Shown here: positions 1 through 64,000 of the stretch, piece by piece
Layout: each line of letters opens with the position of its first letter
Position numbering within the stretch: position 1 is the stretch's first letter
Assembly (NCBI GenBank): GCA_001184205.1
Contig: LBMP01000001.1
Coordinates: 1,082,001 to 1,146,000 of the forward strand
Reading direction: 5' to 3'
DNA length: 64,000 nt
DNA from: Desulfocarbo indianensis
GTDB lineage: Bacteria; Desulfobacterota; Desulfarculia; Desulfarculales; Desulfarculaceae
Notes under the pieces: model-generated
Seen by the model: the letters and a program-made list of their open reading frames with translations, nothing else
Database searches by the model: none
What the model was told of the DNA's origin: nothing
Position numbers and translations under genes: made by a program

Positions 1-934
1 AGGTGACCGTGAGCTTGCCGCCGTGCTCCATGGCGTCCATGGCGTTTTCCAGAATGTTGTGCAGGGCCGTGGCCAAGAGGTTGGGGTCCACCTGGGCCTC
101 CAGCCGCCCCTCCGGGCTTATGCAAAGATTGCATTGGATGCCGTGCTCGCGGCAGCGCGGCTGGTGGTGCGACATGATCTCCCGCAGCCAGTCGGCCATG
201 TCCACCGGCCGGCGGTTGGGCCGCGGCACGTAGGCGTAGGCCCGCACCTGGGAGACCACCTGCTCCAGGCGGCTGGTGGATTCCAGGATGCGCCGCATGT
301 AGCCGGCCAATTGCGCATCGTCCTCGTGCATCTTCAAGAGCCGGGCGGCCAGGCCGCCGATGGCGGTCACCGGATTGCGCACCGCGTGGGCCACGGCCCT
401 GGCGATGCGGTCCAGGCTTTCGTTTTTTTCCTCGTACAGCCTTAAGGATTGGGCCAGGAGGCGGCGTTCGCGCCGGTGCAGGTGATCCAGTTCGGTAACG
501 TCCTTGAACAGGGAGACCAGGCCCACGGTTTCCTCGCCGTCGCGGATGAGGCTGGTGGTGGCCAGAAGCTCGCGGCGGCGGCCGTTGGGGGTGCGGTAGC
601 CCACCTGGCGGTTGGAAAGCGGCTGGCGGGTCTGGATCACCTCGATGGCGATCTGATTGAAATCCATGTTTTGGGGGTCGTCGAAGAACAGCTCGGCCCA
701 CCCCTTGCCCAGCATGTCCTCGGCGGCGAAACCCAGTATCTCGCACAGGGCCTGGTTGACCAGGACTATTTCGCCGCTGGGCGAAACCACCATCACCCCG
801 TCGCTCATGGCCTGGAAGATGTTTTCCATGACAAAGCGATGGGGCAGCGGCGTCTCCCGGAGGGATTGGTCTGGGGCGGAAGCGGGTGAATCTGATGCCG
901 GGGCGTTTTTAATGTTTTCTTCGGCCTTGTTCAC
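1..934 (-). CDS. PAS-domain sensor histidine kinase, C-terminus cut off by the window edge
   Basis: About 311 residues are visible from a GTG start; the rest of the ATPase domain lies left of the window. A PAS domain (roughly residues 30-150, containing NQALCEILGF) is followed by a HisKA dimerisation helix with the phospho-acceptor motif AVAHAVRNPVTAIGG, and then the N-box LHNILENAMDAM of the HATPase domain. It should be a cytoplasmic two-component kinase: there is no transmembrane stretch or signal peptide, so the signal is probably sensed by the PAS domain. The H-box reads HAVRNP rather than the common HEIRNP, a tolerated variant. The GTG start is inferred, because the nearest ATG upstream meets a stop at once. 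No partner regulator is adjacent within the window. Confidence 0.85.
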   Translation of the reverse strand, partial: MNKAEENIKNAPASDSPASAPDQSLRETPLPHRFVMENIFQAMSDGVMVVSPSGEIVLVNQALCEILGFAAEDMLGKGWAELFFDDPQNMDFNQIAIEVIQTRQPLSNRQVGYRTPNGRRRELLATTSLIRDGEETVGLVSLFKDVTELDHLHRRERRLLAQSLRLYEEKNESLDRIARAVAHAVRNPVTAIGGLAARLLKMHEDDAQLAGYMRRILESTSRLEQVVSQVRAYAYVPRPNRRPVDMADWLREIMSHHQPRCREHGIQCNLCISPEGRLEAQVDPNLLATALHNILENAMDAMEHGGKLTVT

Positions 935-1102
935 AACGCCATCCCACAAAGGTTCAACTTAGCCTAATCCATTGCCGGCCCTGGCGCAACGGTGTAGATG
1001 GCAGGCGACTGAGCGGGCGGGGGGCTTTAATCTCCTGGCAATGAATCTGATTCACCTATAAATTGGTAGCCATCGGCTTTGCATCATCAGGGAGAATTAT
1101 AC

Positions 1103-1432
1103 ATGGCGCTTACGGTTAATCAGATATTCGAGGGCATGCCCCAAGCCTTTCGTCCCGAAATGGCCGGCGGCGACAGCCTAGTGATTCAGTACCACATAAC
1201 CGGCGACGAATCCGGAGACTGGAACGTGTGCATAGCCGACGGCAAGTGCGCCGTCAATAAAGGGGTGCACGAAAACCCCACGGTGAGCCTGACCATGAAA
1301 GACAAGACCTGGGTGAGAATGGCCAGCGGCGAGCTTTCCGGGGTCAAGGCCTTCATGACCGGCAAGCTTAAGCTGAAAGGCGACATGATGGCCGCCCAAA
1401 AGCTGGGCAGCTACTTCAAGCCGGCGGGATAG
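1103..1432 (+). CDS. SCP2 sterol-binding domain protein
   Basis: A 109-residue protein made of one SCP2 (sterol carrier protein 2) fold. The family binds hydrophobic ligands such as acyl-CoA or lipids in a cytoplasmic cavity; the bacterial ligand is generally unknown. The family pattern is visible: IQYHITGDESGDWNV, then NPTVSLTMKDKTWVRMASGE, and the C-terminal GKLKLKGDMMAAQKLGSYF. The ATG at 1103 is chosen because GGGAGA lies seven bases upstream; an in-frame upstream start lacks a site. The gene is monocistronic, ending at a clear hairpin terminator that abuts the convergent RND gene. Confidence 0.88.
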   Translation: MALTVNQIFEGMPQAFRPEMAGGDSLVIQYHITGDESGDWNVCIADGKCAVNKGVHENPTVSLTMKDKTWVRMASGELSGVKAFMTGKLKLKGDMMAAQKLGSYFKPAG

Positions 1433-1469
1433 TCTCGCACAAGGCTTTGCCGGGATCGACATGCCAACG

Positions 1470-1506
1470 GGCTCCCCCGCGGCCGCCGCCGCAAGGGAGC
1501 CTTTTT
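1470..1506 (+). terminator. Rho-independent terminator after the SCP2 gene
   Basis: GGCTCCC and GGGAGCC form a stem around a GC-rich loop and are followed directly by TTTTT. It ends one base before the stop codon of the convergent RND transporter gene. Confidence 0.8.
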
Positions 1507-4500
1507 CTAGGCGGGGGCCTTTTCCGCCCGCGCGGCCCGGCGCCGCCCGCGCCAATCGCTGAGTCTCCCCAAAAGCTCCCACTGCACCGGCACCAGGAGC
1601 ACCGTGAGGAAGGTGGCGGTGCAGAGCCCGGTGACGAAGGTGGAGGCCATGGTGCCCCACACCACGGAGTAATAGGGGATGCCCAGGGCCATGGGCAGCA
1701 GCCCCAGGGTGGTGGTCAAGGTGGTGAGCAGGATGGGCCGCAGGCGGATCTGCACGGCCTGGCGTATGGCCAGGCCGCGGTCGCCCACTATCTCGTAGCG
1801 CTTGTTGAGGAAATCCACCAGCACCAGGGCGTCGTTGACCACCACGCCGGTCAGGCCCACGGTGGCGATGAAGCTGTTGATGGTGAACAGGCTCTGGGTG
1901 ATGATCTTGCCGAAGATCACCCCGATCACGGCGAACATCACGGTGCTCAGGATGATCACCGGGTGGGTGTAGGAGCCGAACTGGGTGGCCAGGATCAGAT
2001 ACATGATCATCACCGCCACCACGAAGGCGTAGCCCAGGGAGGTGAAGGACTTGCGGGTGGTCTCGAACTCGCCGGCGAAGGAAAGGGTGGCGCCGGGATG
2101 CTTGGCGGCCACCCGCCGGTAGAAGCGGTTCACCCGCTCCACCACCGCCGGCAGGGAAAGGTCCGAGCCTTCCTTGAGGTTGCCGGTGATGGTCATGGCC
2201 CGGTTGCCCTGGAAACGGTCCAATTGGCCGCTGTCGGCGTATACCGCGATCTGGGCCAGGTCGCCCAGGCGCACCGGCCCGCTGGGATGCTCCAACAGGG
2301 GCACGGTCAGGGCGTCGGCCGGCTCCCGCATGGCGGCGGGGTCGAGCTTCAGCTTGAGGTCCACCTCCTCGTCCACCAGGCGGTACTTGCCCAGGTAGCG
2401 GCCGCTCATCACCGCCGAGGAAAGGCCCACCACCTGGCCGGGCGTGGCCCCGTATTCTGCGGCGCGCTCCGGCAGCACCTTGAAGCTGAGCACCCGGTTG
2501 GGTATGCCCTTGCCGTCGTCCAGATCCGCCAGGCCCTCCTTGAAATCCTTTTGCTCATGCAGGAAGCGCCACACCTCCTGGGTGAGGCTGGCCACCGAAT
2601 CGGGATTGGGCCCCACCACCCGGATGTTCAGGTCCTTGCCCGCCGGCGGCCCGCCCAATTCGGGCCGCATCTTTATGGTCACCCCGTTGCGGGCGAAACG
2701 CCCGGTGATGCGCCGGCGCATCCAGTCCAGGTGCCGCTGCGGGTCGTTGGATGGATTCTCCGCGAATTCCCGGTCGTCGCGGGCCGGCAGAGTCACCGCC
2801 ACGTGGCCCACGTTGAAGCCGAAGATGGGCTCGTAATCCTCGCTGGGGTAGAACCCGGCGTAGCCTTGGGCGCTTTCGGCCATGCCCGGCCCGTCGGCCA
2901 TTATGAACTTTTCGATATCCTGCAAAATTAGGTGGGTCTTTTCGATGGGCGTGCCCACCGGGCTTTCCACCATCACGTAATAGAGCTCGTATTCGTCGGG
3001 GAAGAACTTGACCTTGATCAGGGGAATCTGGCCGGTGAAGCTCGCCACGGCGATGAAAAGGGCGCTGAGGAAGGCGGCGGCCAGGGCCCCCAGGGAAAGG
3101 CCCTTGTGGCGCAGGCACCACCTCAGGCCGCCCCAGGTGAAGCGGCGGATAAGGGACATGACCCGGTTCTCGCCGCTGAAATCCTCGTTTTCGGCGTCGA
3201 ATTTGCTCTGGCCCTTCCTGGGGCCCCAGTCGCGGTAATGCAGGGGCAGGATGAAGATGCATTCGAACAGGCTGGCTATGATGGCGAAGGTGACCGCCTT
3301 GGGCACCAGGGCGAAAAATTCGCCGGTGGAGCCGGTCATGATGAGCATGGGCAGGAAGGCGGCCACGGTGGTGGCGGTGGCCGCCACCACGGGCAACGCC
3401 ACCTCGCTGGTGCCGTCCACGATGGCCTGGGTCAGGGGCTCGTTCTCCTGGACGTGGCGGTAGATGTTTTCCACCACCACGATGGCGTCGTCCACGATGA
3501 TGCCGCTCACCAGGACGAAGCTGAACAGGGTGATCTCGTTCAGCGAGTTGCCGGTGATCCACATGAAGACCATGGTGAAGAGAAAGGAGAAGGGAATGCC
3601 CAGGGTGGTGATCACCGCGTTGCGCATGCCCATGAAATACCAGATCACCAGGCAGACCAGAAAAATGCCCAGGAGCATGTTGCTGCCCAGGGTGCGCATG
3701 GATTCGTTGATGAAAACCGTGCTGTCGCGGGTGAGCACCAGCTTCACGCCCTCCTGGGCGATCTTGTCCTTGAACCTGGCCAGCACCCGGTTAACTTCCT
3801 CGGCGATGTCCAGGGCGTTGCCGCTCTTGGCCTTGATGACCTGCAGGGCCACGCAGTCCTGGCCGTTGACCGAAGACAGGATCACGGGGTCGCGATAGGT
3901 GAGGAAGGCGTCGGCGGTTAGATCCGCCATGCGCACGAAGGAGCCGTCGGCGTCGGTGCGCACGATGGTTTGCATCACCTGGGCCCGGCTGCGGAAGCGC
4001 TCGTCGGCCTGGATCACGAACTCGCCGCCCGGCGAGGTGAAGTCGCCGGCCGGGATGATGACGTTGGCGCCTTGCAGGGCCTGGCCCGCCTGGTCGAAGG
4101 TGATGCCGTAGGCGATGAGCTTCTTGGGGTCCAGGAGCACGTGGAACTCGTTGACCTGCTCGCCCTGCAGCTCCACTTCCTTGACGCCGGGTATCTGGCG
4201 CAGGGCGATTTTCATTTCCTTGGCCATGAGCGCGAGCGCCCGGTTGGAGCGGTCGCCCACCAGGTTCACGCTGACCACCGGCAGCCAGTCGTCCACGTCC
4301 AGGAAATTGAACTTGGGCGGGTCCACCTCGGGCGGCAGCTCGTCCAGGATGGCCAGCACCTTGAAGCGCAGCTCGTCGAAGCCCTTTTTATAGTCCACGT
4401 CGTCGAGGAACTTGACCACCACGCTGGAGCGCTGGCGGTAGGACGAGGCGCGGATGAATTCCACGTTTTCCAGGTCGTCCAGGGCCTCTTCGATCTCGTT

Positions 4501-4695
4501 GGTGACCAGGGCTTCCACTTCCTCGGGCGAGGCGCCGGGGAAGAAGGTCTCTATGTAGACCTTGCCCATGGACACGTTGGGATAGCGGTCCACCGGCACG
4601 CTGATGAGGCTGAAGGCGCCCACCATCATGAAGATGATGAACACCAGGTTCACCAGTACGGTGCGGTGCAGAACGAAGCGGACCAGGGAACGCAT
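1507..4695 (-). CDS. RND efflux pump, inner-membrane transporter (AcrB/HAE-1 type)
   Basis: A full-length 1062-residue RND permease. The N-terminal helix (VLVNLVFIIFMMVGAF) precedes a periplasmic porter domain. The proton-relay motif GIIVDDAIVVVENI sits near residue 400 in TM4, and the duplicated second half has the matching VGLTGVVVNDALVLVDF. Such proteins form trimers that use the proton gradient to expel drugs, detergents or metals through a tripartite complex. The gene starts 12 bases after the fusion-protein gene, so the two form an operon. No outer-membrane TolC-like gene is present, so it must be supplied elsewhere. The substrate cannot be read from sequence; the motif is of the multidrug rather than the heavy-metal subclass. 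Confidence 0.93.
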   Translation of the reverse strand: MRSLVRFVLHRTVLVNLVFIIFMMVGAFSLISVPVDRYPNVSMGKVYIETFFPGASPEEVEALVTNEIEEALDDLENVEFIRASSYRQRSSVVVKFLDDVDYKKGFDELRFKVLAILDELPPEVDPPKFNFLDVDDWLPVVSVNLVGDRSNRALALMAKEMKIALRQIPGVKEVELQGEQVNEFHVLLDPKKLIAYGITFDQAGQALQGANVIIPAGDFTSPGGEFVIQADERFRSRAQVMQTIVRTDADGSFVRMADLTADAFLTYRDPVILSSVNGQDCVALQVIKAKSGNALDIAEEVNRVLARFKDKIAQEGVKLVLTRDSTVFINESMRTLGSNMLLGIFLVCLVIWYFMGMRNAVITTLGIPFSFLFTMVFMWITGNSLNEITLFSFVLVSGIIVDDAIVVVENIYRHVQENEPLTQAIVDGTSEVALPVVAATATTVAAFLPMLIMTGSTGEFFALVPKAVTFAIIASLFECIFILPLHYRDWGPRKGQSKFDAENEDFSGENRVMSLIRRFTWGGLRWCLRHKGLSLGALAAAFLSALFIAVASFTGQIPLIKVKFFPDEYELYYVMVESPVGTPIEKTHLILQDIEKFIMADGPGMAESAQGYAGFYPSEDYEPIFGFNVGHVAVTLPARDDREFAENPSNDPQRHLDWMRRRITGRFARNGVTIKMRPELGGPPAGKDLNIRVVGPNPDSVASLTQEVWRFLHEQKDFKEGLADLDDGKGIPNRVLSFKVLPERAAEYGATPGQVVGLSSAVMSGRYLGKYRLVDEEVDLKLKLDPAAMREPADALTVPLLEHPSGPVRLGDLAQIAVYADSGQLDRFQGNRAMTITGNLKEGSDLSLPAVVERVNRFYRRVAAKHPGATLSFAGEFETTRKSFTSLGYAFVVAVMIMYLILATQFGSYTHPVIILSTVMFAVIGVIFGKIITQSLFTINSFIATVGLTGVVVNDALVLVDFLNKRYEIVGDRGLAIRQAVQIRLRPILLTTLTTTLGLLPMALGIPYYSVVWGTMASTFVTGLCTATFLTVLLVPVQWELLGRLSDWRGRRRAARAEKAPA

Positions 4696-4707
4696 GGCTG
4701 AGTTACC

Positions 4708-5751
4708 TTAGGGAGCGGTCAATTGAAATTGTTGGCCCGGCCTTATCTCGGGCGAGGCCACCCTGAGGGTGTCGTTTTCCGGGCCGGGCCCCAGCACCAT
4801 GACCTTCACTTGCGAGCCGTCGGGCCTGAGCAGCCAGGTCTCCTGATAGCGCACCTTCACCGCCGAGGCCGGCACCAGCACCGCGCCGGAGGGGTCGGGC
4901 ATGTTGAGCACCAGTTCGGCCCGGAGCCCGCCCCGTTTATGGTTCAAGCCGTCCTCGATGGCCAGATCCAGGTTGATCTTGCGGGTGGCCGGATCAAAGG
5001 CCGGGCTCACCCGGTAAACGCGGGCGGAGACCTTTTGCCCCGCCGCGGGCAGGTGCAAGACGATATCCCCCCCGTTGCGCAGGGCCGCGTACTCCTCGCT
5101 GGTGAGCGCGAGAGGCACCAGCAGGGTGCGGAAATCGCCCGCGCGGCCCACCTCGGCGCCGGAGCCCACCCACTGGCCCGGCTCCACCGAGCGCTCCATG
5201 ACCTGCCAGCCCTGGGGGGCCCTGATCTGATGGCGGGCCAGGCGCTCACGCAGGGTTTTCTCCTGGATTTGCAGGCCGCGCAGTTGCAGGCGCGCCTGGT
5301 CGAACTCCTGCTCCTCGCCGTCCAGCTTGGCCTGGGCCTGGCTTTTCTTGGCCACCAGGGTGCGGGTGCGCTGGAGGTCCTTTTCCAGATAGCCCAGGCG
5401 GCTTTTCAGGCGGGCCTGCTCCACCAGGTTGGTTTCCAGCTCCAGCTTGGTGAAGGTGGCGTCCAGGCGGGCGAACACGCCGTCTTCGCCGATGGTCTGG
5501 CCCACGTCAGCTTCCACCTTCAGGCAGCGGCCGGCCACCTCGCTTATGAGCTTCATCTCCGCCCGCGCCCTGGTGAAGCCGGTGAGGGTGGCCGCCTGGG
5601 CCGCGGGCTTGGCCTCGGTCAGGCGGGGCTTGGCCGCCGCCGGGGAAGCGGGTTCCGCGGCCCGCGGCGGGGGGGCGGCCTGCTCGGCCAGGGCCGGCGC
5701 GGCGGCTGCCAACAGCGCGCACAGGGCTATGGCGGGTAATTGCCAAGTCAT
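4708..5751 (-). CDS. RND efflux periplasmic adaptor (membrane fusion protein)
   Basis: A 347-residue adaptor linking the RND pump to an outer-membrane channel. A signal peptide (LPAIALCALLAAAAPALA) is followed by an Ala/Pro-rich linker and a split lipoyl domain (EADVGQTIGEDGVFARLDAT and HQIRAPQGWQVMERSVEPGQWV). These flank an alpha-helical hairpin rich in Glu, Lys and Leu (about residues 110-170), followed by beta-barrel and membrane-proximal domains. That is the HlyD/AcrA order. Unlike AcrA, no lipobox cysteine is visible, so it is probably soluble or held by the signal anchor. It is first in the operon, with the pump gene following after 12 bases. Confidence 0.9.
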   Translation of the reverse strand: MTWQLPAIALCALLAAAAPALAEQAAPPPRAAEPASPAAAKPRLTEAKPAAQAATLTGFTRARAEMKLISEVAGRCLKVEADVGQTIGEDGVFARLDATFTKLELETNLVEQARLKSRLGYLEKDLQRTRTLVAKKSQAQAKLDGEEQEFDQARLQLRGLQIQEKTLRERLARHQIRAPQGWQVMERSVEPGQWVGSGAEVGRAGDFRTLLVPLALTSEEYAALRNGGDIVLHLPAAGQKVSARVYRVSPAFDPATRKINLDLAIEDGLNHKRGGLRAELVLNMPDPSGAVLVPASAVKVRYQETWLLRPDGSQVKVMVLGPGPENDTLRVASPEIRPGQQFQLTAP

Positions 5752-5908
5752 GATTCAATTCCATGGTTTTGTGGGTGATTGGCGCGCCGCAAATCATAAC
5801 CTCTTGCGATCACAGGCGCAAGTATGAGTTGGGTTGCATTTCGGTTTCAAAAAGCCGGCTTTGGGCCGCCAAAGGGGCCGGACGGGGGAGACCCGGCGGA
5901 TATTTTGT

Positions 5909-7024
5909 CTAAGACTCTTGGCGGTAGCGGCTGCCCGCCGCACGGTGCAAGGGGCTGACCTGCTCGTCCTGATACTTGCCGTGGATGTCCAGGATATCGT
6001 CGAAGACGTCCAAAAACGCATCCAGGACCAGGGGATCGAAATGGCGGCCCCGGCCCTCCTTCATGATTTCGAGGGATTTTTCCACGGTGAAGGGCTCTTT
6101 GTAGGGCCGGCGCGAAACCAGGGCGTCGAACACGTCGGCCACGGCCACGATGCGGCCCACCAGGGGGATATTCTTGCCCTTGAGCCCGCGGGGATAGCCG
6201 GAGCCGTCCCATTTTTCATGGTGGGCGAGGGCGATCACCTCGCCGAGGCGCAGAAACGGCGAATGCGCCGCGGAAAGGATGGCGGAGCCGATGATGGTGT
6301 GGGTTTTCATCACCGCCCACTCGTCGGGCTCCAAGGGGCCGGGTTTCAGCAGGATGTGATCGGGGATGCCGATCTTGCCCACGTCGTGCATGGGCGCGGC
6401 GTACAAAATGGCCTCGGCGGTTTTTTCGCCCAGCTCCAGTTTGCGGGCCAGGCGCGCCGAGTAGTTGCTCATGCGGGTGATGTGGCTGCCGGTGTCCTCG
6501 TCGCGGTATTCGGCCGCCCGGGAGAGACGGAAGATGGTGTCCAGGGAGGCGTTGCGCACCATGGCCAGGGCGTTGGCCAGTTCCTGGGTGCGGGCGTTCA
6601 CCTCCGCTTCCAGCTCGCGCTGATAATTGAGCAGGTGGTCGTGGTAGGCCTTGACCTTCAACAATGAGCGCACCCTGGCCCGCAGCTCGCTTTTGTCCAC
6701 CGGCTTGGTGAGGAAATCGTCGGCGCCGGCCTCCAGGGCGGCCACCCGGTCGTCGATCTCCTTGAGGGCCGTGACGATGACCACCGGCGTATCGCGGTAG
6801 TTTTCATGGCTTTTCAAGCGGCGGGTCACTTCGAAGCCGTCCATGCGCGGCATCATGACGTCCATGAGCACCAGGTCCGGCATCAGCTGGGGCATCATCT
6901 CCAGGCACTGGAATCCGTCCTCGGCCACCGCCACTTCGTAACCCAAGGGCTTGAGCAAGGCCTCCAGCACCTTCCGGTTGATCGGCTCGTCGTCCACCAC
7001 CAAGATTTTAGCAGGCTCATTCAT
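5909..7024 (-). CDS. Response regulator with HD-GYP c-di-GMP phosphodiesterase output
   Basis: A 371-residue RpfG-type protein. An N-terminal receiver domain (residues 1-125) has ILVVDDEP, the phospho-acceptor in LVLMDVMMP, and the conserved Thr and Lys (IVTALK, FLTKPVD). A short coiled linker leads to an HD-GYP domain with HDVGKIGIPD near residue 215 and HHEKWDGSGYP near 270, which are the metal-binding and GYP signatures. HD-GYP proteins hydrolyse cyclic di-GMP, so phosphorylation would be expected to lower c-di-GMP and favour motility over biofilm. All signature residues are intact. It is monocistronic with no adjacent kinase, divergent from the dsrE-like gene. Confidence 0.93.
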   Translation of the reverse strand: MNEPAKILVVDDEPINRKVLEALLKPLGYEVAVAEDGFQCLEMMPQLMPDLVLMDVMMPRMDGFEVTRRLKSHENYRDTPVVIVTALKEIDDRVAALEAGADDFLTKPVDKSELRARVRSLLKVKAYHDHLLNYQRELEAEVNARTQELANALAMVRNASLDTIFRLSRAAEYRDEDTGSHITRMSNYSARLARKLELGEKTAEAILYAAPMHDVGKIGIPDHILLKPGPLEPDEWAVMKTHTIIGSAILSAAHSPFLRLGEVIALAHHEKWDGSGYPRGLKGKNIPLVGRIVAVADVFDALVSRRPYKEPFTVEKSLEIMKEGRGRHFDPLVLDAFLDVFDDILDIHGKYQDEQVSPLHRAAGSRYRQES

Positions 7025-7208
7025 GCGCGGCTTCGTTTTCAGAAGGAGTTTTAATTATCGAATAAATTATAACCTAAATGATCGCTTTGCCACCCTTTAG
7101 CCGTGGGTTTCAACGATCGGCCGTAAAACCGCCGGGTTACCCTTTGCGGCCGCCGCTTGGCCATCGGATTTGCGGGGAGCGGCCGCCTTTACGCAACGCT
7201 TAGCATGA

Positions 7209-7224
7209 CGTTAACCTGTTAACG
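7209..7224. promoter_or_regulatory. Perfect 16-bp palindrome CGTTAAC-CT-GTTAACG, candidate operator
   Basis: Seven-base inverted arms separated by CT lie in the 367-base divergent gap between the HD-GYP regulator and the dsrE-like gene. Position and symmetry suit a dimeric repressor or activator. No bound protein is known, and the motif was seen only once. Confidence 0.3.
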
Positions 7225-7391
7225 CCAATGATAATCCCCATTCAAAATCATGCCAAAAAACATCATTAAAAACAAGTGATTAAGAAACATCACCGTTGAG
7301 AAGGGATTAGGCACGGCCATTGCATTTGTAGGTGGCCAAGCCGGCGGGGACTGGCGTCGGTTCAACAAAAAAGCGATCCAAGGAGGCTGTC

Positions 7392-7754
7392 ATGCAAAAG
7401 ATGCTTTTCGTTATTTCCAAGGGATTCGAGAAGTCTGGCGGGGCCACCCGCTCGGTGCAGTTGGCATCCATCGCCGCCGAGAGCGGCTCCCAGGTGGAGG
7501 TGTTTCTCATTGACGACGCCATCCACTGGGCCCAATTGGGCATGGCCGAGGGCATCCGCTCCTCCACCGGCGAGCACATGAAGGACCTCTTGGACAAGCT
7601 GATGGAGGCGGGTTCTCCCATCTACGTCTGCAAGGCCTGCGCTGACAAGCGCCTGGTGAGCCCGGACGACCTGATCAACGGAGCGGTCATCGAAGGCGCG
7701 CCCGGCCTGGTGGCCAAGATGACCGACCCCCAGTACAAGGTTTTCACCTTTTAG
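7392..7754 (+). CDS. DsrE/DsrF-like sulfurtransferase-type protein
   Basis: A 120-residue cytoplasmic protein of the DsrE/DrsE fold. Family features are the N-terminal MLFVISKGFEKSGGATRSVQLASIAAE, a mid-protein VEVFLIDDAI strand, a helix with ELM-type spacing, and a cysteine pair in YVCKACADKR that could carry a persulfide. Family members move sulfur in tRNA thiolation or dissimilatory sulfur metabolism; small stand-alone versions are of unproven function. The start has an ideal AAGGAGG five bases upstream. A permease gene follows after 14 bases, so the pair is probably co-transcribed. Confidence 0.8.
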   Translation: MQKMLFVISKGFEKSGGATRSVQLASIAAESGSQVEVFLIDDAIHWAQLGMAEGIRSSTGEHMKDLLDKLMEAGSPIYVCKACADKRLVSPDDLINGAVIEGAPGLVAKMTDPQYKVFTF

Positions 7755-7768
7755 GCAAGGTAAAAGGC

Positions 7769-8758
7769 ATGTTCGCGCTGTTGGCCAAAATCAGCCGCAA
7801 TCTGGTGACCGCCATCCCCGTCATGATGCTGGCCGGCTTCCTGTATGGCTGGCTGGGCCAGGCCGGCTGGCTGCGGGAACTCATAATCCCCTTCACCTTT
7901 CTCATGGTTTACCCCATGATGGTGACGCTCAAGATCAAAAAGGTTTTGGAAGGCGGCGACCTGAAGGCCCAGGTGCTCACCCAGCTCATCAATTTCGGGC
8001 TGATACCATTCGTGGCCTTCGCCCTGGGGCGCGCTTTTTTCCCGGATCAGCCCTATTTGGCCCTGGGCCTGCTCCTGGCCGGCCTGGTGCCCACCAGCGG
8101 CATGACCATCTCCTGGACCGGCTTTGCCGGCGGCAACCTGGCGGCGGCGGTGAAGATGACCGTGGTGGGCCTCACCCTGGGCTCCCTGGCCACGCCCTTT
8201 TACGTGAAATATCTCATGGGCGCCGAGCTGGAGGTGAACCTGGCGGCGGTGATGCGCCAGATCGGGCTGATCGTGTTTTTGCCCATGGTTGCCGGCTTCG
8301 CCACCCAAAGGCTTTTGGTGAGGCGCTTCGGCGAGCAAGGCTTTCAAAAAACCTGGGCCCCGCGCTTCCCCGGCCTTTCCACCCTGGGGGTCTTGGGCAT
8401 CGTGTTCATCGCCATGGCCTTGAAGGCCCCCTCCCTGGCCGGCGATCCCCAACTGCTGGTCTACCTGCTGGCGCCCCTGGCCTTGCTCTATGCGCTCAAC
8501 TACGCCCTGGGCACGGCGGTGGCCAAGTTGGCCCTTCCCCGCGGCGACGGCATCGCCCTGGTCTACGGCACCGTGATGCGCAACCTCTCCATCGCCCTGG
8601 CCGTGGCCATGGGGGCCTTTGGCGCGGCCGGCTCCGAGGCCGCCCTGGTAATCTGCGTGGCCTATATCCTCCAGGTGCAGTCGGCCGCCTGGTACGTGCG
8701 TTTTTCCGACCGGGTTTTCGGCCCGGCTTCGGCCGAAGCCCCGGCCGCGGCCCATTGA
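7769..8758 (+). CDS. BASS-family permease, resembling ACR3 arsenite exporters
   Basis: A 329-residue integral membrane protein with about ten hydrophobic helices. It belongs to the bile acid:sodium symporter superfamily, and its order of motifs resembles ACR3 (MVYPMMVTLKIKKV, then a long TM with GLLLAGLVPTSGMTISWTG, then ALKAPSLAG). The ACR3 cysteine expected in the conserved Pro-Cys segment is replaced here (PTSG), so arsenite transport is doubtful and another anion or organic acid is possible. It is coupled to the upstream dsrE-like gene. An ArsC-like gene exists 3 kb away but in a separate transcription unit. Confidence 0.75.
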   Translation: MFALLAKISRNLVTAIPVMMLAGFLYGWLGQAGWLRELIIPFTFLMVYPMMVTLKIKKVLEGGDLKAQVLTQLINFGLIPFVAFALGRAFFPDQPYLALGLLLAGLVPTSGMTISWTGFAGGNLAAAVKMTVVGLTLGSLATPFYVKYLMGAELEVNLAAVMRQIGLIVFLPMVAGFATQRLLVRRFGEQGFQKTWAPRFPGLSTLGVLGIVFIAMALKAPSLAGDPQLLVYLLAPLALLYALNYALGTAVAKLALPRGDGIALVYGTVMRNLSIALAVAMGAFGAAGSEAALVICVAYILQVQSAAWYVRFSDRVFGPASAEAPAAAH

Positions 8759-8914
8759 TTTCTTCCTCCGTGGGCGCCGGCGGGTAATAGCCAGACTCTC
8801 ACCACCGCCCGCCGGCGTCCTTCCCGTAAAACCAGGGCCGAGGCGCGCCCGCGCCCTCATGGCCGGGCCCCCCTCTGGGGGAGCGCCGGCCTTGCAACGC
8901 GCGGGCCGGGCTAC

Positions 8915-9511
8915 CTAAGCCTGGCTCAGGGCCTCCAGGAAGAATTCGCAGGCCAGGGAGGCCAGGATCAAGCCGCTCAGGCGCACCATGATCTTCTCCC
9001 CGGTATTGCCCAGAATGCGGTGCATGGCGTGGGCGCAAAGGAGGATGAGCAGGGTCAGGGCCAGCACGGCCAGCATCACCAGGCCGGTCAGGGCCTGCTC
9101 CAGTATGGGATGGCGGGCGTTTTCCGTGGCCAGGATTATGGCCAGGATGGAGCCGGGGCTGGCCAGGGAGGGGATCGCCAGGGGGAATACCGCGATTTCG
9201 TGAATCCGCTCCACCGGCTGGTCAGCCTCGTGGGAGGGCATGAAAAACATCTGCAGGCCGAAAAGAAAGAGGACAATGGAGCCGGCGATTTGAAAGGCGA
9301 CGAGCCGGACCCCGATCATTTCCAGAAAAAGCTGGCCGAAGATCAGGAAAATCACCAGGATGACCGTGGCGTACAGCACCGCCTTGAGAGCGATGAGCTG
9401 GCGCGCCTTGCGGTCCAGTTTGCCGGTGAGCCCCAAAAAGAGGATAAGGGTGCTGAAAGGGTCGATGGTGGCGAAAAGCAGCCAAAAATCGCTCAGCATA
9501 TTGGCCAGCAT
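8915..9511 (-). CDS. MarC-family integral membrane protein
   Basis: A 198-residue protein with six predicted membrane helices and the MarC/UPF0056 pattern: FATIDPFSTLILFLGLTG near the N-terminus, FQIAGSIVLFLFGLQMFF, and FPLAIPSLASPGSILAII in the middle. MarC was once thought to be a multidrug resistance protein, but its function is not established. It is monocistronic. A second in-frame ATG lies four codons downstream; the first has AGGG four bases upstream and is preferred. Confidence 0.88.
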   Translation of the reverse strand: MLANMLSDFWLLFATIDPFSTLILFLGLTGKLDRKARQLIALKAVLYATVILVIFLIFGQLFLEMIGVRLVAFQIAGSIVLFLFGLQMFFMPSHEADQPVERIHEIAVFPLAIPSLASPGSILAIILATENARHPILEQALTGLVMLAVLALTLLILLCAHAMHRILGNTGEKIMVRLSGLILASLACEFFLEALSQA

Positions 9512-9558
9512 ATTGCCCTGCTATTACAGGTTTATACCACCAACGGCCCTCAAATGGC

Positions 9559-11496
9559 CTACCCCGCCTTGGCTCCGCCCAGGCCGGCGCTTTCGCCGGC
9601 GGCCGCGGCCGGTCCGGTCCCCTTGTCCAGGGGCTCGTCAAAGCGGCAGATCATGGTCAGGAACTCTCCGTCGAAGCTGGTGTGAATCTTATAGGGCAGC
9701 TTCTGGAAGAGCTTTATCATCCCCTGGTTGCCCGGCGCGGTGTAGGCCAGCAGGCCGGAAATGCCGTTTTCGCGGGCGGCCTGGGCCAGCTTGTGGATGA
9801 TCACGGAGTTGAGCCCGTAGCCCTGCCATTGGCGCGAGGTGGAAAAGGCCACTTCGGCCAGGTTCTTGGCCCGGTCCAGGAAATAGCCGCCCACCGCGAT
9901 GATCTGTTCGAAGCCGGGCTCGCCCACCACCGCCACCAGGGTGAGGTCCTTGACGTAATCCACCTGATAGAAGCCGCCCACCTCGGTGCGCAGGAAGCTG
10001 GTTTTTTCATGGAAGAAGCGGCGCACCACGTCCTCCATGGGCATGTCGTAGAAATGCTCCTGCATCATGCGTTCGTCGGTGGGCTTGACCGGGCGGAAGA
10101 GCAACTTGTTGCCGTTTACCTGGCGGGTCTCCTCCAAATGCACCGGGTATACGCCGTGTATGCTCTCCGTGAGGGTGCGCTCCTTGCCCAAGAGGCCGGC
10201 TTCCTTGGCCTTTTCGAACAGCTCGTCGCGGAAATCGGGGTGGGCGACGCTGATGAGGGCCATGGCCCGCTCCTGGAGGCTTTTTCCGAAGAGGTTCACC
10301 ACGCCGTACTCGGTGACCACGTAATGCACCTCGCCCCTGGGAACCACCACCGCTATGTCGCCCAGCATGGGGGTTATGCGGCTGGCCTTGCCGTCCAGGG
10401 TGGTGGAGGGCAGCATGAGGATGGACTTGCCGCCGGGGCTGGCCTGGGAACCGCGCACGAAATCCATGATGCCGGTCACCCCGGAGAAATGGTTGTAGGG
10501 CATGGCGTCGGCGCCGGCCTGGCCGGTCAGATCCATGGCCATCACCAGGTTCATGGACACCATCTTGTTGCAGCGGGAGATGGAGCTGGGGTCGTTGACG
10601 AAGTCCGAGGGATGAAACTCGATGGCCGGGTTGTCGTTCACGAACTCGTAGAGGCTCTGGCTGCCTATGGCGCCGGAGGCCACCAGCTTTTCCGGGATGA
10701 AGCCCTTGTTGCGGTTGGTCACCACGCCCTTGGCCACCAGGTTCATGATGGAATCGGTGAGGAACTGGCTGTGCACCCCCAGGTCGTTCTTATCGGAGAG
10801 GGCGGCCATGATGGCCTTGGGGCTGGCCCCCAGGCTCATTTGCAGGGTGGAGCCGTCGTCGATGAGCCCGGCCACGTGCTTGGCGATGCGCATGGCCGAA
10901 ACCACGTTGGGCGGCTCGCCGATGGTCAGAAGCGGCTCCTCGTGCTCCACGATCACGTCCACCTCGTTGACGTGAATGAAGCTGCGCCCCAGCACCCGGG
11001 GCATCTGGGGGTTGACCTGGGCGATCACCAGATCCGCCGATTGGGCCGCGGCCATGGTAACGTCCACGCTGATGCCCAGGCTCATCCAGCCGAAATCGTC
11101 CGGCTCGGAAACCTGGATCATGGCCACGTGAATGGGCAGGGCCCGGCTCTTGAACAGGCGCGGCACGGCCGAAAGGTTGATGGGGGTCAGAAAGCGCTTG
11201 TTCTGGGCCAGTTCGCGGGGCTTGCCCGAGCCCAGGTAGAACGAGCGCACGTTGAAGCTGGTGCAGGCGCTTTCCTGGGCGATCATGGTGAGCGGCGTGG
11301 TTTCCAGCGAAAGCAGGCGCACGATTTCCAAATCGGTGAAGCAGAAAGAGTTGTTCGCCAGTTCCTTGATCAAAATCTGGGGTTCGCCGCAGGAGGAGCC
11401 GATAAAAACCCGTTGGCCGGGGCGGATCATCCGCACCGCTTCCGCGGGGGTCTTGCGCTTATTGAGGTAGGCGTCGGGCCAGTACTGGGTGGGCAT
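9559..11496 (-). CDS. Acetyl-CoA hydrolase/CoA-transferase fused to a C-terminal GNAT domain
   Basis: A 645-residue two-domain protein. The N-terminal 440 or so residues are a family I CoA-transferase/acetyl-CoA hydrolase (GQRVFIGSSCGEPQ at the start; GSQASPGGKSILMLPST and VVTEYGVVNLFGKSLQERA later), which would move CoA between acyl groups such as acetate and 4-hydroxybutyrate. The last 170 residues are a GNAT acetyltransferase fold (VAFSTSRQWQGYGLNSVIIHKLAQAA). The fusion suggests that a protein acetyltransferase is tied to CoA metabolism. ATG 11496 has AAGGAG seven bases upstream; the longer frame has no such site. It is monocistronic and divergent from the arsC-like gene. Confidence 0.87.
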   Translation of the reverse strand: MPTQYWPDAYLNKRKTPAEAVRMIRPGQRVFIGSSCGEPQILIKELANNSFCFTDLEIVRLLSLETTPLTMIAQESACTSFNVRSFYLGSGKPRELAQNKRFLTPINLSAVPRLFKSRALPIHVAMIQVSEPDDFGWMSLGISVDVTMAAAQSADLVIAQVNPQMPRVLGRSFIHVNEVDVIVEHEEPLLTIGEPPNVVSAMRIAKHVAGLIDDGSTLQMSLGASPKAIMAALSDKNDLGVHSQFLTDSIMNLVAKGVVTNRNKGFIPEKLVASGAIGSQSLYEFVNDNPAIEFHPSDFVNDPSSISRCNKMVSMNLVMAMDLTGQAGADAMPYNHFSGVTGIMDFVRGSQASPGGKSILMLPSTTLDGKASRITPMLGDIAVVVPRGEVHYVVTEYGVVNLFGKSLQERAMALISVAHPDFRDELFEKAKEAGLLGKERTLTESIHGVYPVHLEETRQVNGNKLLFRPVKPTDERMMQEHFYDMPMEDVVRRFFHEKTSFLRTEVGGFYQVDYVKDLTLVAVVGEPGFEQIIAVGGYFLDRAKNLAEVAFSTSRQWQGYGLNSVIIHKLAQAARENGISGLLAYTAPGNQGMIKLFQKLPYKIHTSFDGEFLTMICRFDEPLDKGTGPAAAAGESAGLGGAKAG

Positions 11497-11698
11497 GGTG
11501 TCTCTCCTTGGTGCGGTCCGAAAAACAGGGATGCACAATACGCCTTATTTTCAAATGTTACCATTGCCCCGCCCGCCTTTCATCAGGCCGGCGCCGATTT
11601 TTAAAAGTCACCATTTTGCCACGAGCCCGTCCGGCCGGGCCGTGTTAAGCAGGATTATGTTCATTTGTAAGAGGCATTCCATAGTCCCGGAGGCCGAT

Positions 11699-12148
11699 AT
11701 GCCGCGCGATATCTCGGTGCTTTTCGTGTGCCTGCACAATAGCGGCCGCAGCCAGATGGCCGAAGCCTATTTACGCCGGTTGGGCGGCGACGATTTCCAG
11801 GTGATGAGCGCCGGCCTGGAGCCGCAGCCGCTCAATCCCCTGGTGAGGGAGGCCATGCTGGAGGAGGGCTTCGATCTTTCAAGGGTGCGGGCCGACAGCG
11901 TTTTCGATTTCTATAGGGAAGGACGCCTGTTCGACTACGTCATCGCGGTGTGCGACCAGGCCGCGGCCCAGCGCTGTCCCACCTTTCCAGGCATAACCAA
12001 GCGCCTGGACTGGCCCTTTACCGATCCGGCCCTGCTGGAGGGATCATATCTGGAGCGCCTGGAGGGCGTCCGCCGCATCCGCGATCAGATCAGGGAGCGG
12101 ATAAAGCAGTGGCTGAAGGAGACGGCCGGGGAGAGTGAAGAGCAATGA
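11699..12148 (+). CDS. arsC: Low-molecular-weight phosphatase / thioredoxin-type arsenate reductase
   Basis: A 149-residue LMW protein tyrosine phosphatase fold. The P-loop VCLHNSGRSQMAEA gives Cys11-x5-Arg17. Two more cysteines (Cys85 in VCDQ and Cys93 in RCPTFPG) match the redox relay of thioredoxin-coupled arsenate reductases, and DWPFTDP supplies the catalytic Asp. It would reduce arsenate to arsenite, resolving disulfides through thioredoxin. The gene has GGAGG five bases before the ATG. It stands alone, with no ArsR beside it, so expression control is unknown. A plain tyrosine phosphatase is the alternative, but the cysteine triad favours ArsC. Confidence 0.82.
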   Translation: MPRDISVLFVCLHNSGRSQMAEAYLRRLGGDDFQVMSAGLEPQPLNPLVREAMLEEGFDLSRVRADSVFDFYREGRLFDYVIAVCDQAAAQRCPTFPGITKRLDWPFTDPALLEGSYLERLEGVRRIRDQIRERIKQWLKETAGESEEQ

Positions 12149-12258
12149 GGTGCCTGGCGTGGTCAAGCGACCGGGAGCCTTGGGAAATCATGGGAAGCGG
12201 CCTGGAGGCGCCCTGGCTGGGTCCTCCCGTCCGGGGCCGGGGCGGCCAGCAGCTTAAC

Positions 12259-13731
12259 CTATACGGCGTCGACGGGAGTGTGTTTCACCTGGTTGCGACC
12301 GGCCTGTTTGGCCTGGTAAAGGGCCGCGTCGGACTGGATCACCATGGTTTCCAGGCTTAAGCTCTCGGCGGTGGCGATGGCCACTCCCAGGCTGACAGTG
12401 ATCTTCGCCTCGCGCAGGTCCGCGGGGGGCTCCATGGCTTCCACCGCCTGGCGGATGCGCTCGGCCACGCTCATGGCTTGTCCCAGGCTGGCGTAAGGCA
12501 AAAACGCCGCGAATTCCTCACCGCCCCACCGCCCGAAAACGTCATAATCGCGCAACTGGCCGGCAATGATGCGGGCCAGTTCCTTTAGCAGCCAGTCGCC
12601 CGCCCCGTGGCCGTAGCGATCATTGACCGCCTTGAAATGGTCCACGTCCATCATGATGAGGGCGGGCATCTGGCCGGTGCGCCTGGCCAGGGCGATCTCC
12701 CGTTCGGCCAGGGCCATGAAATGGCGGCGGTTGGGCACTTGGGTCAATTCGTCAGTGGTGGCCAGGGCTTCCAGCCGGCCCTGAAAGTGGTTGACCATCA
12801 GGACGATCACCAGGATGACGAAAAGCGTAACCGCCAGGCCGATCAACAGGTTCCTGATCAAATTGGCCCTTATGTCGGCCAGCGCCTCGTTTTCCACCTG
12901 CTCGACCAAAAGGAACCAGCCGAACTCGGGGATGAAGCGCGACAGCACGATGAGATGATCGTCGCCGCGGTTGTATTCCGTCACCAGCGGCGCTTTGGTG
13001 GTTCCCAGGATTTTGCCGGCCACCGCGCCCAGGCCCTCGGCGGTGTAAATATTGGCGTTTTGGATTCGCTTCTTGTCGGGATGCACCTGGATCAGGCCGG
13101 CGCTGTCGACCAGGTATACGTTTTTATGGTATTTATCCCGATAGGATTGCAGCAGGGCCCCCACCTGGTCCATGTTCAGGCCCACCCCGGTGGCGCCTAG
13201 AAAACCGCCGTCGTAGCCCAACAAACGGTGATTGATGAAAATGGCCAGGGCGCCCTTGGCCGCTTCGTCGGTGTCCACGTCCAGGTCGTAATCCACCCCC
13301 ATTTTCTTGAAGGCGTAATACCAGACGTCGTGGGCGTCGGCGGTGCTGATTTGTTTGTGGATGCCCTTGAAATGATAGTAGTTCTTGGTTTTGTCCGACA
13401 CCAGGAAGACGCTGAAGAAACCGTATTTCCCCCTGATTTCATTGAGATAGCGCTTGATTTTCGACAGGTCTTTTTCGCCTTCCAGCACCCAATCCTTGAG
13501 AAAGGTGTCGTTGGCCATGAGCGAGGAAACGTTGATGGGGATTATCAGGTCCTTCTGGATGTCCGAATAGATGTTGCTGCTGATCACCGGCAGGGCGTCG
13601 CCGATGATGTTCCGGCGGATCGAGCTTTTGGATACGTAATAATTTATGAGGTTTATCGTTAGGAAGGTGGCCATGAGCAAAAGGCTCAGACCCAGGCTCA
13701 GTTTGGTTTTGATGCTCAGGGGCTTGAACAT
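12259..13731 (-). CDS. Membrane diguanylate cyclase with a periplasmic Cache-type sensor
   Basis: A 490-residue protein: TM1 (LSLGLSLLLMATFLTINLI), a periplasmic double-Cache-like sensor (about residues 35-285, including FLGATGVGLNMDQV and VYLVDSAGLIQVHPD), TM2 (LLIGLAVTLFVILVIVLM) and a GGDEF domain. The active site RWGGEEF sits near residue 404, with DVDHFKAVND upstream, so cyclase activity should be intact. It would make c-di-GMP in response to an extracellular small ligand, opposing the HD-GYP protein upstream and probably favouring the biofilm state. No I-site RxxD is evident just before GGEEF (QLRDYDVF is close). The start has GAGG seven bases upstream. Confidence 0.92.
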   Translation of the reverse strand: MFKPLSIKTKLSLGLSLLLMATFLTINLINYYVSKSSIRRNIIGDALPVISSNIYSDIQKDLIIPINVSSLMANDTFLKDWVLEGEKDLSKIKRYLNEIRGKYGFFSVFLVSDKTKNYYHFKGIHKQISTADAHDVWYYAFKKMGVDYDLDVDTDEAAKGALAIFINHRLLGYDGGFLGATGVGLNMDQVGALLQSYRDKYHKNVYLVDSAGLIQVHPDKKRIQNANIYTAEGLGAVAGKILGTTKAPLVTEYNRGDDHLIVLSRFIPEFGWFLLVEQVENEALADIRANLIRNLLIGLAVTLFVILVIVLMVNHFQGRLEALATTDELTQVPNRRHFMALAEREIALARRTGQMPALIMMDVDHFKAVNDRYGHGAGDWLLKELARIIAGQLRDYDVFGRWGGEEFAAFLPYASLGQAMSVAERIRQAVEAMEPPADLREAKITVSLGVAIATAESLSLETMVIQSDAALYQAKQAGRNQVKHTPVDAV

Positions 13732-13901
13732 GGATTCGCCTCGCGGCGGCCAGCGCGCCGGTTAGTGGGACGGAGCGACGCTGGCGGCCTTCGGGTGCAA
13801 GAGAAGTGAGAAACCTTACCTAATGCCGGGTCTTGAGGCAAGAGATTGTGTGAGAGCCGCGGCGTTATTTATGGAATTGCCAAAGGGCTGGGCGAAGGGT
13901 T

Positions 13902-15206
13902 TTAGGCCGCCTGGTGGGCCATCATGGCTTGGGCGCCGGATTCCAGGCCGGTCAACTCCACCCGGGCGGTGTCGTTGCCGCCGTAGCGGTAGTAAAGATA
14001 GAGCTTGCCGTCTTGCACGGAAAGCTCGGGGCCGTCGGCTCCGAAGCCCGTGCCCTTGTTCTTGAGCAGGGGGCCGTCCATCTTTTCCCAGGGGCCGTCC
14101 GGGCTCTCGGCCCTGGCCAGGTTGGTGCCCCACTCGGCCTGGCCGAAATCGGTGTAGGCCTCGCAGACCTCGTAGGCCATGTAATAGTATTCGCCCACCT
14201 TCACCACGTTGGAGCGGGCGCCCACGGTGCCGGCCTCCAGGCCCGAGGCGTCGGTGTCCAGGAGCGGGCCTTGCTTGACCGTGAGGTTGGTCAGGTCCTC
14301 GCCGCTGGCGTAGCCGATGCGCACCCGGCCGTCAGTGGCGAAGGTGTGGAAATACACGTGCCACACCCCGTTTTCCTTGAAGAGGGTGGGGGTGCCCACG
14401 TCCACGTTGCTGATTTCTCCGGCGTCGTTGGGGCTGATGATGGGCCCCTGCTTCTCCCAGTTCACCCCGTCCTGGCTGGTGGCCAGGCACACGCTGTTCA
14501 CGTCGCCCTCCACGCTCTTGCCCTCGTAAAGCATGTACCAGGTTTGGGTGTCCTCGTCGTAGGCCACGCCGGGGAAGCTGGCCTGGGCGTCGTCGAATTC
14601 ATCGCCCTTGGTCAATACCTTGCCTTGGTAATCGAAATTAACCCCGTCCGAGCTGATGGCCAGGCCCACGTCGTTTTCCGAGCCGCCGGAATGGTCGATG
14701 AAGTAGGCGTAATACAGGCCGTCCTTCTCCACCAGGTGGGGGAAGTGGAACTGATCGATGCCGCTGCCCACCTTTTCCGGCTTGGAGCGGCTCACTTCAG
14801 CCTCGAAGCGTTCGCCGGAGTAGCTGCTGATGGCCTGGCCCAGGGGCTTGGCCTCGGCTTGCTCCTGCTCGTCCGTGGAACTCTGGGTGCTGGAGGTGCT
14901 GCCGCTCTTGGCGCTGGAGCTGGCGGAAGACGCCGCGCTGGAACCGAACAGGCTGCCCGTGGAGGTGACGCTTCCCCACAAATGGCTGGCCAAGACCAGG
15001 GGCGAACTGGCGGTGAGCTTCTGGGGGCTGGCCGTGGAGCTGGCGGCGGTGGCGGAGGTGGCGCTTTGGGCGGTCAGGCTGCTTCCCAGCACCGAGGCGA
15101 AATTCAGGCCGTCGTCCGAGGACGCGCTCTGGCTGGCCGCGGTTTTGGTCGAGGAATACTTGCCAACCCCCGACGCAAGATGATAAAAAACAGGATTCAA
15201 GGCCAT
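13902..15206 (-). CDS. Five-bladed beta-propeller (GH43/62/32/68-like) protein with a Ser/Ala-rich N-terminus
   Basis: About 434 residues. The first 120 are unstructured and rich in Ser, Ala and Thr with no signal peptide. The rest carries repeated blades (DQFHFPHLVEKDGLYYAYFID, QASFPGVAYDEDTQTWYMLYEG, VGTPTLFKENGVWHVYFHTF, VGARSNVVKVGEYYYMAYEV), as in glycosidase clans F and J. An enzymatic role is not certain. A sigma-54 promoter lies about 24 bases upstream of ATG 15206, matching the one at the nearby hook gene. The protein may therefore be made with flagellar parts and exported by the flagellar secretion system, which needs a disordered N-terminus; this is inference. A TTG at 15230 would sit at the predicted transcription start, so ATG 15206 is preferred. 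Confidence 0.72.
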   Translation of the reverse strand: MALNPVFYHLASGVGKYSSTKTAASQSASSDDGLNFASVLGSSLTAQSATSATAASSTASPQKLTASSPLVLASHLWGSVTSTGSLFGSSAASSASSSAKSGSTSSTQSSTDEQEQAEAKPLGQAISSYSGERFEAEVSRSKPEKVGSGIDQFHFPHLVEKDGLYYAYFIDHSGGSENDVGLAISSDGVNFDYQGKVLTKGDEFDDAQASFPGVAYDEDTQTWYMLYEGKSVEGDVNSVCLATSQDGVNWEKQGPIISPNDAGEISNVDVGTPTLFKENGVWHVYFHTFATDGRVRIGYASGEDLTNLTVKQGPLLDTDASGLEAGTVGARSNVVKVGEYYYMAYEVCEAYTDFGQAEWGTNLARAESPDGPWEKMDGPLLKNKGTGFGADGPELSVQDGKLYLYYRYGGNDTARVELTGLESGAQAMMAHQAA

Positions 15207-15239
15207 CACTCCGTGGCATAAGAGTTCCAACAGCGTTTA

Positions 15240-15257
15240 TAGCAAAATGCCTGCCAA
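15240..15257 (-). promoter_or_regulatory. Sigma-54 promoter for the propeller-protein gene
   Basis: Read on the minus strand, the sequence is TTGGCAGGCATTTTGCTA. It has the -24 GG and -12 GC with exactly ten bases between them, and a close match to TGGCAC-N5-TTGC. The predicted transcription start is near 15230. Confidence 0.7.
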
Positions 15258-15514
15258 TTAAGTCGATGTTTAAATGTTAACTTATGTCAATGCCTTGAGT
15301 GAACAGCGCTCCGCCGGAGAGCAGCCGGGGGGAAGTAGTTGCCCGGCAAGGAGTTCCCTGGCGGAATCGTGGCCTTCGCGGCATAATTAATAAAAAAACA
15401 TACTCGGCCGCTCATGTTTCGGCGGCTTGATCTTGAACGGCTCGTTTTGGGTTGCCGCCAGCGGCGTCATAATCTTGGCAGACCAAAATTAAGCTTGGGC
15501 GGGGAGGCTTAATT

Positions 15515-15712
15515 GTGAACAAGTTGCTCAGCGTCTTTCTGGCGCTAATGGGAATGGGGCTTCTGGCCATGTCCTTTCCGGTCTACGATCTCATGCTGGG
15601 CAATGCCTGGCGGCAAGGCGGGCTGATGGCCAGCGTGCTTTTCCTGGCCTTGCTGCTGCTCGGCGGTTTGCTGCTTCTCATCGTGGCGGGTTACCTTTGG
15701 CGCAAGGCATAG
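15515..15712 (+). CDS. Small two-helix membrane protein, unknown function
   Basis: A 65-residue protein with a GTG start preceded by GGGAGG at seven bases. Two hydrophobic helices (FLALMGMGLLAMSF and VLFLALLLLGGLLLLIVAGYL) flank a short loop with YDLMLGNAWRQGG, and the end is basic (WRKA). It matches no family I recognise. It lies between two genes carrying sigma-54 promoters but has no obvious promoter of that type itself. The strong ribosome site and clear membrane pattern argue that it is a real gene. Confidence 0.6.
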   Translation: MNKLLSVFLALMGMGLLAMSFPVYDLMLGNAWRQGGLMASVLFLALLLLGGLLLLIVAGYLWRKA

Positions 15713-15823
15713 GGCAAATTCCTCAGGCCGTTGGCGGGCAATATTTGCCCCTTTTGGCGTGCCGCCGGTCAGGCCGATTTTTATAACCACAAGAAACTAA
15801 TCGCAATATTTTTCGCGGTCTGC

Positions 15824-15841
15824 TTTGGCACCAGGCTTGCT
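15824..15841 (+). promoter_or_regulatory. Sigma-54 promoter for the hook gene
   Basis: TTTGGCACCAGGCTTGCT has GG and GC separated by ten bases, almost the consensus RpoN element. Transcription should start near 15852, about 97 bases before the flgE start. Hook genes are commonly RpoN-controlled. Confidence 0.85.
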
Positions 15842-15948
15842 AAATGCATGGTTGGCGATAGAACCGGCGTGCCGCCGGCTTCCGCCGGGCGTCCGCGCCG
15901 GACGGCGCGGCGGCCTGGGCGGGATATCAGAGTCTGCGAAGGAAGCAC

Positions 15949-18303
15949 ATGAAGGCGACCGCACTTTTTAACGGGCTCTCGGGCGTGAAAAGCCACAGCA
16001 CCGCCATGGAAAGCGTGGCGGACAATATCGCCAATATAAACACTCCCGGCTTCAAACAAACCAGGGCCAATTTCGAAGACCTGTTGTCGCAGCAGTTGGA
16101 GAGCGGCTCTCCCACCGCCCTGCCCAGTTACAATCAGGTGGGCAAAGGCTCCCAGGTGCTCATGCAGAACATGATGATCCAGGGGGCCCTGGAGGTCACC
16201 GACAACTCCACCGACCTGGCCATCGACGGTCAGGGATTCTTCCGGGTGAGCGACCCCGACACCGGCGACACCTTCTATACCCGGGCGGGCAACTTCGTGG
16301 TGGACAAGGACGGTTATCTGGTGCTGCCCTCCGGCCACCGCCTGCAGGGATTTACCGTCGACGATCAGGGAGAGGTGGCGGTGGGCGCCTTGGCCGACAT
16401 CCAGATTCCCCTGGAAGAAGAGTACCAGATGCCCACCAGCCAGATTTCCCTGGCCGTCAACCTGAACGCCGCCGATCCCACCGAATTCCTGATGACCGAT
16501 GACATAGACCCCACCAGCTTGAGCACCTACAACTACGCCTACACCAATCAGGTGTACGACCCCGACGGCGGCACCCACAATATTACTTTCTACTATCAGC
16601 AAATATCGGATTATACCGGCTTAAGGCCCACCGACAGCGTGAGCGTGTGGAAAGCCGCGGTGTATGAAACCACCAGCGGCACGCCGGTGGCCAATCCGGC
16701 GGAGCCGGAAAACGAATTCTATCTGCACTTCGACACCAACGGTCATCTGGTGGGCTTGTCCGGTCCGGGCTATCCCACCGGCGCGGCCTGGACCGTGGAC
16801 GGCTCCGCGGTGGCCTCGGCGGCAAGCGAGGTGAGCAACCGGGTGGGCGAGACCTTCGCCTACACCGGCGACGGCGCGGCCCAGACCTTCATCAGCTCCC
16901 AGACCGCGGCGCTGGGAGGGAGCTGGGACGCGGGCGATACCCTCACGGTCACCGTGGGCGGCGTGGACACGGTTTACGACCAGGCCACCTATGCCACGGC
17001 CCAGGATTTGGCCAACGCCATCAATCAAAACGCGGCGGCCAGCGGGGTGTACGCGGATTACAACGCCGGGGCCGACACCCTCACCTTCCACGGCACCGGC
17101 GCCAGCCAGGCCGGCCTGGCCTTCAGCGACGCCGCGGTGACCGTGACCGGCGACACCCTGCAGGACGTGGTGGACGCGGTGAACGACGGCGCGGCGGCCA
17201 GCGGCTCGATCTATGCGGACTTGAGCGATCCCAATTGGACCGAGGGCGACACGGTCACCGTGGGCGCCAATACCTTTGTCTGGGACGACCCCGCCGTGCC
17301 GGGCACGCCCGCCGGCACCACCTTCCAGGATTTGACCGAACTGCAAGCGGCCATCGCCGCCGCCGGCTACACCGCCACCCTCACCGGCGGCCCCCTGGCC
17401 GGCAGCATCTTCATTGAAGCCCCCAGCGGCTCGGCCGGCAACGCCGACGCCTTGAGCGCCTCCACCACCGGCGCTTTTGCGGCCAGCGCCGCCACTCTCA
17501 CCGGCGGCATGGACGGCACCGCGGTGACCGACGTGGCGGCCACCACCACCCCGGTCTATGACGACTCCGAACCGCCGGTGCTCCTGGGCACCGGCCTGCA
17601 TCTGGCCAGGGACACCGAAGTGGGGGCCGCGGCCACCATAACCATAGCCGGCGGGACGTTGGGCGCGGCCTTGGCCACGCCCCTGAATTTCGCCGAGACC
17701 ACCGAGACCCAGGCGGCCGGCGACGGCTCGGCCTGGGCCGAGGACGCGGGCGACCACGATTTCACCTTCACCTTCGACGTGACCGACAACGAGGGCAACG
17801 TCACCCAGGTGACCCAAACCGTGAATTATGATTTCTGGGCCGAATACGATCCCAACGTGCCCGACGCCGCCTACAGCGGCTCCACCCAGAGCGCCGGCGC
17901 CAGCGAAGTCTGGTACCTGGATCAGGACGGCACGCCGGCCGGCTACCTGGAAAACATATTGGTGGAGAAAAACGGCGTGATCTGGGGGATCTATTCCAAC
18001 GACGAGGAAGTGGCCCTGGGCGCGGTGGGGCTCACCGATTTCGTGGCTCCGGGTGAACTGCGCCGCCTGTCCGAAAACCTGTGGGGCGCCACCGAGGCGG
18101 CCGGGGAGCCGGTGGTGGGCCAGCCCGGCGACGCGGATTTGGCCATGGGCGAGATAGAATCCGGCGCCCTGGAATCCTCCACCGTGGACCTGGCCAACGA
18201 GTTCGTGAAGATGATCAATTATCAGCGCGCCTTCCAGGCCAACAGCAAGTCCATCACCACCAGCGACGAGATGCTGAAGACCGCCATCAACCTGAAAAGC
18301 TGA
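15949..18303 (+). CDS. flgE: Flagellar hook protein FlgE with a large variable middle region
   Basis: A 784-residue hook protein, about twice the length of the enterobacterial FlgE (about 400). The N-terminal FlgE signature (ALFNGLSGVKSHSTAMESVADNIANINTPGFKQTRA) and the Lb/Ls motif DLAIDGQGFFRV form the conserved D0/D1 rod. The C-terminus (DLANEFVKMINYQRAFQANSKSITTSDEMLKTAINLKS) closes the coiled D0. The extra mass, about residues 290-620, is Thr/Ala/Gly-rich and holds related beta modules (GDTLTVTVGG and GDTVTVGANT, each followed by AQDLANAIN- or LTELQAAIA-like helices), probably exposed on the hook surface. No other flagellar genes adjoin it, so it is an orphan hook locus. AGGA precedes the ATG. 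Confidence 0.9.
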   Translation: MKATALFNGLSGVKSHSTAMESVADNIANINTPGFKQTRANFEDLLSQQLESGSPTALPSYNQVGKGSQVLMQNMMIQGALEVTDNSTDLAIDGQGFFRVSDPDTGDTFYTRAGNFVVDKDGYLVLPSGHRLQGFTVDDQGEVAVGALADIQIPLEEEYQMPTSQISLAVNLNAADPTEFLMTDDIDPTSLSTYNYAYTNQVYDPDGGTHNITFYYQQISDYTGLRPTDSVSVWKAAVYETTSGTPVANPAEPENEFYLHFDTNGHLVGLSGPGYPTGAAWTVDGSAVASAASEVSNRVGETFAYTGDGAAQTFISSQTAALGGSWDAGDTLTVTVGGVDTVYDQATYATAQDLANAINQNAAASGVYADYNAGADTLTFHGTGASQAGLAFSDAAVTVTGDTLQDVVDAVNDGAAASGSIYADLSDPNWTEGDTVTVGANTFVWDDPAVPGTPAGTTFQDLTELQAAIAAAGYTATLTGGPLAGSIFIEAPSGSAGNADALSASTTGAFAASAATLTGGMDGTAVTDVAATTTPVYDDSEPPVLLGTGLHLARDTEVGAAATITIAGGTLGAALATPLNFAETTETQAAGDGSAWAEDAGDHDFTFTFDVTDNEGNVTQVTQTVNYDFWAEYDPNVPDAAYSGSTQSAGASEVWYLDQDGTPAGYLENILVEKNGVIWGIYSNDEEVALGAVGLTDFVAPGELRRLSENLWGATEAAGEPVVGQPGDADLAMGEIESGALESSTVDLANEFVKMINYQRAFQANSKSITTSDEMLKTAINLKS

Positions 18304-18464
18304 TCTCCCCAGCTCGCATATTTCATGAAGGCCGGGTGTCCGGCACAGCCGGTTGGGGTGACAACTCGCAATCTTTGCATATGAGGCTCGTTTTTAAATC
18401 AGCCCACCATGATCGACCAATCCGCCATGACCACCCAACCCTCATGAAATATCCGGGCTAGAAA

Positions 18465-18494
18465 TCAGCGGCCGCCTCCCGGAGCGGCCGCTGA
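18465..18494. terminator. Strong hairpin between convergent flgE and peroxiredoxin genes
   Basis: TCAGCGGCCGC and GCGGCCGCTGA form a perfect 11-bp stem with an 8-base loop. No T-run follows on either strand, so it may be a factor-assisted terminator or 3'-end stabiliser shared by the two convergent genes. Confidence 0.5.
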
Positions 18495-18516
18495 AATCGC
18501 GTCGCTACCCGCCGGG

Positions 18517-19128
18517 CTATTTCCCCAGCTTGTCCAATTCGGCGGCCAGCACGCCCAGGTCCGGGCGCTGGTTGATGTCGTGCACGTCCAGGTAGCGGAT
18601 CACGCCCTTCTTGTCCACCAGGATCAGGGCCCGTTCGCTCATGCCGTCGCTCCGCAAAACCCCGTACATCCCGGCCACCCGGCCATGGGGCCAGAAATCC
18701 GAGGCCACCGGAAACCACACCCCGCCCATGGCCTGGGTCCAGGCCCACAGGGAAGGGACGTTGTCCACGGTGACGCCGATCACCATTGCGCCGCGCTGGC
18801 GGAACTCATCCTCGGCCAGGTTGTAGCCGGGCCACTGATCCGAGCACACCGGGGTCCAGGCCGCGGGCACAAAGGAAAGCACCACGTTCTGCTTGCCCCG
18901 GTATTGGCTCAGGCTGACCGCGCCGCCGCCGATCTCGGGCAGGGTGAAATCCGGGGCGACTTGTCCGACCGCGACCTTGAGCTGGCTGTCGCGGGGCTTG
19001 AGCGGGCCGGTTTCAAAGATGCCCTCGGCCAAAGGCCCGCCGGCCGAGGCGGCCCAGGCCCAGGGCGCGGCCAACAGGCCGGCCAGCAAAACCAGGGGGA
19101 CGAACCAAAAAGACATGCGCTTTGCCAT
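18517..19128 (-). CDS. Exported peroxiredoxin (AhpC/TSA family)
   Basis: A 203-residue protein. A signal peptide (FWFVPLVLLAGLLAAPWAWA) precedes a thioredoxin-fold peroxiredoxin domain beginning VGQVAPDFTLPEIGGGAVSLSQY. The peroxidatic cysteine lies in AAWTPVCSDQWPGY near residue 95, where PxxxT/SxxC is the usual motif. It would detoxify peroxide or handle thiols in the periplasm. No clear resolving cysteine is seen, so it resembles 1-Cys types. The gene follows a second exported thioredoxin-fold gene by 12 bases and is co-transcribed with it, so the upstream protein could be its reductant. Confidence 0.83.
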   Translation of the reverse strand: MAKRMSFWFVPLVLLAGLLAAPWAWAASAGGPLAEGIFETGPLKPRDSQLKVAVGQVAPDFTLPEIGGGAVSLSQYRGKQNVVLSFVPAAWTPVCSDQWPGYNLAEDEFRQRGAMVIGVTVDNVPSLWAWTQAMGGVWFPVASDFWPHGRVAGMYGVLRSDGMSERALILVDKKGVIRYLDVHDINQRPDLGVLAAELDKLGK

Positions 19129-19140
19129 GTGGGGTTCTCC

Positions 19141-19734
19141 TTAGTCGGCCCGCAGGGCCTGTTCGATATCAGCCAAAAAGTCCGCCGGTTCGCCGAAGCG
19201 GCCCAGGTTGGCCAGGACTATGCGAAGCTGCGGGCCGCCCAGCTTGATTAGAATGTAATACGGGGTGCGGGGCTCGCCCAGGGCCTCATGGATTTTCAAG
19301 TCCGCGTCGGGGAACAAGGGAAAGGCGATGCGAAAGCGGTTGCGAAAGGCGTTCACCTCGAAAGGCGAATTGCCCGCGCCGATGCCCAGCATGGCCAGGC
19401 GCCGCCCCAAGGGGCCCTGGCTGATGGCCTGGTAGAGCTGGTTGGTGCGGGGGGCCTCCCGCTGGCAGATGGTGCAGTACATGTTGAATATCTCGATCAG
19501 GAGCCAGGGCTTTTTGATCTGGCTCAGACGGAAGCTGGCCCCACCGGGCTGGAGGCCCAGGTATTGGGCCTGCGCCGCGTTTTCCGGCATGGGCAATTCC
19601 AAATCCGGCATGGTCTGGCCCCGGCCCAAGGGGTTCTCGGCCAGGGCCGGCAGGCCCAAGGCCAGGCAGGCCAGCGCTAGCAAAACCGCCGCCAGGGCGG
19701 GGAGGGATTTCTTGGCGATAAAGCCGGGAATCAT
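19141..19734 (-). CDS. Exported thioredoxin-like protein (TlpA/ResA type)
   Basis: A 197-residue protein with a signal peptide (LAAVLLALACLALGLPALA) and a thioredoxin fold. The redox motif is NMYCTICQREAPR near residue 86, a CxxC in the expected place after the PWLLIEIF strand. FPLFPDADLKIHEALG and a cis-Pro region (RTPYYILIK) follow as in TlpA-like proteins. It should act in the periplasm as a thiol reductant or oxidant. It is first of a two-gene operon with an exported peroxiredoxin, a plausible electron donor and acceptor pair. The exact partner is not proven. Confidence 0.83.
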   Translation of the reverse strand: MIPGFIAKKSLPALAAVLLALACLALGLPALAENPLGRGQTMPDLELPMPENAAQAQYLGLQPGGASFRLSQIKKPWLLIEIFNMYCTICQREAPRTNQLYQAISQGPLGRRLAMLGIGAGNSPFEVNAFRNRFRIAFPLFPDADLKIHEALGEPRTPYYILIKLGGPQLRIVLANLGRFGEPADFLADIEQALRAD

Positions 19735-20014
19735 GCGGCACCTCGCGCGGCAAGGGTTGGGGGGAGGGAGCTTTCACGGGCAGGGATCAGGCTGCCTGGA
19801 ATTAATGCTGACACGTGGCGTCGGGATTGGCAAACGGCCTGGCGAGATAAGGCGCGACCGGCCGCCAGGCGCGGCGGGGCTTTGCCAAGAAAAAGACCGG
19901 ACGGGAAATTCCGCGCCGGTCTTATCGGTGGTCTGGTCCGGCTTGTTCGGCGGCCCCGGCCTGAGGCCACCAAGCGGCATCACCCCCCCTTGCCGGCCGG
20001 CCGCTTGGTGAAGC

Positions 20015-20091
20015 TGGTCGGGGCGCCCGGATTTGAACCGGGGACCCCCTGCGCCCAAGGCAGGTGCGCTGCCAGACTGCGCTACGCCCCG
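20015..20091 (-). tRNA. tRNA-Pro (anticodon TGG)
   Basis: A 77-base cloverleaf on the minus strand with an encoded CCA. The acceptor stem is CGGGGCG, the anticodon loop reads CTTGGGC with anticodon TGG, and the T-loop is GGTTCAAATCC. Its 5' end lies three bases after the rdgB stop, so it is probably processed from the rph-rdgB transcript. Confidence 0.95.
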
Positions 20092-20093
20092 AC

Positions 20094-20693
20094 CTATGCT
20101 TGCTTCAGAAAATCTTTCAAGTGTTCGGCCAGCCGCCGCAGGGCGCGGCCCCGGTGGCTTATGGCGTTTTTCTCCGCGGCCGAAAGCTGGGCCACGGTGC
20201 AGCCGCGCTCGGGCAGTTCGAACACCGGATCATAGCCGAAACCGTTGTCGCCCGCCGGCTGCAAGGCGATGCGGCCCTCCAGGCGGCCTTCGGCGGTGAG
20301 CATCAGGCCCGAGGGCAAACAGCAGGCCATCACGCAGACAAAGGCCGCGCCGCGCTTTTCCGGCGGCACGCCGTCAAGTTTCTTGAGGAGCTTGCCGCTA
20401 CGCTCCGCGTCGCTGGCGCCGGGCCCGGCGTAGCGGGCGCTGTAGACCCCCGGCGCGCCGCCCAGGGCCTCCACCACCAGGCCCGAATCGTCGGCCAGGG
20501 CGGGCAGGCCCAGGACCTGGGCCACGATGCAGGCCTTCAGCTTGGCGTTGGCCTCGAAGGTCTGGCCGGTCTCCTCAACCTCCTGGCTGAAGCCGGCCTG
20601 GGCCGCGCTCAAGACCTCCAGGCCCAAGGGCTCCATGATTTGGCGTATCTCGCGGAGCTTGCCCTGGTTGTTGCTGGCCAGCACCAGGTCCAT
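20094..20693 (-). CDS. rdgB: XTP/dITP pyrophosphatase (HAM1/RdgB)
   Basis: A 199-residue cytoplasmic housecleaning enzyme that hydrolyses non-canonical purine triphosphates (ITP, XTP, dITP) to monophosphates and pyrophosphate. Family motifs are complete: SNNQGKLREI at the N-terminus, ADDSGLVVEAL, GAPGVYSARYAG, NGFGYDPVFELPE and SHRGRALR at the C-terminus. Length matches the family. The ATG lies just after the rph stop (TGACATG), a classic coupled rph-rdgB operon seen across bacteria. tRNA-Pro follows immediately. Confidence 0.95.
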   Translation of the reverse strand: MDLVLASNNQGKLREIRQIMEPLGLEVLSAAQAGFSQEVEETGQTFEANAKLKACIVAQVLGLPALADDSGLVVEALGGAPGVYSARYAGPGASDAERSGKLLKKLDGVPPEKRGAAFVCVMACCLPSGLMLTAEGRLEGRIALQPAGDNGFGYDPVFELPERGCTVAQLSAAEKNAISHRGRALRRLAEHLKDFLKQA

Positions 20694-20694
20694 G

Positions 20695-21387
20695 TCAGGC
20701 CGCCCCGATGGCCGCGGCCTGGGCCGCGAAAAGCCCCTCGGCCGCCTCCGCGCCCAGAGCCACCATGCGGCCCAGTTCCCCGGCGCTGAAAAAACCCTGC
20801 TCGGCGGTGGACTGCACCTCCACCAGGCGTCCGCCGGGGGCTAAAACCAGGTTGAGGTCCACCTCGGCGTTGGAGTCTTCCTCGTAGCAGAGATCCAGCA
20901 CCACCTGGCCTTCGACCTTGCCGCAGCTCACCGCCGCCACCGGAAACAGCGGCGCCAGGCCCAGCTTGGCCAGGGCCAGGGCCAGGGCCACGTAGCCGCC
21001 GGTGATGCCGGCGGTGCGGGTGCCGCCGTCGGCCACCATCACGTCGCAGTCCAGCTTCACGGTGTAGCCGGCCAGGGCGCTCAGGTCCACCGCCGCGCGC
21101 AGGCTGCGGCCGATGAGCCGGCTGATCTCCTGGGCCCGGCCTTTGGTCCGATGATCGCGGGAGGTGCGGGTGTGGGTGGAGCGGGGCAGCATGGCGTATT
21201 CCGCGGTCACCCAGCCGCGCTCCTCGCCCTCCAGCCAGCGGGGGGTCCCCTCTTCGAGGCTGGCGGTGCACAGCACTTCGGTGCGGCCGAAGCAGCATAG
21301 GGCGCTGCCCTCGGCATAGGGGTTTACCTTGGCCTTGATGCGCACCGGGCGCATGGCCTCGGGTCGGCGTCCCTCGGCGCGTTCCAT
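20695..21387 (-). CDS. rph: Ribonuclease PH
   Basis: A 230-residue phosphorolytic 3'-5' exoribonuclease that trims tRNA precursors. Motifs include GSALCCFGRTEVLCTAS, GWVTAEYAMLPRSTHTR, DHRTKGRAQEISRLIGRSLRA, DCDVMVADGGTRTAGITG and AEVDLNLV near the phosphate site. The N-terminus MERAEGRRPEAMRPV is close to the family start, though the ribosome site is weak. It is first in an operon with rdgB and tRNA-Pro. Placing a tRNA-end processor beside a tRNA gene makes sense. Confidence 0.95.
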   Translation of the reverse strand: MERAEGRRPEAMRPVRIKAKVNPYAEGSALCCFGRTEVLCTASLEEGTPRWLEGEERGWVTAEYAMLPRSTHTRTSRDHRTKGRAQEISRLIGRSLRAAVDLSALAGYTVKLDCDVMVADGGTRTAGITGGYVALALALAKLGLAPLFPVAAVSCGKVEGQVVLDLCYEEDSNAEVDLNLVLAPGGRLVEVQSTAEQGFFSAGELGRMVALGAEAAEGLFAAQAAAIGAA

Positions 21388-21489
21388 GCTGATAACCGCC
21401 TTTGTCCAATGGTGAAACCAGGGGAAGTAAATCTAGCCCAGGCCGCACGGGGTGTCAAGGCGGCCGGGACCGCGGCCGCGGCCGGGCTC

Positions 21490-21516
21490 TTGACACGGCC
21501 GGCCCTTCATTATAAA
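21490..21516 (+). promoter_or_regulatory. Sigma-70-like promoter
   Basis: TTGACA, a 15-base spacer and TATAAA lie about 370 bases before the next gene on this strand. The spacing is slightly short. It would give a long structured leader or a small RNA. Confidence 0.45.
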
Positions 21517-21619
21517 TAGAGCCGGGTCGGGCGGTCCGGAATATTTCCGGCCGGCCCGCGGGACGGCAAAGGGAGCGATCAATGGCCCAAGCGGACCACA
21601 TGCCCAGCGCGCGAGTATG

Positions 21620-21693
21620 CCAGCCGGAGCCCTCCGGCTGGCCGGCGTGCGCCTTCCCGTCCCTGGATCACCTTCTGGTCCTGCGCACGCCGG
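21620..21693 (+). other. Tandem strong hairpins in a long leader region
   Basis: CCAGCCGGAG/CTCCGGCTGG forms a tight 10-bp hairpin (21620-21641). Directly after it, CCGGCGTGCGC (21642-21652) pairs with GCGCACGCCGG (21683-21693) across a 30-base loop. They lie between a promoter-like site and a gene start, with no coding frame supported. The region could be a leader element or an unannotated small RNA. Confidence 0.4.
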
Positions 21694-21883
21694 GCCTCTC
21701 CGCTGGGGGGTCCGGCGCACCGGTGGCCTAGGCGGGCCGCCCAAGGCGCGGCGCTAAAAAGCGCCCCCAAAGGCCCGCCGGCTGAATTCCCGAGATAAAG
21801 CCAGAGACCTGCAAAATCCGGACGCGGATCGCGTTCCGGCAACCCGCCTGGAGACGTCTCCGGCGGGACCAGAAGGAGACCCC

Positions 21884-22411
21884 ATGTTCAGCCGCCTTTT
21901 CGCTTGCGATCCCCAGAAGCTCATGCGCGATCACTTGAGGGAGGTCTGTCCCGACCCCGCCCTGTGGAAAGAGGTGTGCGCCTATCTCAGCCGGGGCCGC
22001 CGCCCCAAGAGCCGCCAGGCCATGGCCGCCATCACCGCCTACCTGGATTTGCGCGAGACCCTGGGCGGCCTGGCCGCGTTCCGCGCCGCCGGCCAGCTCA
22101 CCCACCAGGCCCTGGAGGAACCCTGCCGCCAGTTCGCCAGCGCCTATGAAACCCCCGCCGGCCTGGAGCCTGCCGCCGCCCTGGCCTGGGCACGTTTTCT
22201 GTTGGCCGCCGACCATCTGCTGGCCATGGCCTACGAGGCGTCCTTGAGCCCCGGCATTTCCCGCGGCCAACTGGCCCAGCGCATCGACGCCATGTTCGCG
22301 GAAACCCAGCAGGCCTATCTGCTGCCCCTGGGTCGGGAACTGGGCAAGGAGCGGACCCCCCCCAAGGAGGCCCGGGCCGGGGCCCTGTCCGCCGAGGCCG
22401 CCGCCGCCTGA
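21884..22411 (+). CDS. Hypothetical helical protein
   Basis: A 175-residue protein with an ideal AAGGAG before its ATG. It is predicted mostly helical and soluble, rich in Ala, Leu and Arg, with motifs such as SRQAMAAITAYLDLRETLGGLAAF and ARFLLAADHLLAMAYEAS, and an Ala-rich tail. No signal peptide, transmembrane helix or metal motif is visible. I recognise no family. It lies between the rph operon (divergent) and tRNA-Leu, after a long structured leader. Confidence 0.65.
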   Translation: MFSRLFACDPQKLMRDHLREVCPDPALWKEVCAYLSRGRRPKSRQAMAAITAYLDLRETLGGLAAFRAAGQLTHQALEEPCRQFASAYETPAGLEPAAALAWARFLLAADHLLAMAYEASLSPGISRGQLAQRIDAMFAETQQAYLLPLGRELGKERTPPKEARAGALSAEAAAA

Positions 22412-22477
22412 GCCCCGGCGAGGTTGACGCCCCTGACGCCATGGCATAAATTTGGGCTGTTTCCGCTGGGAATTCAG

Positions 22478-22563
22478 GCGAGAGTGGCGGAATTTGGTAG
22501 ACGCGCTGGACTTAGGATCCAGTGGTTCACACCGTGGGGGTTCGAGTCCCCCCTCTCGCACCA
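22478..22563 (+). tRNA. tRNA-Leu (anticodon TAG)
   Basis: An 86-base class II tRNA with encoded CCA. The acceptor stem GCGAGAG pairs with CTCTCGC, the anticodon loop is CTTAGGA (TAG), there is a long variable arm, and the T-loop is GGTTCGAGTCC. Confidence 0.95.
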
Positions 22564-22684
22564 CCTGGCCGGGTGCGGCGCGCATCGCTGAAGCCGCGCC
22601 ATCCCGCCGGCCCGCACAGCGGCCTCACCAACGGCGGCGCGGCGTTCCCGCCACGCACCATAACCACCCGCCAACCCGGCGGCC

Positions 22685-23596
22685 TCAGGCGCGCGCGCGC
22701 AGCTTGGCCGCCAGATGCTCCACCCTGGCTTGCAGGTTGAGCAAATAGGCCGGCTCCGGCTGCTTGGGCTGGGGCCGGCAGTCCCATTCCTGGCGCTTGA
22801 TCAGGCTCACCACCCTGGACACGTCAAAGCCCTCCCGCTCCAGGAGGTCTTCCACCCATTCCCGGAACTCGCCGGCCGCCTGCAGGGCCTGGCCGAAATA
22901 ATCCTGGGCCTCCCGCCCGGTGAGGACGGCGTAATGGGCCAGGCAGAGCACCTCCACCTCCAGCTCGGCCAGACGCCGCAGGGAGTCCAGATAGGCGTCG
23001 TAGTCCACCAGGAACTCGGTGATGATGTGGCCTCCCTGGGTGGGGCAGCCCACCGCCTCGGAGGCCAGCAATATCCTTTGCGCGGGCAGATGATAGGAGA
23101 GCATGTCCCAGGTATGGCCCGGCGTGGCCAAGACCCGCAAGACCTCGCCGCCGCCCAGGGTAAGCTGGTCGCCGTCCGCCAGCACCTGGTCGATGGCAAA
23201 GGGGGCGAATTCCACCCCGCTGTCCAGGGCCGGGTCCAGGGAGCGCACCAGCTCGGCGGCGTTGTGGTTGAGCCGGGCTATCAGCTCCAGGGCGTGGGGC
23301 CTGGCCAGGATATCCGCCGCGCGCTGGGAGGCGTGGATCTTAAGCCCGGGAAAGGCCTGGGCCAGATAGGCCGCGGCCCCGCAATGATCGAAATGCATGT
23401 GGCTCAGGAAAAGGCTGGCTGGCTGGCGGCCCTCCCCCAGGAGCCGGGCCGCGTCATGGGCGTAGGCCGGCCCCAGGGAGCTTACCCCCGCCTCGAAGAT
23501 CACCGGCTCCGGCCCGTCCCAGAGAAAGGCCGGTATGGCAATGGAGCCCAGGACGTGCAGTCCCGGCGCGATCTCCCCAAGCTGACGCAGGATCAT
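22685..23596 (-). CDS. Metallo-beta-lactamase-fold hydrolase
   Basis: A 303-residue cytoplasmic MBL-fold protein. The zinc motif SHMHFDHCGAA (HxHxDH) lies near residue 66, followed by ATPGHTWDMLSYHLP with the next metal His, and a bridging region around LASEAVGCP. The ligands needed for a binuclear centre appear present. The class includes glyoxalase II-like and many uncharacterised hydrolases; the helical C-terminal half (residues 210-300) does not identify a substrate. ATG 23596 has GGGAGG upstream. Monocistronic. Confidence 0.82.
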   Translation of the reverse strand: MILRQLGEIAPGLHVLGSIAIPAFLWDGPEPVIFEAGVSSLGPAYAHDAARLLGEGRQPASLFLSHMHFDHCGAAAYLAQAFPGLKIHASQRAADILARPHALELIARLNHNAAELVRSLDPALDSGVEFAPFAIDQVLADGDQLTLGGGEVLRVLATPGHTWDMLSYHLPAQRILLASEAVGCPTQGGHIITEFLVDYDAYLDSLRRLAELEVEVLCLAHYAVLTGREAQDYFGQALQAAGEFREWVEDLLEREGFDVSRVVSLIKRQEWDCRPQPKQPEPAYLLNLQARVEHLAAKLRARA

Positions 23597-23770
23597 GGCG
23601 GCACCTCCCGCCCATCCCTGTACCACGGTCCCTCATCGCTGTCCACGGCGGCCTGGAGGGGCGCGGCCCTGGGCGGCGGCGTTTTTTGGGCGCAAAAACT
23701 TGCGCAATTCCTATCTGGTGATTAATATTTTAACCAAATAGAAGATTGTTAGCCCCAAGCGAAAGGAACC

Positions 23771-24118
23771 ATGACCATGGTGGAAGTTACCCCCCAGGCC
23801 AGCGAGGCCATCAAGGCCATAATGACGGAAAAGAATCTGGAAGGCGCTTTGCGGCTCTTCATGCAACAGGGCTGCGGCGGCGCTCAGCTGGCCTTGGGCA
23901 TCGACGAGAAGCGTCCCGGCGATGATTCCTTCGAGGTGGACGGCCTCACCTATGTGGTCGCAAAGGAACTGGGCGCCGTGACCGGCAAGCTGACCCTGGA
24001 CTTCGTCAACGAATCGAGCCAAGCCGGTTTCACCATCACCGCTGAAAAGCCCCTGCCCATGGGCGGCGGCTGCTCCTGCGGCGATAGCGGCTGCGGCGAC
24101 AGCGGCTGCTCCTGCTGA
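23771..24118 (+). CDS. HesB/IscA-like protein with a Cys-rich tail
   Basis: A 115-residue protein of the A-type iron-sulfur carrier fold (VEVTPQASEAIKAIM, then LRLFMQQGCGGAQLALGID with the first conserved cysteine). A-type carriers normally end in CxC near the C-terminus; here that region becomes a longer tail with CSCGDSGCGDSGCSC, giving six cysteines in 15 residues. It may bind an Fe-S cluster or another soft metal. Relatives with such tails are usually annotated only as HesB-like. It is monocistronic with a terminator directly after it. Confidence 0.75.
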   Translation: MTMVEVTPQASEAIKAIMTEKNLEGALRLFMQQGCGGAQLALGIDEKRPGDDSFEVDGLTYVVAKELGAVTGKLTLDFVNESSQAGFTITAEKPLPMGGGCSCGDSGCGDSGCSC

Positions 24119-24139
24119 AAAGCCACGCAACGGCATAAT

Positions 24140-24171
24140 GCGACGCGGCCTGTAAGGGTCGCGTCGCTTTT
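24140..24171 (+). terminator. Rho-independent terminator after the IscA-like gene
   Basis: GCGACGCG and CGCGTCGC form an 8-bp stem followed by TTTT. It lies between this gene and the convergent yitT-like gene. Confidence 0.85.
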
Positions 24172-24173
24172 AG

Positions 24174-25049
24174 CTACCAATGGGGCTGGTTGCCGATGTC
24201 CAAGCCCATGACCTCCATGGTGTCGGTCACCACCACGAAGGCGTCGGGGTCCAGCCGGCGTATGAGTTTTTTCAGCCTGCCCAGTTCGTTGAAGCTTATC
24301 ACCGTGTAGATCATGCGGGCGGACTTGCCGGTGAAGGCTCCCCTGGCCGGTATCATGGTGGCGCCCCGCCGCAATTCGCTAAGCACCCCCTGGCTGATCT
24401 CCTTCCACCTGGGGGAGATAATGAGCACCGCCTTGCGCTGGCTGAGGCCGGTGACCACCAGATTGGTGATGTGCGAGGAGACGAAAAGAAAGACCAGGGT
24501 GTAGAGGGCCCCCTCCAGCGAAAACAAAAGCGCGGCCGCGGCCAGGATGGTGGCGTTGAAGGCCAGGATGGTGCTGCCCAGGCGGATGGACAAACGCCGG
24601 ACCAGGATCACCGCCAGGATGTCTATGCCGCCGGCGGAACCCAGCGAACGCAGGATCAGCCCTGAACCCAGGCCGGTGATGATGCCGGCCAGGAGCGCGG
24701 CCATGATGCGCTCCAGGGCGGGAAAGCTGAAATTCACCCACTGCAACGCCATGGTGAAAATCACCGAGCCGGCCAGGCTGTAGACAAGAAAGCGCCGGCC
24801 CACCATGCGCCAGCCCAGGACGTATACCGGCACGTTCATGAGCAGATACAGGGTGGCCACGTCGGGCAGCCGGGGAAAGAGATAGTGCATGACCAGGGCC
24901 AGGCCGGTGAAGCCGCCGGAAAGAAAGCGGTAGGGAATCAAAAGGCCGTTCACCGCCAGGGCGCAGAGGGCGCTGCCCACCGTGATCAAAAGCAGGTTCC
25001 AGGCCACGTTCAGAACGGGGGAGCGCGGCGTATGCTCGTAGAGGTCCAT
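24174..25049 (-). CDS. YitT-family membrane protein (DUF161 + DUF2179)
   Basis: A 291-residue protein: five or six N-terminal membrane helices (for example LLLITVGSALCALAVNGLLIPY and IMAALLAGIITGLGSGLIL) and a soluble C-terminal DUF2179 domain (about residues 215-285, ARMIYTVISFNELGRLKKLI and DAFVVVTDTMEVMG) that in relatives may bind a nucleotide or metabolite. YitT proteins are widespread with no proven function. ATG 25049 is preferred over an upstream TTG because GGAG lies six bases before it. Monocistronic. Confidence 0.88.
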   Translation of the reverse strand: MDLYEHTPRSPVLNVAWNLLLITVGSALCALAVNGLLIPYRFLSGGFTGLALVMHYLFPRLPDVATLYLLMNVPVYVLGWRMVGRRFLVYSLAGSVIFTMALQWVNFSFPALERIMAALLAGIITGLGSGLILRSLGSAGGIDILAVILVRRLSIRLGSTILAFNATILAAAALLFSLEGALYTLVFLFVSSHITNLVVTGLSQRKAVLIISPRWKEISQGVLSELRRGATMIPARGAFTGKSARMIYTVISFNELGRLKKLIRRLDPDAFVVVTDTMEVMGLDIGNQPHW

Positions 25050-25248
25050 GCGGGTCTCCGGCAAAATATGCTCGTTCTAAGAAAACTTAACATTATTGGC
25101 CCGGTCAGTCCAAACCGGAGCCGTGTTTATCCCGCGCGGCGCAAGGGCGTTGAACTATCAGAAAAAGCTAACGCCGGCAACCCAGGCCGCGAGTTTTTCG
25201 GATTGATAAGCGTCCGCCGGGGGTATCCCGGCGGGGTAGGGTGAGGGG

Positions 25249-26076
25249 CTACAGTTGCAGGGTCATGCCTTCGCGGGCCGCCTCCACCATGAATTGGCCG
25301 GCCGCGGCTTCCCGGGCGCGGGCCACCATGGCGTCTATGGCCTCGTCGCTGCGGGCCGGGTCGTGGTGGGTGAGGATCAGGCGCTCCACCTCGGCCTGGC
25401 GGGCCAGCTCCACGGCCTGGGCATAGTCGCTGTGGCCGTAGCCCCGGCGGGCCGGCATCTCCTCTGGCAAATATTGGGCATCGTGCACCAGGACCTTGGC
25501 CCCGGCGGCGAAAGCGATGAAGTCCTGCATCTCCAGGGGGCCGGGGCCGCTCAGCTCGTTGTCGGTGATGAAGACCAGGGCGTCGCCGTTTTGGGAAAAG
25601 CGGAAGCCCACGCCGCCCTGGGGATGGTTTAGCGGGGTGGTGAGCACCTCCATGCCGTGGGCCTCGAAGCTGGGTGGCTCCATTTCCCGGGCCTTTTCCA
25701 CCTTGGCGGGCAGGTCTTCCCAGCCCACGGGGAAATTGCCGTCGGCTCCCTTGGAATTGAAGAGGTGCCTCAATCCCTTCAGGGCCAAGGGCCAGCCGCT
25801 CACCCTGATGCGCCAGCCGGGGCGGTAGAGCGGGTCGAAAAACAGGAAACCCATGATGTGGTCCCAGTGCAGATGGGTGACCAGCAGCAGCGCCTCGCCG
25901 GGGTCCCGCTCGCTTAAAGTCAGCCCCAGGGGGCGGATGCCGCTGCCCGCGTCCACGATCACCAGGGAGCCGTCTTCCGGCTCCACTTGCAAGCAGGTGG
26001 TGTTGCCTCCGTAGCGCAGGGTGTCCGGACCGGGGACGGCGATGGATCCCCTTGTTCCCCAGAAGGTGAATCGCAT
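25249..26076 (-). CDS. Metallo-beta-lactamase-fold phosphodiesterase-like protein
   Basis: A 275-residue protein beginning MRFTFWGTRGSIAVPGPDTLRYGGNTTC, typical of the group that includes phosphodiesterase-like MBL proteins and some cyclic nucleotide PDEs. The zinc motif THLHWDHIMGF lies near residue 66, with TTPLNHPQGGVGFRF, FITDNE and VHDAQYL supplying the remaining ligands. It is probably an active metal hydrolase; the substrate is unknown. Divergent from the HATPase-GNAT gene. The start has GGAGA seven bases upstream. Confidence 0.83.
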   Translation of the reverse strand: MRFTFWGTRGSIAVPGPDTLRYGGNTTCLQVEPEDGSLVIVDAGSGIRPLGLTLSERDPGEALLLVTHLHWDHIMGFLFFDPLYRPGWRIRVSGWPLALKGLRHLFNSKGADGNFPVGWEDLPAKVEKAREMEPPSFEAHGMEVLTTPLNHPQGGVGFRFSQNGDALVFITDNELSGPGPLEMQDFIAFAAGAKVLVHDAQYLPEEMPARRGYGHSDYAQAVELARQAEVERLILTHHDPARSDEAIDAMVARAREAAAGQFMVEAAREGMTLQL

Positions 26077-26265
26077 GCTGGCTCTCCATGAATAAACGCC
26101 GCGTCCCAGGAGCCGGGGCTCGGCGCGTGGAACTCATTATAACCCAAAGACAAAGACCTGTCTGTGAATTTGCGCCCGGCGGGCGGAGGAAACCACTTAA
26201 ACTCTCCGGGGCTTTATGCCGGGCGCGGATTGGTTTATGCTGCCGGCGGGCAAGGGAGAGAAATC

Positions 26266-27696
26266 ATGGAAAAATCGAGCGGCAAGGAAGTGGCCCGGCT
26301 GCAGGTGAGCGCCGAGCGGCGTTTTCTGCCCAGCGTGGCGGCCATGACGCGGGGCCTGGGCCTGGCCCTGGGCCTGGGGGAAAAGCGCGCCGGCGAGCTG
26401 GAGCACGCGGTGGACGAGGCGGTGACCAACGTGATCCAGCACGCCTTCGACCTGGAGGGCGGCGGCGTCTACACGCTGATCGTATCCCGCTGGCCGGGCC
26501 AGGTGCAGGTGGCCATCGAGGACCAGGGCCTGCCCTTTGATCTGGAAAGCTTCCGCACCGGCGACCGCACCGGCCTGGGCCACCTGCTGCTCAGGCGCTA
26601 CGCGGACGAGGTGCGCTTTTACAACCGGGGCGCGGCCGGCAAGCGCCTGGAGATATTCAAGCACCTGCCCACGGACCGCCCGGAGCTGTTTTGGGAGGAT
26701 GAGGAGCGGGAGGCGGGAGGCCCGGCGTCCGCCTCGGACGAGCCGGTGGAAATCCGCCTGCTGGAGCCCGGGGAGACCCTGGCCCTGGCCAGGGCGGCCT
26801 ACCGGGCCCATGGCTACGCCTACGCCGAGGAGCAGGTTTACTATCCCGACCAGATGCGCGAGATGCTGGAAAGCCAGCGCCTGGTATCGGCCGTGGCCAT
26901 GACCTACGGCGGCGAGGTGGCGGCCCACGCCGCTTTAAGGCTGGAGGAGCCGCAAGCCCTGGCCGCCGAGACGGGCCTGGGCCTGGTGGACCCCCGTTTC
27001 CGGGAGCGGGGCCTCTTGCCACAGGTCCTGGCGCTGGTCATCGAAGAGGCCCGCCAGAGGGGGCTCAGCGGCCTGTGGGGATTGGCCGGCTGCGCGGAAC
27101 CGGAGATGCAGGAGGCGGCGCTGGGCCTGGGCTTCCGCGAGACCGGCCTGCTCCTGGCCGCCGGGCCCGGCGCGGGGGAAGGCCGCAGGCAGAGCGGCCT
27201 TTTGTATTACCTGACCCTGGAGCCGGGCGAGGAACGCCAGGTTTTCGCGCCCCCGCACCACGGCGGGATATTGCGAGAGCTTTACCGGGCCTGCGGCTTG
27301 CCCCGCCGCCTGGTAGCGGCCGGCTCCGCGCCCGCCTTGGCGGGCGGCAGCCTCCTGGACCTCAAGCTGCAACCCGAATGGGGCCGGGCCGTCTTGGGGG
27401 TCAGCCGATGCGGGGCCGATCTTTTGGAGCAGATATCGGCGGAACTGAAAGGGCTCAAGCTGCGCGGCCTGCCCTGCGTCTACCTGGACCTGCCCCTGCA
27501 CGAGCCAGCCCTGCCGAGCCTGACCCCGCAACTGGAGATGATGGGCTTCTTCTGGGCCGGCCTCCTGCCCGAGGCCGGGCCCCAGGGCGACGTGTTGCGT
27601 TTGCAGTATCTGAACAACGCCGAGCCCGAGGGCGGGCCCTGCCTGGTTTCCGGCCTGGGGCGCAGGCTGTGGGATTACGTGGCCGCCGGCCGCTGA
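26266..27696 (+). CDS. RsbW-type HATPase fused to a GNAT-like domain
   Basis: A 476-residue protein. Residues 1-145 are a small HATPase of the anti-sigma/serine kinase class: N-box HAVDEAVTNVIQHAFD, G1 box EDQGLPFD, and GDRTGLGHLLLRRYADEV. Residues 160-330 look like a GNAT acetyltransferase, with LGLVDPRFRERGLLPQVLALVIEEARQRGL as the acetyl-CoA loop. The last 150 residues are less clear, possibly a degenerate second GNAT half. It would couple a partner-switch kinase or anti-sigma activity to acetyl transfer; no STAS antagonist or sigma gene is beside it. Start ATG 26266 has GGGAGA upstream. A terminator of the opposite-strand operon lies just downstream. Confidence 0.78.
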   Translation: MEKSSGKEVARLQVSAERRFLPSVAAMTRGLGLALGLGEKRAGELEHAVDEAVTNVIQHAFDLEGGGVYTLIVSRWPGQVQVAIEDQGLPFDLESFRTGDRTGLGHLLLRRYADEVRFYNRGAAGKRLEIFKHLPTDRPELFWEDEEREAGGPASASDEPVEIRLLEPGETLALARAAYRAHGYAYAEEQVYYPDQMREMLESQRLVSAVAMTYGGEVAAHAALRLEEPQALAAETGLGLVDPRFRERGLLPQVLALVIEEARQRGLSGLWGLAGCAEPEMQEAALGLGFRETGLLLAAGPGAGEGRRQSGLLYYLTLEPGEERQVFAPPHHGGILRELYRACGLPRRLVAAGSAPALAGGSLLDLKLQPEWGRAVLGVSRCGADLLEQISAELKGLKLRGLPCVYLDLPLHEPALPSLTPQLEMMGFFWAGLLPEAGPQGDVLRLQYLNNAEPEGGPCLVSGLGRRLWDYVAAGR

Positions 27697-27716
27697 GGGC
27701 CGGGGCCTCCGCCTAT

Positions 27717-27749
27717 AAAAAGACCAAGGGAGCCTTGCGCAAGGCTCCC
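27717..27749 (-). terminator. Rho-independent terminator of the motAB-like operon
   Basis: A perfect palindrome GGGAGCCTTGCGCAAGGCTCCC (27728-27749), followed on the minus strand by TTGGTCTTTTT. It lies 28 bases after the motB-like stop codon. Confidence 0.8.
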
Positions 27750-27777
27750 CCGGCCGGCCGATCAACCCGGCGCGGAA

Positions 27778-28992
27778 CTATCCCGCCGGCCTGAGCTCTA
27801 TTTCCACTCTGCGGTTCTGCTGGCGTCCCTGGGGCGTGTCATTGGGGGCTATGGGCCTTTGGTCGGCCTGGCCGCCGATGGTGAAGCGGGCCGGGTCCGA
27901 GCCCTTGGCCATGAGGGCCCGGGCCACCGCCGCGGCGCGGGCCGCGCTCAGCTCCCAGTTGGAGGCGAAATCCCGGTTGCGGATGGGCACGTCGTCGGTG
28001 TGGCCGGTGACCACGGCCTGATAGGCCGGGCGCCGGGCCAGCACCCCGGCCAGGCGGCCCAGCACAGAGGCCATGGCCGGCTTGATCTCGGCGCGGCCCT
28101 GGTCAAAGGTTATGGCCTCGGGCAGGCGCACCACCAGGCTGTCGCGGCGGGACTCCACCTCCACCCCCGGCCCGGCCTGGGCGCGCACCTCGGCGTCCAT
28201 CTGGGCCACCAGTTGGGAAAGGCTGGAATCGTCCTTTATCACCGCTTCCGGCCGCAAGGGCTGGCTGGCGGCGACCAGGCGCAAAAGGGCCCGATCCAAA
28301 AAGGCGTCGGTGGCTCCGGCCGGGGGACGCATCCGTCGCTGGGCGGCCGCGGCCACGGCCAGCGGCTTGGTCTCGGCCACCAGGCCGGGATCGCCGGCGC
28401 CCGCCGTGGACACCGCCTTGAGGCCCCGGGTCACCTGCGCGGGCAGGGGCTGGGGATCCGGCATACGCACCATCTCCGGCAGCGTGATGGGCCTTTCCGG
28501 CTGGGCCTTGACGCCCGGCGTCTCCACCGGCCCGTCGGGAGCGGCGAAAGGATTGGTGAGCGAGAAGATGAGCACGAAGAAAACCAGGAGCAGGCTCATG
28601 AGGTCGCTCAAGGAAAGATAGAAGCTGGGGCTCTCTTCTTCCTGGGCGAAAAAGCTTAGAGGGCGGGTGCGGACGCGGGCCAGGCTTTGCTCCTCTTGGG
28701 GCTCGCCTTGGTTCTCCGCGCCGGTCCCCTCCTGGCCGGCGGGGTCCAGGAGAATGGCCTGGTCCCAAGCGGCCTCCTCGCCGCGCACCTCCACCGGGCC
28801 GCGGGCCAAGGGCCTGCCCCGGCCGGGGAGGGGCTCCGCCGGCCGGTCGGCCACGGCGGCCGCGGGCCGCGAGGGGCGGGGCCGCACGGTCTTGTCCAGC
28901 TCGGCCTCCAGGCCGCCTGCGCCCAGGGGAAAGGCGTCCAGGGGCGGCGGGCCGCTCCGCCGGCCGCGGGGGGCGGGAGAGCTAGCGATCAT
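27778..28992 (-). CDS. motB: MotB/OmpA-family stator protein with a long N-terminal extension
   Basis: A 404-residue protein. Residues 1-120 are a Pro/Arg/Glu-rich, apparently disordered extension that normal MotB (about 250-300 residues) lacks. Then comes the single transmembrane helix LSDLMSLLLVFFVLIFSLT with the proton-binding Asp in SLSDLMS. The C-terminus is an OmpA-type peptidoglycan-binding domain (ITFDQGRAEIKP, VTGHTDDVPIRNRDFASNWELSAARA, NRRVEIEL). It should form the stator with MotA, anchored to peptidoglycan. It overlaps motA by 11 bases. PomAB- or ZorAB-like functions are possible but less likely. Confidence 0.86.
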   Translation of the reverse strand: MIASSPAPRGRRSGPPPLDAFPLGAGGLEAELDKTVRPRPSRPAAAVADRPAEPLPGRGRPLARGPVEVRGEEAAWDQAILLDPAGQEGTGAENQGEPQEEQSLARVRTRPLSFFAQEEESPSFYLSLSDLMSLLLVFFVLIFSLTNPFAAPDGPVETPGVKAQPERPITLPEMVRMPDPQPLPAQVTRGLKAVSTAGAGDPGLVAETKPLAVAAAAQRRMRPPAGATDAFLDRALLRLVAASQPLRPEAVIKDDSSLSQLVAQMDAEVRAQAGPGVEVESRRDSLVVRLPEAITFDQGRAEIKPAMASVLGRLAGVLARRPAYQAVVTGHTDDVPIRNRDFASNWELSAARAAAVARALMAKGSDPARFTIGGQADQRPIAPNDTPQGRQQNRRVEIELRPAG

Positions 28993-29836
28993 GGCCCACG
29001 CTCCCCGCCGGACGGAAGGCCTTCAAATTGCGCAGCCAGGAACGCAGCTCGGCGCTCTTGGCGGCGATCCCGGCGCCGGCGGGGCGCAGAGACCCCCCGG
29101 CCCGGCGGAAGGACTCCAGGCGCGCTTGCAGGGCCGCGCCGTTCAGGTCCTGGGCCAGGCCCATGACGCCCTCGGTGATGAGGGTCATCTCCACCGCCTC
29201 GGACCTGGTCAATTCGCCCAGCTTGCGCTCCAGGGGCAGGATCAAGAGATTGGCCAGCATGATGCCGTAAAAGGTGGTCAGGAGCGCCACGCTCATGCCC
29301 TCGGCCACGGCGGCCGGGTCCTTGACCGTGTGCAGCATGCGGATGAGGCCTATCATGGTGCCGGCCAGGCCCAGGGCGGGGGCCAGGCGGCCCATGAGGC
29401 TGAGCACCGCGCGCTGGGCCGAGCGGCGGCTGAAGAAGAACTCGAACTCCTGCTCCAGGCGCTCGCGGATCTGGGCCGGCTTGATGCCGTCCACCACCAG
29501 GCTCACGCCCAATTCCAAAAAGGGATTGCCCGCGGCCCGGGCCGGCTCCTCCAGGGCCAGGGCCCCTTCGGCGCGCTGCAACCGGGCCATGTCATAGAAT
29601 ATCTTTTCCAATTCCTGGTTGCTCAACACCTTGCGCCGGGCCAGATTGGCCAACTGGCTCCAAAGGTCCTGGATGGTCTGCCAGGGGAAGGCCAGGAACA
29701 CGCCGGCCACGGTGCCGCCCAATACCAGGAACAGGCCCACCGGGTTCACGAACATGGCCAAATCTCCGCCCAAGGCCAGGGCGGCCACGCCCACCAGGGC
29801 GGCCACGCACAGGGAAATGATGGTCTTGGCGCTCAT
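28982..29836 (-). CDS. motA: MotA-like flagellar stator protein
   Basis: A 284-residue protein with four membrane helices (first IISLCVAALVGVAALALGG; last pair near MGRLAPALGLAGTMIGLIRML and MSVALLTTFYGIMLANLLILPL) and a cytoplasmic loop. The MotA signature APALGLAGTMIGLI and VALLTTFYG are present. It would form the proton- or sodium-driven stator channel with the adjacent MotB-like protein. There is no long C-terminal tail of the ZorA kind. The ATG has AGAGG upstream. It is first gene of a two-gene operon with no other flagellar gene nearby. Confidence 0.9.
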   Translation of the reverse strand: MSAKTIISLCVAALVGVAALALGGDLAMFVNPVGLFLVLGGTVAGVFLAFPWQTIQDLWSQLANLARRKVLSNQELEKIFYDMARLQRAEGALALEEPARAAGNPFLELGVSLVVDGIKPAQIRERLEQEFEFFFSRRSAQRAVLSLMGRLAPALGLAGTMIGLIRMLHTVKDPAAVAEGMSVALLTTFYGIMLANLLILPLERKLGELTRSEAVEMTLITEGVMGLAQDLNGAALQARLESFRRAGGSLRPAGAGIAAKSAELRSWLRNLKAFRPAGSVGHDR

Positions 29837-30050
29837 TGCTTTACCTCTTGGCGTAAAAGGTTGATCGGCTGGGCCTAAGTTGTTACAACCTTCATGCCAA
29901 AAAGCTTCGCCTGGCTAACCGGCTATAAATTAATGACAAATCATTGACGGTCCTGAGACGGGGAAGGCCGGGCCGGCATTTATTGCCTGGTGATGGGGCT
30001 CCCGGCGGCAGGGGGCGGCCTCCCGCCGGGAGCGAGCCTTGGTGGAAGTA

Positions 30051-30084
30051 AAAAAAAGGGGGAGCGCCTGGACCGCGCTCCCCC
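30051..30084 (-). terminator. Rho-independent terminator after the TonB receptor
   Basis: GGGGGAGCGC and GCGCTCCCCC form a 10-bp stem with a 7-base loop, followed on the minus strand by TTTTTTT. It lies 26 bases after the receptor gene's stop. Confidence 0.9.
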
Positions 30085-30109
30085 TCCTATGGCACGTTAT
30101 GGGTTTTAT

Positions 30110-32245
30110 CTAGAACTTGGTGCTCAGGCCCATGCCCCAGGTGGTTCCCGGCGCGGCGTAGCCGAAGCGTTCCTGGTAGTCCTCGTCCAGTATGTTGCGC
30201 GCAAAGAGGTTGAGCGCCAGGTTATCCATGATCGGGTAGCGGGCCTCCAGGTCCATGGTGACGTAGGCGTCCTGCTCCCTGACCCTGAGATCGGTATCCC
30301 AAAGGGTGTTGTCGTTGTAGATCACGTCCTGGCTGGAGACCGCGTGCAGGAAAGCGGCGATCTTGGCCCCGTTCTTGGCCTTGTATTGCAGGCCCAGGTT
30401 GACCATGTGCTCGGGCGCCCCCGGAATCTGGTCGAAATCGCGGTCAGACGGGTTGATGAATTGGGCCACGAAGGGATCGCCCTCGGTCTTGGTCTTCTGG
30501 AAGGTGTAGTTGAAAAAGGCCGAGAAGCCCAGGGGCAGTTGCTGGGACACTTGCAGTTCCACGCCGTAGATCTTGGCGTTTTCGATGTTGTAGGCCACGA
30601 AGTTGATCAGATCGAACTGGATGTAGTCGTCGATGCTGTAATAATAGGGCGATATCTCGATCTGGGTCTTGCTGGGCAATTGCACGCGCCAGCCGGCCTG
30701 GAGCATGAAGCCGTCTTCCTTGTTGAAGGGCAGCTTGCTGGTGTCCACCCCGGCGTCGTCCGGGTCGTAATGCCAGTAATGCTCGGGCGGGGTGGGCATG
30801 CGCAGGGCGCGGGCCAGGCTCACGTAGACCAGGCTGTTTTCCTGGTAATGGTAGGTCAGCTTCAGGGAGGGGGCCCAGCCGTCCATCTTGACGTCCGGTA
30901 TCAGCTCATCCTTGCCGCCCGGGCCGGCCACCCCGTCATAGGATTCGAAACGGAGGCCGGGGGTGACCCACAGCTTCTTGGAGAAAAAGCGCAGATCGGT
31001 CATGGCGTAGGCGCCCAGGTTCTTGGCGGCCACGTAATAGCCGTTGCGGAAGGGCGCCCGGAAATCGTCGGGCTCGTTCTGGTCGCCGTCGTCCTTGAGG
31101 TGGTCGTAGCTCAGGCCCGCCCGCAGGGTGTGGTCGTGGAAGTCCAGCTCATAGGAACCGGCCGCGCCGTAGGAGCGGTCGTCGAAAAACTTCTTGTGAA
31201 AGGTCCTGCCGCTGGAGGCCTGGGTGTTGTAGGCTTCGCGGTCGCCGTGGTTCTGCCAGTAGCGGACCTCCAACTGGCCGTAGCGGTCCATATCCTGGCG
31301 GGCGCCCACCTCGAAGAGCCATTTTTCCTTTTTCCACCAGCTGCCGGGCTCGGCGTAGGCCCCCATGCCGCCGTACATGTATTCCCCGTCCGAGGCCGGG
31401 TAGTCGGGATTCCTGGGCGTGTCGTAGGCCGGGTCGCCGTATTTCTTGGAAACCCGGTTGTTGACGATGAAGCCCTTCTTGACCTTGGAGTAGAGAAAAT
31501 CCGCCCACAGATAGGTGGCGGTGGGCAGGTCGTAGCCCACGTGCAGATCCAGGTTGCCGAAACGCTGGTCGCCGTTCCAGAGGTAGCCGTCGCTTTCCAG
31601 GAGCCTGCCGGCCAGGGAGTATTGGAAGCGGCCGGGCTTCCAGCCGTGGTAAAAGCTCAGGCCATAGGTCTGGTCGCTGCCATAGGAGCCGGCTATCTCG
31701 GTCAAGGGAGCCTGGGCCGGCGGTTCCTTCAAGACCAGATTGATCACCCCGCCCAGCACGTTGCCCCAGCGGGGGTCGGATACGCCCTTGACCACCTCCA
31801 CCCGGTCCACGTTGTAAAGGGGGATTTGGGTCCAGTCCACGAAATAGCCCCCGGCCACGCCGGAGGTGTTCAGGGGCCGGCCGTTGCGGGTCACCTTGAT
31901 GCGCCTGGCTCCGAATCCCCTGATCTTTATGGAATCGTCGTCCACCGCCGTGCCGATCTGCTGGATGCGCTGCACCTGGATGCCGGGCTGGCGCTCCAGG
32001 ACCGTGTCCAGGGTGCTGCCCAGGGTCATGGGGAAGCGCTCCGGCTTGATGACCTCCATGTTGGGCGTTTCCACGTCCTGACGCAGTTCATCGGCGCTCA
32101 CCACCATTTCGTCGAGCTGGAAAACCTTGCTGCCGGGCTCTTCCGGCGCTTCGGCCGCCATGGCGGGGGCGCCGGCCAGGACGCAGAAAAGCATCATGAG
32201 CGGCGCGCCGCAAGCGGCTGTAAAACGATTGAGATTGATAGGCAT
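30110..32245 (-). CDS. TonB-dependent outer-membrane receptor
   Basis: A 711-residue receptor: signal peptide (MLFCVLAGAPAMAAEA), a plug domain with LGSTLDTVLERQPGIQVQRI and IRGFGARRIKVTRNGRP, then a beta-barrel with alternating aromatic strands ending LNLFARNILDEDYQERFGYAAPGTTWGMGLSTKF. It would import an iron chelate, cobalamin or another scarce ligand across the outer membrane using TonB-ExbBD energy. The substrate cannot be read from the sequence. No ABC transporter or TonB gene is adjacent. The gene is monocistronic with a good GAGGAAA site. A hairpin with a U-run lies in its leader. Confidence 0.9.
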   Translation of the reverse strand: MPINLNRFTAACGAPLMMLFCVLAGAPAMAAEAPEEPGSKVFQLDEMVVSADELRQDVETPNMEVIKPERFPMTLGSTLDTVLERQPGIQVQRIQQIGTAVDDDSIKIRGFGARRIKVTRNGRPLNTSGVAGGYFVDWTQIPLYNVDRVEVVKGVSDPRWGNVLGGVINLVLKEPPAQAPLTEIAGSYGSDQTYGLSFYHGWKPGRFQYSLAGRLLESDGYLWNGDQRFGNLDLHVGYDLPTATYLWADFLYSKVKKGFIVNNRVSKKYGDPAYDTPRNPDYPASDGEYMYGGMGAYAEPGSWWKKEKWLFEVGARQDMDRYGQLEVRYWQNHGDREAYNTQASSGRTFHKKFFDDRSYGAAGSYELDFHDHTLRAGLSYDHLKDDGDQNEPDDFRAPFRNGYYVAAKNLGAYAMTDLRFFSKKLWVTPGLRFESYDGVAGPGGKDELIPDVKMDGWAPSLKLTYHYQENSLVYVSLARALRMPTPPEHYWHYDPDDAGVDTSKLPFNKEDGFMLQAGWRVQLPSKTQIEISPYYYSIDDYIQFDLINFVAYNIENAKIYGVELQVSQQLPLGFSAFFNYTFQKTKTEGDPFVAQFINPSDRDFDQIPGAPEHMVNLGLQYKAKNGAKIAAFLHAVSSQDVIYNDNTLWDTDLRVREQDAYVTMDLEARYPIMDNLALNLFARNILDEDYQERFGYAAPGTTWGMGLSTKF

Positions 32246-32378
32246 GTCTTTTCCTCGTTACTGCCAGGGAGTTTCGGGAGGGCCGCCCTGCCGGGCCGCC
32301 GAGTTCGTTAAACCGCTATCAGCCAGCCCCATGGCCCGGCCCTTCCCGATATTAAAAATGTGGGGGAATCGCCGAAGA

Positions 32379-32427
32379 AAAAGCCATGCGGGCACACCCC
32401 TTGCCGGGGCATCGCCTTCATGGCTTT
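32379..32427 (-). promoter_or_regulatory. Terminator-like hairpin in the leader of the TonB receptor
   Basis: On the minus strand, AAAGCCATG pairs with CATGGCTTT around an inner CCCCGGCAAGGGG stem and is followed by a T-rich stretch, about 135 bases before the receptor start. Its position allows attenuation, but no known riboswitch core was recognised. Confidence 0.35.
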
Positions 32428-32769
32428 GGGTTGTTTTTTATAGGCGCGCCGCCCGTGACCGGGAGCGAGAGGGTCCTTGGACGGGGTCTCTCTTTTTTCC
32501 GCCGGCATATGAGCGGCTTTATCGGCAGAGACGGCTTCAGCCGCCTGAATTCAATTCAAAATGGTTTAGCGCAATCCAAGGGGCCAAGTCAAGGCGCATC
32601 CCCTGGTCCGGCCGGGTCCGGCTGGACAAAAGGCCCTGTTTTATGGATAACGGGGTAGGTCCCGCCGCCGGGGGATGGGCGCGCCGGTTGGGCCGGCCCC
32701 TGGGCGGGGATAACAAGCCGGGAAGCCGTCAACCGTTCAGCGAACATAGCTAACATGGGGAGGAGAAGA

Positions 32770-33408
32770 GTGCCGGAAATACCCGTGAGCATACCCGTGG
32801 ATTCCCGCGTGACCCTGGAGGGAGGCTTCACCCCGGCCCCGGAGCGGGCCAAGGGCGCGGCCCTGGTGACCCACCCCCATCCCCTCTATGGCGGCTCCAT
32901 GCACAACAACGTGGTGGAGGCCCTGCTGCGCGCCGCCGCGGGCGCGGGCTGGGCGTCCCTGCGCTTCAATTTCCGCGGGGTGGGCGGCTCCACCGGCAGC
33001 CATGACCAGGGCCGCGGCGAAGAGGACGACCTCCTCGCGGCGGCGGCCTGGCTGAAAGAGCGGGCGGAGGCGCCCCTGGCCTTGCTGGGCTACAGCTTTG
33101 GTTCACTGGTGGCGGCCAACGCCGCCTCCAGGCTGCCCGGATTGGCCGGCGGCATATGGGTGGCGCCGCCGCTCATCTTGGGGGAGCTGCCGCCCTGGCC
33201 GCAAGATGCGGGGCCTTTGCTCATCATAGTGGGCAGCGAGGATGAATACAGCCAGGTGGGGTGGCTGGAGGAATATGTTGGGGGCATGGGTGCACGGGGG
33301 AGCCTGGTGATCGTGCAGGGCGGGGATCATTTCTTTTGGGGAGGCGAGAGTGCACTGATCGGGCAGGCGCGGGAGTTTCTCTCTAACTGCACCGAATCAG
33401 GGCAATAA
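32770..33408 (+). CDS. Alpha/beta hydrolase (dienelactone hydrolase-like)
   Basis: A 212-residue serine-hydrolase fold. It has HPHPLYGGSMHNNVV (oxyanion-side loop), LRFNFRGVGGSTG, the nucleophile elbow GYSFGSL, and a late GGDHFFWG with the catalytic His, while IIVGSEDEYSQ supplies the acid. The substrate is unknown; many such YcjY/DUF-type hydrolases act on esters. The GTG at 32770 is preferred because GGAGGAGAA lies just before it; the ATG at 32755 would overlap that site. Monocistronic. Confidence 0.8.
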   Translation: MPEIPVSIPVDSRVTLEGGFTPAPERAKGAALVTHPHPLYGGSMHNNVVEALLRAAAGAGWASLRFNFRGVGGSTGSHDQGRGEEDDLLAAAAWLKERAEAPLALLGYSFGSLVAANAASRLPGLAGGIWVAPPLILGELPPWPQDAGPLLIIVGSEDEYSQVGWLEEYVGGMGARGSLVIVQGGDHFFWGGESALIGQAREFLSNCTESGQ

Positions 33409-33863
33409 CGATTTCCAGCCAATATTTAGTGGGCCAAAAAAATTATTACACAATATATAGTTTTTAGACTTGACATTTGCGTAATTTGCTTGCTAGCTTG
33501 TTCTCGGTGGTGAGTGTACTTCCTACACTGTTTTGCCAACCACCCGCCTCCCGCTTTGTACAGGCCCCCAACCCCACCACGGGTCGAAGTACGGCGGGCG
33601 GGCAGCCACTCCCCTGGAAGGCCAAGGGTCTTCCCCCCTCCTCGACCAGGGCCGGCAGGGCAGCCGGCCCTGACCTTTTGGTCCGCACGCTGCGGGCGGC
33701 CCAGGCGCGGGGGGATGCCATCCCTTCCCCAAAAAACAAATCGTATCAACCAATTGTTAACCTGAGTCCAACGAAGCCGGCCTTGTTTTCTTGCCTGCCG
33801 CGCAAGCGCCATGGTACAAAAGGAATTGCAGGTTTATTTGCCCGACCGCCACTGGATTGCTAA
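33409..33863. other. Intergenic region with one strong hairpin
   Basis: No supported gene lies here. Open frames across it have no ribosome site and no recognisable product. It has an AT-rich start with a TTGACA-like element near 33472 and a 10-bp hairpin (CAGGGCCGGC/GCCGGCCCTG at 33647-33672). It probably contains the promoter and leader of the downstream kinase gene. Confidence 0.4.
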
Positions 33864-35048
33864 ATGAGCGACAAGACGATCGACCAGGGAAAAGTTAACG
33901 AAGTTCACGAGTTGGTATCCGAGCTGGAAAAATATCGCCAGCTGGTGGAAACCGCCAACGACGCGGTGGTTACCATCGACCAAAACCACGAGGTGGTTTT
34001 CATGAACGGTGCGGCCGAAAAGATGTTCGGCTACAACCGGAACGAGATCATGGGGGGCGACCTTTCCCCCCTGATTCCCCGCGAATACCGCAAGGATCAC
34101 AAGAAGTTCGTGGATCGCTACGTGCGCACCCGCCAGGCGCGCTTCATCGGCCACGTGGCCCAGGTGGAGGCCGAGCACCGCGACGGCTTGCGTTTTCCCA
34201 TCTCCATCAGCTTCAGCGTGGCGGAAACCGATAGCGAATTGCTTCTCACCGCCATCATGCGGGACCTCACCGCCGAGCACGAACTGGCCATGCAGGTGAA
34301 ACGGGCCGAGCGCCTGGCCGCCGTGGGGCAGATGGTGGCCACGGTGAGTCACGAAATCCGCACCCCCCTGACCCTGATCGGCGGTTTCGCCAGCCAGCTC
34401 CAAAAGGAACGGAGTCTTTCCGAGCGCGGCAAGCGCAAGGTGGGCATCATCGTGGAGGAGGTGGCCAGGCTGGAAAAGATGCTTTCCGAGCTGAACGACC
34501 TCTCCCGCACCCAGCCCTATGAATGGGAAGAACTGGAAGCGGCCGAGATGGCCGATCACGTCAAGGAGCTCATGGGAGCCAAGCTCAAGCGGGACCGCTT
34601 CTTTTTCCGCCTGCACAAGGAAAAGGGGCTGCCCAGGGTGGTGGCCGACCGCAACCGCTTGAGCCAGGTGCTGATCAACCTGGTGAACAACGCGGTGCAG
34701 GCCAGCGTGCCCGGCGACGAGATAATCATGGAAGTGGCCGCCTCCCAGGACGGCGGGGTGGAAATCCGGGTGCGCGATTTCGGCATCGGCATACCGGCCA
34801 AGCACATGGACGAGCTTTTCAAGCCCTTTTTCACCACCAAAAAGCGCGGCACCGGCCTGGGCCTGGCCCTGGCCAAGCGCATCGTGGAAGAGCACGGCGG
34901 CCGCATAGAGCTGCACAGCTCCACCGGAAAGGGCACCGTGGCCACGGTTAGTCTGCCCAAGGCGCCGGAATTCAAAGAGGGGGCCTTGCCCGCGCCGCCC
35001 GCCCCCCATCCGCCGGCGGACACCGGCCAGGCCGCCCCCGGGGCTTGA
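33864..35048 (+). CDS. PAS-domain sensor histidine kinase (soluble)
   Basis: A 394-residue cytoplasmic kinase. The PAS domain (residues 25-140: ANDAVVTIDQNHEVVFMNGAAEKMFGY) is followed by HisKA with ATVSHEIRTPLTLIGG (His about 163) and a HATPase domain with VLINLVNNAVQAS, RDFGIGIP, and the ATP-lid TTKKRGTGLGLALAKRIV. All catalytic boxes are intact. A Pro-rich 20-residue tail follows. No response regulator adjoins it. The start has no strong ribosome site, and the long upstream region may hold its promoter. The def-fmt-rsmB genes begin 72 bases later. Confidence 0.9.
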   Translation: MSDKTIDQGKVNEVHELVSELEKYRQLVETANDAVVTIDQNHEVVFMNGAAEKMFGYNRNEIMGGDLSPLIPREYRKDHKKFVDRYVRTRQARFIGHVAQVEAEHRDGLRFPISISFSVAETDSELLLTAIMRDLTAEHELAMQVKRAERLAAVGQMVATVSHEIRTPLTLIGGFASQLQKERSLSERGKRKVGIIVEEVARLEKMLSELNDLSRTQPYEWEELEAAEMADHVKELMGAKLKRDRFFFRLHKEKGLPRVVADRNRLSQVLINLVNNAVQASVPGDEIIMEVAASQDGGVEIRVRDFGIGIPAKHMDELFKPFFTTKKRGTGLGLALAKRIVEEHGGRIELHSSTGKGTVATVSLPKAPEFKEGALPAPPAPHPPADTGQAAPGA

Positions 35049-35120
35049 CCCCGCCGGGTCACAGGCTATACTTCATAGGAAATCCATATTTTGCGGGCGG
35101 CAGACACGCTAAGGACACCC

Positions 35121-35636
35121 ATGGCCCTTTTGACCATACGCACATATCCCGACCCGGTTTTGGCCAAGACTTGCAAGGAAGTGGACTCGGTCCAGCGCCC
35201 CTTGCTGGAGCTTGCCGAGAGCATGGCCGAAACCATGTATGACGGCGACCGGGGCATCGGCCTGGCCGCGCCCCAGGTGGGCGAAAGCCTGCAACTGGTG
35301 GTGGTGGATTCCGATCCCGCGGGCCAGCGGGGAACTCCCCTGTTTTTGTTCAATCCCCGCGTCATCGCCAGCGAGGGCCTGGAAACGGCCGAGGAAGGCT
35401 GCCTCTCCCTGCCCGACCACTTCGCCCAGGTGGAGCGCGCCACCAAGCTGGTGGTGCAGGCTTTGGACCGCGAGGGCAAGCCCATCATGGTGGAGGCCAG
35501 CGGGCTTTTGGCCCGTTGCATTCAACACGAGCTTGATCACCTGCAAGGGCGGCTGCTCTTGGATTACGTCAGCCCCCTCAAAAGAGCCCTTTACCGCAAG
35601 CGGCGCATCAAGGAACTCAAAAAGGCGACAGAGTGA
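35121..35636 (+). CDS. def: Peptide deformylase
   Basis: A 171-residue metalloenzyme that removes the formyl group from nascent N-terminal methionine. Motifs: GIGLAAPQVG, EEGCLSLPDHF (Cys94 region) and QHELDHLQGRL (residues 135-143), which are the three metal-binding boxes. Length fits the family. AAGGA lies five bases before the ATG. It is first of a coupled def-fmt-rsmB operon: def and fmt overlap by four bases (GTGA), which matches the usual pairing of deformylation with formylation. Confidence 0.96.
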   Translation: MALLTIRTYPDPVLAKTCKEVDSVQRPLLELAESMAETMYDGDRGIGLAAPQVGESLQLVVVDSDPAGQRGTPLFLFNPRVIASEGLETAEEGCLSLPDHFAQVERATKLVVQALDREGKPIMVEASGLLARCIQHELDHLQGRLLLDYVSPLKRALYRKRRIKELKKATE

Positions 35637-36580
35637 AGCGCCTGAAGCTTATCTTCATGGGCACGCCCGCCATAGCCGTGCCCGCCCTCCTCGCCCTTAA
35701 AGACGCCGGCCACCGCCTGGCCGCCGTGGTGACCCAGCCGGACCGCCCGGCCGGGCGGGGCCGCCAGCTCCTGCGCTGCCCGGTGGCCGAGACCGCCCAG
35801 GGGCTGGGCCTGAAGCTCTGGCAGCCCGAGAGGATATCTTCGATCACTCAAGAGTTGCGCTCCTTGGAGGCGGACGCGGCCTGCGTCATGGCCTTTGGCC
35901 AGCTCATACCCAAAAGCCTTTTGGAGGCCTTCCCCCTGGGCTGCGTCAACCTGCACACCTCCCTGCTGCCCGAGCTGCGCGGGGCCGCCCCCATCAACTG
36001 GGCCATCATCCAGGGCAACAAGCGCACCGGCGTCACCAGCATGCTCATGGATCAGGGCCTGGACACCGGGGCCATCCTCTTGCAGCAGGCCACGGAGATC
36101 GGTCCCCAGGAAACCGCGGGCGGCCTGGCCGAACGCTTGGCCTCCCTGGGCGCGGCCCTCCTGGCCCGCACCATGGAGGAGCTGGCCGCGGGCAAGCTGG
36201 CGCCCAGGCCCCAGGACGATGACCGCGCCACCTATGCCCATCGTTTGCAGAAGTCCGACGGCCTGGTGGATTGGAGCCGTCCCGCCGCGCAACTGGACTG
36301 GCTGGTGCGCGGCCTGGACCCCTGGCCCAGCGCCTTCACCAATATGGCCGGCCAGCCCCTGCGCCTGTTCGCGCCCACCGCTTTCATGGATATCGCGCCG
36401 CCGGCCGAGCCCGGCAGCCTGATATCGCCTCCCGACGGCAACGAGGATTTCATGTGGGTGGCCTGCGGCCGGGGGGCCCTGGGCCTGGGAGAGGTGCAGG
36501 CGGCGGGCAAGCGCCGCATGGCGGCCGGCGATTTTCTGCGCGGAGCCCGCTTGGGTCCGGGCGATCGCCTGGGGCGCTGA
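35633..36580 (+). CDS. fmt: Methionyl-tRNA formyltransferase
   Basis: A 315-residue enzyme that formylates initiator Met-tRNA using 10-formyl-tetrahydrofolate. It starts MKRLKLIFMGTPAIAVPALL, has the catalytic segment NLHTSLLPELRGAAPINWAI, and ends with a C-terminal OB-like domain. The catalytic Asn/His/Asp pattern is present (NLH and GLDTG). It starts at GTG in an overlap with the def stop and ends in a TGATG overlap with rsmB, so the three genes are translationally coupled. Confidence 0.95.
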   Translation: MKRLKLIFMGTPAIAVPALLALKDAGHRLAAVVTQPDRPAGRGRQLLRCPVAETAQGLGLKLWQPERISSITQELRSLEADAACVMAFGQLIPKSLLEAFPLGCVNLHTSLLPELRGAAPINWAIIQGNKRTGVTSMLMDQGLDTGAILLQQATEIGPQETAGGLAERLASLGAALLARTMEELAAGKLAPRPQDDDRATYAHRLQKSDGLVDWSRPAAQLDWLVRGLDPWPSAFTNMAGQPLRLFAPTAFMDIAPPAEPGSLISPPDGNEDFMWVACGRGALGLGEVQAAGKRRMAAGDFLRGARLGPGDRLGR

Positions 36581-37917
36581 TGGACTCCCGCCGGGCGGCT
36601 TTCCGGGTGCTCCTGGACCTGGAGCAAACCCCCAAACGCCTTGAAAAGCTATTGGACCGGGAGCTGAGCCGCTCGGGGGCCGCGCCGGAGCGCGACCGGG
36701 CCCTGGCCGTGAACCTGGTCTACACGGTCTTGCGCCACCGTTTGGCCCTGGATCATCTCATAGGCGGATTCGTCAGCCGCCCCCTGGAAAAACTGGACCC
36801 CGCCGTTTTGACCGTGCTGCGCCTGGCCGCCGCCGAGATAACCCGGCTGCGCACCCCGGACCACGCGGCGGTGCACGCGGCGGTGGAACTGGCCAAGGCC
36901 ACCCCGGCCCGGCGGGGCCAGGGCCTCATCAACGGAGCCCTGCGGGCGCTGGCCAGGGGCTGGGCCCAGGTGGAGCCGCCCGGCCCGCCCGGCTCGGCCC
37001 AGCGCCTGGCGGTTGAATACTCCCATCCCCTGTGGCTGGTGGAGGAGCTCTTGTCCCTGCTGCCCGCCGGGGAGGTGGCCGCCTGGCTGCAAGCCGACCA
37101 AAAGGAGCCGCCCCATGCGCTGCGGGTGAACACCCTTAAGGCCACGGTGGAGGAGGCGACCGAGCTGCTGGCCGGCGCGGCGCAGGCGATCGCTCCCCAC
37201 CCCCTGGCTCCGGAATCCCTTACGCTCGGCGGGGTGCAGGGTCCGGCCCGCGATCTGCCCGGTTTCAAGCAGGGCCTGTGGCAGGCCCAGGACCCGGGAG
37301 CCAGCGCCTTGAGCCGCCTTTTGGGGGCGGGACCCGGCATGCGGGTGTTGGACCTCTGCGCCGGGGCCGGCGGCAAGACCGGGCACCTGGCCGCGCTCAT
37401 GGAGAACCAGGGCGAGTTATTGGCGGTGGAGCCCTCTCAGGGACGGGCGCGGGGCCTGGAGCACAACCTGAAGCGCCTGGGCGTGACCTGCGCCCAGGTG
37501 CTGCGCCGGGACGGACGCAGCCTGGCGCGCGACGTGGGCTTGTTCGACCGGGTGCTCGTTGACGCGCCCTGCGCCGGCCTGGGCGTGGCGGGCCGCCGGC
37601 CGGACGTGCGCTGGCGGCGGCAGCCGGAGGACGCGGCCCGCCTGGCCGTATTGCAGCTGGAATTGTGCCGGGCCGGGGCGCGGCTCCTCAAGCCGGGCGG
37701 AGCCCTGCTTTATTGCACCTGCACCGTGACCAGGGCCGAGAACCAGGAGGTGGCCGCCGCTCTCCTGGCCGCGGAGCCGGAGCTGAGCCTGAGCTGGGAT
37801 TTGGAGGCCGCCGGCCCCAGCGCCCTGGCCATCGGCCAGGACGGCTATTTTCGCAGCATGCCCCATGTGCATCTATGCGACGCCTTCTTCGCGGTGCGGT
37901 TTAAGAAGGCGGTTTAG
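36580..37917 (+). CDS. rsmB: 16S rRNA (cytosine-967-C5) methyltransferase RsmB
   Basis: A 445-residue enzyme. The N-terminal NusB-like domain (residues 1-140, RAAFRVLLDLEQTPKRLEKLLDRELS) is followed by the SAM-dependent methyltransferase with MRVLDLCAGAGGKTGHLAAL, DRVLVDAPCAGLGV and LLYCTCTVTRAENQEV, which contain the two catalytic cysteines of the Nol1/Nop2/Sun family. It would methylate C967 of 16S rRNA. Its ATG shares the TGATG overlap with fmt, as in many bacteria. Confidence 0.94.
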   Translation: MDSRRAAFRVLLDLEQTPKRLEKLLDRELSRSGAAPERDRALAVNLVYTVLRHRLALDHLIGGFVSRPLEKLDPAVLTVLRLAAAEITRLRTPDHAAVHAAVELAKATPARRGQGLINGALRALARGWAQVEPPGPPGSAQRLAVEYSHPLWLVEELLSLLPAGEVAAWLQADQKEPPHALRVNTLKATVEEATELLAGAAQAIAPHPLAPESLTLGGVQGPARDLPGFKQGLWQAQDPGASALSRLLGAGPGMRVLDLCAGAGGKTGHLAALMENQGELLAVEPSQGRARGLEHNLKRLGVTCAQVLRRDGRSLARDVGLFDRVLVDAPCAGLGVAGRRPDVRWRRQPEDAARLAVLQLELCRAGARLLKPGGALLYCTCTVTRAENQEVAAALLAAEPELSLSWDLEAAGPSALAIGQDGYFRSMPHVHLCDAFFAVRFKKAV

Positions 37918-37932
37918 GCCGGGGGGGGAAGC

Positions 37933-38721
37933 ATGGAGCCTAAAATATCGGAATTCTCTTATGGCTATGCCTTGACCGAGGAATTGGCCAATTGGCCGGG
38001 CGCGGAGCTGTCGGCTTATCCGCTGTTCCCTTCGCTTAACGCGGAAGGAAGGCTCGGCTATGACCTCAGGTTGATATACGGTTCGGTGCCTTTGTTCCTG
38101 CAATTCAAGCTGTCGCATTTGATGGTCAGAAGCTACGTCAAGGAAGTGCTCGATTGCGGCATGCAAGAGCCCCTGTTCAGGTTTTATCTGCACGCGACGC
38201 GGCATTCCAGGCAGCACCCCACCTTGCTGGACCTGGAGGTGGGCGCGGGCAATTTGGTCTACTACGCGGCTCCCGCCTTTCACGAAGGACATGAACTGAA
38301 CGAGTTCTATTTGCGTAAAAAGGTGTTTTGGAATTCTTGTTTTGTGCCGCCCAGCTCCATCGGCAGGCTTCCCGACGACGAACGGCATTCCGTGGGCTTC
38401 AAGTCGCCCTGGGATAATAAGATATGCGTCTGCTCGGAATCGTTCGTCAGGGAGGGCGCTTTTTCCGCCGAAGCGCTGTTGGTAAATTTAGAAGGCAAGT
38501 TGGAGAACGAAGCCGGGCTGATATCGAATGAAGATAAGTTAAGGCACTTTGAAAAAACCATTTTTGAGATATTGCTGAAAAATAATCCGATTCAGGAAAT
38601 CCTAGCGGAGCAAGCCACGGTTGCCGAGCGCCCATTAAGACCTGATTTGCCCACCATAGCGTTTCTTTTGAAGACGGTGGTGGGTTGCGAATTGTTTTTC
38701 GTGAAAAGAAGCCCGCGATAG
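37933..38721 (+). CDS. Hypothetical protein, no recognised family
   Basis: A 262-residue soluble protein starting at an ATG with GGGGGG upstream, 15 bases after rsmB. Its codon use is less GC-rich than its neighbours, especially in the second half (residues 190-262, with ENEAGLISNEDKLRHFEKTIFEILLKNNPIQ). Visible features: a mixed alpha/beta N-terminus with FRFYLHATRHSRQHPTLLDLEVGAG, cysteines in NSCFVPP and KICVCSE, and no signal peptide. It could be a transferred insert that rides on the operon. No function is proposed. Confidence 0.7.
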   Translation: MEPKISEFSYGYALTEELANWPGAELSAYPLFPSLNAEGRLGYDLRLIYGSVPLFLQFKLSHLMVRSYVKEVLDCGMQEPLFRFYLHATRHSRQHPTLLDLEVGAGNLVYYAAPAFHEGHELNEFYLRKKVFWNSCFVPPSSIGRLPDDERHSVGFKSPWDNKICVCSESFVREGAFSAEALLVNLEGKLENEAGLISNEDKLRHFEKTIFEILLKNNPIQEILAEQATVAERPLRPDLPTIAFLLKTVVGCELFFVKRSPR

Positions 38722-38836
38722 CTTGGCCCTGAGCGCGGCCAATACCTGACTGGCGTTTGCAGGTAAGCGTTAAAGGTTCTTATGGCGTCTACTTCACATC
38801 GTGCGGTGCGCGCCGTTTCCCACGGGATGATTGGCC

Positions 38837-39121
38837 ATGGACCCTGACGAGCCCATTGTGCTGCCCATAGACGGGGTGCTGGATCTGCACACCTTTCAGC
38901 CCAAGGAGATAAAGCCGCTGTTGCGGGACTACGTGGAAGCCTGCCTGGAGGAGGGCATATACGAGCTGCTCATCATCCACGGCAAGGGCCAGGGGGTGCT
39001 GCGGCGCCTGGTGCACAGCGCCCTGGAGAAGATGCCGGAGGTGGAGTCCTTCAATCTGGCGGACGAGGCCAGCGGCGGCTGGGGGGCCACCCAGGCGCGC
39101 CTGAAAGCGCCGAGTAAATAG
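38837..39121 (+). CDS. Small Smr-domain protein
   Basis: A 94-residue protein that is essentially one Smr domain: LDLHTFQPKEIKPLLRDYV, then ELLIIHGKGQGVLRRLVHSAL with the HGKGxG loop. Smr domains act as nucleases or nicking enzymes on nucleic acids (in MutS2) or on stalled-ribosome mRNA. This is a stand-alone form. ATG 38837 is chosen over the upstream TTG. Upstream genes run in the same direction but 115 bases away. Confidence 0.87.
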   Translation: MDPDEPIVLPIDGVLDLHTFQPKEIKPLLRDYVEACLEEGIYELLIIHGKGQGVLRRLVHSALEKMPEVESFNLADEASGGWGATQARLKAPSK

Positions 39122-39306
39122 GCCGGCCGCGTTTTACTTGGCGCGGGCTTCATGATATACAGACTGGGCGGCCCTGGGGCCGGCGCGGCCAAGCGATTGA
39201 TATGGCGGCATAAGTACTTGGCCGCTTGGCGCGGGGCCGAGAAAGCCCCGGCGGCGCGGTTTCAATGACTCACCCATAAGATATCCTGGCGGCAAGGAGA
39301 TAAGCC

Positions 39307-39984
39307 ATGGTTCAAATAGCGCCTTCGATTCTTTCCGCGGATTTCTCCCGCCTGGCCGAGGAGATTCAAGCGGTGGCGGAGGCCGGGGCCGACCTGTTGC
39401 ACGTGGACGTGATGGACGGCCATTTCGTGCCCAACCTCACCTTCGGGCCGCCGGTCATCAAGGCCATCCGCAAGGTCACCGACCTGCCTTTCGACGTGCA
39501 TCTCATGATCTCCAACCCGGACAACTACCTGGAGGACTACGCCGAGGCCGGGGCCGACTACATCGGGGTGCACGCCGAGGTGTGTCCGCACTTGAACCGC
39601 ACCCTCACCCGCATCGCCGAGCTGGGCAAGAAGCCGGTGGTGGTCCTCAATCCCCACACGCCGCTGTGCGCCATCGAAAACGTGCTGGACCAGGTCTCCA
39701 TGGTGCTGATCATGAGCGTGAACCCCGGTTTCGGCGGGCAGAAGTTCATCCCCGGCTCGGTGGAAAAGGTGGCCGAGCTGCACGCCATGATAAGCCGGCG
39801 CGGGCTTACCCTGCCCATCCAGGTGGACGGCGGCGTCCAGGCCGACACCATAGGGCCGGTGGCCGCGGCGGGAGCCAGGGTGTTCGTCTCCGGCTCCGGC
39901 GTGTTCGGCCATGCCCAGGGCTACCGCGCGGCCATGGAGGAAATGCGGGAGCGGGCCCGGGAGTACGTTCGCCAGGGCGGCTAG
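39307..39984 (+). CDS. rpe: Ribulose-phosphate 3-epimerase
   Basis: A 225-residue TIM-barrel enzyme interconverting ribulose 5-phosphate and xylulose 5-phosphate in the pentose phosphate and Calvin pathways. Motifs: [56 protein letters not shown] and QVDGGVQ, all active-site segments. The start has an ideal AAGGAG upstream. A VanZ-like gene follows after three bases, so the two are probably co-transcribed. Confidence 0.96.
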
Positions 39985-39987
39985 AGG

Positions 39988-40500
39988 ATGCAACGCGACG
40001 CGGCTCTGTTCGGCTTTTGGCTGGCCCTGTTGGGCACCTGTCTCCACCTGGGCCCCCTGGTGCGGCATTGGTTCGAGGGAGCCAGCGCGGTTTGGGCCGG
40101 CGGATTTCTGCTCTTGAGCGCCGCCCTGGCGGCTGTCTGGGCCGGCGGGCGAATCCGCCGGCTGGCGCCGCAACGCCGGCTCCCGGCGGCGCTTTTTCTG
40201 GCCTTCACCGCCTTGGGCCTGGCGCTCCTGGCTTGGCTGCAACCCATGCTCATCGAACGCACCCACCTGCTGCTCTACGGCGTGCTGGGGGTATTGGCCT
40301 GGCGGCTCCTGGCCCATTGGCGGCGGGGCGGGCCAAGGCTCTTGGGGGCCGTGCTCTTGGCCGCCTTGGTGGGGTTGCTGGACGAACTGGGCCAGGGTCT
40401 GCACCCCGAGCGCATGTTCGACTGGCGGGACGTGGGCACCAACGCGGCGGCGGCGGCCCTGACCGCGCTGGCCGCCTGGCGTCTGCGGATAGCGGCCTGA
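39988..40500 (+). CDS. VanZ-like membrane protein
   Basis: A 170-residue protein with four or five membrane helices (LFGFWLALLGTCLHLGPLV, GGFLLLSAALAAVWAG, LLLYGVLGVLAWRLLA, LLGAVLLAALVGLLDE) and the VanZ-like ending DELGQGLHPERMFDWRDVGTNAAAA. The family is widespread and, outside teicoplanin resistance, its function is unknown. The gene sits three bases after rpe and is followed by a terminator. Confidence 0.84.
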   Translation: MQRDAALFGFWLALLGTCLHLGPLVRHWFEGASAVWAGGFLLLSAALAAVWAGGRIRRLAPQRRLPAALFLAFTALGLALLAWLQPMLIERTHLLLYGVLGVLAWRLLAHWRRGGPRLLGAVLLAALVGLLDELGQGLHPERMFDWRDVGTNAAAAALTALAAWRLRIAA

Positions 40501-40503
40501 AAA

Positions 40504-40534
40504 AAGAGCGCCCTCCCCGGGAGAGCGCTCTTTC
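40504..40534. terminator. Bidirectional Rho-independent terminator
   Basis: AAAGAGCGC and GCGCTCTTT form a 9-bp stem with a GC-rich loop, A-rich on one side and T-rich on the other. It serves the convergent rpe-vanZ and DUF1573 transcripts. Confidence 0.85.
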
Positions 40535-40557
40535 GCATCAGTATCTAAGGGCCGGAC

Positions 40558-41547
40558 CTAGCGCACCACGCCCTTTAAGCGAATCTTGTATATCTTATTG
40601 GAAGCCTGAATGCTCAGAGTTTCGTTGAAGGGCCCCTTGGGCAGGTTTTCCACCTTGGGGGTTATGTCCAGCATAAGCTGCTCGCCGGCTTCGGTCCAAT
40701 CTTCCTTTATCTCGAAGTAGTCGCGGTTGTAGTCCAGCTTGGTGATCTTGAGCTGGGGAGCGCAGGCGCGCTTGACCAGCACCGAGCGGCTCAAGGGCTT
40801 CACTCCCTTTATCAGGGCGCCGAAAAACAGGTCATGGGGCTGGGCGGTGAAAGGCCCGCGCACCTCCACCACCGCAAAAAGGCTGACCTTGCTGGAGCCC
40901 GGCACCACCAGGAACACGGGGCCGGCGAACTCCACGGGCTCCTCGGCCTTGGCGGTCAGGGTGAGCTCGTATTTTCTGCCGCCGGGCAGGGCCTTGAGGC
41001 TGGCGTCCAGGTAGTCCTTCATGGGGTTTTCCACGGCGGCGATCATGAGGGGCTTGCCTTCCGGGTCACCCAGAATCACCTTGGCGGAGATTTTTTCGCC
41101 CAGGCAGCCGATCACTTCTATGCGCCGGCCCTCGCGGCCCTCCAGCTCGATGCGGCTTTTGGTTTCGCCCACCATCACCAGGGTGGCGAAGGGCTGGGAG
41201 GAGTCATTGGAGGCCACCACCGCCGTTTTGCGGAAAGCGCCGGTGATGCCGGTGGTGTCCAGTTCCAGGGTTATGACGCCCTTCTCGCCGGGCAAGGTGA
41301 TTTTCTGAAATTTGGCCACGGTGCAGCCGCAGGAGGGGCTGACCTTGTCGATTATGAGATTGAGATCGCCCTGGTTGGTGAAGGTGAAGTTGGCGATCTG
41401 GGGAACGCCTTCCTTTACGTTGCGGAAAACCACTTCCGTGGAATCGAAGACCATCTTGGGGCCGGCCGCGGCGGAGGGAGCCCAAAGGGCGGCGGAACCC
41501 AGCAGCAGGGTGAAAACCAGCAATAAAACGCATAGCGGCCTGGACAT
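40558..41547 (-). CDS. Exported DUF1573-domain protein
   Basis: A 329-residue protein with a signal peptide (LCVLLLVFTLLLGSAALWAPSAAA). The first domain is DUF1573 (about residues 35-130: EVVFRNVKEGVPQIANFTFTNQGDLNLIIDKVSPSCGCTVAKF), an immunoglobulin-like fold with an SCGC pair. A second beta-rich region follows. DUF1573 proteins are common exported proteins of unknown role. The start has GGGAGG four bases upstream. Monocistronic, convergent with the rpe operon. Confidence 0.86.
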   Translation of the reverse strand: MSRPLCVLLLVFTLLLGSAALWAPSAAAGPKMVFDSTEVVFRNVKEGVPQIANFTFTNQGDLNLIIDKVSPSCGCTVAKFQKITLPGEKGVITLELDTTGITGAFRKTAVVASNDSSQPFATLVMVGETKSRIELEGREGRRIEVIGCLGEKISAKVILGDPEGKPLMIAAVENPMKDYLDASLKALPGGRKYELTLTAKAEEPVEFAGPVFLVVPGSSKVSLFAVVEVRGPFTAQPHDLFFGALIKGVKPLSRSVLVKRACAPQLKITKLDYNRDYFEIKEDWTEAGEQLMLDITPKVENLPKGPFNETLSIQASNKIYKIRLKGVVR

Positions 41548-41690
41548 GAGTCCTCCCTTCAGGCATTTATATTGGTGCGCAGGGCTTTGAACAGCTTCCC
41601 GCTTCGGGAGGCGGGCCGGCCCGTCGCCCCCACGGGCTCAAGGCAAAAACTATCACAAGGATTTTAAGTAGTCCAGGAGGCACAGCGAAG

Positions 41691-42353
41691 ATGGCCGCGG
41701 CCAATAAATCCACCACCCAGCGATGGGAAATGCCCTACACCCGCATTTATCTTTGGCGGCATCCGGAGGTGCTGGGCAGCGACGATGGCAAGTTCTGGGG
41801 ACAAAGCGACGTGGGGCTCACCAGAAAAGGCAAGGAGCAGCAAAAGGCGGTGGCGCGCTACATGGCGCATCGCAGGGTGACCGCCGTTTATTGCAGCGAT
41901 TTGCAGCGCACCCGCCTGGTGGCGGAAGCGGTCTCCCGTTCCTTCAAACCGCGCAGGCAGGTGATCGCGCTCAGCCAGTTTCGCGAGCTGCACCTGGGCG
42001 AGTGGGAGGGCATGAGCTACCAGGAGATTGACCAAAAATATCCGGGCGAACTGGCCAGACGGGCCGAGGATTTGACCAATTTCCGCATCGCCGGCGGCGA
42101 ATCCTTGCAGGATTTGGCCGACCGGGTGATACCGGCCTTTCAGGACTTGGTGGCCGACAACCAGGGCGGCAGGATCTGCGTGGTGGCCCACGCCGGGGTC
42201 AACCGGGTCATCTTGGCCAAGCTCATGGGCGCGCCCTTGGACCGCATCTTCCGTCTGGACCAGGCCTATGCCGCCCTCAACGTGATAGACGTGTTCCAGG
42301 ACGGCCTGCCGCTCATCCGCAACGTCAATTTCCAGCCGGCCCGGGTGGAATAA
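41691..42353 (+). CDS. Histidine phosphatase (phosphoglycerate mutase superfamily)
   Basis: A 220-residue branch 1 histidine phosphatase. The catalytic motif is RIYLWRHPEVLG, i.e. RHP instead of the usual RHG. Other conserved parts are present: VYCSDLQRTRLVAEAV, FRELHLGEWEGMSYQEI, and the second histidine in CVVAHAGVNRVIL. The active-site histidine and arginines appear intact, so activity is likely. The substrate is unknown (phospho-sugar or cobalamin intermediate are options). AGGAGG lies ten bases upstream. Confidence 0.88.
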   Translation: MAAANKSTTQRWEMPYTRIYLWRHPEVLGSDDGKFWGQSDVGLTRKGKEQQKAVARYMAHRRVTAVYCSDLQRTRLVAEAVSRSFKPRRQVIALSQFRELHLGEWEGMSYQEIDQKYPGELARRAEDLTNFRIAGGESLQDLADRVIPAFQDLVADNQGGRICVVAHAGVNRVILAKLMGAPLDRIFRLDQAYAALNVIDVFQDGLPLIRNVNFQPARVE

Positions 42354-42609
42354 AAGCGCCGCGCCCGGCTCGGGCCGGGGGACCGGGGCGCAACGCCTCT
42401 CGTGCCGCGGCCGGGGATTTTCCCGCTGGGAACCGGGCAATGGGGCGGGGTATCATGTTAAACATGAAGCTAACCGGCGCGGTTGGCCGGCGCGTCAATT
42501 AAGGGGGCGCGAAGCGCTCGCCGCCAAGCCGGGCCTGCCCGCCTGTCAGGGGATTAAATCCGCGCGCGCCAAGCGATATCGCGGCCCGAAAAACGCGGGG
42601 GAGGTGAAG

Positions 42610-43830
42610 ATGGCTGCCAAATGGTTGTTGGTTTTGACGGCGCTGGCCTGCGCGCTTTCCGCCTCGCCCTGCGGCGCGGCCCAGCGCAACAAGATCGTGT
42701 TCATCAGCGATCTGCACCTCAACGTGGATGCCAGCTATTCCTGGCTGTATGAGCACGCCGGAGATTTATCCAGTTTTCTCGGGAAGCTATATAATCGGGC
42801 CGACGTGGCGGAGCTGGTGATCCTGGGCGATTTGGTGGACGATTGGGTGTGCCCGGTGAAAAATGCGCCCAACAGCTTTGCGGACGTATTGTCCGCCCCG
42901 CACAATGCGGGAATCGTCACCGCCCTGAAGGCGCTTTGCGCCAAGGAGGAGATAAAGGTCACCTACGTGGTGGGCAACCACGACCTGCTATCCTATCAGG
43001 ACGAAAACCGGACGGTGCTGGAAGACACCTTTCCCGGCATGGCCATCATCTCCGAAGCGCCCGGCCTGGGCTCCTATAGCAAGGATTCGGTGATATGGGC
43101 CGAGCACGGCCACCGCTACACCATGTTCAACGCCCCAGACGTTTGGAGCCGTTCCGGCAGCCAGCTTCCCCTGGGCTATTTCATTTCCCGCCTGGCGGCC
43201 TCCGCCTCCATTAGCAGCGGCAAGGTGGTCAACACCCCCGACCTCCTGGACCAATACGTCAAGTATCCGGCCCAGACCATGAGCCAGGAGGCCCAGGGCG
43301 AAGCCAGCGCCATCTGGGACGACGCCTTTGTCGTCGCCGTGTTCAACGCCATAGCCCTGGGCACCGGCCATTGGCCCTGGAACCGTTTCCGCATGAGGGG
43401 CTTGGACGGCTATGACGGCGACCCTTCGGTGGAAGGCGTGGCCTTCACCTTTGACGGCATCGTTTCCGGCTGGCCCTCCCGCCAGGATCGGGTCACGCCG
43501 GTGGAGGCCATCTGGAACGACCTGGGGCACCTGACCAGCGCCGCCAACCTGATTTTCGAGATGCCCGACTTCCTGAAAGACAAATACCCGTTCACGCCGC
43601 GCATAATCCTTTTCGGCCACACCCATCAGGCCGAGTTCCAATATCACTCCGGCCCGGAGGAAACCATCTACGTGAACACCGGCACCTGGATCGACGGCAA
43701 GCCCATGACCTGGGCGGAGATAGAGATCAGCCCGGCCGGCGGCGGCGACAAGGTTTATCAGGTGTCGCTCTGGTATTACGGGGAAACAACGCCCCGCCAC
43801 AGCGGGACCATCGTGGCCGCGGCCAATTAG
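42610..43830 (+). CDS. Exported calcineurin-type metallophosphoesterase
   Basis: A 406-residue protein with a signal peptide (WLLVLTALACALSASPCGAA) and a metallophosphoesterase fold: FISDLHLN, ILGDLVDDW, VGNHDLLS, and GHTHQAEF near the C-terminus, giving the two-metal ligand set. It should hydrolyse phosphate esters in the periplasm; the substrate is unknown. Large insertions in the middle (residues 170-320) with WPWNRFRMRGLDGYDG set it apart from simple phosphodiesterases. GGGAGG precedes ATG 42610. Confidence 0.87.
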   Translation: MAAKWLLVLTALACALSASPCGAAQRNKIVFISDLHLNVDASYSWLYEHAGDLSSFLGKLYNRADVAELVILGDLVDDWVCPVKNAPNSFADVLSAPHNAGIVTALKALCAKEEIKVTYVVGNHDLLSYQDENRTVLEDTFPGMAIISEAPGLGSYSKDSVIWAEHGHRYTMFNAPDVWSRSGSQLPLGYFISRLAASASISSGKVVNTPDLLDQYVKYPAQTMSQEAQGEASAIWDDAFVVAVFNAIALGTGHWPWNRFRMRGLDGYDGDPSVEGVAFTFDGIVSGWPSRQDRVTPVEAIWNDLGHLTSAANLIFEMPDFLKDKYPFTPRIILFGHTHQAEFQYHSGPEETIYVNTGTWIDGKPMTWAEIEISPAGGGDKVYQVSLWYYGETTPRHSGTIVAAAN

Positions 43831-44099
43831 GCGCTTTTTGCCTTAGAGCCTTGGGTAGCCCAGCATCAGGCCTTGGACGAGGACCAGATGAAGCGGCGGG
43901 CGAACTTGGCTCGGCCGCGAGACGGGCGCGGGGCCGAGACGCCGATGATCGTTCGAAGGGGCCACGGGCCAGCGGAGAAGCGGACGGCTGGTTCGCCTTG
44001 CCGGGGCTGGGGCCTTGGCGGGCTATAAGCCTGTCGTGGAAATCCGGGCGGACGATGTTTGTAGAGAGAAGGCCAGCTTGAGGGATATGGCGCGACAGG

Positions 44100-45089
44100 T
44101 CATTTGAATTCCATCAATCGCGCGGCCAAGCGTTCCTTGTTGCCCACCATGCCCAGCTTTTTGCGGATTCGATTGCGGTGATACAACACCGCGCTGGTGG
44201 AGAGATTCAAGAACTCCGCTATTTCATCGCTGGAATAGCCGTTGCGTATCAGCGAGGCGACCTCGAGTTCGCGGTGGGTGAGTCCGTAGTGGGACGAGGA
44301 CAGCCTGAGAGTGAAATCAGAGGTCAGCCGGATAAGATTGCCTTGCAGCGCCAGGGCGATGTTTTTTTGCTGCTGGTTGAGGCCGCTTTTTAAGAGCTTT
44401 GCCATGATGGGCTCTATGAGAAGAGCCTGATTGGCCGCTATGCCCTCCTGGAAATCAGCCAGCTCGTCTTTGCGATTATCCACGCATACCTTTAAAGCGA
44501 TGCTGGTTTCCATGAGCTTGGCTTTGCATTCATCCAACTGCTCCTCAACTTTTTTGATATTGCTGTTGTCCACCAGAAGGGAAAAGTAATGCGGTTGTTG
44601 ATCGCTATCTTGCCCCAAAACACACGAATACATCTTCATTAATACGTTATCATTGGGCTCGATGCTTAGGATTGTTTCGCGCCATGCGCCATTTTCGCCA
44701 TTGGCAAGCAGATTATAATGGCGGCGAACCTCGCTGCGGTGATTTTCCTCTATAAAATTTAAAAATGGGATGGGAAGCTCTTGAGTGTCCAGCGATAAAG
44801 TCGCAATGGCCTGCTGGTTGGCAGTGATTATGTCGAGCTGGGAGTCTAGAATGAAAAGGCAAAATGGAGACTGGTTGAAGATATCGTAATATAGGCTGCG
44901 GCGCGGTTCCTGTTCCGCTTCCCCGGCGCGGAGCCGCTCATGTTCCGGGGTTGGTTGGGTTTGGTGATCCAGGGCCTCGCGCAATAATTCAATGATTGTC
45001 TTGATATCGGCAGCGGAAGAAGGGTTGCTTTGCGATAAGGTTTCCAGCTTTTTTTGAACTACAGCGATTATGTCAGAAAGCTGATAGTG
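44100..45089 (-). CDS. PAS-domain LuxR-type transcription factor
   Basis: A 329-residue regulator: an N-terminal region with a PAS-like domain (residues 65-180, NQSPFCLFILDSQLDIITANQQAIATL), a helical linker, and a C-terminal LuxR/FixJ helix-turn-helix (LTHRELEVASLIRNGYSSDEIAEFLNLSTSAVLYHRNRIRKKLG). It would bind DNA and respond to a small signal through the PAS domain. It stands at the left edge of the curli island and points away from it, separated by 1.85 kb of noncoding DNA. The ATG has AAGGA nine bases upstream, better than the longer TTG-start version. Its target genes are not known. Confidence 0.85.
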   Translation of the reverse strand, partial: HYQLSDIIAVVQKKLETLSQSNPSSAADIKTIIELLREALDHQTQPTPEHERLRAGEAEQEPRRSLYYDIFNQSPFCLFILDSQLDIITANQQAIATLSLDTQELPIPFLNFIEENHRSEVRRHYNLLANGENGAWRETILSIEPNDNVLMKMYSCVLGQDSDQQPHYFSLLVDNSNIKKVEEQLDECKAKLMETSIALKVCVDNRKDELADFQEGIAANQALLIEPIMAKLLKSGLNQQQKNIALALQGNLIRLTSDFTLRLSSSHYGLTHRELEVASLIRNGYSSDEIAEFLNLSTSAVLYHRNRIRKKLGMVGNKERLAARLMEFK

Positions 45090-46938
45090 CATCGGAATGC
45101 GTCCTTGGGAAGACAATGCCTTTTAGATCAAAAATGCCGACTCAAGCAAAGAAGTAAAATATAATTGCTGGACAAACCGGTTTTGTATGTTTGGTAACGA
45201 TTCCTTTAGGTTGTCTTGCCTGGCCGCCGCCGAGAAGCTGGCCCGGCCGCGTGCCTTGCTCTGGGTTAAACAAATATTGATTGCCCGCCACGCCGAGTTC
45301 GGGTCACATGTGCGATTGTGGCAATCTTTTTGTCATAACTGTCGGTGTTTGTGCTTGGAGAAGCGATTGGATGGCTGATATCTTTTTTTGTAGCATGATT
45401 AATAAGTTAATCAAATTTACCTCTTCACGGCCAATAAGTGCGCCTAAAATGAGAGATGGTGAATGGATGGTCAGAGGTAGCTAACGCAGACAAAGTACAA
45501 ACAATTCGCCAGAGTTGCTTTCTTGGTGTCTTTATGCTTTGCGGGTTGCGGGAGATTTGCTTTGTGATCCTCGTAAATGTCCTAGAGCCTGTTCAGGATT
45601 AAGAGCATCCTGTATTCCCATAGATGGAAAGCACTATACGTTAAGGTTTTGTAAAAATCAATTAATTAAGGGTCAAAGTCGCGTGGCTTTATAACTTTTC
45701 CCTTTAAATTGTTGAGGAATGCTCTGTGTTGCCATGAATCTAAGCCAACTTGCTCGGGGGTGTAAGAAAAAGGGATGAGCAAGCCTTCGCAGATTTTAAA
45801 CAGGTAGGCTTAGCGTATTAGCGGAGCCCTTCACGCTATTGCGGACGGCGAGTTTGCTTGCGTTATGCGGCCACTTTGTTAGTGCTCAACACGCTCGGTA
45901 TTTAGGCAAGCAAGGTCAACAAGGAAGCTGGGAGCAGAGCCAAGGCGAGAAAAAATATAATCCCAGCCCGTGATGCAGAGGGACCCGGCGAGGCCGAGTT
46001 GGGGCAGGCGCGTAGAAAGGCCTTGGCTGCAGGCCGAATGAGCTACTCCGCCAGCGAGTCAAAATAGGGGTAGCGACAAAAGTGGGAGTAAATAAGCAAG
46101 GCGCATGGATTCCCAGGATTGATGTTTTGAGTGGCGCGCGGAGTTAAGGCGACGATTATTTATTGGAGTAATACTTTTTAGCACCCAGCAAACATACTGA
46201 GTAGTGTTTTGCCCTGAGAGTGTATCATTAGGCGGCGCAAGCAAAAAATGGTCGTTAAATTACAATGATGTAATAATGCGTGGCGGCGATCAGGGTAGTA
46301 TGTCTTGCTAAATACTATATTGATATTATTTATAAAAATTTGCTATGCTTCATGAGGGGAGCAAGCCGAGAAAGTAATTTGAACTATCAGTTTTGGTTAA
46401 TATATTACTATTATTTTACTATTGTCTATGGCGTGTTGATTTATGCAATATTACCCTATCGAAAAGTTAGGACTCGATTCATTAGAAACCAATCGCCCTA
46501 TTAATGGGTAATGGCCGCATGCGCCGTTGGTGGCGCCTGATAATGAATCCGCCCGCCCCTCGAGTCCTGTATTTCGGCTAAAGTTAGTCGGCCAGTGGGG
46601 GCTGGTATCCCGATGAACCAAGCCGGTTATCGTACATCTCAAATAACTAATAATACAGCATATTATGCAATAGTGGGTTGGTGGCGAGTAAAGCCAGTCG
46701 CCCACGAAGCATGGGGGTGCCGTCCGCACTGGGGGAATATGGCCACGGATCGGTGCGGCAAACTGAAAAACCAGGCGCTTATAAAGAGCACAGGGGGTAA
46801 TGCCTGGTAAAAATGACTACGCAATCATGGTGGCTTGACAGGCTGGATGTTGCTCAAGGCAACCGATATCAGTCGTAATATGATTGCGCGCGACAACTTA
46901 AGATAAAATCAAAATAAGCGAACTGTGGGGGAAATGTC
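45090..46938. other. 1.85-kb AT-rich noncoding region between two regulator genes
   Basis: No convincing gene: short frames here lack ribosome sites and resemble nothing. The region is divergent between two LuxR-type genes. It contains GC-rich islands (around 45830-46060 and 46520-46800) inside AT-rich DNA. One has a 7-bp stem ACCAGGC/GCCTGGT just after GCAAACTGAAAA, near 46760-46810. It may hold long promoters, leaders or decayed inserted DNA. Confidence 0.45.
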
Positions 46939-47565
46939 ATGAAGCTTATGGTCGTGGATCGCAATGGATTGATGATGGAAGGGATATGCCAAATATTGGC
47001 GCGCAGGAATGATGTTGAAGATATCGCGGGATTCGATAATGGTGATCTGGCGACTGAAACGTACAGAGAGGTTTGCCCAGACCTTGCCATAATCAACTTC
47101 GACAGCATGGGGGAAGAAGGTTTTAACATAGCTGAATGCCTGCATAAGTATAATGGAAGGGTTGGGATTATCGGCTTGTTCAATCACGGCAAGCGTGACG
47201 ACATAATCAGGCTGATGCGAACCGGCGGCTCCGCCTGCCTGCTGGTCAATTGCAAGCCGGCGGAATTGAACAACGCGGTGGACGTGGTTTATGAAGGCGG
47301 CTCACTGATGAATCAGTTGATGATGCCGGTGATCGCTGGCCTGGCGGATAATCAATTCAGGAGCACGGAAAACGATAATAAATCAAATTTGACCTCGCGT
47401 GAGGACCAGGTCTTGGAGATGATTGTTGAAGGTAAAACCACAAGGGAGATAGCCAGGCAGCTTAACCTGAGCATATATACGGTATACACCCATAAGCGGA
47501 ATATCAAGGAAAGATTGCAAGTGGCTAACGATGTGCAATTAGTGAGAAAAGCCATGGCAAGATAA
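46939..47565 (+). CDS. LuxR-type regulator with a degenerate receiver domain
   Basis: A 208-residue NarL/FixJ-style protein. The receiver half begins MKLMVVDRNGLMMEG; the usual acidic pair is only D-R, and the phospho-acceptor Asp in the xxDLxMPGxxG segment is replaced by Asn (IINFDSMGEEG, aligned to LLDLxMPGMDG). Phosphorylation is therefore unlikely. The C-terminal HTH (LTSREDQVLEMIVEGKTTREIARQLNLSIYTVYTHKRNIKERL) is intact. It probably acts as a phosphorylation-independent activator, as CsgD does. GGGGGAAA precedes the ATG. It faces the receiver gene at 47642 and lies inside the curli island. Confidence 0.86.
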   Translation: MKLMVVDRNGLMMEGICQILARRNDVEDIAGFDNGDLATETYREVCPDLAIINFDSMGEEGFNIAECLHKYNGRVGIIGLFNHGKRDDIIRLMRTGGSACLLVNCKPAELNNAVDVVYEGGSLMNQLMMPVIAGLADNQFRSTENDNKSNLTSREDQVLEMIVEGKTTREIARQLNLSIYTVYTHKRNIKERLQVANDVQLVRKAMAR

Positions 47566-47641
47566 AAGTTATTACTGCAATAATAGATTGTCATGAATTA
47601 GTGGAGAGTTAAGCAAAACATTACATATAATATTAGATATA

Positions 47642-48073
47642 TTAAAAAAAGCTGTTTATATACTTTTTTAAATCCGAAAGCAATATGGGCTTTTCCAAGA
47701 TCATATTGATGGTATGGTCTTCCAATGCTTGCTCGTCAATAGCTCCGACGTATCCCGTCAGCAATACGATCGGTATATTTTTATCTATTTGGCGTACTTT
47801 TTTAGCCAGCTGGACGCCGGTCAGGTAGGGCATCATGAAATCGCTGAGGATCAAGTTGAATTTATCCGGCTCGCTTAAATAGGCGTTCAAGGCATCCAAG
47901 CCATTCTTGCATTCGGTAACCTTAAATCCAAAATCTTTCAGGATAAAGGAATAAAGTCTTCTGAAAAGTGGATCGTCGTCCACCAGCAAAATTCGCTTGC
48001 TTAGTTCTTTGTCGGCATCATGCTGGCTCGGCATATTGATCGCAATATCTCCATCCGCTTTTAATGCTTTCAC
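47642..48073 (-). CDS. Single-domain receiver (CheY-like) protein
   Basis: A 143-residue protein that is one receiver domain, with all switch residues: LLVDDDPLF, phospho-acceptor in LILSDFMMPYLTG, Thr in VLLTGYVG and Lys in LEKPI. There is no output domain, so it should act on another protein such as a kinase or secretion component. The gene starts at GTG; the first internal ATG (MPSQHD) is less well placed. It lies downstream of the csgC-like gene on the same strand across a 428-base AT-rich gap, so joint transcription with curli genes is uncertain. Confidence 0.82.
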   Translation of the reverse strand: MKALKADGDIAINMPSQHDADKELSKRILLVDDDPLFRRLYSFILKDFGFKVTECKNGLDALNAYLSEPDKFNLILSDFMMPYLTGVQLAKKVRQIDKNIPIVLLTGYVGAIDEQALEDHTINMILEKPILLSDLKKYINSFF

Positions 48074-48501
48074 GATTATCTTCTACTTTTTAATCTATTT
48101 TAACCTGTTTGAAGTCGCAACCATTGCAATGCTAAAAATAAAGTTTGCAAATTGCCCGTCAAATGAGATCAAAGAGCGGATTGCCATTGATCGTAAAAAT
48201 TGTTTGCATCTGTCAGCGGCCTACCGCTCGGACCAACCTGAATAGGCGCCTATCGCCATGAAAATAATATAAGCTTATATCTATGCCAGAAGAATACGCA
48301 TCATCAATTAATAAAGCAATAGTTGGTTAGAGTTAAAAAACTAAGATAAATTGGTAATGCAATTTGATCAATAGCCGGAAAACACTCATGATGCCAATTG
48401 TGGATAGGTGTATTGATTCAAGTAAGGTATAATTCTGGCCAACTTTATATGTAATATAATAATTATGACCAGGTAAATTTCATGGCAAACGTAATGCGCG
48501 C
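48074..48501. other. AT-rich intergenic region, no gene seen
   Basis: The 428 bases between the CsgC/CsgH-like gene and the receiver gene are AT-rich, with no frame having a credible start or family. They may hold the promoter of the receiver gene. Confidence 0.4.
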
Positions 48502-48912
48502 TTAAATTGAGCCGTGTTTGTCGGGATTGGAAAGCCACCTGTCTTTTTGCAGGATCACCTGGTCGTGATGGATGATCTTCAACAGGATTCGGCACTTGCT
48601 CTCTGGAGGTAAGCTAAGGGAAACCTTGCATAACGTGACGGGAAGATCAGGACGGAGCATTGTCTTGGCGGATTGCCTGCTGATGCTTTGGCCGCCTTTA
48701 CCGAATTTGAAGACAGACAGGGAATAAACAACAGATAGCGACTTGCTGGAACGGCAGACCGGCTGAATGGTTATTGATCCGTTTGACTCTCTGGTGGTTT
48801 TGATGGTCGCCGACAATTCCGCCGAGTCTTCAGCCAGCGCATAGGCTGGACAAGCTAACCCGTATAACAAAAAAACGCCTGCCAGCGCGATATGGCCAAT
48901 CGATAAAGCCAT
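48502..48912 (-). CDS. CsgC/CsgH-like curli chaperone
   Basis: A 136-residue exported protein (signal peptide FLLYGLACPAYALA). The mature part aligns by eye with E. coli CsgC: GQSISRQSAKTMLRPDLPVTLCKVSLSLPPESKCRI matches the CsgC segment with GQS...QxxTLxLPANQPIALTKLSLNISPDDRVKI, and the end QKDRW matches LSQQW. CsgC and its relative CsgH hold back amyloid assembly of the curlin in the periplasm. Its cysteines (VCRSS, LCKV, SKCRI) parallel the CsgC redox features. It lies just downstream of csgD on the same strand, in a curli locus, which supports the call. Whether it is closer to CsgC or CsgH is unclear. Confidence 0.8.
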   Translation of the reverse strand: MALSIGHIALAGVFLLYGLACPAYALAEDSAELSATIKTTRESNGSITIQPVCRSSKSLSVVYSLSVFKFGKGGQSISRQSAKTMLRPDLPVTLCKVSLSLPPESKCRILLKIIHHDQVILQKDRWLSNPDKHGSI

Positions 48913-48956
48913 TGCAGGAATACCCTACAAGATCAGGCCGCGATTGTTAAGGAATA

Positions 48957-49646
48957 TTATTTATTGAGCACTATATTTTCATTGGCCCAAATGACGGCTT
49001 TCACGCGATTGGGCACGCCGATTTTTCTATATATATTCTGCACGTGCACCTTCACCGTATAGGGACTGATGAAAAGCTTTTCCGCGATATCGCCGTTACT
49101 GGTGCCTCTGGCGATCAAGGCGAGTATTTCCATCTCGCGCGGAGTTAAATTATTTTTCGCCTCTTGGATGGTCTTTTTTCGAGACCACCTTTCGGTAAGG
49201 AATTTAGACATGGCCTGGCGGGGGAACCACATATGCCCTTCCGCAACGGTTTTAATGGCCTTGATCATGTTTTGGGATGGTTCCCGGTCGTACAAGAGGC
49301 CTCTGACGCCATAAGATATCCATTTTTTCAGGCGCTTCTCGGAGTGGAAATTAAAAATAATGGCGGGGGTGCCATTAAGCGCGCCTAAAAAATTCTCGCA
49401 TTCGTTGGTTAGCTTGTCAATCACGTCGCCGGAATAGTTATCCAGCATCAAAACGTTGGGTTTATCTCTATCGCTGGAAGAAAAAATTTGCATGGATTCG
49501 TCAGCCGGACCTTCTGAGACCTGAAACCCGGCTTGCAGGTTTAGATAAAAACAGATCAGCTCATTGACCATTCTCTGCGAGCCGGTTATGTGCACCTTAA
49601 CGCTAGAGGATTTCGGCGGTTCTCGGCGGCTTTCTAACTTTTTCAC
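48957..49646 (-). CDS. csgD: CsgD-like LuxR-family master regulator of curli
   Basis: A 229-residue protein like CsgD. The N-terminal receiver-like half (VHITGSQRMVNELICFYL, NVLMLDNYSGDV, YGVRGLLYDREPSQNMIKAIKTVAEGHMWFPRQAMSKFL) resembles CsgD, including the GHMWFPR segment (CsgD has GELWLPR). The C-terminal HTH is LTPREMEILALIARGTSNGDIAEKLFISPYTVKVHVQNIYRKIG. It would activate the csgE-to-curlin operon. It starts at GTG with GGAAGAG just upstream. It lies between the EF-hand gene and the chaperone gene, 44 bases before the latter, so the two may be co-transcribed. A second CsgD-like gene lies at 61709. Confidence 0.88.
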   Translation of the reverse strand: MKKLESRREPPKSSSVKVHITGSQRMVNELICFYLNLQAGFQVSEGPADESMQIFSSSDRDKPNVLMLDNYSGDVIDKLTNECENFLGALNGTPAIIFNFHSEKRLKKWISYGVRGLLYDREPSQNMIKAIKTVAEGHMWFPRQAMSKFLTERWSRKKTIQEAKNNLTPREMEILALIARGTSNGDIAEKLFISPYTVKVHVQNIYRKIGVPNRVKAVIWANENIVLNK

Positions 49647-49924
49647 TGCTCTTCCATCCGTTTCCTAGTGGGCGGTCCATCATAAGGCAGAAAATGATCT
49701 CACGCCTCCTCAAAAGGTCGGGTGGGGGTGAAGGACAAAGCCAGACAAAAAGATATGTGTTTGGTCAAGGTTATACAATTCGATGCCAGCTAAGTCCAGC
49801 TTTTTATCAGGGCCGTTGTCCACGGAGTTTGCTCTCAGTCGTTTCTCCCACCGGCCTGCCTGGTATGAATGGCGCTTTGCCAATCATTATTTATTACGAT
49901 CCAGGTTAAAGTCGTTCCCTGCTT
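49647..49924. other. Intergenic region between EF-hand gene and csgD
   Basis: The 278 bases hold no supported gene. A short plus-strand frame (49694-49909) has no ribosome site or family. The region probably contains the csgD promoter. Confidence 0.4.
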
Positions 49925-50518
49925 TCACTCTTGATACTTTTTTTCCGCTTGCGGCTTATTAGATTCCTGCTGCATGATTTTCATGGCTTGATCGTCCGAT
50001 TGTTGGAGATCTTTTTTAAGCTGCATGCGCTTGGCCCGCTCCATGGCCACCCTTCTATGCTTCAATATGATTTCTTCCATGGTGACGTGTCCGTCATTGT
50101 CCAAGTCTTTGTTTCTGAAATTCTTGGTTTCAAATGAGAGATGTTCTGCAAGGCTTATTTTCCCGTCCCCATCGGTGTCAAGCGCGGGGGACAAAGAATA
50201 TTGCACCGAAACGATGGCCGCGAATTCTTCGTCGCTCATGGTAATCGCGCCGGATTCCCGCAATTTGCTGACCCGCTCCATTTCCCGCTCGGATATTTCC
50301 CGGGAGGTGATATAGCCATCGCCGTTCAGATCATTGGTGGTGAACACGCCCTTTTCCCAGGCCAGATGCTCGGCAAGGCTCACCTTGCCGTCGCCGTTCA
50401 AATCCACCTTTTCCGGCACGCGCAAACCGGATGCGGGGGGGCGATCCTCGGCGCCCACCACGCCGGCCAAACTCGCCAGCAAAAAGCAAAAAAGCAAGGT
50501 CGAAATTAATTTGGACAT
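49925..50518 (-). CDS. Exported EF-hand calcium-binding protein in the curli locus
   Basis: A 197-residue protein with a signal peptide (LLFCFLLASLAGVVGA) and four EF-hand loops: DLNGDGKVSLAEH, DLNGDGYITSREI, DTDGDGKISLAEH and DLDNDGHVTMEEI, each with the Asp-x-Asn/Asp-x-Asp-Gly pattern. A charged Gln/Lys tail follows. It should bind calcium in the periplasm or at the cell surface. It lies right after the CsgA-like gene with the same orientation and a strong hairpin between them, so it is probably part of the curli regulon. I know of no standard curli gene with this architecture; a role in calcium-dependent fibre assembly is a hypothesis. Confidence 0.84.
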   Translation of the reverse strand: MSKLISTLLFCFLLASLAGVVGAEDRPPASGLRVPEKVDLNGDGKVSLAEHLAWEKGVFTTNDLNGDGYITSREISEREMERVSKLRESGAITMSDEEFAAIVSVQYSLSPALDTDGDGKISLAEHLSFETKNFRNKDLDNDGHVTMEEIILKHRRVAMERAKRMQLKKDLQQSDDQAMKIMQQESNKPQAEKKYQE

Positions 50519-50578
50519 TTTGCTCACTATCCTTTTCAACTAAGTTCGCTGCGCGTCCTATCCGTCTTTTTGGGTTTG

Positions 50579-50606
50579 GGGGCGGGCCCCCGGAGGGGCC
50601 CACCCC
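50579..50606 (-). terminator. Strong hairpin between the CsgA-like and EF-hand genes
   Basis: GGGGCGGGCCCC and GGGGCCCACCCC can form a 12-bp stem with one mismatch and a four-base loop. On the minus strand no U-run follows, so it is more likely an RNA stabiliser or attenuator that raises curlin over EF-hand expression than a full terminator. Confidence 0.5.
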
Positions 50607-50640
50607 GAATGGGGTCATGTTACTGGATTTTCAGTTCGTC

Positions 50641-51492
50641 CTACCGGCAACCGGCGCCAGCGCAAGTGGGCAGGGAGGCGGTGAAGCAATTGTTGGCCTG
50701 GGTCACGTAGGCCGAGTGCACGCCGCCGCCAGCCTGGATGATCACGCTGTCGTTCATGTAGCCGATCTGATTCACGACGGCGTTGTTGTAGCCGCCGAGG
50801 GAGCAAAAGCCATCGGTCTGGGAGACCAGGCTGAAGTTGCCGAAGCCGCCCTGATAGACTTGGGCGTTGTTGATGCCGCCGTCCTGCAGGATGTCGTTGT
50901 AGTTCAGGTCGCCGATCTGGGTCACGGAGGCCACGTTGACGCCATAGCCGTCTTGACGGATGAAGCTGGCGTTGAAGGAACCGGACTGGGTCACGCCGGC
51001 CGTATCGTTCGTGCCGGTCTGCCAAATCGAGGACCAGTTGCCGTCGCCCCACTGGTACACGTAGGCGGCGTGGGCGCTGTAGCCGTAGTGGCCATCGTTC
51101 TGGTAGATGAGGGAGGTGTTCTGGTAGTAGTCCTCAGTGAACATGGGGAAGTTGAGGCTCTTCACGTAGGGGGCGGTAAACTGGAACGCCGTGTAGCTCA
51201 GGTAGCAGCAAGGCGAATTCTGGTACACGGAGGCCAGGTCCGATCCGAAGTCGGTTCCCTGATCGATCCAGGAGAAGCTCTGGTCGTTGAGCTGGGTGAC
51301 GAAGGCGGTCGAGAAGGCGCCGGTTTGTTCGATCATGCTCTCGTTGCGGGCGTTGAAGGGCTGCCACACATAGGTCTCAGCCGCGCCCACCACGACCTTC
51401 CAAGGCTGCCAATAGTTGGCGGTGTTGGCGAAAGCGGTGCCAGCCATCAACAGGACGGCCAGGAGGGAAAGTCCGAATAGTATTCTCTTCAT
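50641..51492 (-). CDS. csgA: CsgA-like curlin, major amyloid subunit candidate
   Basis: A 283-residue exported protein (signal MKRILFGLSLLAVLLMAGTAFA) with repeated curlin strands of the type QxGxxN: SVTQIGDLNYNDILQDGGINNAQVYQ, FSLVSQ, AVVNQIGYMNDSVIIQ, SAYVTQ. An N-terminal half has more aromatic residues (AETYVWQPFN, SPCCYLSYTAFQF) than E. coli CsgA. Unlike typical CsgA it has six cysteines, including CC and a C-terminal TCAGAGC. ATG 51492 has AAGGAG seven bases upstream. It follows the second curlin by 123 bases. Roles as major or minor subunit are inferred from order. Confidence 0.8.
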   Translation of the reverse strand: MKRILFGLSLLAVLLMAGTAFANTANYWQPWKVVVGAAETYVWQPFNARNESMIEQTGAFSTAFVTQLNDQSFSWIDQGTDFGSDLASVYQNSPCCYLSYTAFQFTAPYVKSLNFPMFTEDYYQNTSLIYQNDGHYGYSAHAAYVYQWGDGNWSSIWQTGTNDTAGVTQSGSFNASFIRQDGYGVNVASVTQIGDLNYNDILQDGGINNAQVYQGGFGNFSLVSQTDGFCSLGGYNNAVVNQIGYMNDSVIIQAGGGVHSAYVTQANNCFTASLPTCAGAGCR

Positions 51493-51615
51493 AAGAAATC
51501 TCCTTTTTTTCATTCATGTTTCGTTGGTTTTGGTTGTTAGCGGTTGTTATGTCCTTGCCTCTTCATCGACCCTCAAGCAGAGGCATCACCTCCTTTCCCC
51601 TTGAACTCGTTCCGG

Positions 51616-52638
51616 CTATTTGTGGGTAATCGTGACGTTGGCATACACTTCGTGGCCGAACTGCTTCACGACTACCGGCACGTTCGCGTTGTGGACCAGG
51701 TTGGCCACGTTGCCGTCGCCGAATTGCTGGATCCACGCCAGGTTGGACACGGTCTGGACAATGGAGGCCTGGTTGGCGTTGCCCAGTTGATCGATGAAGG
51801 CGTCTCCGCCGCTGGTCAGCTGGTTGATCGAAGCCCAGTTGTAACTGCCGAACTGGTTGATGCCGGCCAGATTGCCGCTGCCCACCAGTTGGCTGATGCT
51901 GGCGATATTCCCGGTGGCGGCCCAATAAGAGGAGCCTTGGGTGATGCTCCCCACTTGATGCCAGCCGCCCTGCTCGATGAGCGCCCGGTTGAAAAGTCCG
52001 TTTTGCTCCAGGTCGGCCGAGTTGCTCCAGCCGGTCTGCTCGAGACCCGCGGCGTTGCCGTGGCCGCGTTGTTGGATGGCGGCCTTGTGGCCCCAGTCGC
52101 CCTGGGCGAGATTGGCGCAGTTGTTATCGCCCGCCTGGCTGAGATTCGCGTCCTGCTTGACGCCGGCCTGATCGATGAAGGCCGTGTTGTCGTCGCCCTG
52201 CTGCTTGATGGCGGCCCAGTTGCCGCTGGACAACCCAGCCACGCGCAGCTGCGGCGTTCCCTGCGTTATCTCGGCGAGATTGCCTTGGCCCTTCTGCTCG
52301 AGACCCGCGCGGTTGTACTCGCCTTCCTGGGTCACCCGCGCCTGGTTGTGCGTCAGCCCTTCGCCGGTCTGCTCAATGGAAAGCTCCTGGTTTGAGCCCC
52401 ATTGGCGGACCGTGGCGAAATTCTTGCCCAGCTCCTGGCTGATCTCGGACACGTTGAAGCTTCCGTTTTGTTCGACCAGGGCAAAGGCGCTCTCGCCGCT
52501 TTGCTCTATGCGCGATTGATTGACGGCGTAGCCGAGGCTTGTCTCCGGCGTATCCGCCGCGGCGGGCAACGCCAAACCCGTCGTGAGAGCGCAGAGCATC
52601 AATACGGTGGAAACGAGCCGCCTTTGATTTCTTTTCAT
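51616..52638 (-). CDS. csgB: Long CsgB-like curlin with about twenty half-repeats
   Basis: A 340-residue exported curlin (signal STVLMLCALTTGLALPAAA), more than twice the E. coli CsgA/CsgB length. From residue 35 it has imperfect 11-residue half-repeats of the form xGxxNxAxIxQ, for example QKGQGNLAEITQ, QRGHGNAAGLEQTGWSNSADLEQ and QFGSYNWASINQ, roughly eleven full 22-residue turns. The end VVVKQFGHEVYANVTITHK is charged and non-repeat, as in CsgB anchoring tails. It lies 13 bases after csgG and has an excellent GGGAGGGAAG site. CsgB nucleates CsgA; which curlin is the nucleator here is inferred. Confidence 0.82.
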   Translation of the reverse strand: MKRNQRRLVSTVLMLCALTTGLALPAAADTPETSLGYAVNQSRIEQSGESAFALVEQNGSFNVSEISQELGKNFATVRQWGSNQELSIEQTGEGLTHNQARVTQEGEYNRAGLEQKGQGNLAEITQGTPQLRVAGLSSGNWAAIKQQGDDNTAFIDQAGVKQDANLSQAGDNNCANLAQGDWGHKAAIQQRGHGNAAGLEQTGWSNSADLEQNGLFNRALIEQGGWHQVGSITQGSSYWAATGNIASISQLVGSGNLAGINQFGSYNWASINQLTSGGDAFIDQLGNANQASIVQTVSNLAWIQQFGDGNVANLVHNANVPVVVKQFGHEVYANVTITHK

Positions 52639-52651
52639 TTCTCTTCCCTCC

Positions 52652-54346
52652 CTAACGGGCGATGTTTACGGGTTCCCACTTTTTCAAGGTCACGTTTTCC
52701 ACGGTTATGGCTTGGGCCTCCTGGCCGTCAGCCACGGCCGGCGTCGGAGTGGAGAACAGGAAGCTGGTATCAACCGGCTTGGCCTGGTCGGCCTCGGGGG
52801 GTGCGACATTGGATTCAAGACCCGAGGGTGCGGCCTTGGTTTGATTTTCCGGGGCGGTGGTTTCCTGGCTCCTGCGTTCAGCCTCCAGGCGGGCGGCTTC
52901 TTCGGCTTGGGCCTTGCGCTCAGCCTCCAGGCGGGCCGCCTCTTCTTCCTGGGCCTTGCGTTCGGCCTCAATGCGGGCGGCCTCTTCTTCCTGGGCCTTA
53001 CGCTCGGCCTCCAAGCGCGCGGCCTCCATCTCCTGGGCTTTGCGTTCAGCCTCCAGCCTGGCTTCTTCCTCTTGCTTGGCCATCAACTCGGCTTCCAAGC
53101 GGGCGGCCTCCATCTCCTGAGCTTGGCGCTCGGCTTCCAGCCTGGCCTTTTCCTCGGCCTCCTGACGGGCCGCCTCTTCCTCCTGGGCCTTGCGTTCGGC
53201 CTCCAGGCGGGCTTGCTCTTCCTGCTGGGCTTTTTGCTCGGCTTCCCAACGGGCGGCCTCCATCTCCTGGGCCTTGCGCTCTGCCTCCAATTTGGCCTCT
53301 TCGATCTCCTTCAGCCTGCGCTGGGCTTCTTCGCGCTCGGCCGTGAGCTGGGCCTCTTTTTCCGCTTGCTGGCGGGCGGTCTCGGCGCGCTCGGCTTCGT
53401 ATTCGGCTTCCGCCTGGCGAAGCTTTTCGTAAGCGGCTTCGTCAATGGCGGCCTTGCGGTCGGCGGCGGCCTGGGCCGCGGCGGCCTTGAGCTCGGCGTG
53501 GATGGCGACCCGCTGGGTCTCTTCCTGGTAGTCCTTGATGACCGGAGAGTTGATGTCCTCGGGATTGTTCAGGTACCAGAGCCCGTCCAGCACGCCTTCC
53601 ACGACCATGGCGATGACGGCTTTTTCGATGGCGGCGGCCACGCACATTTGAACAGGCTCGTTATGGCTGTACCCGGCCTCGATCTCCAGAAGCTTCTTGA
53701 AGGTAAGGAAGCGATACAGGCCCACGTCCACTTCATGGGAAAGAATGGTCTTGGTGGTGGACACGGACTTGAGAATGCGGCCGGTCCGCACGTCCACCGC
53801 CCGCAGATGCACGGTGACCTGATCCTGGCGATACTGCATGGAGCCGCCCAACCCCCAGTATTTGGCGCCGAAGCCGCCGGTCATGGTGTTGGTCTCGTAG
53901 GCGGTGATGCCGCCCTGCAGGATCACGTTGGCCCACTCCAGGGGCGGCAGGCCGTTGGCGTTTTTTTCGCCCTCGCCGTTGCGCTTGGAAGCGCTGATGA
54001 TCTTGCGTTCGGTCAAGAGGCTTTGCAGCCCGTCGCGCTCCACCGGGATGAACCAGTTGGATTTGTTCAGGGCCTCGAGCAGCATGTTGACCGCGCCCTG
54101 GGTCACCGCCGTGGAGAACGAGCTCACGTTGGGCAGCGGCTTGTACTGACCGGTCTGGTCGCGGAAGTTGTAAACGCTGACCCGGATCTTGCCCTTGGGC
54201 GCGGGCAGTGAAGTCAGTTGTTTGTAGGTATGACTTATTCTGGATACCTGTGGCGGCATGATGTCGAACTCATCCATAGGCATGCCGCAGGCGGATATCC
54301 CGGCCAGCATAACGAGCAGGCCCACGATTTTCAGCTTCTTCGCCAT
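52652..54346 (-). CDS. csgG: CsgG curli secretion pore fused to a long coiled coil
   Basis: A 564-residue lipoprotein (signal with lipobox GISAC, Cys20). Residues 20-275 are a CsgG core: [76 protein letters not shown] and [16 protein letters not shown] match E. coli CsgG closely. The family forms a nine-subunit outer-membrane channel. E. coli CsgG ends near 277 residues; here a charged helix continues for about 220 residues, mostly 14-residue heptad pairs [14 protein letters not shown], then a Pro-rich tail. The eyelet region reads [11 protein letters not shown], so E. coli Tyr51 and Asn55 are replaced and one residue is inserted while Phe56 remains. ATG 54346 has AAGGGG upstream. Confidence 0.9.
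52862..53303 (-). repeat. 42-bp tandem repeats encoding the CsgG coiled coil
   Basis: About ten copies of a 42-base unit coding for [14 protein letters not shown]-like 14-residue repeats, with one short copy of eight residues. Such direct repeats are prone to copy-number change by recombination. Confidence 0.85.
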
Positions 54347-54388
54347 GACGAACCCCTTCTTCCTTTTCACGGACCTTCCCCCAGTTCC

Positions 54389-54820
54389 TTAAGGAATGGT
54401 CGGGATGGAGATGACGGTGGTGTTATTGTTCGGAACGTCCACCACGGTGACTTCCAGTTGGGTTATTTGGTCGTTGATGGTCACCGTGAAATCGCCCACC
54501 GTAAAAGTTCCGTTGGGCAATTCCGTTGATTCTCCGAAGGCCTTCTCAACGATTCTGGATGACAAAAGGGATAATATGTTGCGGTTTAAAGTCTCCCTGA
54601 AGTCATCGAGACGGGACAACTCGTTGCTGGTGGACTCCGGATCTTTGTTGTTGTCTTGGGCCTGAGCATTGCCGAGAAGATAAGCGCCGTTTAGCGGATT
54701 GCCCCCCACAAAGCTCGGGTTGACAGGCTCCCATATCAGCTCGGTGGCAATCGCTTGGCTGGTAGTGAATAGCGCCAAGATGGCCAAGGCGATTATGCAG
54801 AAAGATATTTTTATATTCAT
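54389..54820 (-). CDS. csgF: CsgF curli assembly protein
   Basis: A 143-residue exported protein (signal IKISFCIIALAILALFTTSQAIA) with the CsgF signature right after the cleavage site: WEPVNPSFVGGNPLNGAYLLGNAQAQDNNKDP, as E. coli CsgF has [27 protein letters not shown]. CsgF lines the CsgG channel and passes the nucleator to the surface. The C-terminal half forms a beta-rich neck. ATG 54820 has GGGGAGG six bases upstream. It lies between csgE (19 bases) and csgG (42 bases) in one operon. Confidence 0.94.
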   Translation of the reverse strand: MNIKISFCIIALAILALFTTSQAIATELIWEPVNPSFVGGNPLNGAYLLGNAQAQDNNKDPESTSNELSRLDDFRETLNRNILSLLSSRIVEKAFGESTELPNGTFTVGDFTVTINDQITQLEVTVVDVPNNNTTVISIPTIP

Positions 54821-54839
54821 TTGAATCCTCCCCAGGATA

Positions 54840-55304
54840 TTAGTAACCATCGCCTTCAAGATCGTTACTTTTTTGAAATCTTTTTATTATTTCTCGTTGA
54901 AATAAGTGTCTGTGAACCTCGCTTACCGCCTGGTTGATCACGTCCTCTATCACCACGTTTCTGGCGGAGAGGAACTGCTGAAAAACCATGTCATCATCCA
55001 CAGTTATAAAGACTAGGCTGCCCCATTGCGGGTTGAATCTCTCGGTAATGACAATGGTGAATTCCGTAACGTCTGCGGGAGGAACCCAGGCGGCCACGAA
55101 ATCTTTATAAAAGTTTTGTCCCATGGGAGTTATGGTGTGATTAAGCAGCAGGCCTTCGCTCAGCAGGTCATCGTAAGACTTTTGCACCCCTTGGGAGAAA
55201 GCCAACGAGTTAAGGCATAATAGTCCAAACAAAGTAATTGTTAAAAGGGAGCACGCCTTCAGGCATTTATTGCTTGCATTATGATGAAGCAATGTGTATT
55301 TCAT
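54840..55304 (-). CDS. csgE: CsgE curli secretion adaptor
   Basis: A 154-residue exported protein (signal SLLTITLFGLLCLNSLAFS). Family pattern: LLSEGLLLNHTITPMGQNFYKDFVAAW, then FTIVITERFNPQWGSLVFITVDDDMVFQQFL, matching E. coli CsgE ([23 protein letters not shown] and ERPSARWGSWITITV). CsgE caps the periplasmic face of CsgG and brings curlin to the channel. It is the first gene of the csgEFG-curlin operon. The ribosome site is weak (AAGAA). Confidence 0.93.
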   Translation of the reverse strand: MKYTLLHHNASNKCLKACSLLTITLFGLLCLNSLAFSQGVQKSYDDLLSEGLLLNHTITPMGQNFYKDFVAAWVPPADVTEFTIVITERFNPQWGSLVFITVDDDMVFQQFLSARNVVIEDVINQAVSEVHRHLFQREIIKRFQKSNDLEGDGY

Positions 55305-55781
55305 TAGACATATTCTTTCTTGTTGCCTGATGCCATAATATTTACCGATAAAACCTTACGGTGTTTTAGCGACATGTTATAGTTGGAAAGCGGATTAGGA
55401 CAATACTTGGCGCTGACTAAAAGAGCTAATACCGAATCGTGAGAGGCTGGCGCTTTAGATAAGAATCAGGTAGGCGTTGGCTAGGAAAAAATGACACCAA
55501 GCATGCGGCGCATGATGAGCCGTCTAATACATTTTCATGAGAGACGGGGACGCGCCGGCCGGCGGCGGGGGGATGGAACTCATTGCAACCGTTCATGAAA
55601 AATACCGCGGCCCCATGGTTTAGTGGGAAAGGGCAGAAGCCGGTCCCGGGTGCGGGGGCCGGGACGGGCCTTCCGAGCGGCTTTTCCCTATCGCGGCCAC
55701 ATATGATAATGTGGGGGCGGCGGCAGGCCTCGGCGGAATGGGCCTTGTCAACGGCTATTTATGGCAAGGGTGCTTGTTTTT
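55305..55781. other. Intergenic region between curli and the sigma/protease operon
   Basis: The 477 bases hold no supported gene. The left part is AT-rich and is probably the csgE promoter; the right part is GC-rich and probably promotes the four-gene operon. Open frames over 55583-55780 lack starts or families. Confidence 0.4.
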
Positions 55782-56267
55782 ATGGGCCGCAGAAAAGGCA
55801 AACGCAAGCCTCCCCCGGATTCCCGGGAAACGGTGGGCCGGCAGAGCCTCCTGGACAAGCTGGCGGAGCAAAGGGGGCGGGGAGGGAACTCCATACGTTT
55901 CCTGCCGCTCCTGGCCTGGCCGGAAAGGGGGCTTTTCGTGGGGGCGAAAGACGCCAGCCTGCGGCAATTCACCCAAGGCGGTTTTCACGCGCGGTCAGGG
56001 GAAGCGCCCGGCTCCCATCCCATCTTCGTCTTGCAGCAGCTCGGGAATCTCGCCCACCGGGTTTGCCCCTGCTCCACCAGGAAGTACGCGAACAAGCGGG
56101 CCATCCCCCAGGGATGCGTGCTGGAGCATACTCTCTATGTGGTGCGCGAGCGCACCTACCTGGTGGAGGACTGCGTTTTCCCGGTTCCGCGGGACAAAAA
56201 TTTTTTATGGAGTCTTCGCTATTGGGGACGGGTGCCGGAGTCCCGGCTGGAGACGGAAGAAGAATAG
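55782..56267 (+). CDS. Small protein of unknown fold, first gene of a four-gene operon
   Basis: About 161 residues, basic N-terminus (MGRRKGKRKPPPDSRE). The C-terminal part has a run of beta-like segments: HPIFVLQQLGN, HRVCPCSTRKYANKRAIPQGC, LEHTLYVVRERTYLVEDCVFPVPRDKNFLW. The pattern of a first strand, a V-x-P-x-S/T segment and a late Tyr-leu-Val-Glu-Asp/Pro segment weakly recalls PemK/MazF folds, but I cannot confirm this. Its stop is directly followed by the sigma-factor ATG (TAGATG), so translation is coupled. The start is uncertain: ATG 55782 has AAGGG upstream, ATG 55761 does not. The function is unknown. Confidence 0.7.
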   Translation: MGRRKGKRKPPPDSRETVGRQSLLDKLAEQRGRGGNSIRFLPLLAWPERGLFVGAKDASLRQFTQGGFHARSGEAPGSHPIFVLQQLGNLAHRVCPCSTRKYANKRAIPQGCVLEHTLYVVRERTYLVEDCVFPVPRDKNFLWSLRYWGRVPESRLETEEE

Positions 56268-57377
56268 ATGTCACTCGTCGCAAGCGCCCACGCGGACTTC
56301 CTTAATTGGTTGTCCAGTGAGGACTGCGTGCCGTGGCTCCGGCGGCAAGCGCGGGAACTGCTTTTCCGCGTCTCCGGGCTCCGCCTGCCGCGCGAACTTT
56401 GGCCTTATGGAGACCCTAGAGGCATGTCGGGAAGCGAACTGGATATGGCTTCGGATGAGGTGGCCAACGATTTCTGGATTTTCGTCCAGGACGTCCTGCG
56501 CGGCCGGAGCGAGGAACTGCCGCCCGAGGTCCTGGCCGGGCGGGAGGCCAGGCCGCGGCTCCTGGGGGCTTACCTGCGCAATGCCTTCATCAACCATCTG
56601 CGCGGCCAGGTCAGGCGCAAGGAGATCAGCCCGCTGCGCCATCTTTACCGGCGTCTGCGCGAGACGCTTAACAACGCGCCGGATTTTTACTATCGCGCGG
56701 CTCCCAACATGGCCTACTACAGCATGGAGAAATCTGCCCAGACCCATACGGCGCGCCTGGCCCTGGGAGCCGGCTCCTACCGCGCTTGGCCCTCGCCCTG
56801 CGAACTGGTATCGGAGCGGCAACTGGCCAGATTCAAAGGGGAAGACCTTTGCTCACTGGCCGCCCGGTTTTGGCAAGAAGCCGCCGCGCGGTTGGGAGGC
56901 GCTTATTTTCTGCCCATTTGGGAGCTGGCCGCCTATCTGGCGGATCACTACGGTTTTCTGAGCGCCGGCGAGCAGCGCTTCAGAGAGGAGTGCCAAGCGG
57001 AGATGGCCGTTAGCGAACCCACGGCGACGCCCGAGACGGGCGGCCTTGCCATGCTGGCGACCCAGCTGGTCGAGAGCTGGCCGCCCATCCGGCGCAAGGT
57101 TTTTTATTTGGCGCTGGATTCCTCGGAAACGACCTATCGGAACATCGCGGAACTGGCGGGCCTTTCCGGCGCCAGCCACGCCAAATACCACATTGACCGC
57201 GCCTGCCAGCAATTGGCCGATTTCTGCGAGACCTGGCCGGGAGTGGCGCCGCCGCCTTCGGACCGGAATTTTTGGGCCGAGTTTCTCTTGATCACGGCTG
57301 GGGTTTGTAAAAACCTGACCCAGGAGCGTCCTTCAGGGTTGAAAGGCGACCAACCTCAACCAAAGGACGGATCATGA
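56268..57377 (+). CDS. ECF-like RNA polymerase sigma factor
   Basis: A 369-residue protein, longer than the usual 180-200-residue ECF sigma factor. Residues 64-118 resemble sigma region 2, with DEVANDFWIFVQDVL and then LGAYLRNAFINHLRGQVRRKEIS (region 2.4-like DNA contact helix). Residues 262-320 resemble region 4: ATQLVESWPPIRRKVFYLALDSSETTYRNIAELAGLSGASHAKYHIDRACQQLADF, a helix-turn-helix. Between them is a long insertion of about 140 residues. It would recruit RNA polymerase to unknown promoters. It overlaps the next gene by ATGA. The family fit is moderate and no classical ECF consensus was tested. Confidence 0.72.
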   Translation: MSLVASAHADFLNWLSSEDCVPWLRRQARELLFRVSGLRLPRELWPYGDPRGMSGSELDMASDEVANDFWIFVQDVLRGRSEELPPEVLAGREARPRLLGAYLRNAFINHLRGQVRRKEISPLRHLYRRLRETLNNAPDFYYRAAPNMAYYSMEKSAQTHTARLALGAGSYRAWPSPCELVSERQLARFKGEDLCSLAARFWQEAAARLGGAYFLPIWELAAYLADHYGFLSAGEQRFREECQAEMAVSEPTATPETGGLAMLATQLVESWPPIRRKVFYLALDSSETTYRNIAELAGLSGASHAKYHIDRACQQLADFCETWPGVAPPPSDRNFWAEFLLITAGVCKNLTQERPSGLKGDQPQPKDGS

Positions 57378-58606
57378 ATTTAAAAGTGGACTCTTGGCAA
57401 ATTCAGCAGGCTTGGGAACTGGCCTGGCGGACCCGTTTCTGCCCTCCCGACCAACTGATCACGGCCGACGACCTGCCGGCCGAGGCCGTGGCGCACCTGA
57501 AATCCTGCCCCTCCTGCCGGCGGCGGGGGGAGCTTGGCAAGGCGGGCGAGGCCGGGGAAGGGCTTCCCGGCCTGGCGCGGCCGCTGGCCAAGCCAGAGGA
57601 CGCCGGGGAGGAGCTCAAGCCCGGCCAGATCAGAAGCCTCGCTCCCGGTCTGGCCGGCTGGGGCCCCAAGCACAGGTATTACGATCCGCCGGTGGTCTTG
57701 ATTCTCGAACTCTCGCCAAGCCTGCCCAACGGGGTCCTGGTGGCCCAGACCTATCACGACCCGGCCCTGATGGGGCAGGGCGACGTGGCCCTAGGCCGCT
57801 TCAGGTTCGCGGAGCCTTGGAACCTTTACACGCTGCACCGCGAAAACCTGGGACGCCTGCATGGCGAGGTCGACCAGCCAACCGTGGAGCTGGTATGGGA
57901 GGCCGGCCAAGAGGCCGCGCCCCAGGAGCCGGAATGGTCGCCCCAATTCCTTTTTCGCCAGATGGAGCTGGAGGTGGCCTGCTTCTTTTCGGCGGGAGCC
58001 GTGCTCTCCCTGATGGCCGAATACGAAAACGCGGCGGCCCTTGCCCAAGGGACCCTTTCCGCCGCCGCCGATTACCCCCTGGCCGATGGCCGCGCCCCGC
58101 TGGGCCCCGCCTGGGAGGGGGAGGCGCCGGAGGATCTGCCGGCTTGCCTGGCCAGACTGGGCCTGAAGGCGCCGCCCGCGGCGCAACTGGCCGAGCCCTC
58201 GGATATATTTTTCCTGGCCGAGCCCTCGGTGCGCAAGATGGCCCTGGCCGCGGCCAACGCCGACAGCGGGCCGCTGCTGCCGGTGATGGCTTTCCGCCTG
58301 CAGGAAGGGCGGCCGGTTTCCTTTGAATATTTGCGGGCGCGGCTGACCGATCTGGTGCGCTCGCCGCAGCTCGTCCTGGGCGGCAAGCTGACTTCCCTCC
58401 TGGAGGGCGGGGAACGCTGGCGGGCGGAGTTCCGCTGGCTGGACGAGGACGGGAAGCTGCTGAAAAGCCGGGCGGGCGGTTTCACTTGCCCCGAAGCGGA
58501 ACCGGCCAGCTTTTGGGCTTCCTTTTCGGTGGACGCCGCCAAGGTGGCTGACGTGGTCCAGAGGTTGTACGTGCGCCTTTTCAGAGTGCAGGAGAAACAG
58601 GCATGA
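57374..58606 (+). CDS. Putative zinc-binding anti-sigma factor (ZAS-like) with a large C-terminal domain
   Basis: A 410-residue cytoplasmic protein with no transmembrane helix. The N-terminus has Cys23, His41, Cys45 and Cys48: HLKSCPSC, i.e. H-x3-C-x2-C, the zinc motif of ZAS anti-sigma factors (RsrA: C-x25-H-x3-C-x2-C; here the first gap is 17). A Pro/Gly-rich linker (residues 60-95) is followed by a domain starting YYDPPVVLILELSPS and a mostly alpha/beta body ending FTCPEAEPASFWASFSVDAAKVADVVQRLYVRLFRV. It could hold the sigma factor and be the target of the protease encoded next. ATGA overlaps join it to the genes on both sides. Confidence 0.68.
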   Translation: MNLKVDSWQIQQAWELAWRTRFCPPDQLITADDLPAEAVAHLKSCPSCRRRGELGKAGEAGEGLPGLARPLAKPEDAGEELKPGQIRSLAPGLAGWGPKHRYYDPPVVLILELSPSLPNGVLVAQTYHDPALMGQGDVALGRFRFAEPWNLYTLHRENLGRLHGEVDQPTVELVWEAGQEAAPQEPEWSPQFLFRQMELEVACFFSAGAVLSLMAEYENAAALAQGTLSAAADYPLADGRAPLGPAWEGEAPEDLPACLARLGLKAPPAAQLAEPSDIFFLAEPSVRKMALAAANADSGPLLPVMAFRLQEGRPVSFEYLRARLTDLVRSPQLVLGGKLTSLLEGGERWRAEFRWLDEDGKLLKSRAGGFTCPEAEPASFWASFSVDAAKVADVVQRLYVRLFRVQEKQA

Positions 58607-60735
58607 ACTTGGCTGGGAGCTGGGATGACATCCTGGTGTATTTGGCCAACCCCCTTTCCAGGGAGCTGGCCCGCGCGCGCCTGGAGCGAATCTCAGGTTC
58701 CTGGCCCAGCGACCTCGCCCAATTGAAGCATGCCATCTCCCTGGCCAGCCAGGGCAATCTCCAGGAGCTGATGCTGATGCACCTTTTGGCCCGCGTGCTC
58801 CTGGCGGGTCAAAAGGCGCCCAAGTGGCTGCGGACCTGGCTGCGGGACAACGAGACCATAAACGTCTTCCTCTCCGAACTGACCCTGCCGAGAGCCCTGA
58901 AGCTCAGGTGGGAGGCGGTGCCGGTTCCCATAGTAAAGATAGACGGGGAGGGGGGCGTTTTCATGATGCTCGTGGCCCCCCTGGAGGGGAGCCCCGGCAT
59001 CTCCATGCCCTATTGGTCCCGCGAGACCCTGGAAAAAGACTGCCTCGAAGCCATTTCTCAGGCGTTTTCAGCCACCTGCAACCTGGGCCTTCCCGCGCTC
59101 AAGCACACCGGCTTTTACTGTTGGCCCTTGCTGGACCCCGGCGGCCCGCCGGTGCAGGGGCGCTCGCTGGGCCTGCCGCTGTCCATCGCCTTGGGACTCT
59201 TGGCCCAAAAGAGCGGCTGGCCAAAAGCCTTGATGGCCACCGGCAGCATGGATGATTCGGGCAAGGTTCTGCCCGTGGGCGGAGTGATGGCCAAGAGCAG
59301 GGTGGCCGCCGAAGCGGGCACCCAACTCTTTCTGTATCCGGACGAGGAAAAAATCGATTTCACGGAGTGGCCGCTGCCGGCGCTGCCGGTCAGCGACCTC
59401 AGGCAGGCCATGACCTTTGCCCAACTGGTCGCCATAGGGCTGCCGGCGGTGTCCAATTTCCGGCTTTACTACAGCTGCCTGCAAAACCCGGCCCTGCTTT
59501 TGGACAATTTCAACAATATCCCGGCTTCGGTGCTGGAATGGGCCAAGGACCGCGGCGTGCTGGAAAAAATCAAATCCACCTGCGGCAGCACCGAGGGCTT
59601 CGCCGGCCTGGTGACCCGGCTGGGCGACAGCAGCCTGCCCCGCAAGCACCGCGAGCTGCTGGCTTCGGTGCTGCGCGAGGAGGATCTGGAATCTTTAGCG
59701 GTCCGCTCCAGCCAAGACGCCTTGATGGTGTCCAATTGGTACAGCTATCTTCTGTCCCTGGCGGATGACCTGCAGAACAGCGATGCGTCCCAGCAGTTGA
59801 AAAGCAAGGCCAAGAAGCTTTTCCGCGATTTCGGCAACAAGATCTACGTGTTTTACCGCACCGAGGATCATCGCGCCTGCTACCGGCGCTTTGACGAGGA
59901 TCTCGGCAATTGCCTCGTCTCCCTGGAGGACGGGCCGCTCAAGGCCATGGTCTCCAATATATGGAGGAAGCAGGGGATTTATCTTCATTTGCCCATCACG
60001 CGCGGCGACGACGTTTCCGTGCGGGTTTTCCTTTCGGAAAAAAACCAGGTGGTGGCGCTGTCGCTGAACGCAGTCAACCTGGACGTCAACCCCGAGGACG
60101 GCAAGGCCGATTTTATTGAAAACTGTTTGCACGCCCTGTACCTGGGCCTGATCAGGGCCGCTTTCGTGATCAACCAGGAGCGGCTGATGGGCCAGGCTCA
60201 GTTGCATGAGGCGCTCTGCCGTTATTTCCGCGCGGTGATCGATTCGGTGCTTTCCAGGGAGATCGTTTTCAGCCAAACCAGCCGGGACTCCATGATGACG
60301 GCCTGCGATTATTATTACGCTTCCTGTTTCATGGGCCTGGAGCCCCCGGAAGCGCTCGCCTGGTCCAGCCAGGAGGCGGGCCGCCATGGCGGCAGGCAAT
60401 CGGAGCTGGCCGGCAAGACCCTGCTGACCGCGCCCAAGGACCACCGCCCCCTGCGCTGGCTGAGCCAATTGGTGTTTTCCTTGGGCATTACTTGCGATTC
60501 CGATTGGCTGTGGCAGAGACTGGCCACCAGCCTGAGCAGGGAGACCCGCTATTCCCTGGGCGGCGCCTTGGATCATTTCATGGGCCTTTGCGTGCTCAGC
60601 TCCTATGGCACCGGGCTTTTTGAAAACGAATTGCCGGCTGACGCCTTGGCCAGCAGCCGGATCGAAGATATTTTGCTGCCCTACCTGATGACCATGGAGT
60701 ACGCCACGGAGAGGGGCTCGGACACCGCCTCCTGA
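58603..60735 (+). CDS. Lon-type (S16) protease-domain protein without an AAA+ module
   Basis: A 710-residue protein. Residues 110-275 resemble the Lon proteolytic domain: GRSLGLPLSIALGLLAQ (Lon DGPSAGIAM), LMATGSMDDSGKVLPVGGVMAKSRVAAEAGTQLFLYPDEEK (Lon [37 protein letters not shown]). Ser188 and Lys231 fall on the catalytic dyad; their spacing (43) equals Lon Ser679 to Lys722. No Walker A or AAA+ region exists. Residues 280-710 are a large helical domain of unknown fold with no SAVED domain that I recognise. It is last of the operon, joined by ATGA. It likely cleaves a partner, most likely the zinc protein, when a signal arrives. Confidence 0.75.
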   Translation: MNLAGSWDDILVYLANPLSRELARARLERISGSWPSDLAQLKHAISLASQGNLQELMLMHLLARVLLAGQKAPKWLRTWLRDNETINVFLSELTLPRALKLRWEAVPVPIVKIDGEGGVFMMLVAPLEGSPGISMPYWSRETLEKDCLEAISQAFSATCNLGLPALKHTGFYCWPLLDPGGPPVQGRSLGLPLSIALGLLAQKSGWPKALMATGSMDDSGKVLPVGGVMAKSRVAAEAGTQLFLYPDEEKIDFTEWPLPALPVSDLRQAMTFAQLVAIGLPAVSNFRLYYSCLQNPALLLDNFNNIPASVLEWAKDRGVLEKIKSTCGSTEGFAGLVTRLGDSSLPRKHRELLASVLREEDLESLAVRSSQDALMVSNWYSYLLSLADDLQNSDASQQLKSKAKKLFRDFGNKIYVFYRTEDHRACYRRFDEDLGNCLVSLEDGPLKAMVSNIWRKQGIYLHLPITRGDDVSVRVFLSEKNQVVALSLNAVNLDVNPEDGKADFIENCLHALYLGLIRAAFVINQERLMGQAQLHEALCRYFRAVIDSVLSREIVFSQTSRDSMMTACDYYYASCFMGLEPPEALAWSSQEAGRHGGRQSELAGKTLLTAPKDHRPLRWLSQLVFSLGITCDSDWLWQRLATSLSRETRYSLGGALDHFMGLCVLSSYGTGLFENELPADALASSRIEDILLPYLMTMEYATERGSDTAS

Positions 60736-61708
60736 GGCCCTCCCCGGCGCGGCCGCCCAAGCCGGACCAGCCTTTTCATTTCATTACAAAGCCGACCGGG
60801 CTATCGCCACGGGCGCGCCGAATCCGATTCGCGCCCCGGCGTCCGATGGATAGCCGCATGCCAGTTTGCCGCGGCGGCCGCGGCAGGAGGGGATTCGCGG
60901 GAGGCGCGCGGCGGGTTGGTGCGGAGCACATACTCCCCAAATCATGCATCAAATAGTGAAACGCCATCTCACCTCGAATTTAATTATGAAATTTTTGTGA
61001 CAAAATCAATACATAACACATCGAGTATTTTAAGGGTTAATAATGAATCGTATTGTCACTAATAATATCCAAGATTGCCACATAGCCCGCTAGTTAATTA
61101 GTAGAAAATCTCCTGGCAATCGCAACCTAAACGACGCTTTAGTAATTATGTGGGGTCACAATTAATTGTGCAAGGCATTGCGATTTTGCAAGTTAATTAG
61201 TACAAGCTAATTCAGGTTTATCTGCTGGAAACCAGATTGATCCCAGGGGGGCCATACTAGGTAACAAATTGTAATTCAAGGTTAAATGTTAATCGGCCCG
61301 ATTGCCAATATTCCATATCGGAAAATATCAAATACAAGACGTTGACCATTTTGGTCCGCGACTTAGCGGGGTGATTAATTGTAGATCAGGAAGACTTTTT
61401 CAAACTTTGAGTAGATTGATAACAGTTTTTGTGAGATCGGGTAATATATCTGATTAAACAAAATAGTCCGGCCATAGTATTTTGCTAATTCACGATCTAC
61501 CCTAATCTGGCATAACCCTCACATCGACCAAACAAGCAAAAAGCCCTAGGGGGGCATAAGGCGCGGCCGCCGGGAAGTAGGGAACCAGCCTCCAACGGCT
61601 AAACACTTCCGGCCGGCTGAAAACATTCTTACTTTGTCAATGCGTGAATGGCTTTCACCAACTGTTCGCAATTGCCATCTGTAAGTACAGGGGGAAGGAA
61701 AATATAAA
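60736..61708. other. AT-rich intergenic region before the second CsgD-like gene
   Basis: The 973 bases change from GC-rich (to about 60910) to AT-rich. No gene is supported. Around 61540-61640, a GGAAGT/ACTTCC stem can form around a GC-rich loop, near the CsgD-like start. It may hold the promoter or leader of that gene. Confidence 0.4.
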
Positions 61709-62365
61709 ATGTCTGCCGAGGGTAAGATAGACCTAAAGGGGATCAAGGTTTCAATCATCGGCTCTCTGTCTCTTAAGCAGAGCCTGGTGTCATATTTTCT
61801 CCGTGAAAACGGGGAGTGCGAATGCGTTACCTGGGAGGATATATCCACACTGCCAGATTTAAGTTCCCAGGATATTGACGTGGTTCTCTGGGATGTTCAT
61901 GCCCTGAGTCCGCCGGAAATAATCAGATGGCTCAAGCGTTATGAAAATGACATAAACTTCGCCTTGGCCCTCTTGGACATATCGCCGAAATTCGGCATGG
62001 AACCCATGGCTCTGCGCTTAAAGGTGCGGGGTTTTTTCTATGAAGGCGATCCCATAACGCTTTTACCCAAGGGGATAAGCCAACTGCACAAGGGCCATTT
62101 ATGGGTTCCCCGCGAAGTGCTGGAAAAATGTTTGATGGAAGAGACGGACGAGGAAGCGCTCTATGCCAAGAGCAACAACAGCCTCACCATGCGGCAGGAA
62201 GAAGTATTGCGATTGATATTGGAAGGTTATCGCAACACGGACATAGCCGATATCTTGCAGGTGAGCACCAATACCGTAAAGGCGCACCTGTATCAAGCCT
62301 ATAAGAAAATCAACGCCAATTCCAGATGGCAAGCAGCCAAATGGGCTGAGTCCAACCTCATATAG
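61709..62365 (+). CDS. Second CsgD-like LuxR-family regulator
   Basis: A 218-residue regulator of the same build as CsgD. The N-terminal half is receiver-like (VSIIGSLSLKQSLVSYFL, DVVLWDVHALSPPEI) with the CsgD-type segment KGHLWVPREVLEK. The C-terminal HTH is LTMRQEEVLRLILEGYRNTDIADILQVSTNTVKAHLYQAYKKI. The acidic pair at the receiver N-terminus is missing, so it is probably phosphorylation-independent. AAGGA lies nine bases before the ATG. A secreted-protein gene follows 46 bases later and is a likely target or partner. Confidence 0.83.
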   Translation: MSAEGKIDLKGIKVSIIGSLSLKQSLVSYFLRENGECECVTWEDISTLPDLSSQDIDVVLWDVHALSPPEIIRWLKRYENDINFALALLDISPKFGMEPMALRLKVRGFFYEGDPITLLPKGISQLHKGHLWVPREVLEKCLMEETDEEALYAKSNNSLTMRQEEVLRLILEGYRNTDIADILQVSTNTVKAHLYQAYKKINANSRWQAAKWAESNLI

Positions 62366-62411
62366 CTGACGCGAATTGGCTGGCATAACATCGAAAAACG
62401 GAGGCTGGTTT

Positions 62412-62891
62412 ATGGAAAGGCGGCAACTGAAAGTATCCTTTATAAGCTTGGCTATGTTTCTAACTTTATTGCTGGGAACCCTGTCCACGGCCTCGCGGAC
62501 AATGGCCGAAGAGGTAATCATATTCCCACCGCAAGACATCGGCGAGATAAGCCTCCCCTGCCTGGGCATGTCCACGGTATCCGACACGGTGTATTTCGAG
62601 GGCGACCGCTGGTTGCAGGTATGCACCGACGGTTCCCAGCTTAACGGTTTTATCCTGAATTACGGCGATGGAAGCTATAGCCAATTATTCAGCCTGGAAG
62701 CGGATGAAGGCTTCTATTTCCGGGAGCCCAGGGCCGCGGTAATGTCGGCCGGCGGCATAGTGGTGCTCTGGAATCAGACCACAGACGCGTACCAGATCAG
62801 CGCTGATTCGCCGATTTACATGATCCTTTTGGACTATGACGGCAACCAGATCGAGCCGCGCCGCGCCATCCTGGCCGAGGGCCAAAAATAA
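62412..62891 (+). CDS. Exported protein of unknown function beside a CsgD-like regulator
   Basis: A 159-residue protein with a signal peptide (FISLAMFLTLLLGTLSTASRTMA) and a beta-rich mature part with no recognised family: LPCLGMSTVSDTVYFEGDRWLQVCTDGSQLNGFILNYGDGSYSQLFSLEADEGFYF, then AVMSAGGIVVLWNQTT. Two cysteines could pair. It is not a curlin: no QxGxxN repeats. GGAGG lies seven bases before ATG 62412. Linked in orientation to the upstream CsgD-like gene, it may be a surface or matrix protein. Confidence 0.7.
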   Translation: MERRQLKVSFISLAMFLTLLLGTLSTASRTMAEEVIIFPPQDIGEISLPCLGMSTVSDTVYFEGDRWLQVCTDGSQLNGFILNYGDGSYSQLFSLEADEGFYFREPRAAVMSAGGIVVLWNQTTDAYQISADSPIYMILLDYDGNQIEPRRAILAEGQK

Positions 62892-63021
62892 GGCCATGCC
62901 CCACGCCCGACGGCCCAAGCCTGGCCAGGCGATTGACCCAGGCGCGGCGCTGGCGGGATTCGGGGAAGTATTGGCCACCAATAACTGGCCACGGGCGGCG
63001 GCAAGGGGGCGCTCTCCGTGT

Positions 63022-63750
63022 TTACCCGAAGCGCACCACCGCCGCCCCGGCCAGCGACGCGGTCTCGGCCCGCAGGATGGCGCCGGCCAGGCCGCAGGCC
63101 AGCCAGCCGCGGCTGACCGCCAACTCCACCTCTTGCGGCGCGAAACCGCCCTCCGGCCCGATCAGAAGCCAAACCTCCGATAGATTCTGGCGCGGACCCA
63201 AGGCCTGGGCCAGGCTGGGGCCCTGGGAGGCCTCCTCGTAAAGCAAAAGCTTCAAGGCTTCCTCCGGGGGCTGCTCCAGCAATTCGGCCAGGTCCCTGGG
63301 CTCGTGCCATTGGGGCGGCCAGGCCGCGCCGCATTGCTTGAGGGCTTGGCGGGAAAGCCGCCGCCAGCGTTCCCGGCGCGCGGCCGGGTCTTTCAGCCTG
63401 GGCACCGAGCGGCTGCTCACAAAGGGCCGCACCTCGTCCACCATGAGTTCGCAGAGCTTCACGGCCAAGAGCTCCATGGCCTGATTCTTGGCCAGGCCGG
63501 GGCAGATCACCAGGCGGGGAGTAGGGCGGGGCGGGGCGGCCAGGCTCAGCACCCGGCATTTGCCCGAGCGCTTGCCCAGCGCGGTTATCTGCGCCGTGGC
63601 GATCAAGCCGGCTCCGTCCAGGAGCCGCACCTCCGCGCCCGCTTGCAGGCGCAGCACCTTGAGGGCGTGGGCCGCCTCCTCCGGGCTCAGCTCCACTTCC
63701 GCGCCCAGGCTGAGCGCGCCGGGTTCCGCCAGGAAACGCCGCAGGCTCAC
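63022..63750 (-). CDS. rsmE: 16S rRNA (uracil-1498-N3) methyltransferase RsmE
   Basis: A 242-residue SPOUT-class methyltransferase that makes m3U1498. It starts at the GTG overlapping the prmA stop (GTGA); MSLRRFLAEPG fits the family start. Motifs: HALKVLRLQAGAEVRLLDG, AKNQAMELLAVKLCELMV, and the SAM-binding C-terminal knot LLIGPEGGFAPQEVELA followed by LRAETASLAGAAVVRFG. prmA-rsmE is a known pair. A longer start at 63774 is possible but has no advantage. Confidence 0.92.
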   Translation of the reverse strand: MSLRRFLAEPGALSLGAEVELSPEEAAHALKVLRLQAGAEVRLLDGAGLIATAQITALGKRSGKCRVLSLAAPPRPTPRLVICPGLAKNQAMELLAVKLCELMVDEVRPFVSSRSVPRLKDPAARRERWRRLSRQALKQCGAAWPPQWHEPRDLAELLEQPPEEALKLLLYEEASQGPSLAQALGPRQNLSEVWLLIGPEGGFAPQEVELAVSRGWLACGLAGAILRAETASLAGAAVVRFG

Positions 63751-64000
63751 CGGGCCATCACCAGGGAGCACCATTCGCCCAGGGAGTCGCGCTCCACAAA
63801 GCCCAAGCCCTCATTTTCCAGGGCCTGGCGCACGCCCTGGTCCTGGCCCTGCATCATGCCGGAGGCCACCAGCTCGCCCAGGGGCTCCAGGCGCCGGGCC
63901 AGGGGGCGGGCCAGGCTGATCAGATCCAGGGCGGTGAGGTTGGCCAGGATGAGGGGGAAGCTTTCCCCCACCTCCTCGAATTTCCGGGAGCTTATCTCCA
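63747..64000 (-). CDS. prmA: Ribosomal protein L11 methyltransferase PrmA, C-terminal part only
   Basis: The frame is open to the right edge; about 84 residues are visible. They end the PrmA catalytic domain: SRKFEEVGESFPLILANLTALDLISLARPLARRLEPLGELVASGM, where ANLTALDLI corresponds to the AN-L-x-x-x-LI motif of PrmA, and the last strand ends WCSLVMAR. It methylates L11. It overlaps rsmE by a GTGA junction. Confidence 0.85.
   Translation of the reverse strand, partial: EISSRKFEEVGESFPLILANLTALDLISLARPLARRLEPLGELVASGMMQGQDQGVRQALENEGLGFVERDSLGEWCSLVMAR

Follow-up and report, generated by a model that had tools for sequence, protein, structure and literature searches.

Curli are a model of controlled amyloid assembly. 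To our knowledge, the accessory set of the curli machinery (CsgC, CsgE, CsgF, CsgG and CsgH) includes no EF-hand protein, and we know of no curli machine with a calcium-gated control step. A search of the open-licence literature by title or abstract start returned no report of a curli operon that encodes an EF-hand or calcium-binding protein, and the term EF-hand has no match in the main text, as far as it was covered, of two wide curli surveys (PMC3521004, PMC10192328). The EF-hand proteins CaBP of Caulobacter (PMC13171946) and EfhP of Pseudomonas aeruginosa (PMC9132961) are regulatory according to the parts of these papers covered – CaBP resides in the periplasm, and deleting it alters the extracellular matrix. 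Those parts give CaBP three EF-hands and EfhP two, unlike the four of the protein described below, and state no link to curli genes for either.

We analyzed a 64,000-nucleotide stretch of the Desulfocarbo indianensis genome (the window; genome G000). Three csg genes and two curlin genes lie together on its minus strand and mark a csg cluster: csgE (54840-55304; PF10627, 6e-24), csgF (54389-54859; PF10614, 3.9e-36), csgG, whose product is extended at its C-terminus by a long charged stretch (52652-54370; PF03783, 1.4e-72), a CsgB-like second curlin gene (51616-52638; PF07012, 7e-33; NCBIfam CsgB 146.8 bits, below the cut-off of 165), and a Cys-containing curlin gene in the CsgA position (50641-51513; PF07012, 2.5e-10; NCBIfam CsgB 54.5 and CsgA 32.7 bits, both far below cut-off). 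Behind these, on the same strand, come the EF-hand gene, a LuxR-type regulator gene that is CsgD-like (48957-49646; GerE, 3.1e-22; best NCBIfam match CsgD at 99.5 bits, below the cut-off of 250) and the gene for a CsgC/CsgH-like amyloid chaperone (48502-48912; Pfam Tafi-CsgC 30.2 bits, cut-off 25; NCBIfam CsgH 45.7 bits, cut-off 35). The locus thus reads csgE-csgF-csgG-curlin-curlin-EF-LuxR-CsgC/CsgH. Like the curli (type VIII secretion) cluster of Escherichia coli and relatives, the window has csgE, csgF, csgG, two curlin genes and CsgD-like and CsgC/CsgH-like genes, here close together on one strand; unlike that cluster, it has an exported-type EF-hand gene between a curlin gene and the CsgD-like gene. 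The novelty lies in the addition of an EF-hand gene, probably an accessory, to a curli cluster.

A first-pass annotation, made from the sequence alone, had placed the EF-hand gene straight after csgA in the same orientation, and we found it there, starting 122 nt behind the curlin gene in the CsgA position with both genes on the minus strand. Because the CsgD-like and CsgC/CsgH-like genes follow it on the same strand, the EF gene lies inside the csg cluster. The 122-nt gap before it, which holds a hairpin, and the 278 nt that separate it from the next downstream gene count against presuming a single transcript. A simple scan, which may not fit this organism, listed no sigma-70-like promoter in the gap between csgA and the EF gene.

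The open reading frame list contains a frame at 49925-50539 (minus strand), which would encode 204 amino acids from a TTG at 50539. By our own reading the ATG at 50518, with AAAAGGA 11 nt upstream, is probably the better start, giving a gene at 49925-50518 and a protein of 197 amino acids. The strongest hydrophobic stretch of the protein is its N-terminus, which no other stretch equals by hydropathy. This agrees with the signal peptide claimed earlier – a predicted Sec signal of about the first 23 residues (50450-50518), with a cleavage site placed by eye at its VVGA end. Four predicted EF loops follow on the minus strand, DLNGDGKVSLAE (50369-50404), DLNGDGYITSRE (50297-50332), DTDGDGKISLAE (50144-50179) and DLDNDGHVTMEE (50072-50107), and all four have canonical ligands at positions 1, 3, 5 and 12. 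Four loops arose in none of 100,000 shuffles of the protein and three loops in one of 100,000, and Pfam EF-hand_5 matches it well above its curated cut-off (1.7e-14; 53 bits against 25.9). Judged by loop pattern and cut-off, the protein is a member of the EF-hand superfamily, and the first-pass description of four intact EF-hands holds.

The EF region consists of two similar halves, which agree at 20 of 37 residues, so each half represents one pair of loops. Within each pair 12 residues separate the loops, whose starts lie 24 residues apart in all three orthologues identified below, and 39 residues separate loops 2 and 3. The mature protein contains no cysteine and is acidic (32 D+E against 26 K+R). 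Its loop sequences, which are what backs the earlier description of a calcium-binding protein, indicate that it very probably binds calcium.

We found the same locus in G010, a genome from another genus of the family. There csgE, csgF, csgG, two curlin genes, the EF gene (L013 13616-14290 from its ATG), a LuxR gene and a CsgC/CsgH-like gene follow one another as in the window. The G010 LuxR protein resembles its window counterpart in having CsgD as its best NCBIfam match, below cut-off. The G010 chaperone-like protein falls just under the Pfam cut-offs (CsgH 26.1 of 27, CsgC 24.8 of 25); that of a second relative, G002, is also under both, narrowly for CsgH only (CsgH 26.9 of 27, CsgC 17.7 of 25), and both proteins match the window CsgC/CsgH-like protein (7.9e-18 for G010, 9.3e-6 for G002).

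A third EF gene occurs in G015, from a further genus of the family, whose genome is 71% complete. Its start lies right at the edge of a 4.4-kb contig, and a second contig ends directly behind csgG. The gene likely adjoins csgA there as well, an adjacency that is only likely because the contigs break behind csgG and before the EF gene. Its stop and the first bases of a GGDEF (diguanylate cyclase) gene (L014:3056-3835) overlap by 4 nt, which suggests a link to c-di-GMP control in that genome. G002 supplies the fourth csg locus of the family, with csg genes, a 794-aa curlin and a CsgC/CsgH-like gene, and a profile search of this region found no EF gene. A CsgG tree groups the three EF-bearing loci in a single clade (support 99/97) with G002 next (98/95), so that a single acquisition of the EF gene, either alone or combined with a loss in G002, is enough to explain its distribution.

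The gap between csgA and the EF gene contains a conserved feature in two genomes. In the window the csgA stop (50641-50643) and the EF start codon (50516-50518) flank a GC-rich hairpin of 12 pairs, one of them G-U, on the minus strand (50579-50606). The same gap in G010 holds a 14-pair stem, also with one G-U, and shares the 11-nt arm GGGGTGGGCCC. Among 87 loci this 11-mer occurred only in copies of the window and G010 gaps (five loci); a 10-base piece of the arm, with one mismatch allowed, occurred 13 times in the window, fewer than expected by chance. The first-pass annotation had called the hairpin strong. The stem exists and is kept in G010, where its energy stands apart from shuffles (z -3.35), but the window energy is not far from that of same-composition shuffles (14 of 200 as good, z -1.7; 16 of 200 for a longer stretch around it). 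The hairpin was rejected as an intrinsic terminator: no T-run (U-run in the transcript) follows it in the window or in G010, and it is absent from the terminator scan. The hairpin would most naturally be read as protecting the curlin message or as causing partial termination. That the hairpin sets EF expression below the curlin level, as proposed earlier, is plausible, and only plausible because the U-run is missing.

To place the EF protein among its relatives, we used it as the sole query against 40 genomes including its own; G015 matched at 125 bits, G010 at 107.6 and the next best protein at 29.3. A three-row profile of the G000, G010 and G015 proteins then matched 9 of the 20 genomes of a family survey at E 0.001. 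The three matches above 300 bits are to the sequences that make up the profile; the match that follows them (37.8 bits) is a generic EF-hand gene elsewhere in G000. Across the order csgF occurs in 4 of 21 genomes (G000, G002, G010 and G015), and the curlin repeat family occurs in the same four. A close EF homologue is thus present in three of the four csgF-bearing family genomes versus none of the other 16, some of which are incomplete (e.g., 54% and 70-71%). Weak generic EF-hand matches of 19-37 bits occur in six of these 16, in which csgF was not detected. The co-occurrence has a Fisher p of 0.0035, or 0.018 without the window genome, values that are only a guide because the genomes are related. 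Co-occurrence beyond the window genome had been named at the outset as the test of the association, and G010 and G015 provide it.

Wider searches added no close member. In a survey of 395 genomes from the phylum, with at most eight candidates scored per genome, the profile exceeded 62 bits only in G000 and G010, both of which are rows of that profile. A genome-contig collection returned no match to the window protein as a lone query; searched with the three-row alignment, it returned a 4393-base contig with the same sequence as that of G015 and five distant EF-hand proteins (L021-L025). A plasmid collection held no match to the EF protein. So far, then, three members of this gene family are known. 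Their local identity is 39-46%, and all 12 of their loops keep the ligands at positions 1, 3, 5 and 12. Between the window and G010 or G015 the EF protein is 39% identical, versus 58-70% for CsgG or CsgF, which is about the level of CsgE (36-47%) and the CsgC/CsgH-like protein (37%).

These data also bear on the possibility that the EF gene is a passenger, trapped between csg genes and encoding a general periplasmic EF-hand protein without a role in curli. EF-hand genes are common in the order: EF-hand_5 matches occur in 10 of 21 genomes, G000 has four other such genes, and this single-domain search of the order misses the csg-linked EF genes of G000 and G010. Similar proteins also occur away from csg, since none of the five genomes encoding the distant proteins has csgF and the open reading frame lists around those five genes contain no curlin-like frame, and a family of three members is small. 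A passenger would nevertheless have to have stayed next to csgA in G010, together with the hairpin, and its close homologues are confined to csgF-bearing family genomes from three genera even at 39-46% identity. We consider this explanation quite improbable. With the arrangement kept in G010 and, within the family, close homologues restricted to csgF-bearing genomes, the association of the EF gene with csg, claimed in the first-pass annotation, is well supported, and we hold with good confidence that the EF protein belongs to the csg system.

We screened csg regions outside the family as controls: seven from other families of the phylum, where csgF occurs in 9 of 395 genomes including G000 and G010; five from the class of G421 (L024, Pelomonas; csgF in 5 of 321); and five from the class of G419 (L022, Asticcacaulis; csgF in 6 of 367, five of them above cut-off). 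The profile detected an EF-hand gene in none of these 17 regions, and in none of 18 when the G002 region is included. Some regions are short (G446, 3.0 kb; G072, 9.5 kb; G431, 10 kb; G204, 11.7 kb), so that an EF gene further out might be missed, and the csg genes of the G446 region were not matched again on re-annotation. A loose single-EF-loop pattern gave one match each in frames of L016, L037, L071, L075 and L078, that of L016 falling in the curlin frame; we rejected all five as EF-hand genes, since the regions showed no second loop and no profile match. The absence of the gene from all 17 outside regions indicates that curli assembly in general does not need the EF protein and, together with its absence from G002, bears out the earlier statement that it lies outside the standard Csg set.

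To gain insight into the possible function of the EF protein, we modeled its structure. A model built from two rows was poor (pLDDT 57) and was replaced by an AlphaFold model from five rows, three of them distant EF-hand proteins, with a mean pLDDT of 77 and EF lobes mostly at 87-95 in blocks of ten. Two lanmodulin entries rank first in a Foldseek search with this predicted structure (E 4.1e-4 and 7.3e-4). VIA-align 2 likewise places three lanmodulin entries first (best Z 10.9, rmsd 2.8 over 94 residues; the others 9.7 and 9.1), followed by calmodulin at Z 8.4 and below, in a range (Z below about 13) that may reflect a common arrangement of helical proteins. Lanmodulin is an exported protein, and the genomes that encode it typically carry a lanthanide-dependent alcohol dehydrogenase (XoxF).

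We therefore weighed whether the protein might be a true lanmodulin, whose loops bind lanthanides and not calcium. Lanmodulin is its best NCBIfam match as well as its best fold match, and the 12 residues within its pairs equal the spacing of lanmodulin, for which the part of a paper that was covered gives 12-13 residues between adjacent loops and a proline as the second loop residue of one or more EF-hands (PMC11845868). The NCBIfam match, however, scores 39.5 bits against a cut-off of 135, the two pairs stand 39 residues apart and not 12-13, and proline occupies loop position 2 in none of the 12 loops of the three orthologues (L, L, T and L in the window protein). That the protein is a lanmodulin is accordingly extremely improbable. 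It is like lanmodulin in its four EF loops, the spacing within pairs, its best predicted fold match and its export signal, and unlike it in the missing Pro2, the long linker between pairs, the score below the family cut-off, a long C-terminal helix and the linkage to curli genes. Calmodulin shares the four EF-hands in two pairs; unlike calmodulin, the EF protein carries an export signal, and 12 residues separate the loops of each of its pairs, where calcium-responsive EF-hand proteins typically have about 25 according to the part of the same source that was covered (PMC11845868). The protein is thus lanmodulin-like in predicted fold and not a lanmodulin by membership.

We propose that the EF gene encodes an accessory of a lineage-specific curli cluster, a calcium-dependent protein that would act in the periplasm on curlin or CsgG, a proposal whose chances we regard as evenly balanced. 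Sec would export the protein. Beyond the signal, its N-terminus is unlike the curlin N-termini at the locus, as judged by eye against a signal that is undefined for this lineage; because no curlin-like N-terminus for CsgG was seen, the protein would stay in the periplasm, and we think it somewhat probable that it acts there. Binding of calcium at outside levels would change its conformation, and the calcium-bound form would contact either curlin subunits or the side of CsgG/CsgE that faces the periplasm, alongside the CsgC/CsgH-like chaperone. Subunit delivery would then follow outside calcium, and the hairpin behind csgA would protect the curlin message and make the EF protein scarcer than curlin. 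We are more tentative about whether the protein acts directly on curlin or on the secretion pore, to which we give somewhat less than an even chance.

An effect of calcium on curlin fibres is on record and speaks for the proposed role. In the part of one survey that was covered, calcium altered the fibre packing of one purified acidic curlin: it assembled into sheets, which the authors attribute to bridging by divalent cations, and at 30 mM calcium it gave a crust containing single fibres (PMC10192328). Against the proposed role, the same curlin still made fibrils in 10 mM EDTA, so that calcium was not needed for its assembly (PMC10192328). Alternatively, the EF protein might be an extracellular matrix protein, released at the surface, whose four calcium sites bridge curli fibres or matrix polymers or seed mineral. 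The window curlins are net negative (-13 and -14) and the mature EF protein is acidic, so calcium bridging is possible, as in the sheets and crust of the acidic curlin (PMC10192328, in the part covered). The G010 curlins, by contrast, are almost neutral (-3 and -2), and the dissimilar N-termini of the EF proteins, in which no CsgG export signal was seen by eye, argue against release. We regard a matrix role as unlikely.

The genes that follow the EF gene raise the alternative of a periplasmic calcium sensor that would feed a regulator, either the CsgD-like LuxR protein or the diguanylate cyclase, and so control curli expression. The next gene is CsgD-like in G000 and G010 and a GGDEF gene with a 4-nt overlap in G015, which would suit a regulatory role. 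Caulobacter CaBP offers a parallel, as a periplasmic EF-hand protein whose deletion raised matrix production, according to the part of that work covered (PMC13171946). The LuxR and GGDEF proteins, however, look cytoplasmic by eye, so that the signal path would miss a part, and the interval between the EF gene and the regulators contains no gene that would encode a membrane partner. By analogy with CaBP such a sensor may be conceivable here, and we rate it rather unlikely.

The proposed periplasmic accessory role has a more specific form, in which a protein of lanmodulin-like predicted fold, fixed in one csg lineage, would sense calcium and directly control curlin folding or delivery to CsgG. 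We consider such calcium gating of curli doubtful. If true, an EF protein of the csg-bearing members of three genera would offer a direct way to study the influence of external calcium on amyloid and biofilm in bacteria, and a lanmodulin-like fold would be employed outside lanthanide metabolism. If the gene is a passenger, the case is ordinary.

Other features of these loci are recorded here as separate observations. The curlin beside the EF gene (window 50641-51513; G010 L013:12613-13488) has 6-7 cysteines, several of which align between the two genomes, including two adjacent ones (CC) and a tail at the C-terminus that also contains cysteine. The C-terminal extension of the window CsgG (52652-54370) is charged and repeat-rich and spans about 290 residues. 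G010 CsgG has a similar extension, for a total of about 600 aa, and G015 CsgG (302 aa) has none; among the other 17 CsgG frames compared, those of G808 and G154 carry tails of different composition. The length of the G002 frame arises because csgF precedes csgG in the same frame – CsgF and CsgG lie there in one 451-aa open frame (L016:10664-12019), a possible fusion.

Divergent from csgE, the plus strand of the window carries genes of 369 and 410 aa (56268-58606), neither of whose products matches Pfam or NCBIfam. Both genes are kept beside csg in G000, G010 and G015 and have no match in the G002 csg region; a third protein of the divergent operon in G010 has weak Lon-type matches only, below the Pfam and NCBIfam cut-offs. 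Each of the three EF-bearing genomes also has a lone curlin gene: in G000 on a contig other than that of csg (L054, about 8030-8860; G000:C111), in G010 about 5.5 kb from csgE (L013:2986-3405) and in G015 on a small contig (L053:698-1087).

Follow-up and report, generated by a model that had tools for sequence, protein, structure and literature searches.

A CsgG curli secretion protein with a long, predicted helical C-terminal tail in Desulfocarbo indianensis

We analysed a window of 64,000 nucleotides from Desulfocarbo indianensis (contig LBMP01000001.1, positions 1,082,001 to 1,146,000) and found in it a CsgG of 564 residues in which a complete secretion pore core is followed by a long charged segment, predicted to be helical, and a disordered end. 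The protein is encoded on the minus strand by an uninterrupted open reading frame at 52652-54346 (ATG at 54346, stop codon at 52652-52654), and its N-terminus, as read from the sequence, is a lipoprotein signal with the lipobox ISAC and Cys20. A CsgG extension of this helical kind appears to be undescribed: we found no published description of a helical CsgG tail in the literature searched, in agreement with the first-pass annotation of this DNA, whose author knew of no such CsgG.

The first-pass annotation had called the core a CsgG secretion pore, and this is borne out by domain, fold and operon; the nonameric secretion channel is presumed by homology. The Pfam domain PF03783 was matched over its complete length at residues 46-258 (E 1.4e-72, 243.9 bits against a curated cut-off of 20.8), and a phmmer search matched residues 10-274 to solved E. 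coli CsgG in the PDB (E 4e-74). Comparison of the AlphaFold2 model with solved CsgG structures using VIA-align gave Z scores of 17-20, with a Z of 20 to 7brm; 7brm, 6si7 and 4uv3, which show the CsgG fold with its transmembrane strands, were matched at Z 19-20 over 240-252 aligned residues. The strict NCBIfam equivalog for the E. coli protein, NF011731, aligned to residues 14-275 with 270.6 bits against a cut-off of 505, a threshold that appears to be set for close relatives of E. coli CsgG.

Within the window, csgG is part of a complete curli operon, in the order csgE, csgF, csgG, two curlin genes, an EF-hand gene, a LuxR-type regulator and a CsgC/CsgH-like gene, all on the minus strand, and the gene order is the same in a genome of a second genus of the family (G010). 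We assigned csgE at 54840-55304 (PF10627, E 6e-24), csgF at 54389-54859 (PF10614, E 3.9e-36; mature N-terminus TELIWEPVNPSFVGGNP), a CsgA/B-like curlin of 340 aa at 51616-52638 (PF07012, E 7e-33), and a second CsgA/B-like curlin at 50641-51513 (PF07012, E 2.5e-10), whose listed frame begins upstream of the likely ATG. Counted from the inner ATG, this second curlin has at residue 43, in its N-terminal segment, a WQPFN similar to the W.P.N found in CsgF and in the CsgG tail, a likeness that is probably due to chance. Further along are a protein with a signal peptide and EF-hands at 49925-50539 (PF13202 and PF13499), which has a counterpart at the equivalent position in G010 and may bind calcium with curli fibres, a regulator with a GerE domain in a CsgD-like position at 48957-49646 (PF00196, E 3e-22), and the CsgC/CsgH-like chaperone at 48502-48912 (PF10610, 30.2 bits with a cut-off of 25). 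On the other side, a divergent block of plus-strand genes at 55761-60735 adjoins the csg operon; its products (~168-240, 369, 410 and 710 aa) are mostly without known families, the ~710 aa one contains a Lon_C-like stretch, and the block is also found beside the csg operon in G010 (at least partly) and in another genome, G015.

Using an alignment of 30 sequences, AlphaFold2 predicted a single unbroken helix over residues 268-494 (227 residues; 52865-53545, minus strand), followed by disorder over residues 495-564 (52655-52864, minus strand). The pLDDT was 82-93 at about residues 268-349 and 420-490, 44-77 in the middle of the helix and ~32 over the disordered end. If straight, at 1.5 Å per residue, the helix would measure ~34 nm; the Gram-negative periplasm is usually ~20-30 nm wide, so that this length is at or above its width. 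The best structural alignments to solved CsgG reach residue 277-284, so that the tail helix is a direct extension of the last helix that is visible in E. coli CsgG. We counted 11 repeat starts spaced 14 residues apart, with one 8-residue step near residues 393-401, the ER/K-type repeats occupying approximately residues 351-490, and TRF reported arrays of 42/84 bp in this part of csgG (scores 108-292) as well as longer periods with scores of up to 371. The earlier description of about 220 residues of charged helix with 14-residue repeats after the core was thus accurate; in the end that it called Pro-rich, proline makes up 11% of the disordered residues.

The helix is composed of 28% Glu, 27% Ala, 12% Arg and 10% Gln, the last recurring in most repeats, with 12% strong hydrophobics. 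Among charge pairs at i/i+3 and i/i+4, 83 were favourable and 10 unfavourable (z 7.4), and the corresponding tail in G010 had 74 and 17 (z 6.3). Such dense opposite-charge pairing with few hydrophobics is the signature of a single alpha-helix. No clear peak at 3.5 residues, as expected of a heptad seam, was present in the window helix; G010 had one when Ala was counted, a period favoured by the 14-residue repeat itself. From its sequence, the helix resembles a stable single alpha-helix (ER/K) more than a classical coiled coil, and may nevertheless self-associate. PF03783 was the sole Pfam match in the protein, neither a peptidoglycan-binding domain nor any further known module being recognised in the tail, and a search with the tail sequence against solved structures returned no match at E <= 1.

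A frameshift or an assembly artefact as the origin of the tail was ruled out by the single open frame, by the homologous tail of G010 and by selection on the repeats. To measure the latter, we compared codons 14 apart without choosing repeat units, which replaces a dN/dS of 0.15 obtained from pattern-picked repeats and biased by the picking. In the window, pS was 0.72, near saturation, and pN was 0.19, with a pN of at least 0.56 at out-of-register control offsets; in the G010 array the same test gave a pS of 0.165 and a pN of 0.116. Since the differences between repeats are mainly synonymous, their amino-acid pattern is maintained by purifying selection. By the same measure, the repeats of the window are old, and the G010 array is younger and looks recently homogenised. 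Both tails follow one plan, with a segment next to the core (KDYxEExQR...AELK...RKA), repeats, a Pro/Ala-rich linker and the end W.P.NI, and the two arrays have the repeat pattern xR[LM]EAExKAxxE in common. Given the common repeat pattern, core-joining segment and W.P.NI end, a common ancestor of the two genera most likely already had the tail, whose repeats have turned over since. We also considered whether the repeats came from elsewhere in the genome, such as from a TolA gene, and rejected this, as a search of that genome found no second copy of them.

These data bear on a reading in which the tail has little or no function, being a helical repeat array that grew by slippage at the C-terminus and was tolerated because it is harmless. 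The differences in copy number and consensus between the two genera fit it, as do the recently homogenised look of the G010 array and the CsgG of G002, and possibly of G015, which do without the tail. It is nevertheless hard to reconcile with an array that is synonymously saturated and yet conserved in its amino acids, or with a plan and a W.P.NI end kept in both genera, and we regard it as quite unlikely.

True csgG genes were found in four genomes of the family, and the tail is present in two of them, the window and G010, which belong to two genera. It is absent in G002, and in G015 the CsgG frame ends at a TAA that follows 36 residues of tail and lies 6 bases from the contig end; near relatives (G002, possibly G015) may thus not need the tail for curli. 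We surveyed samples comprising 80 contig-collection loci, the class and phylum of D. indianensis, the class of G441 (which contains Pseudoalteromonas), the phylum of L014 (titled Nitrospirae), a Bacteroidota class and the genus Pseudoalteromonas, and no other CsgG in them had a helical tail of this kind. For Pseudoalteromonas, 86 CsgG were assessed by open-frame length and 30 loci were read. The phylum sample held seven other CsgG, with tails of 23-132 residues. Among the genomes examined, which are samples, so that other cases may exist, the helical tail is restricted to two genera of one family. As a separate observation, the CsgG of L107 (G177:C9:91285-91965) has a 132-residue tail with two copies of a VKPFWxVFWP motif.

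Other additions occupy the same place. In the Pseudoalteromonas locus L084, the CsgG (open reading frame from 3956) continues through a short linker into a peptidoglycan-binding domain of the OmpA family (PF00691, E 2e-16), which takes the position of the tail. Open frames of 406-428 aa were found for 6 of the 86 Pseudoalteromonas CsgG, and the five tails that were read look alike; these CsgG-OmpA fusion loci (L084, L152, L160, L163 and L172) occur in a minority of Pseudoalteromonas species. CsgG loci from Bacteroidota/Ignavibacteria carry ~190 extra C-terminal residues (L039:4808-5371, L070:4760-5317, L072:4775-5353 and L019:4775-5344), predicted to form an 8-stranded beta-barrel that resembles NspA, OmpA and OmpW; the one such tail that was scanned had no Pfam match. 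The CsgG C-terminus has thus been extended more than once across lineages, and with a helix, an OmpA domain or a beta-barrel at one place it is a recurrent attachment point. The first-pass annotation had noted that E. coli CsgG ends near 277 residues; this holds for E. coli and for most loci, but the OmpA and beta-barrel extensions show that it is not general.

According to published work, CsgG is a nonamer with CsgE capping its periplasmic base and the CsgF N-terminus lining its barrel (PMC7304575, PMC6957492, PMC4389571), and nine crevices on the outer periplasmic face of CsgG receive the N-termini of CsgA (PMC6957492). Chymotrypsin trims 25 residues from the C-terminus of E. coli CsgG and leaves the complex intact (PMC7304575), so this end is exposed. 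As CsgG is nonameric and its C-terminal part is on the periplasmic side, nine charged rods of ~34 nm would project from the periplasmic base of the pore. Such rods would keep the pore spaced from, or anchored to, the peptidoglycan and could extend beyond it, contact being made by the flexible ends of ~70 residues; they would also form a fence around the entrance to the vestibule, the docking site of CsgE and curlins. A periplasmic rod of this anchoring or spacing kind is the reading we prefer, tentatively and with a little less than even confidence, mainly because some Pseudoalteromonas CsgG carry an OmpA domain at the same place. That such fusions exist suggests that some bacteria benefit from a link between CsgG and peptidoglycan; their OmpA domain is analogous, not homologous, to the tail. 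Against an anchor count the tail's lack of a peptidoglycan-binding domain, its absence in G002 and the low confidence of the modelled mid-helix.

The main rival to the anchoring or spacing rod, which we consider unlikely, is a curlin guide or chaperone, in which the nine charged helices would bind unfolded curlins far from the outer membrane and bring them to the vestibule. FapF has an N-terminal periplasmic coiled coil, in a region essential for secretion and with Gln layers and a length that vary by species, and it has been proposed to act as such a guide (PMC6173795). The recurrent Gln of the window helix would be consistent with such a role. CsgA N-termini are recruited on the outer periplasmic face of CsgG (PMC6957492), and the tails could be close to this face. 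However, most CsgG are without a tail in spite of curlins of many sizes, and the size of CsgG is unaffected by that of CsgA (Dueholm 2012, PMC3521004). The R-h-x-x-h-E trimerisation motif of FapF was moreover found once in the window tail (at 344), which is at chance level, as it was in 11% of shuffles, and is absent in G010.

The end of the tail gives rise to another reading, in which the WEPVN of the CsgG end imitates the start of mature CsgF, a stretch that by homology lines the CsgG barrel, and competes with CsgF or plugs the pore. The exact WEPVN is present in both the CsgF and the CsgG end of the window, with a score reached by 11 of 2000 shuffles, W.P.N is also found in the G010 pair, and the N-terminal 27 residues of E. 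coli CsgF mediate its binding within CsgG (PMC7304575). We nevertheless hold such self-gating to be very unlikely: the likeness was noticed after the fact, the G010 match is not significant (406 of 2000 shuffles), the CsgG end lacks the NPxFxGG that comes next in the CsgF peptide, and the CsgG tail begins on the periplasmic side.

The first-pass annotation had also suggested that the helix links the pore to a source of energy. As TolA or TonB in reverse, the tail would then reach an inner-membrane motor and power curlin export, the energy source of which has been described as unknown (PMC4389571), and the helix is long enough to cross the periplasm. We saw no sign of coupling: the tail has no TolA/TonB domain and no inner-membrane anchor, no motor gene was recognised in the operon, and other CsgG proteins work without a tail. 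This suggestion is therefore not upheld, and we judge energy coupling the least probable of the readings. A broader version, a device of nine rods that spans the periplasm and ties the curli pore to the peptidoglycan or the inner membrane, controlling or powering amyloid export, seems to us improbable, less so than either self-gating or energy coupling. If true, the rod would join the OmpA domain and the beta-barrel as independent additions to the CsgG C-terminus that provide the pore with an envelope partner. How the curli pore is held in the envelope has been little studied, and a natural, selected rod makes anchoring, guiding and coupling testable. CsgG variants with a rod, an OmpA domain or a beta-barrel are also natural designs for engineered CsgG nanopores.

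We compared the protein with known systems. Domain II of TolA, whose length is 110-335 residues with a median of 192 (PMC12204202), is like the tail a long, charged, Ala-rich helix of similar length, periplasmic in TolA and presumably so here. TolA has an inner-membrane motor helix at its start and domain III at its end, whereas the window CsgG has neither: Pfam gave no TolA domain III, and the N-terminus is a lipoprotein signal rather than a motor-binding transmembrane helix, so kinship with TolA was rejected. Of the "TolA-like coiled coil" proposed at first, the long helix within the length range of TolA domain II stands; the TolA domains do not, and a classical coiled coil is not supported, given the few hydrophobics and the excess of favourable charge pairs. 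FapF, the pore of the Pseudomonas Fap system, likewise secretes amyloid subunits and bears a helical extension in the periplasm, but it is an unrelated 12-stranded barrel and its extension is an N-terminal trimeric coiled coil of ~40 residues. The Bacteroidota/Ignavibacteria CsgG are C-terminally extended like that of the window, their ~190 residues being a predicted outer-membrane barrel where the window has a helix. In the Pseudoalteromonas CsgG-OmpA proteins, as in the window, a linker segment and a further module follow the core; there they are a short linker and a folded OmpA domain, in contrast to a long predicted rod without a known domain. E. coli CsgG (3x2r, 4uv3, 6si7, 7brm) has in common with the window protein the whole core, the lipoprotein signal and an operon with csgE and csgF; it ends at 277 aa, whereas in the window CsgG ~290 further residues prolong its last helix.
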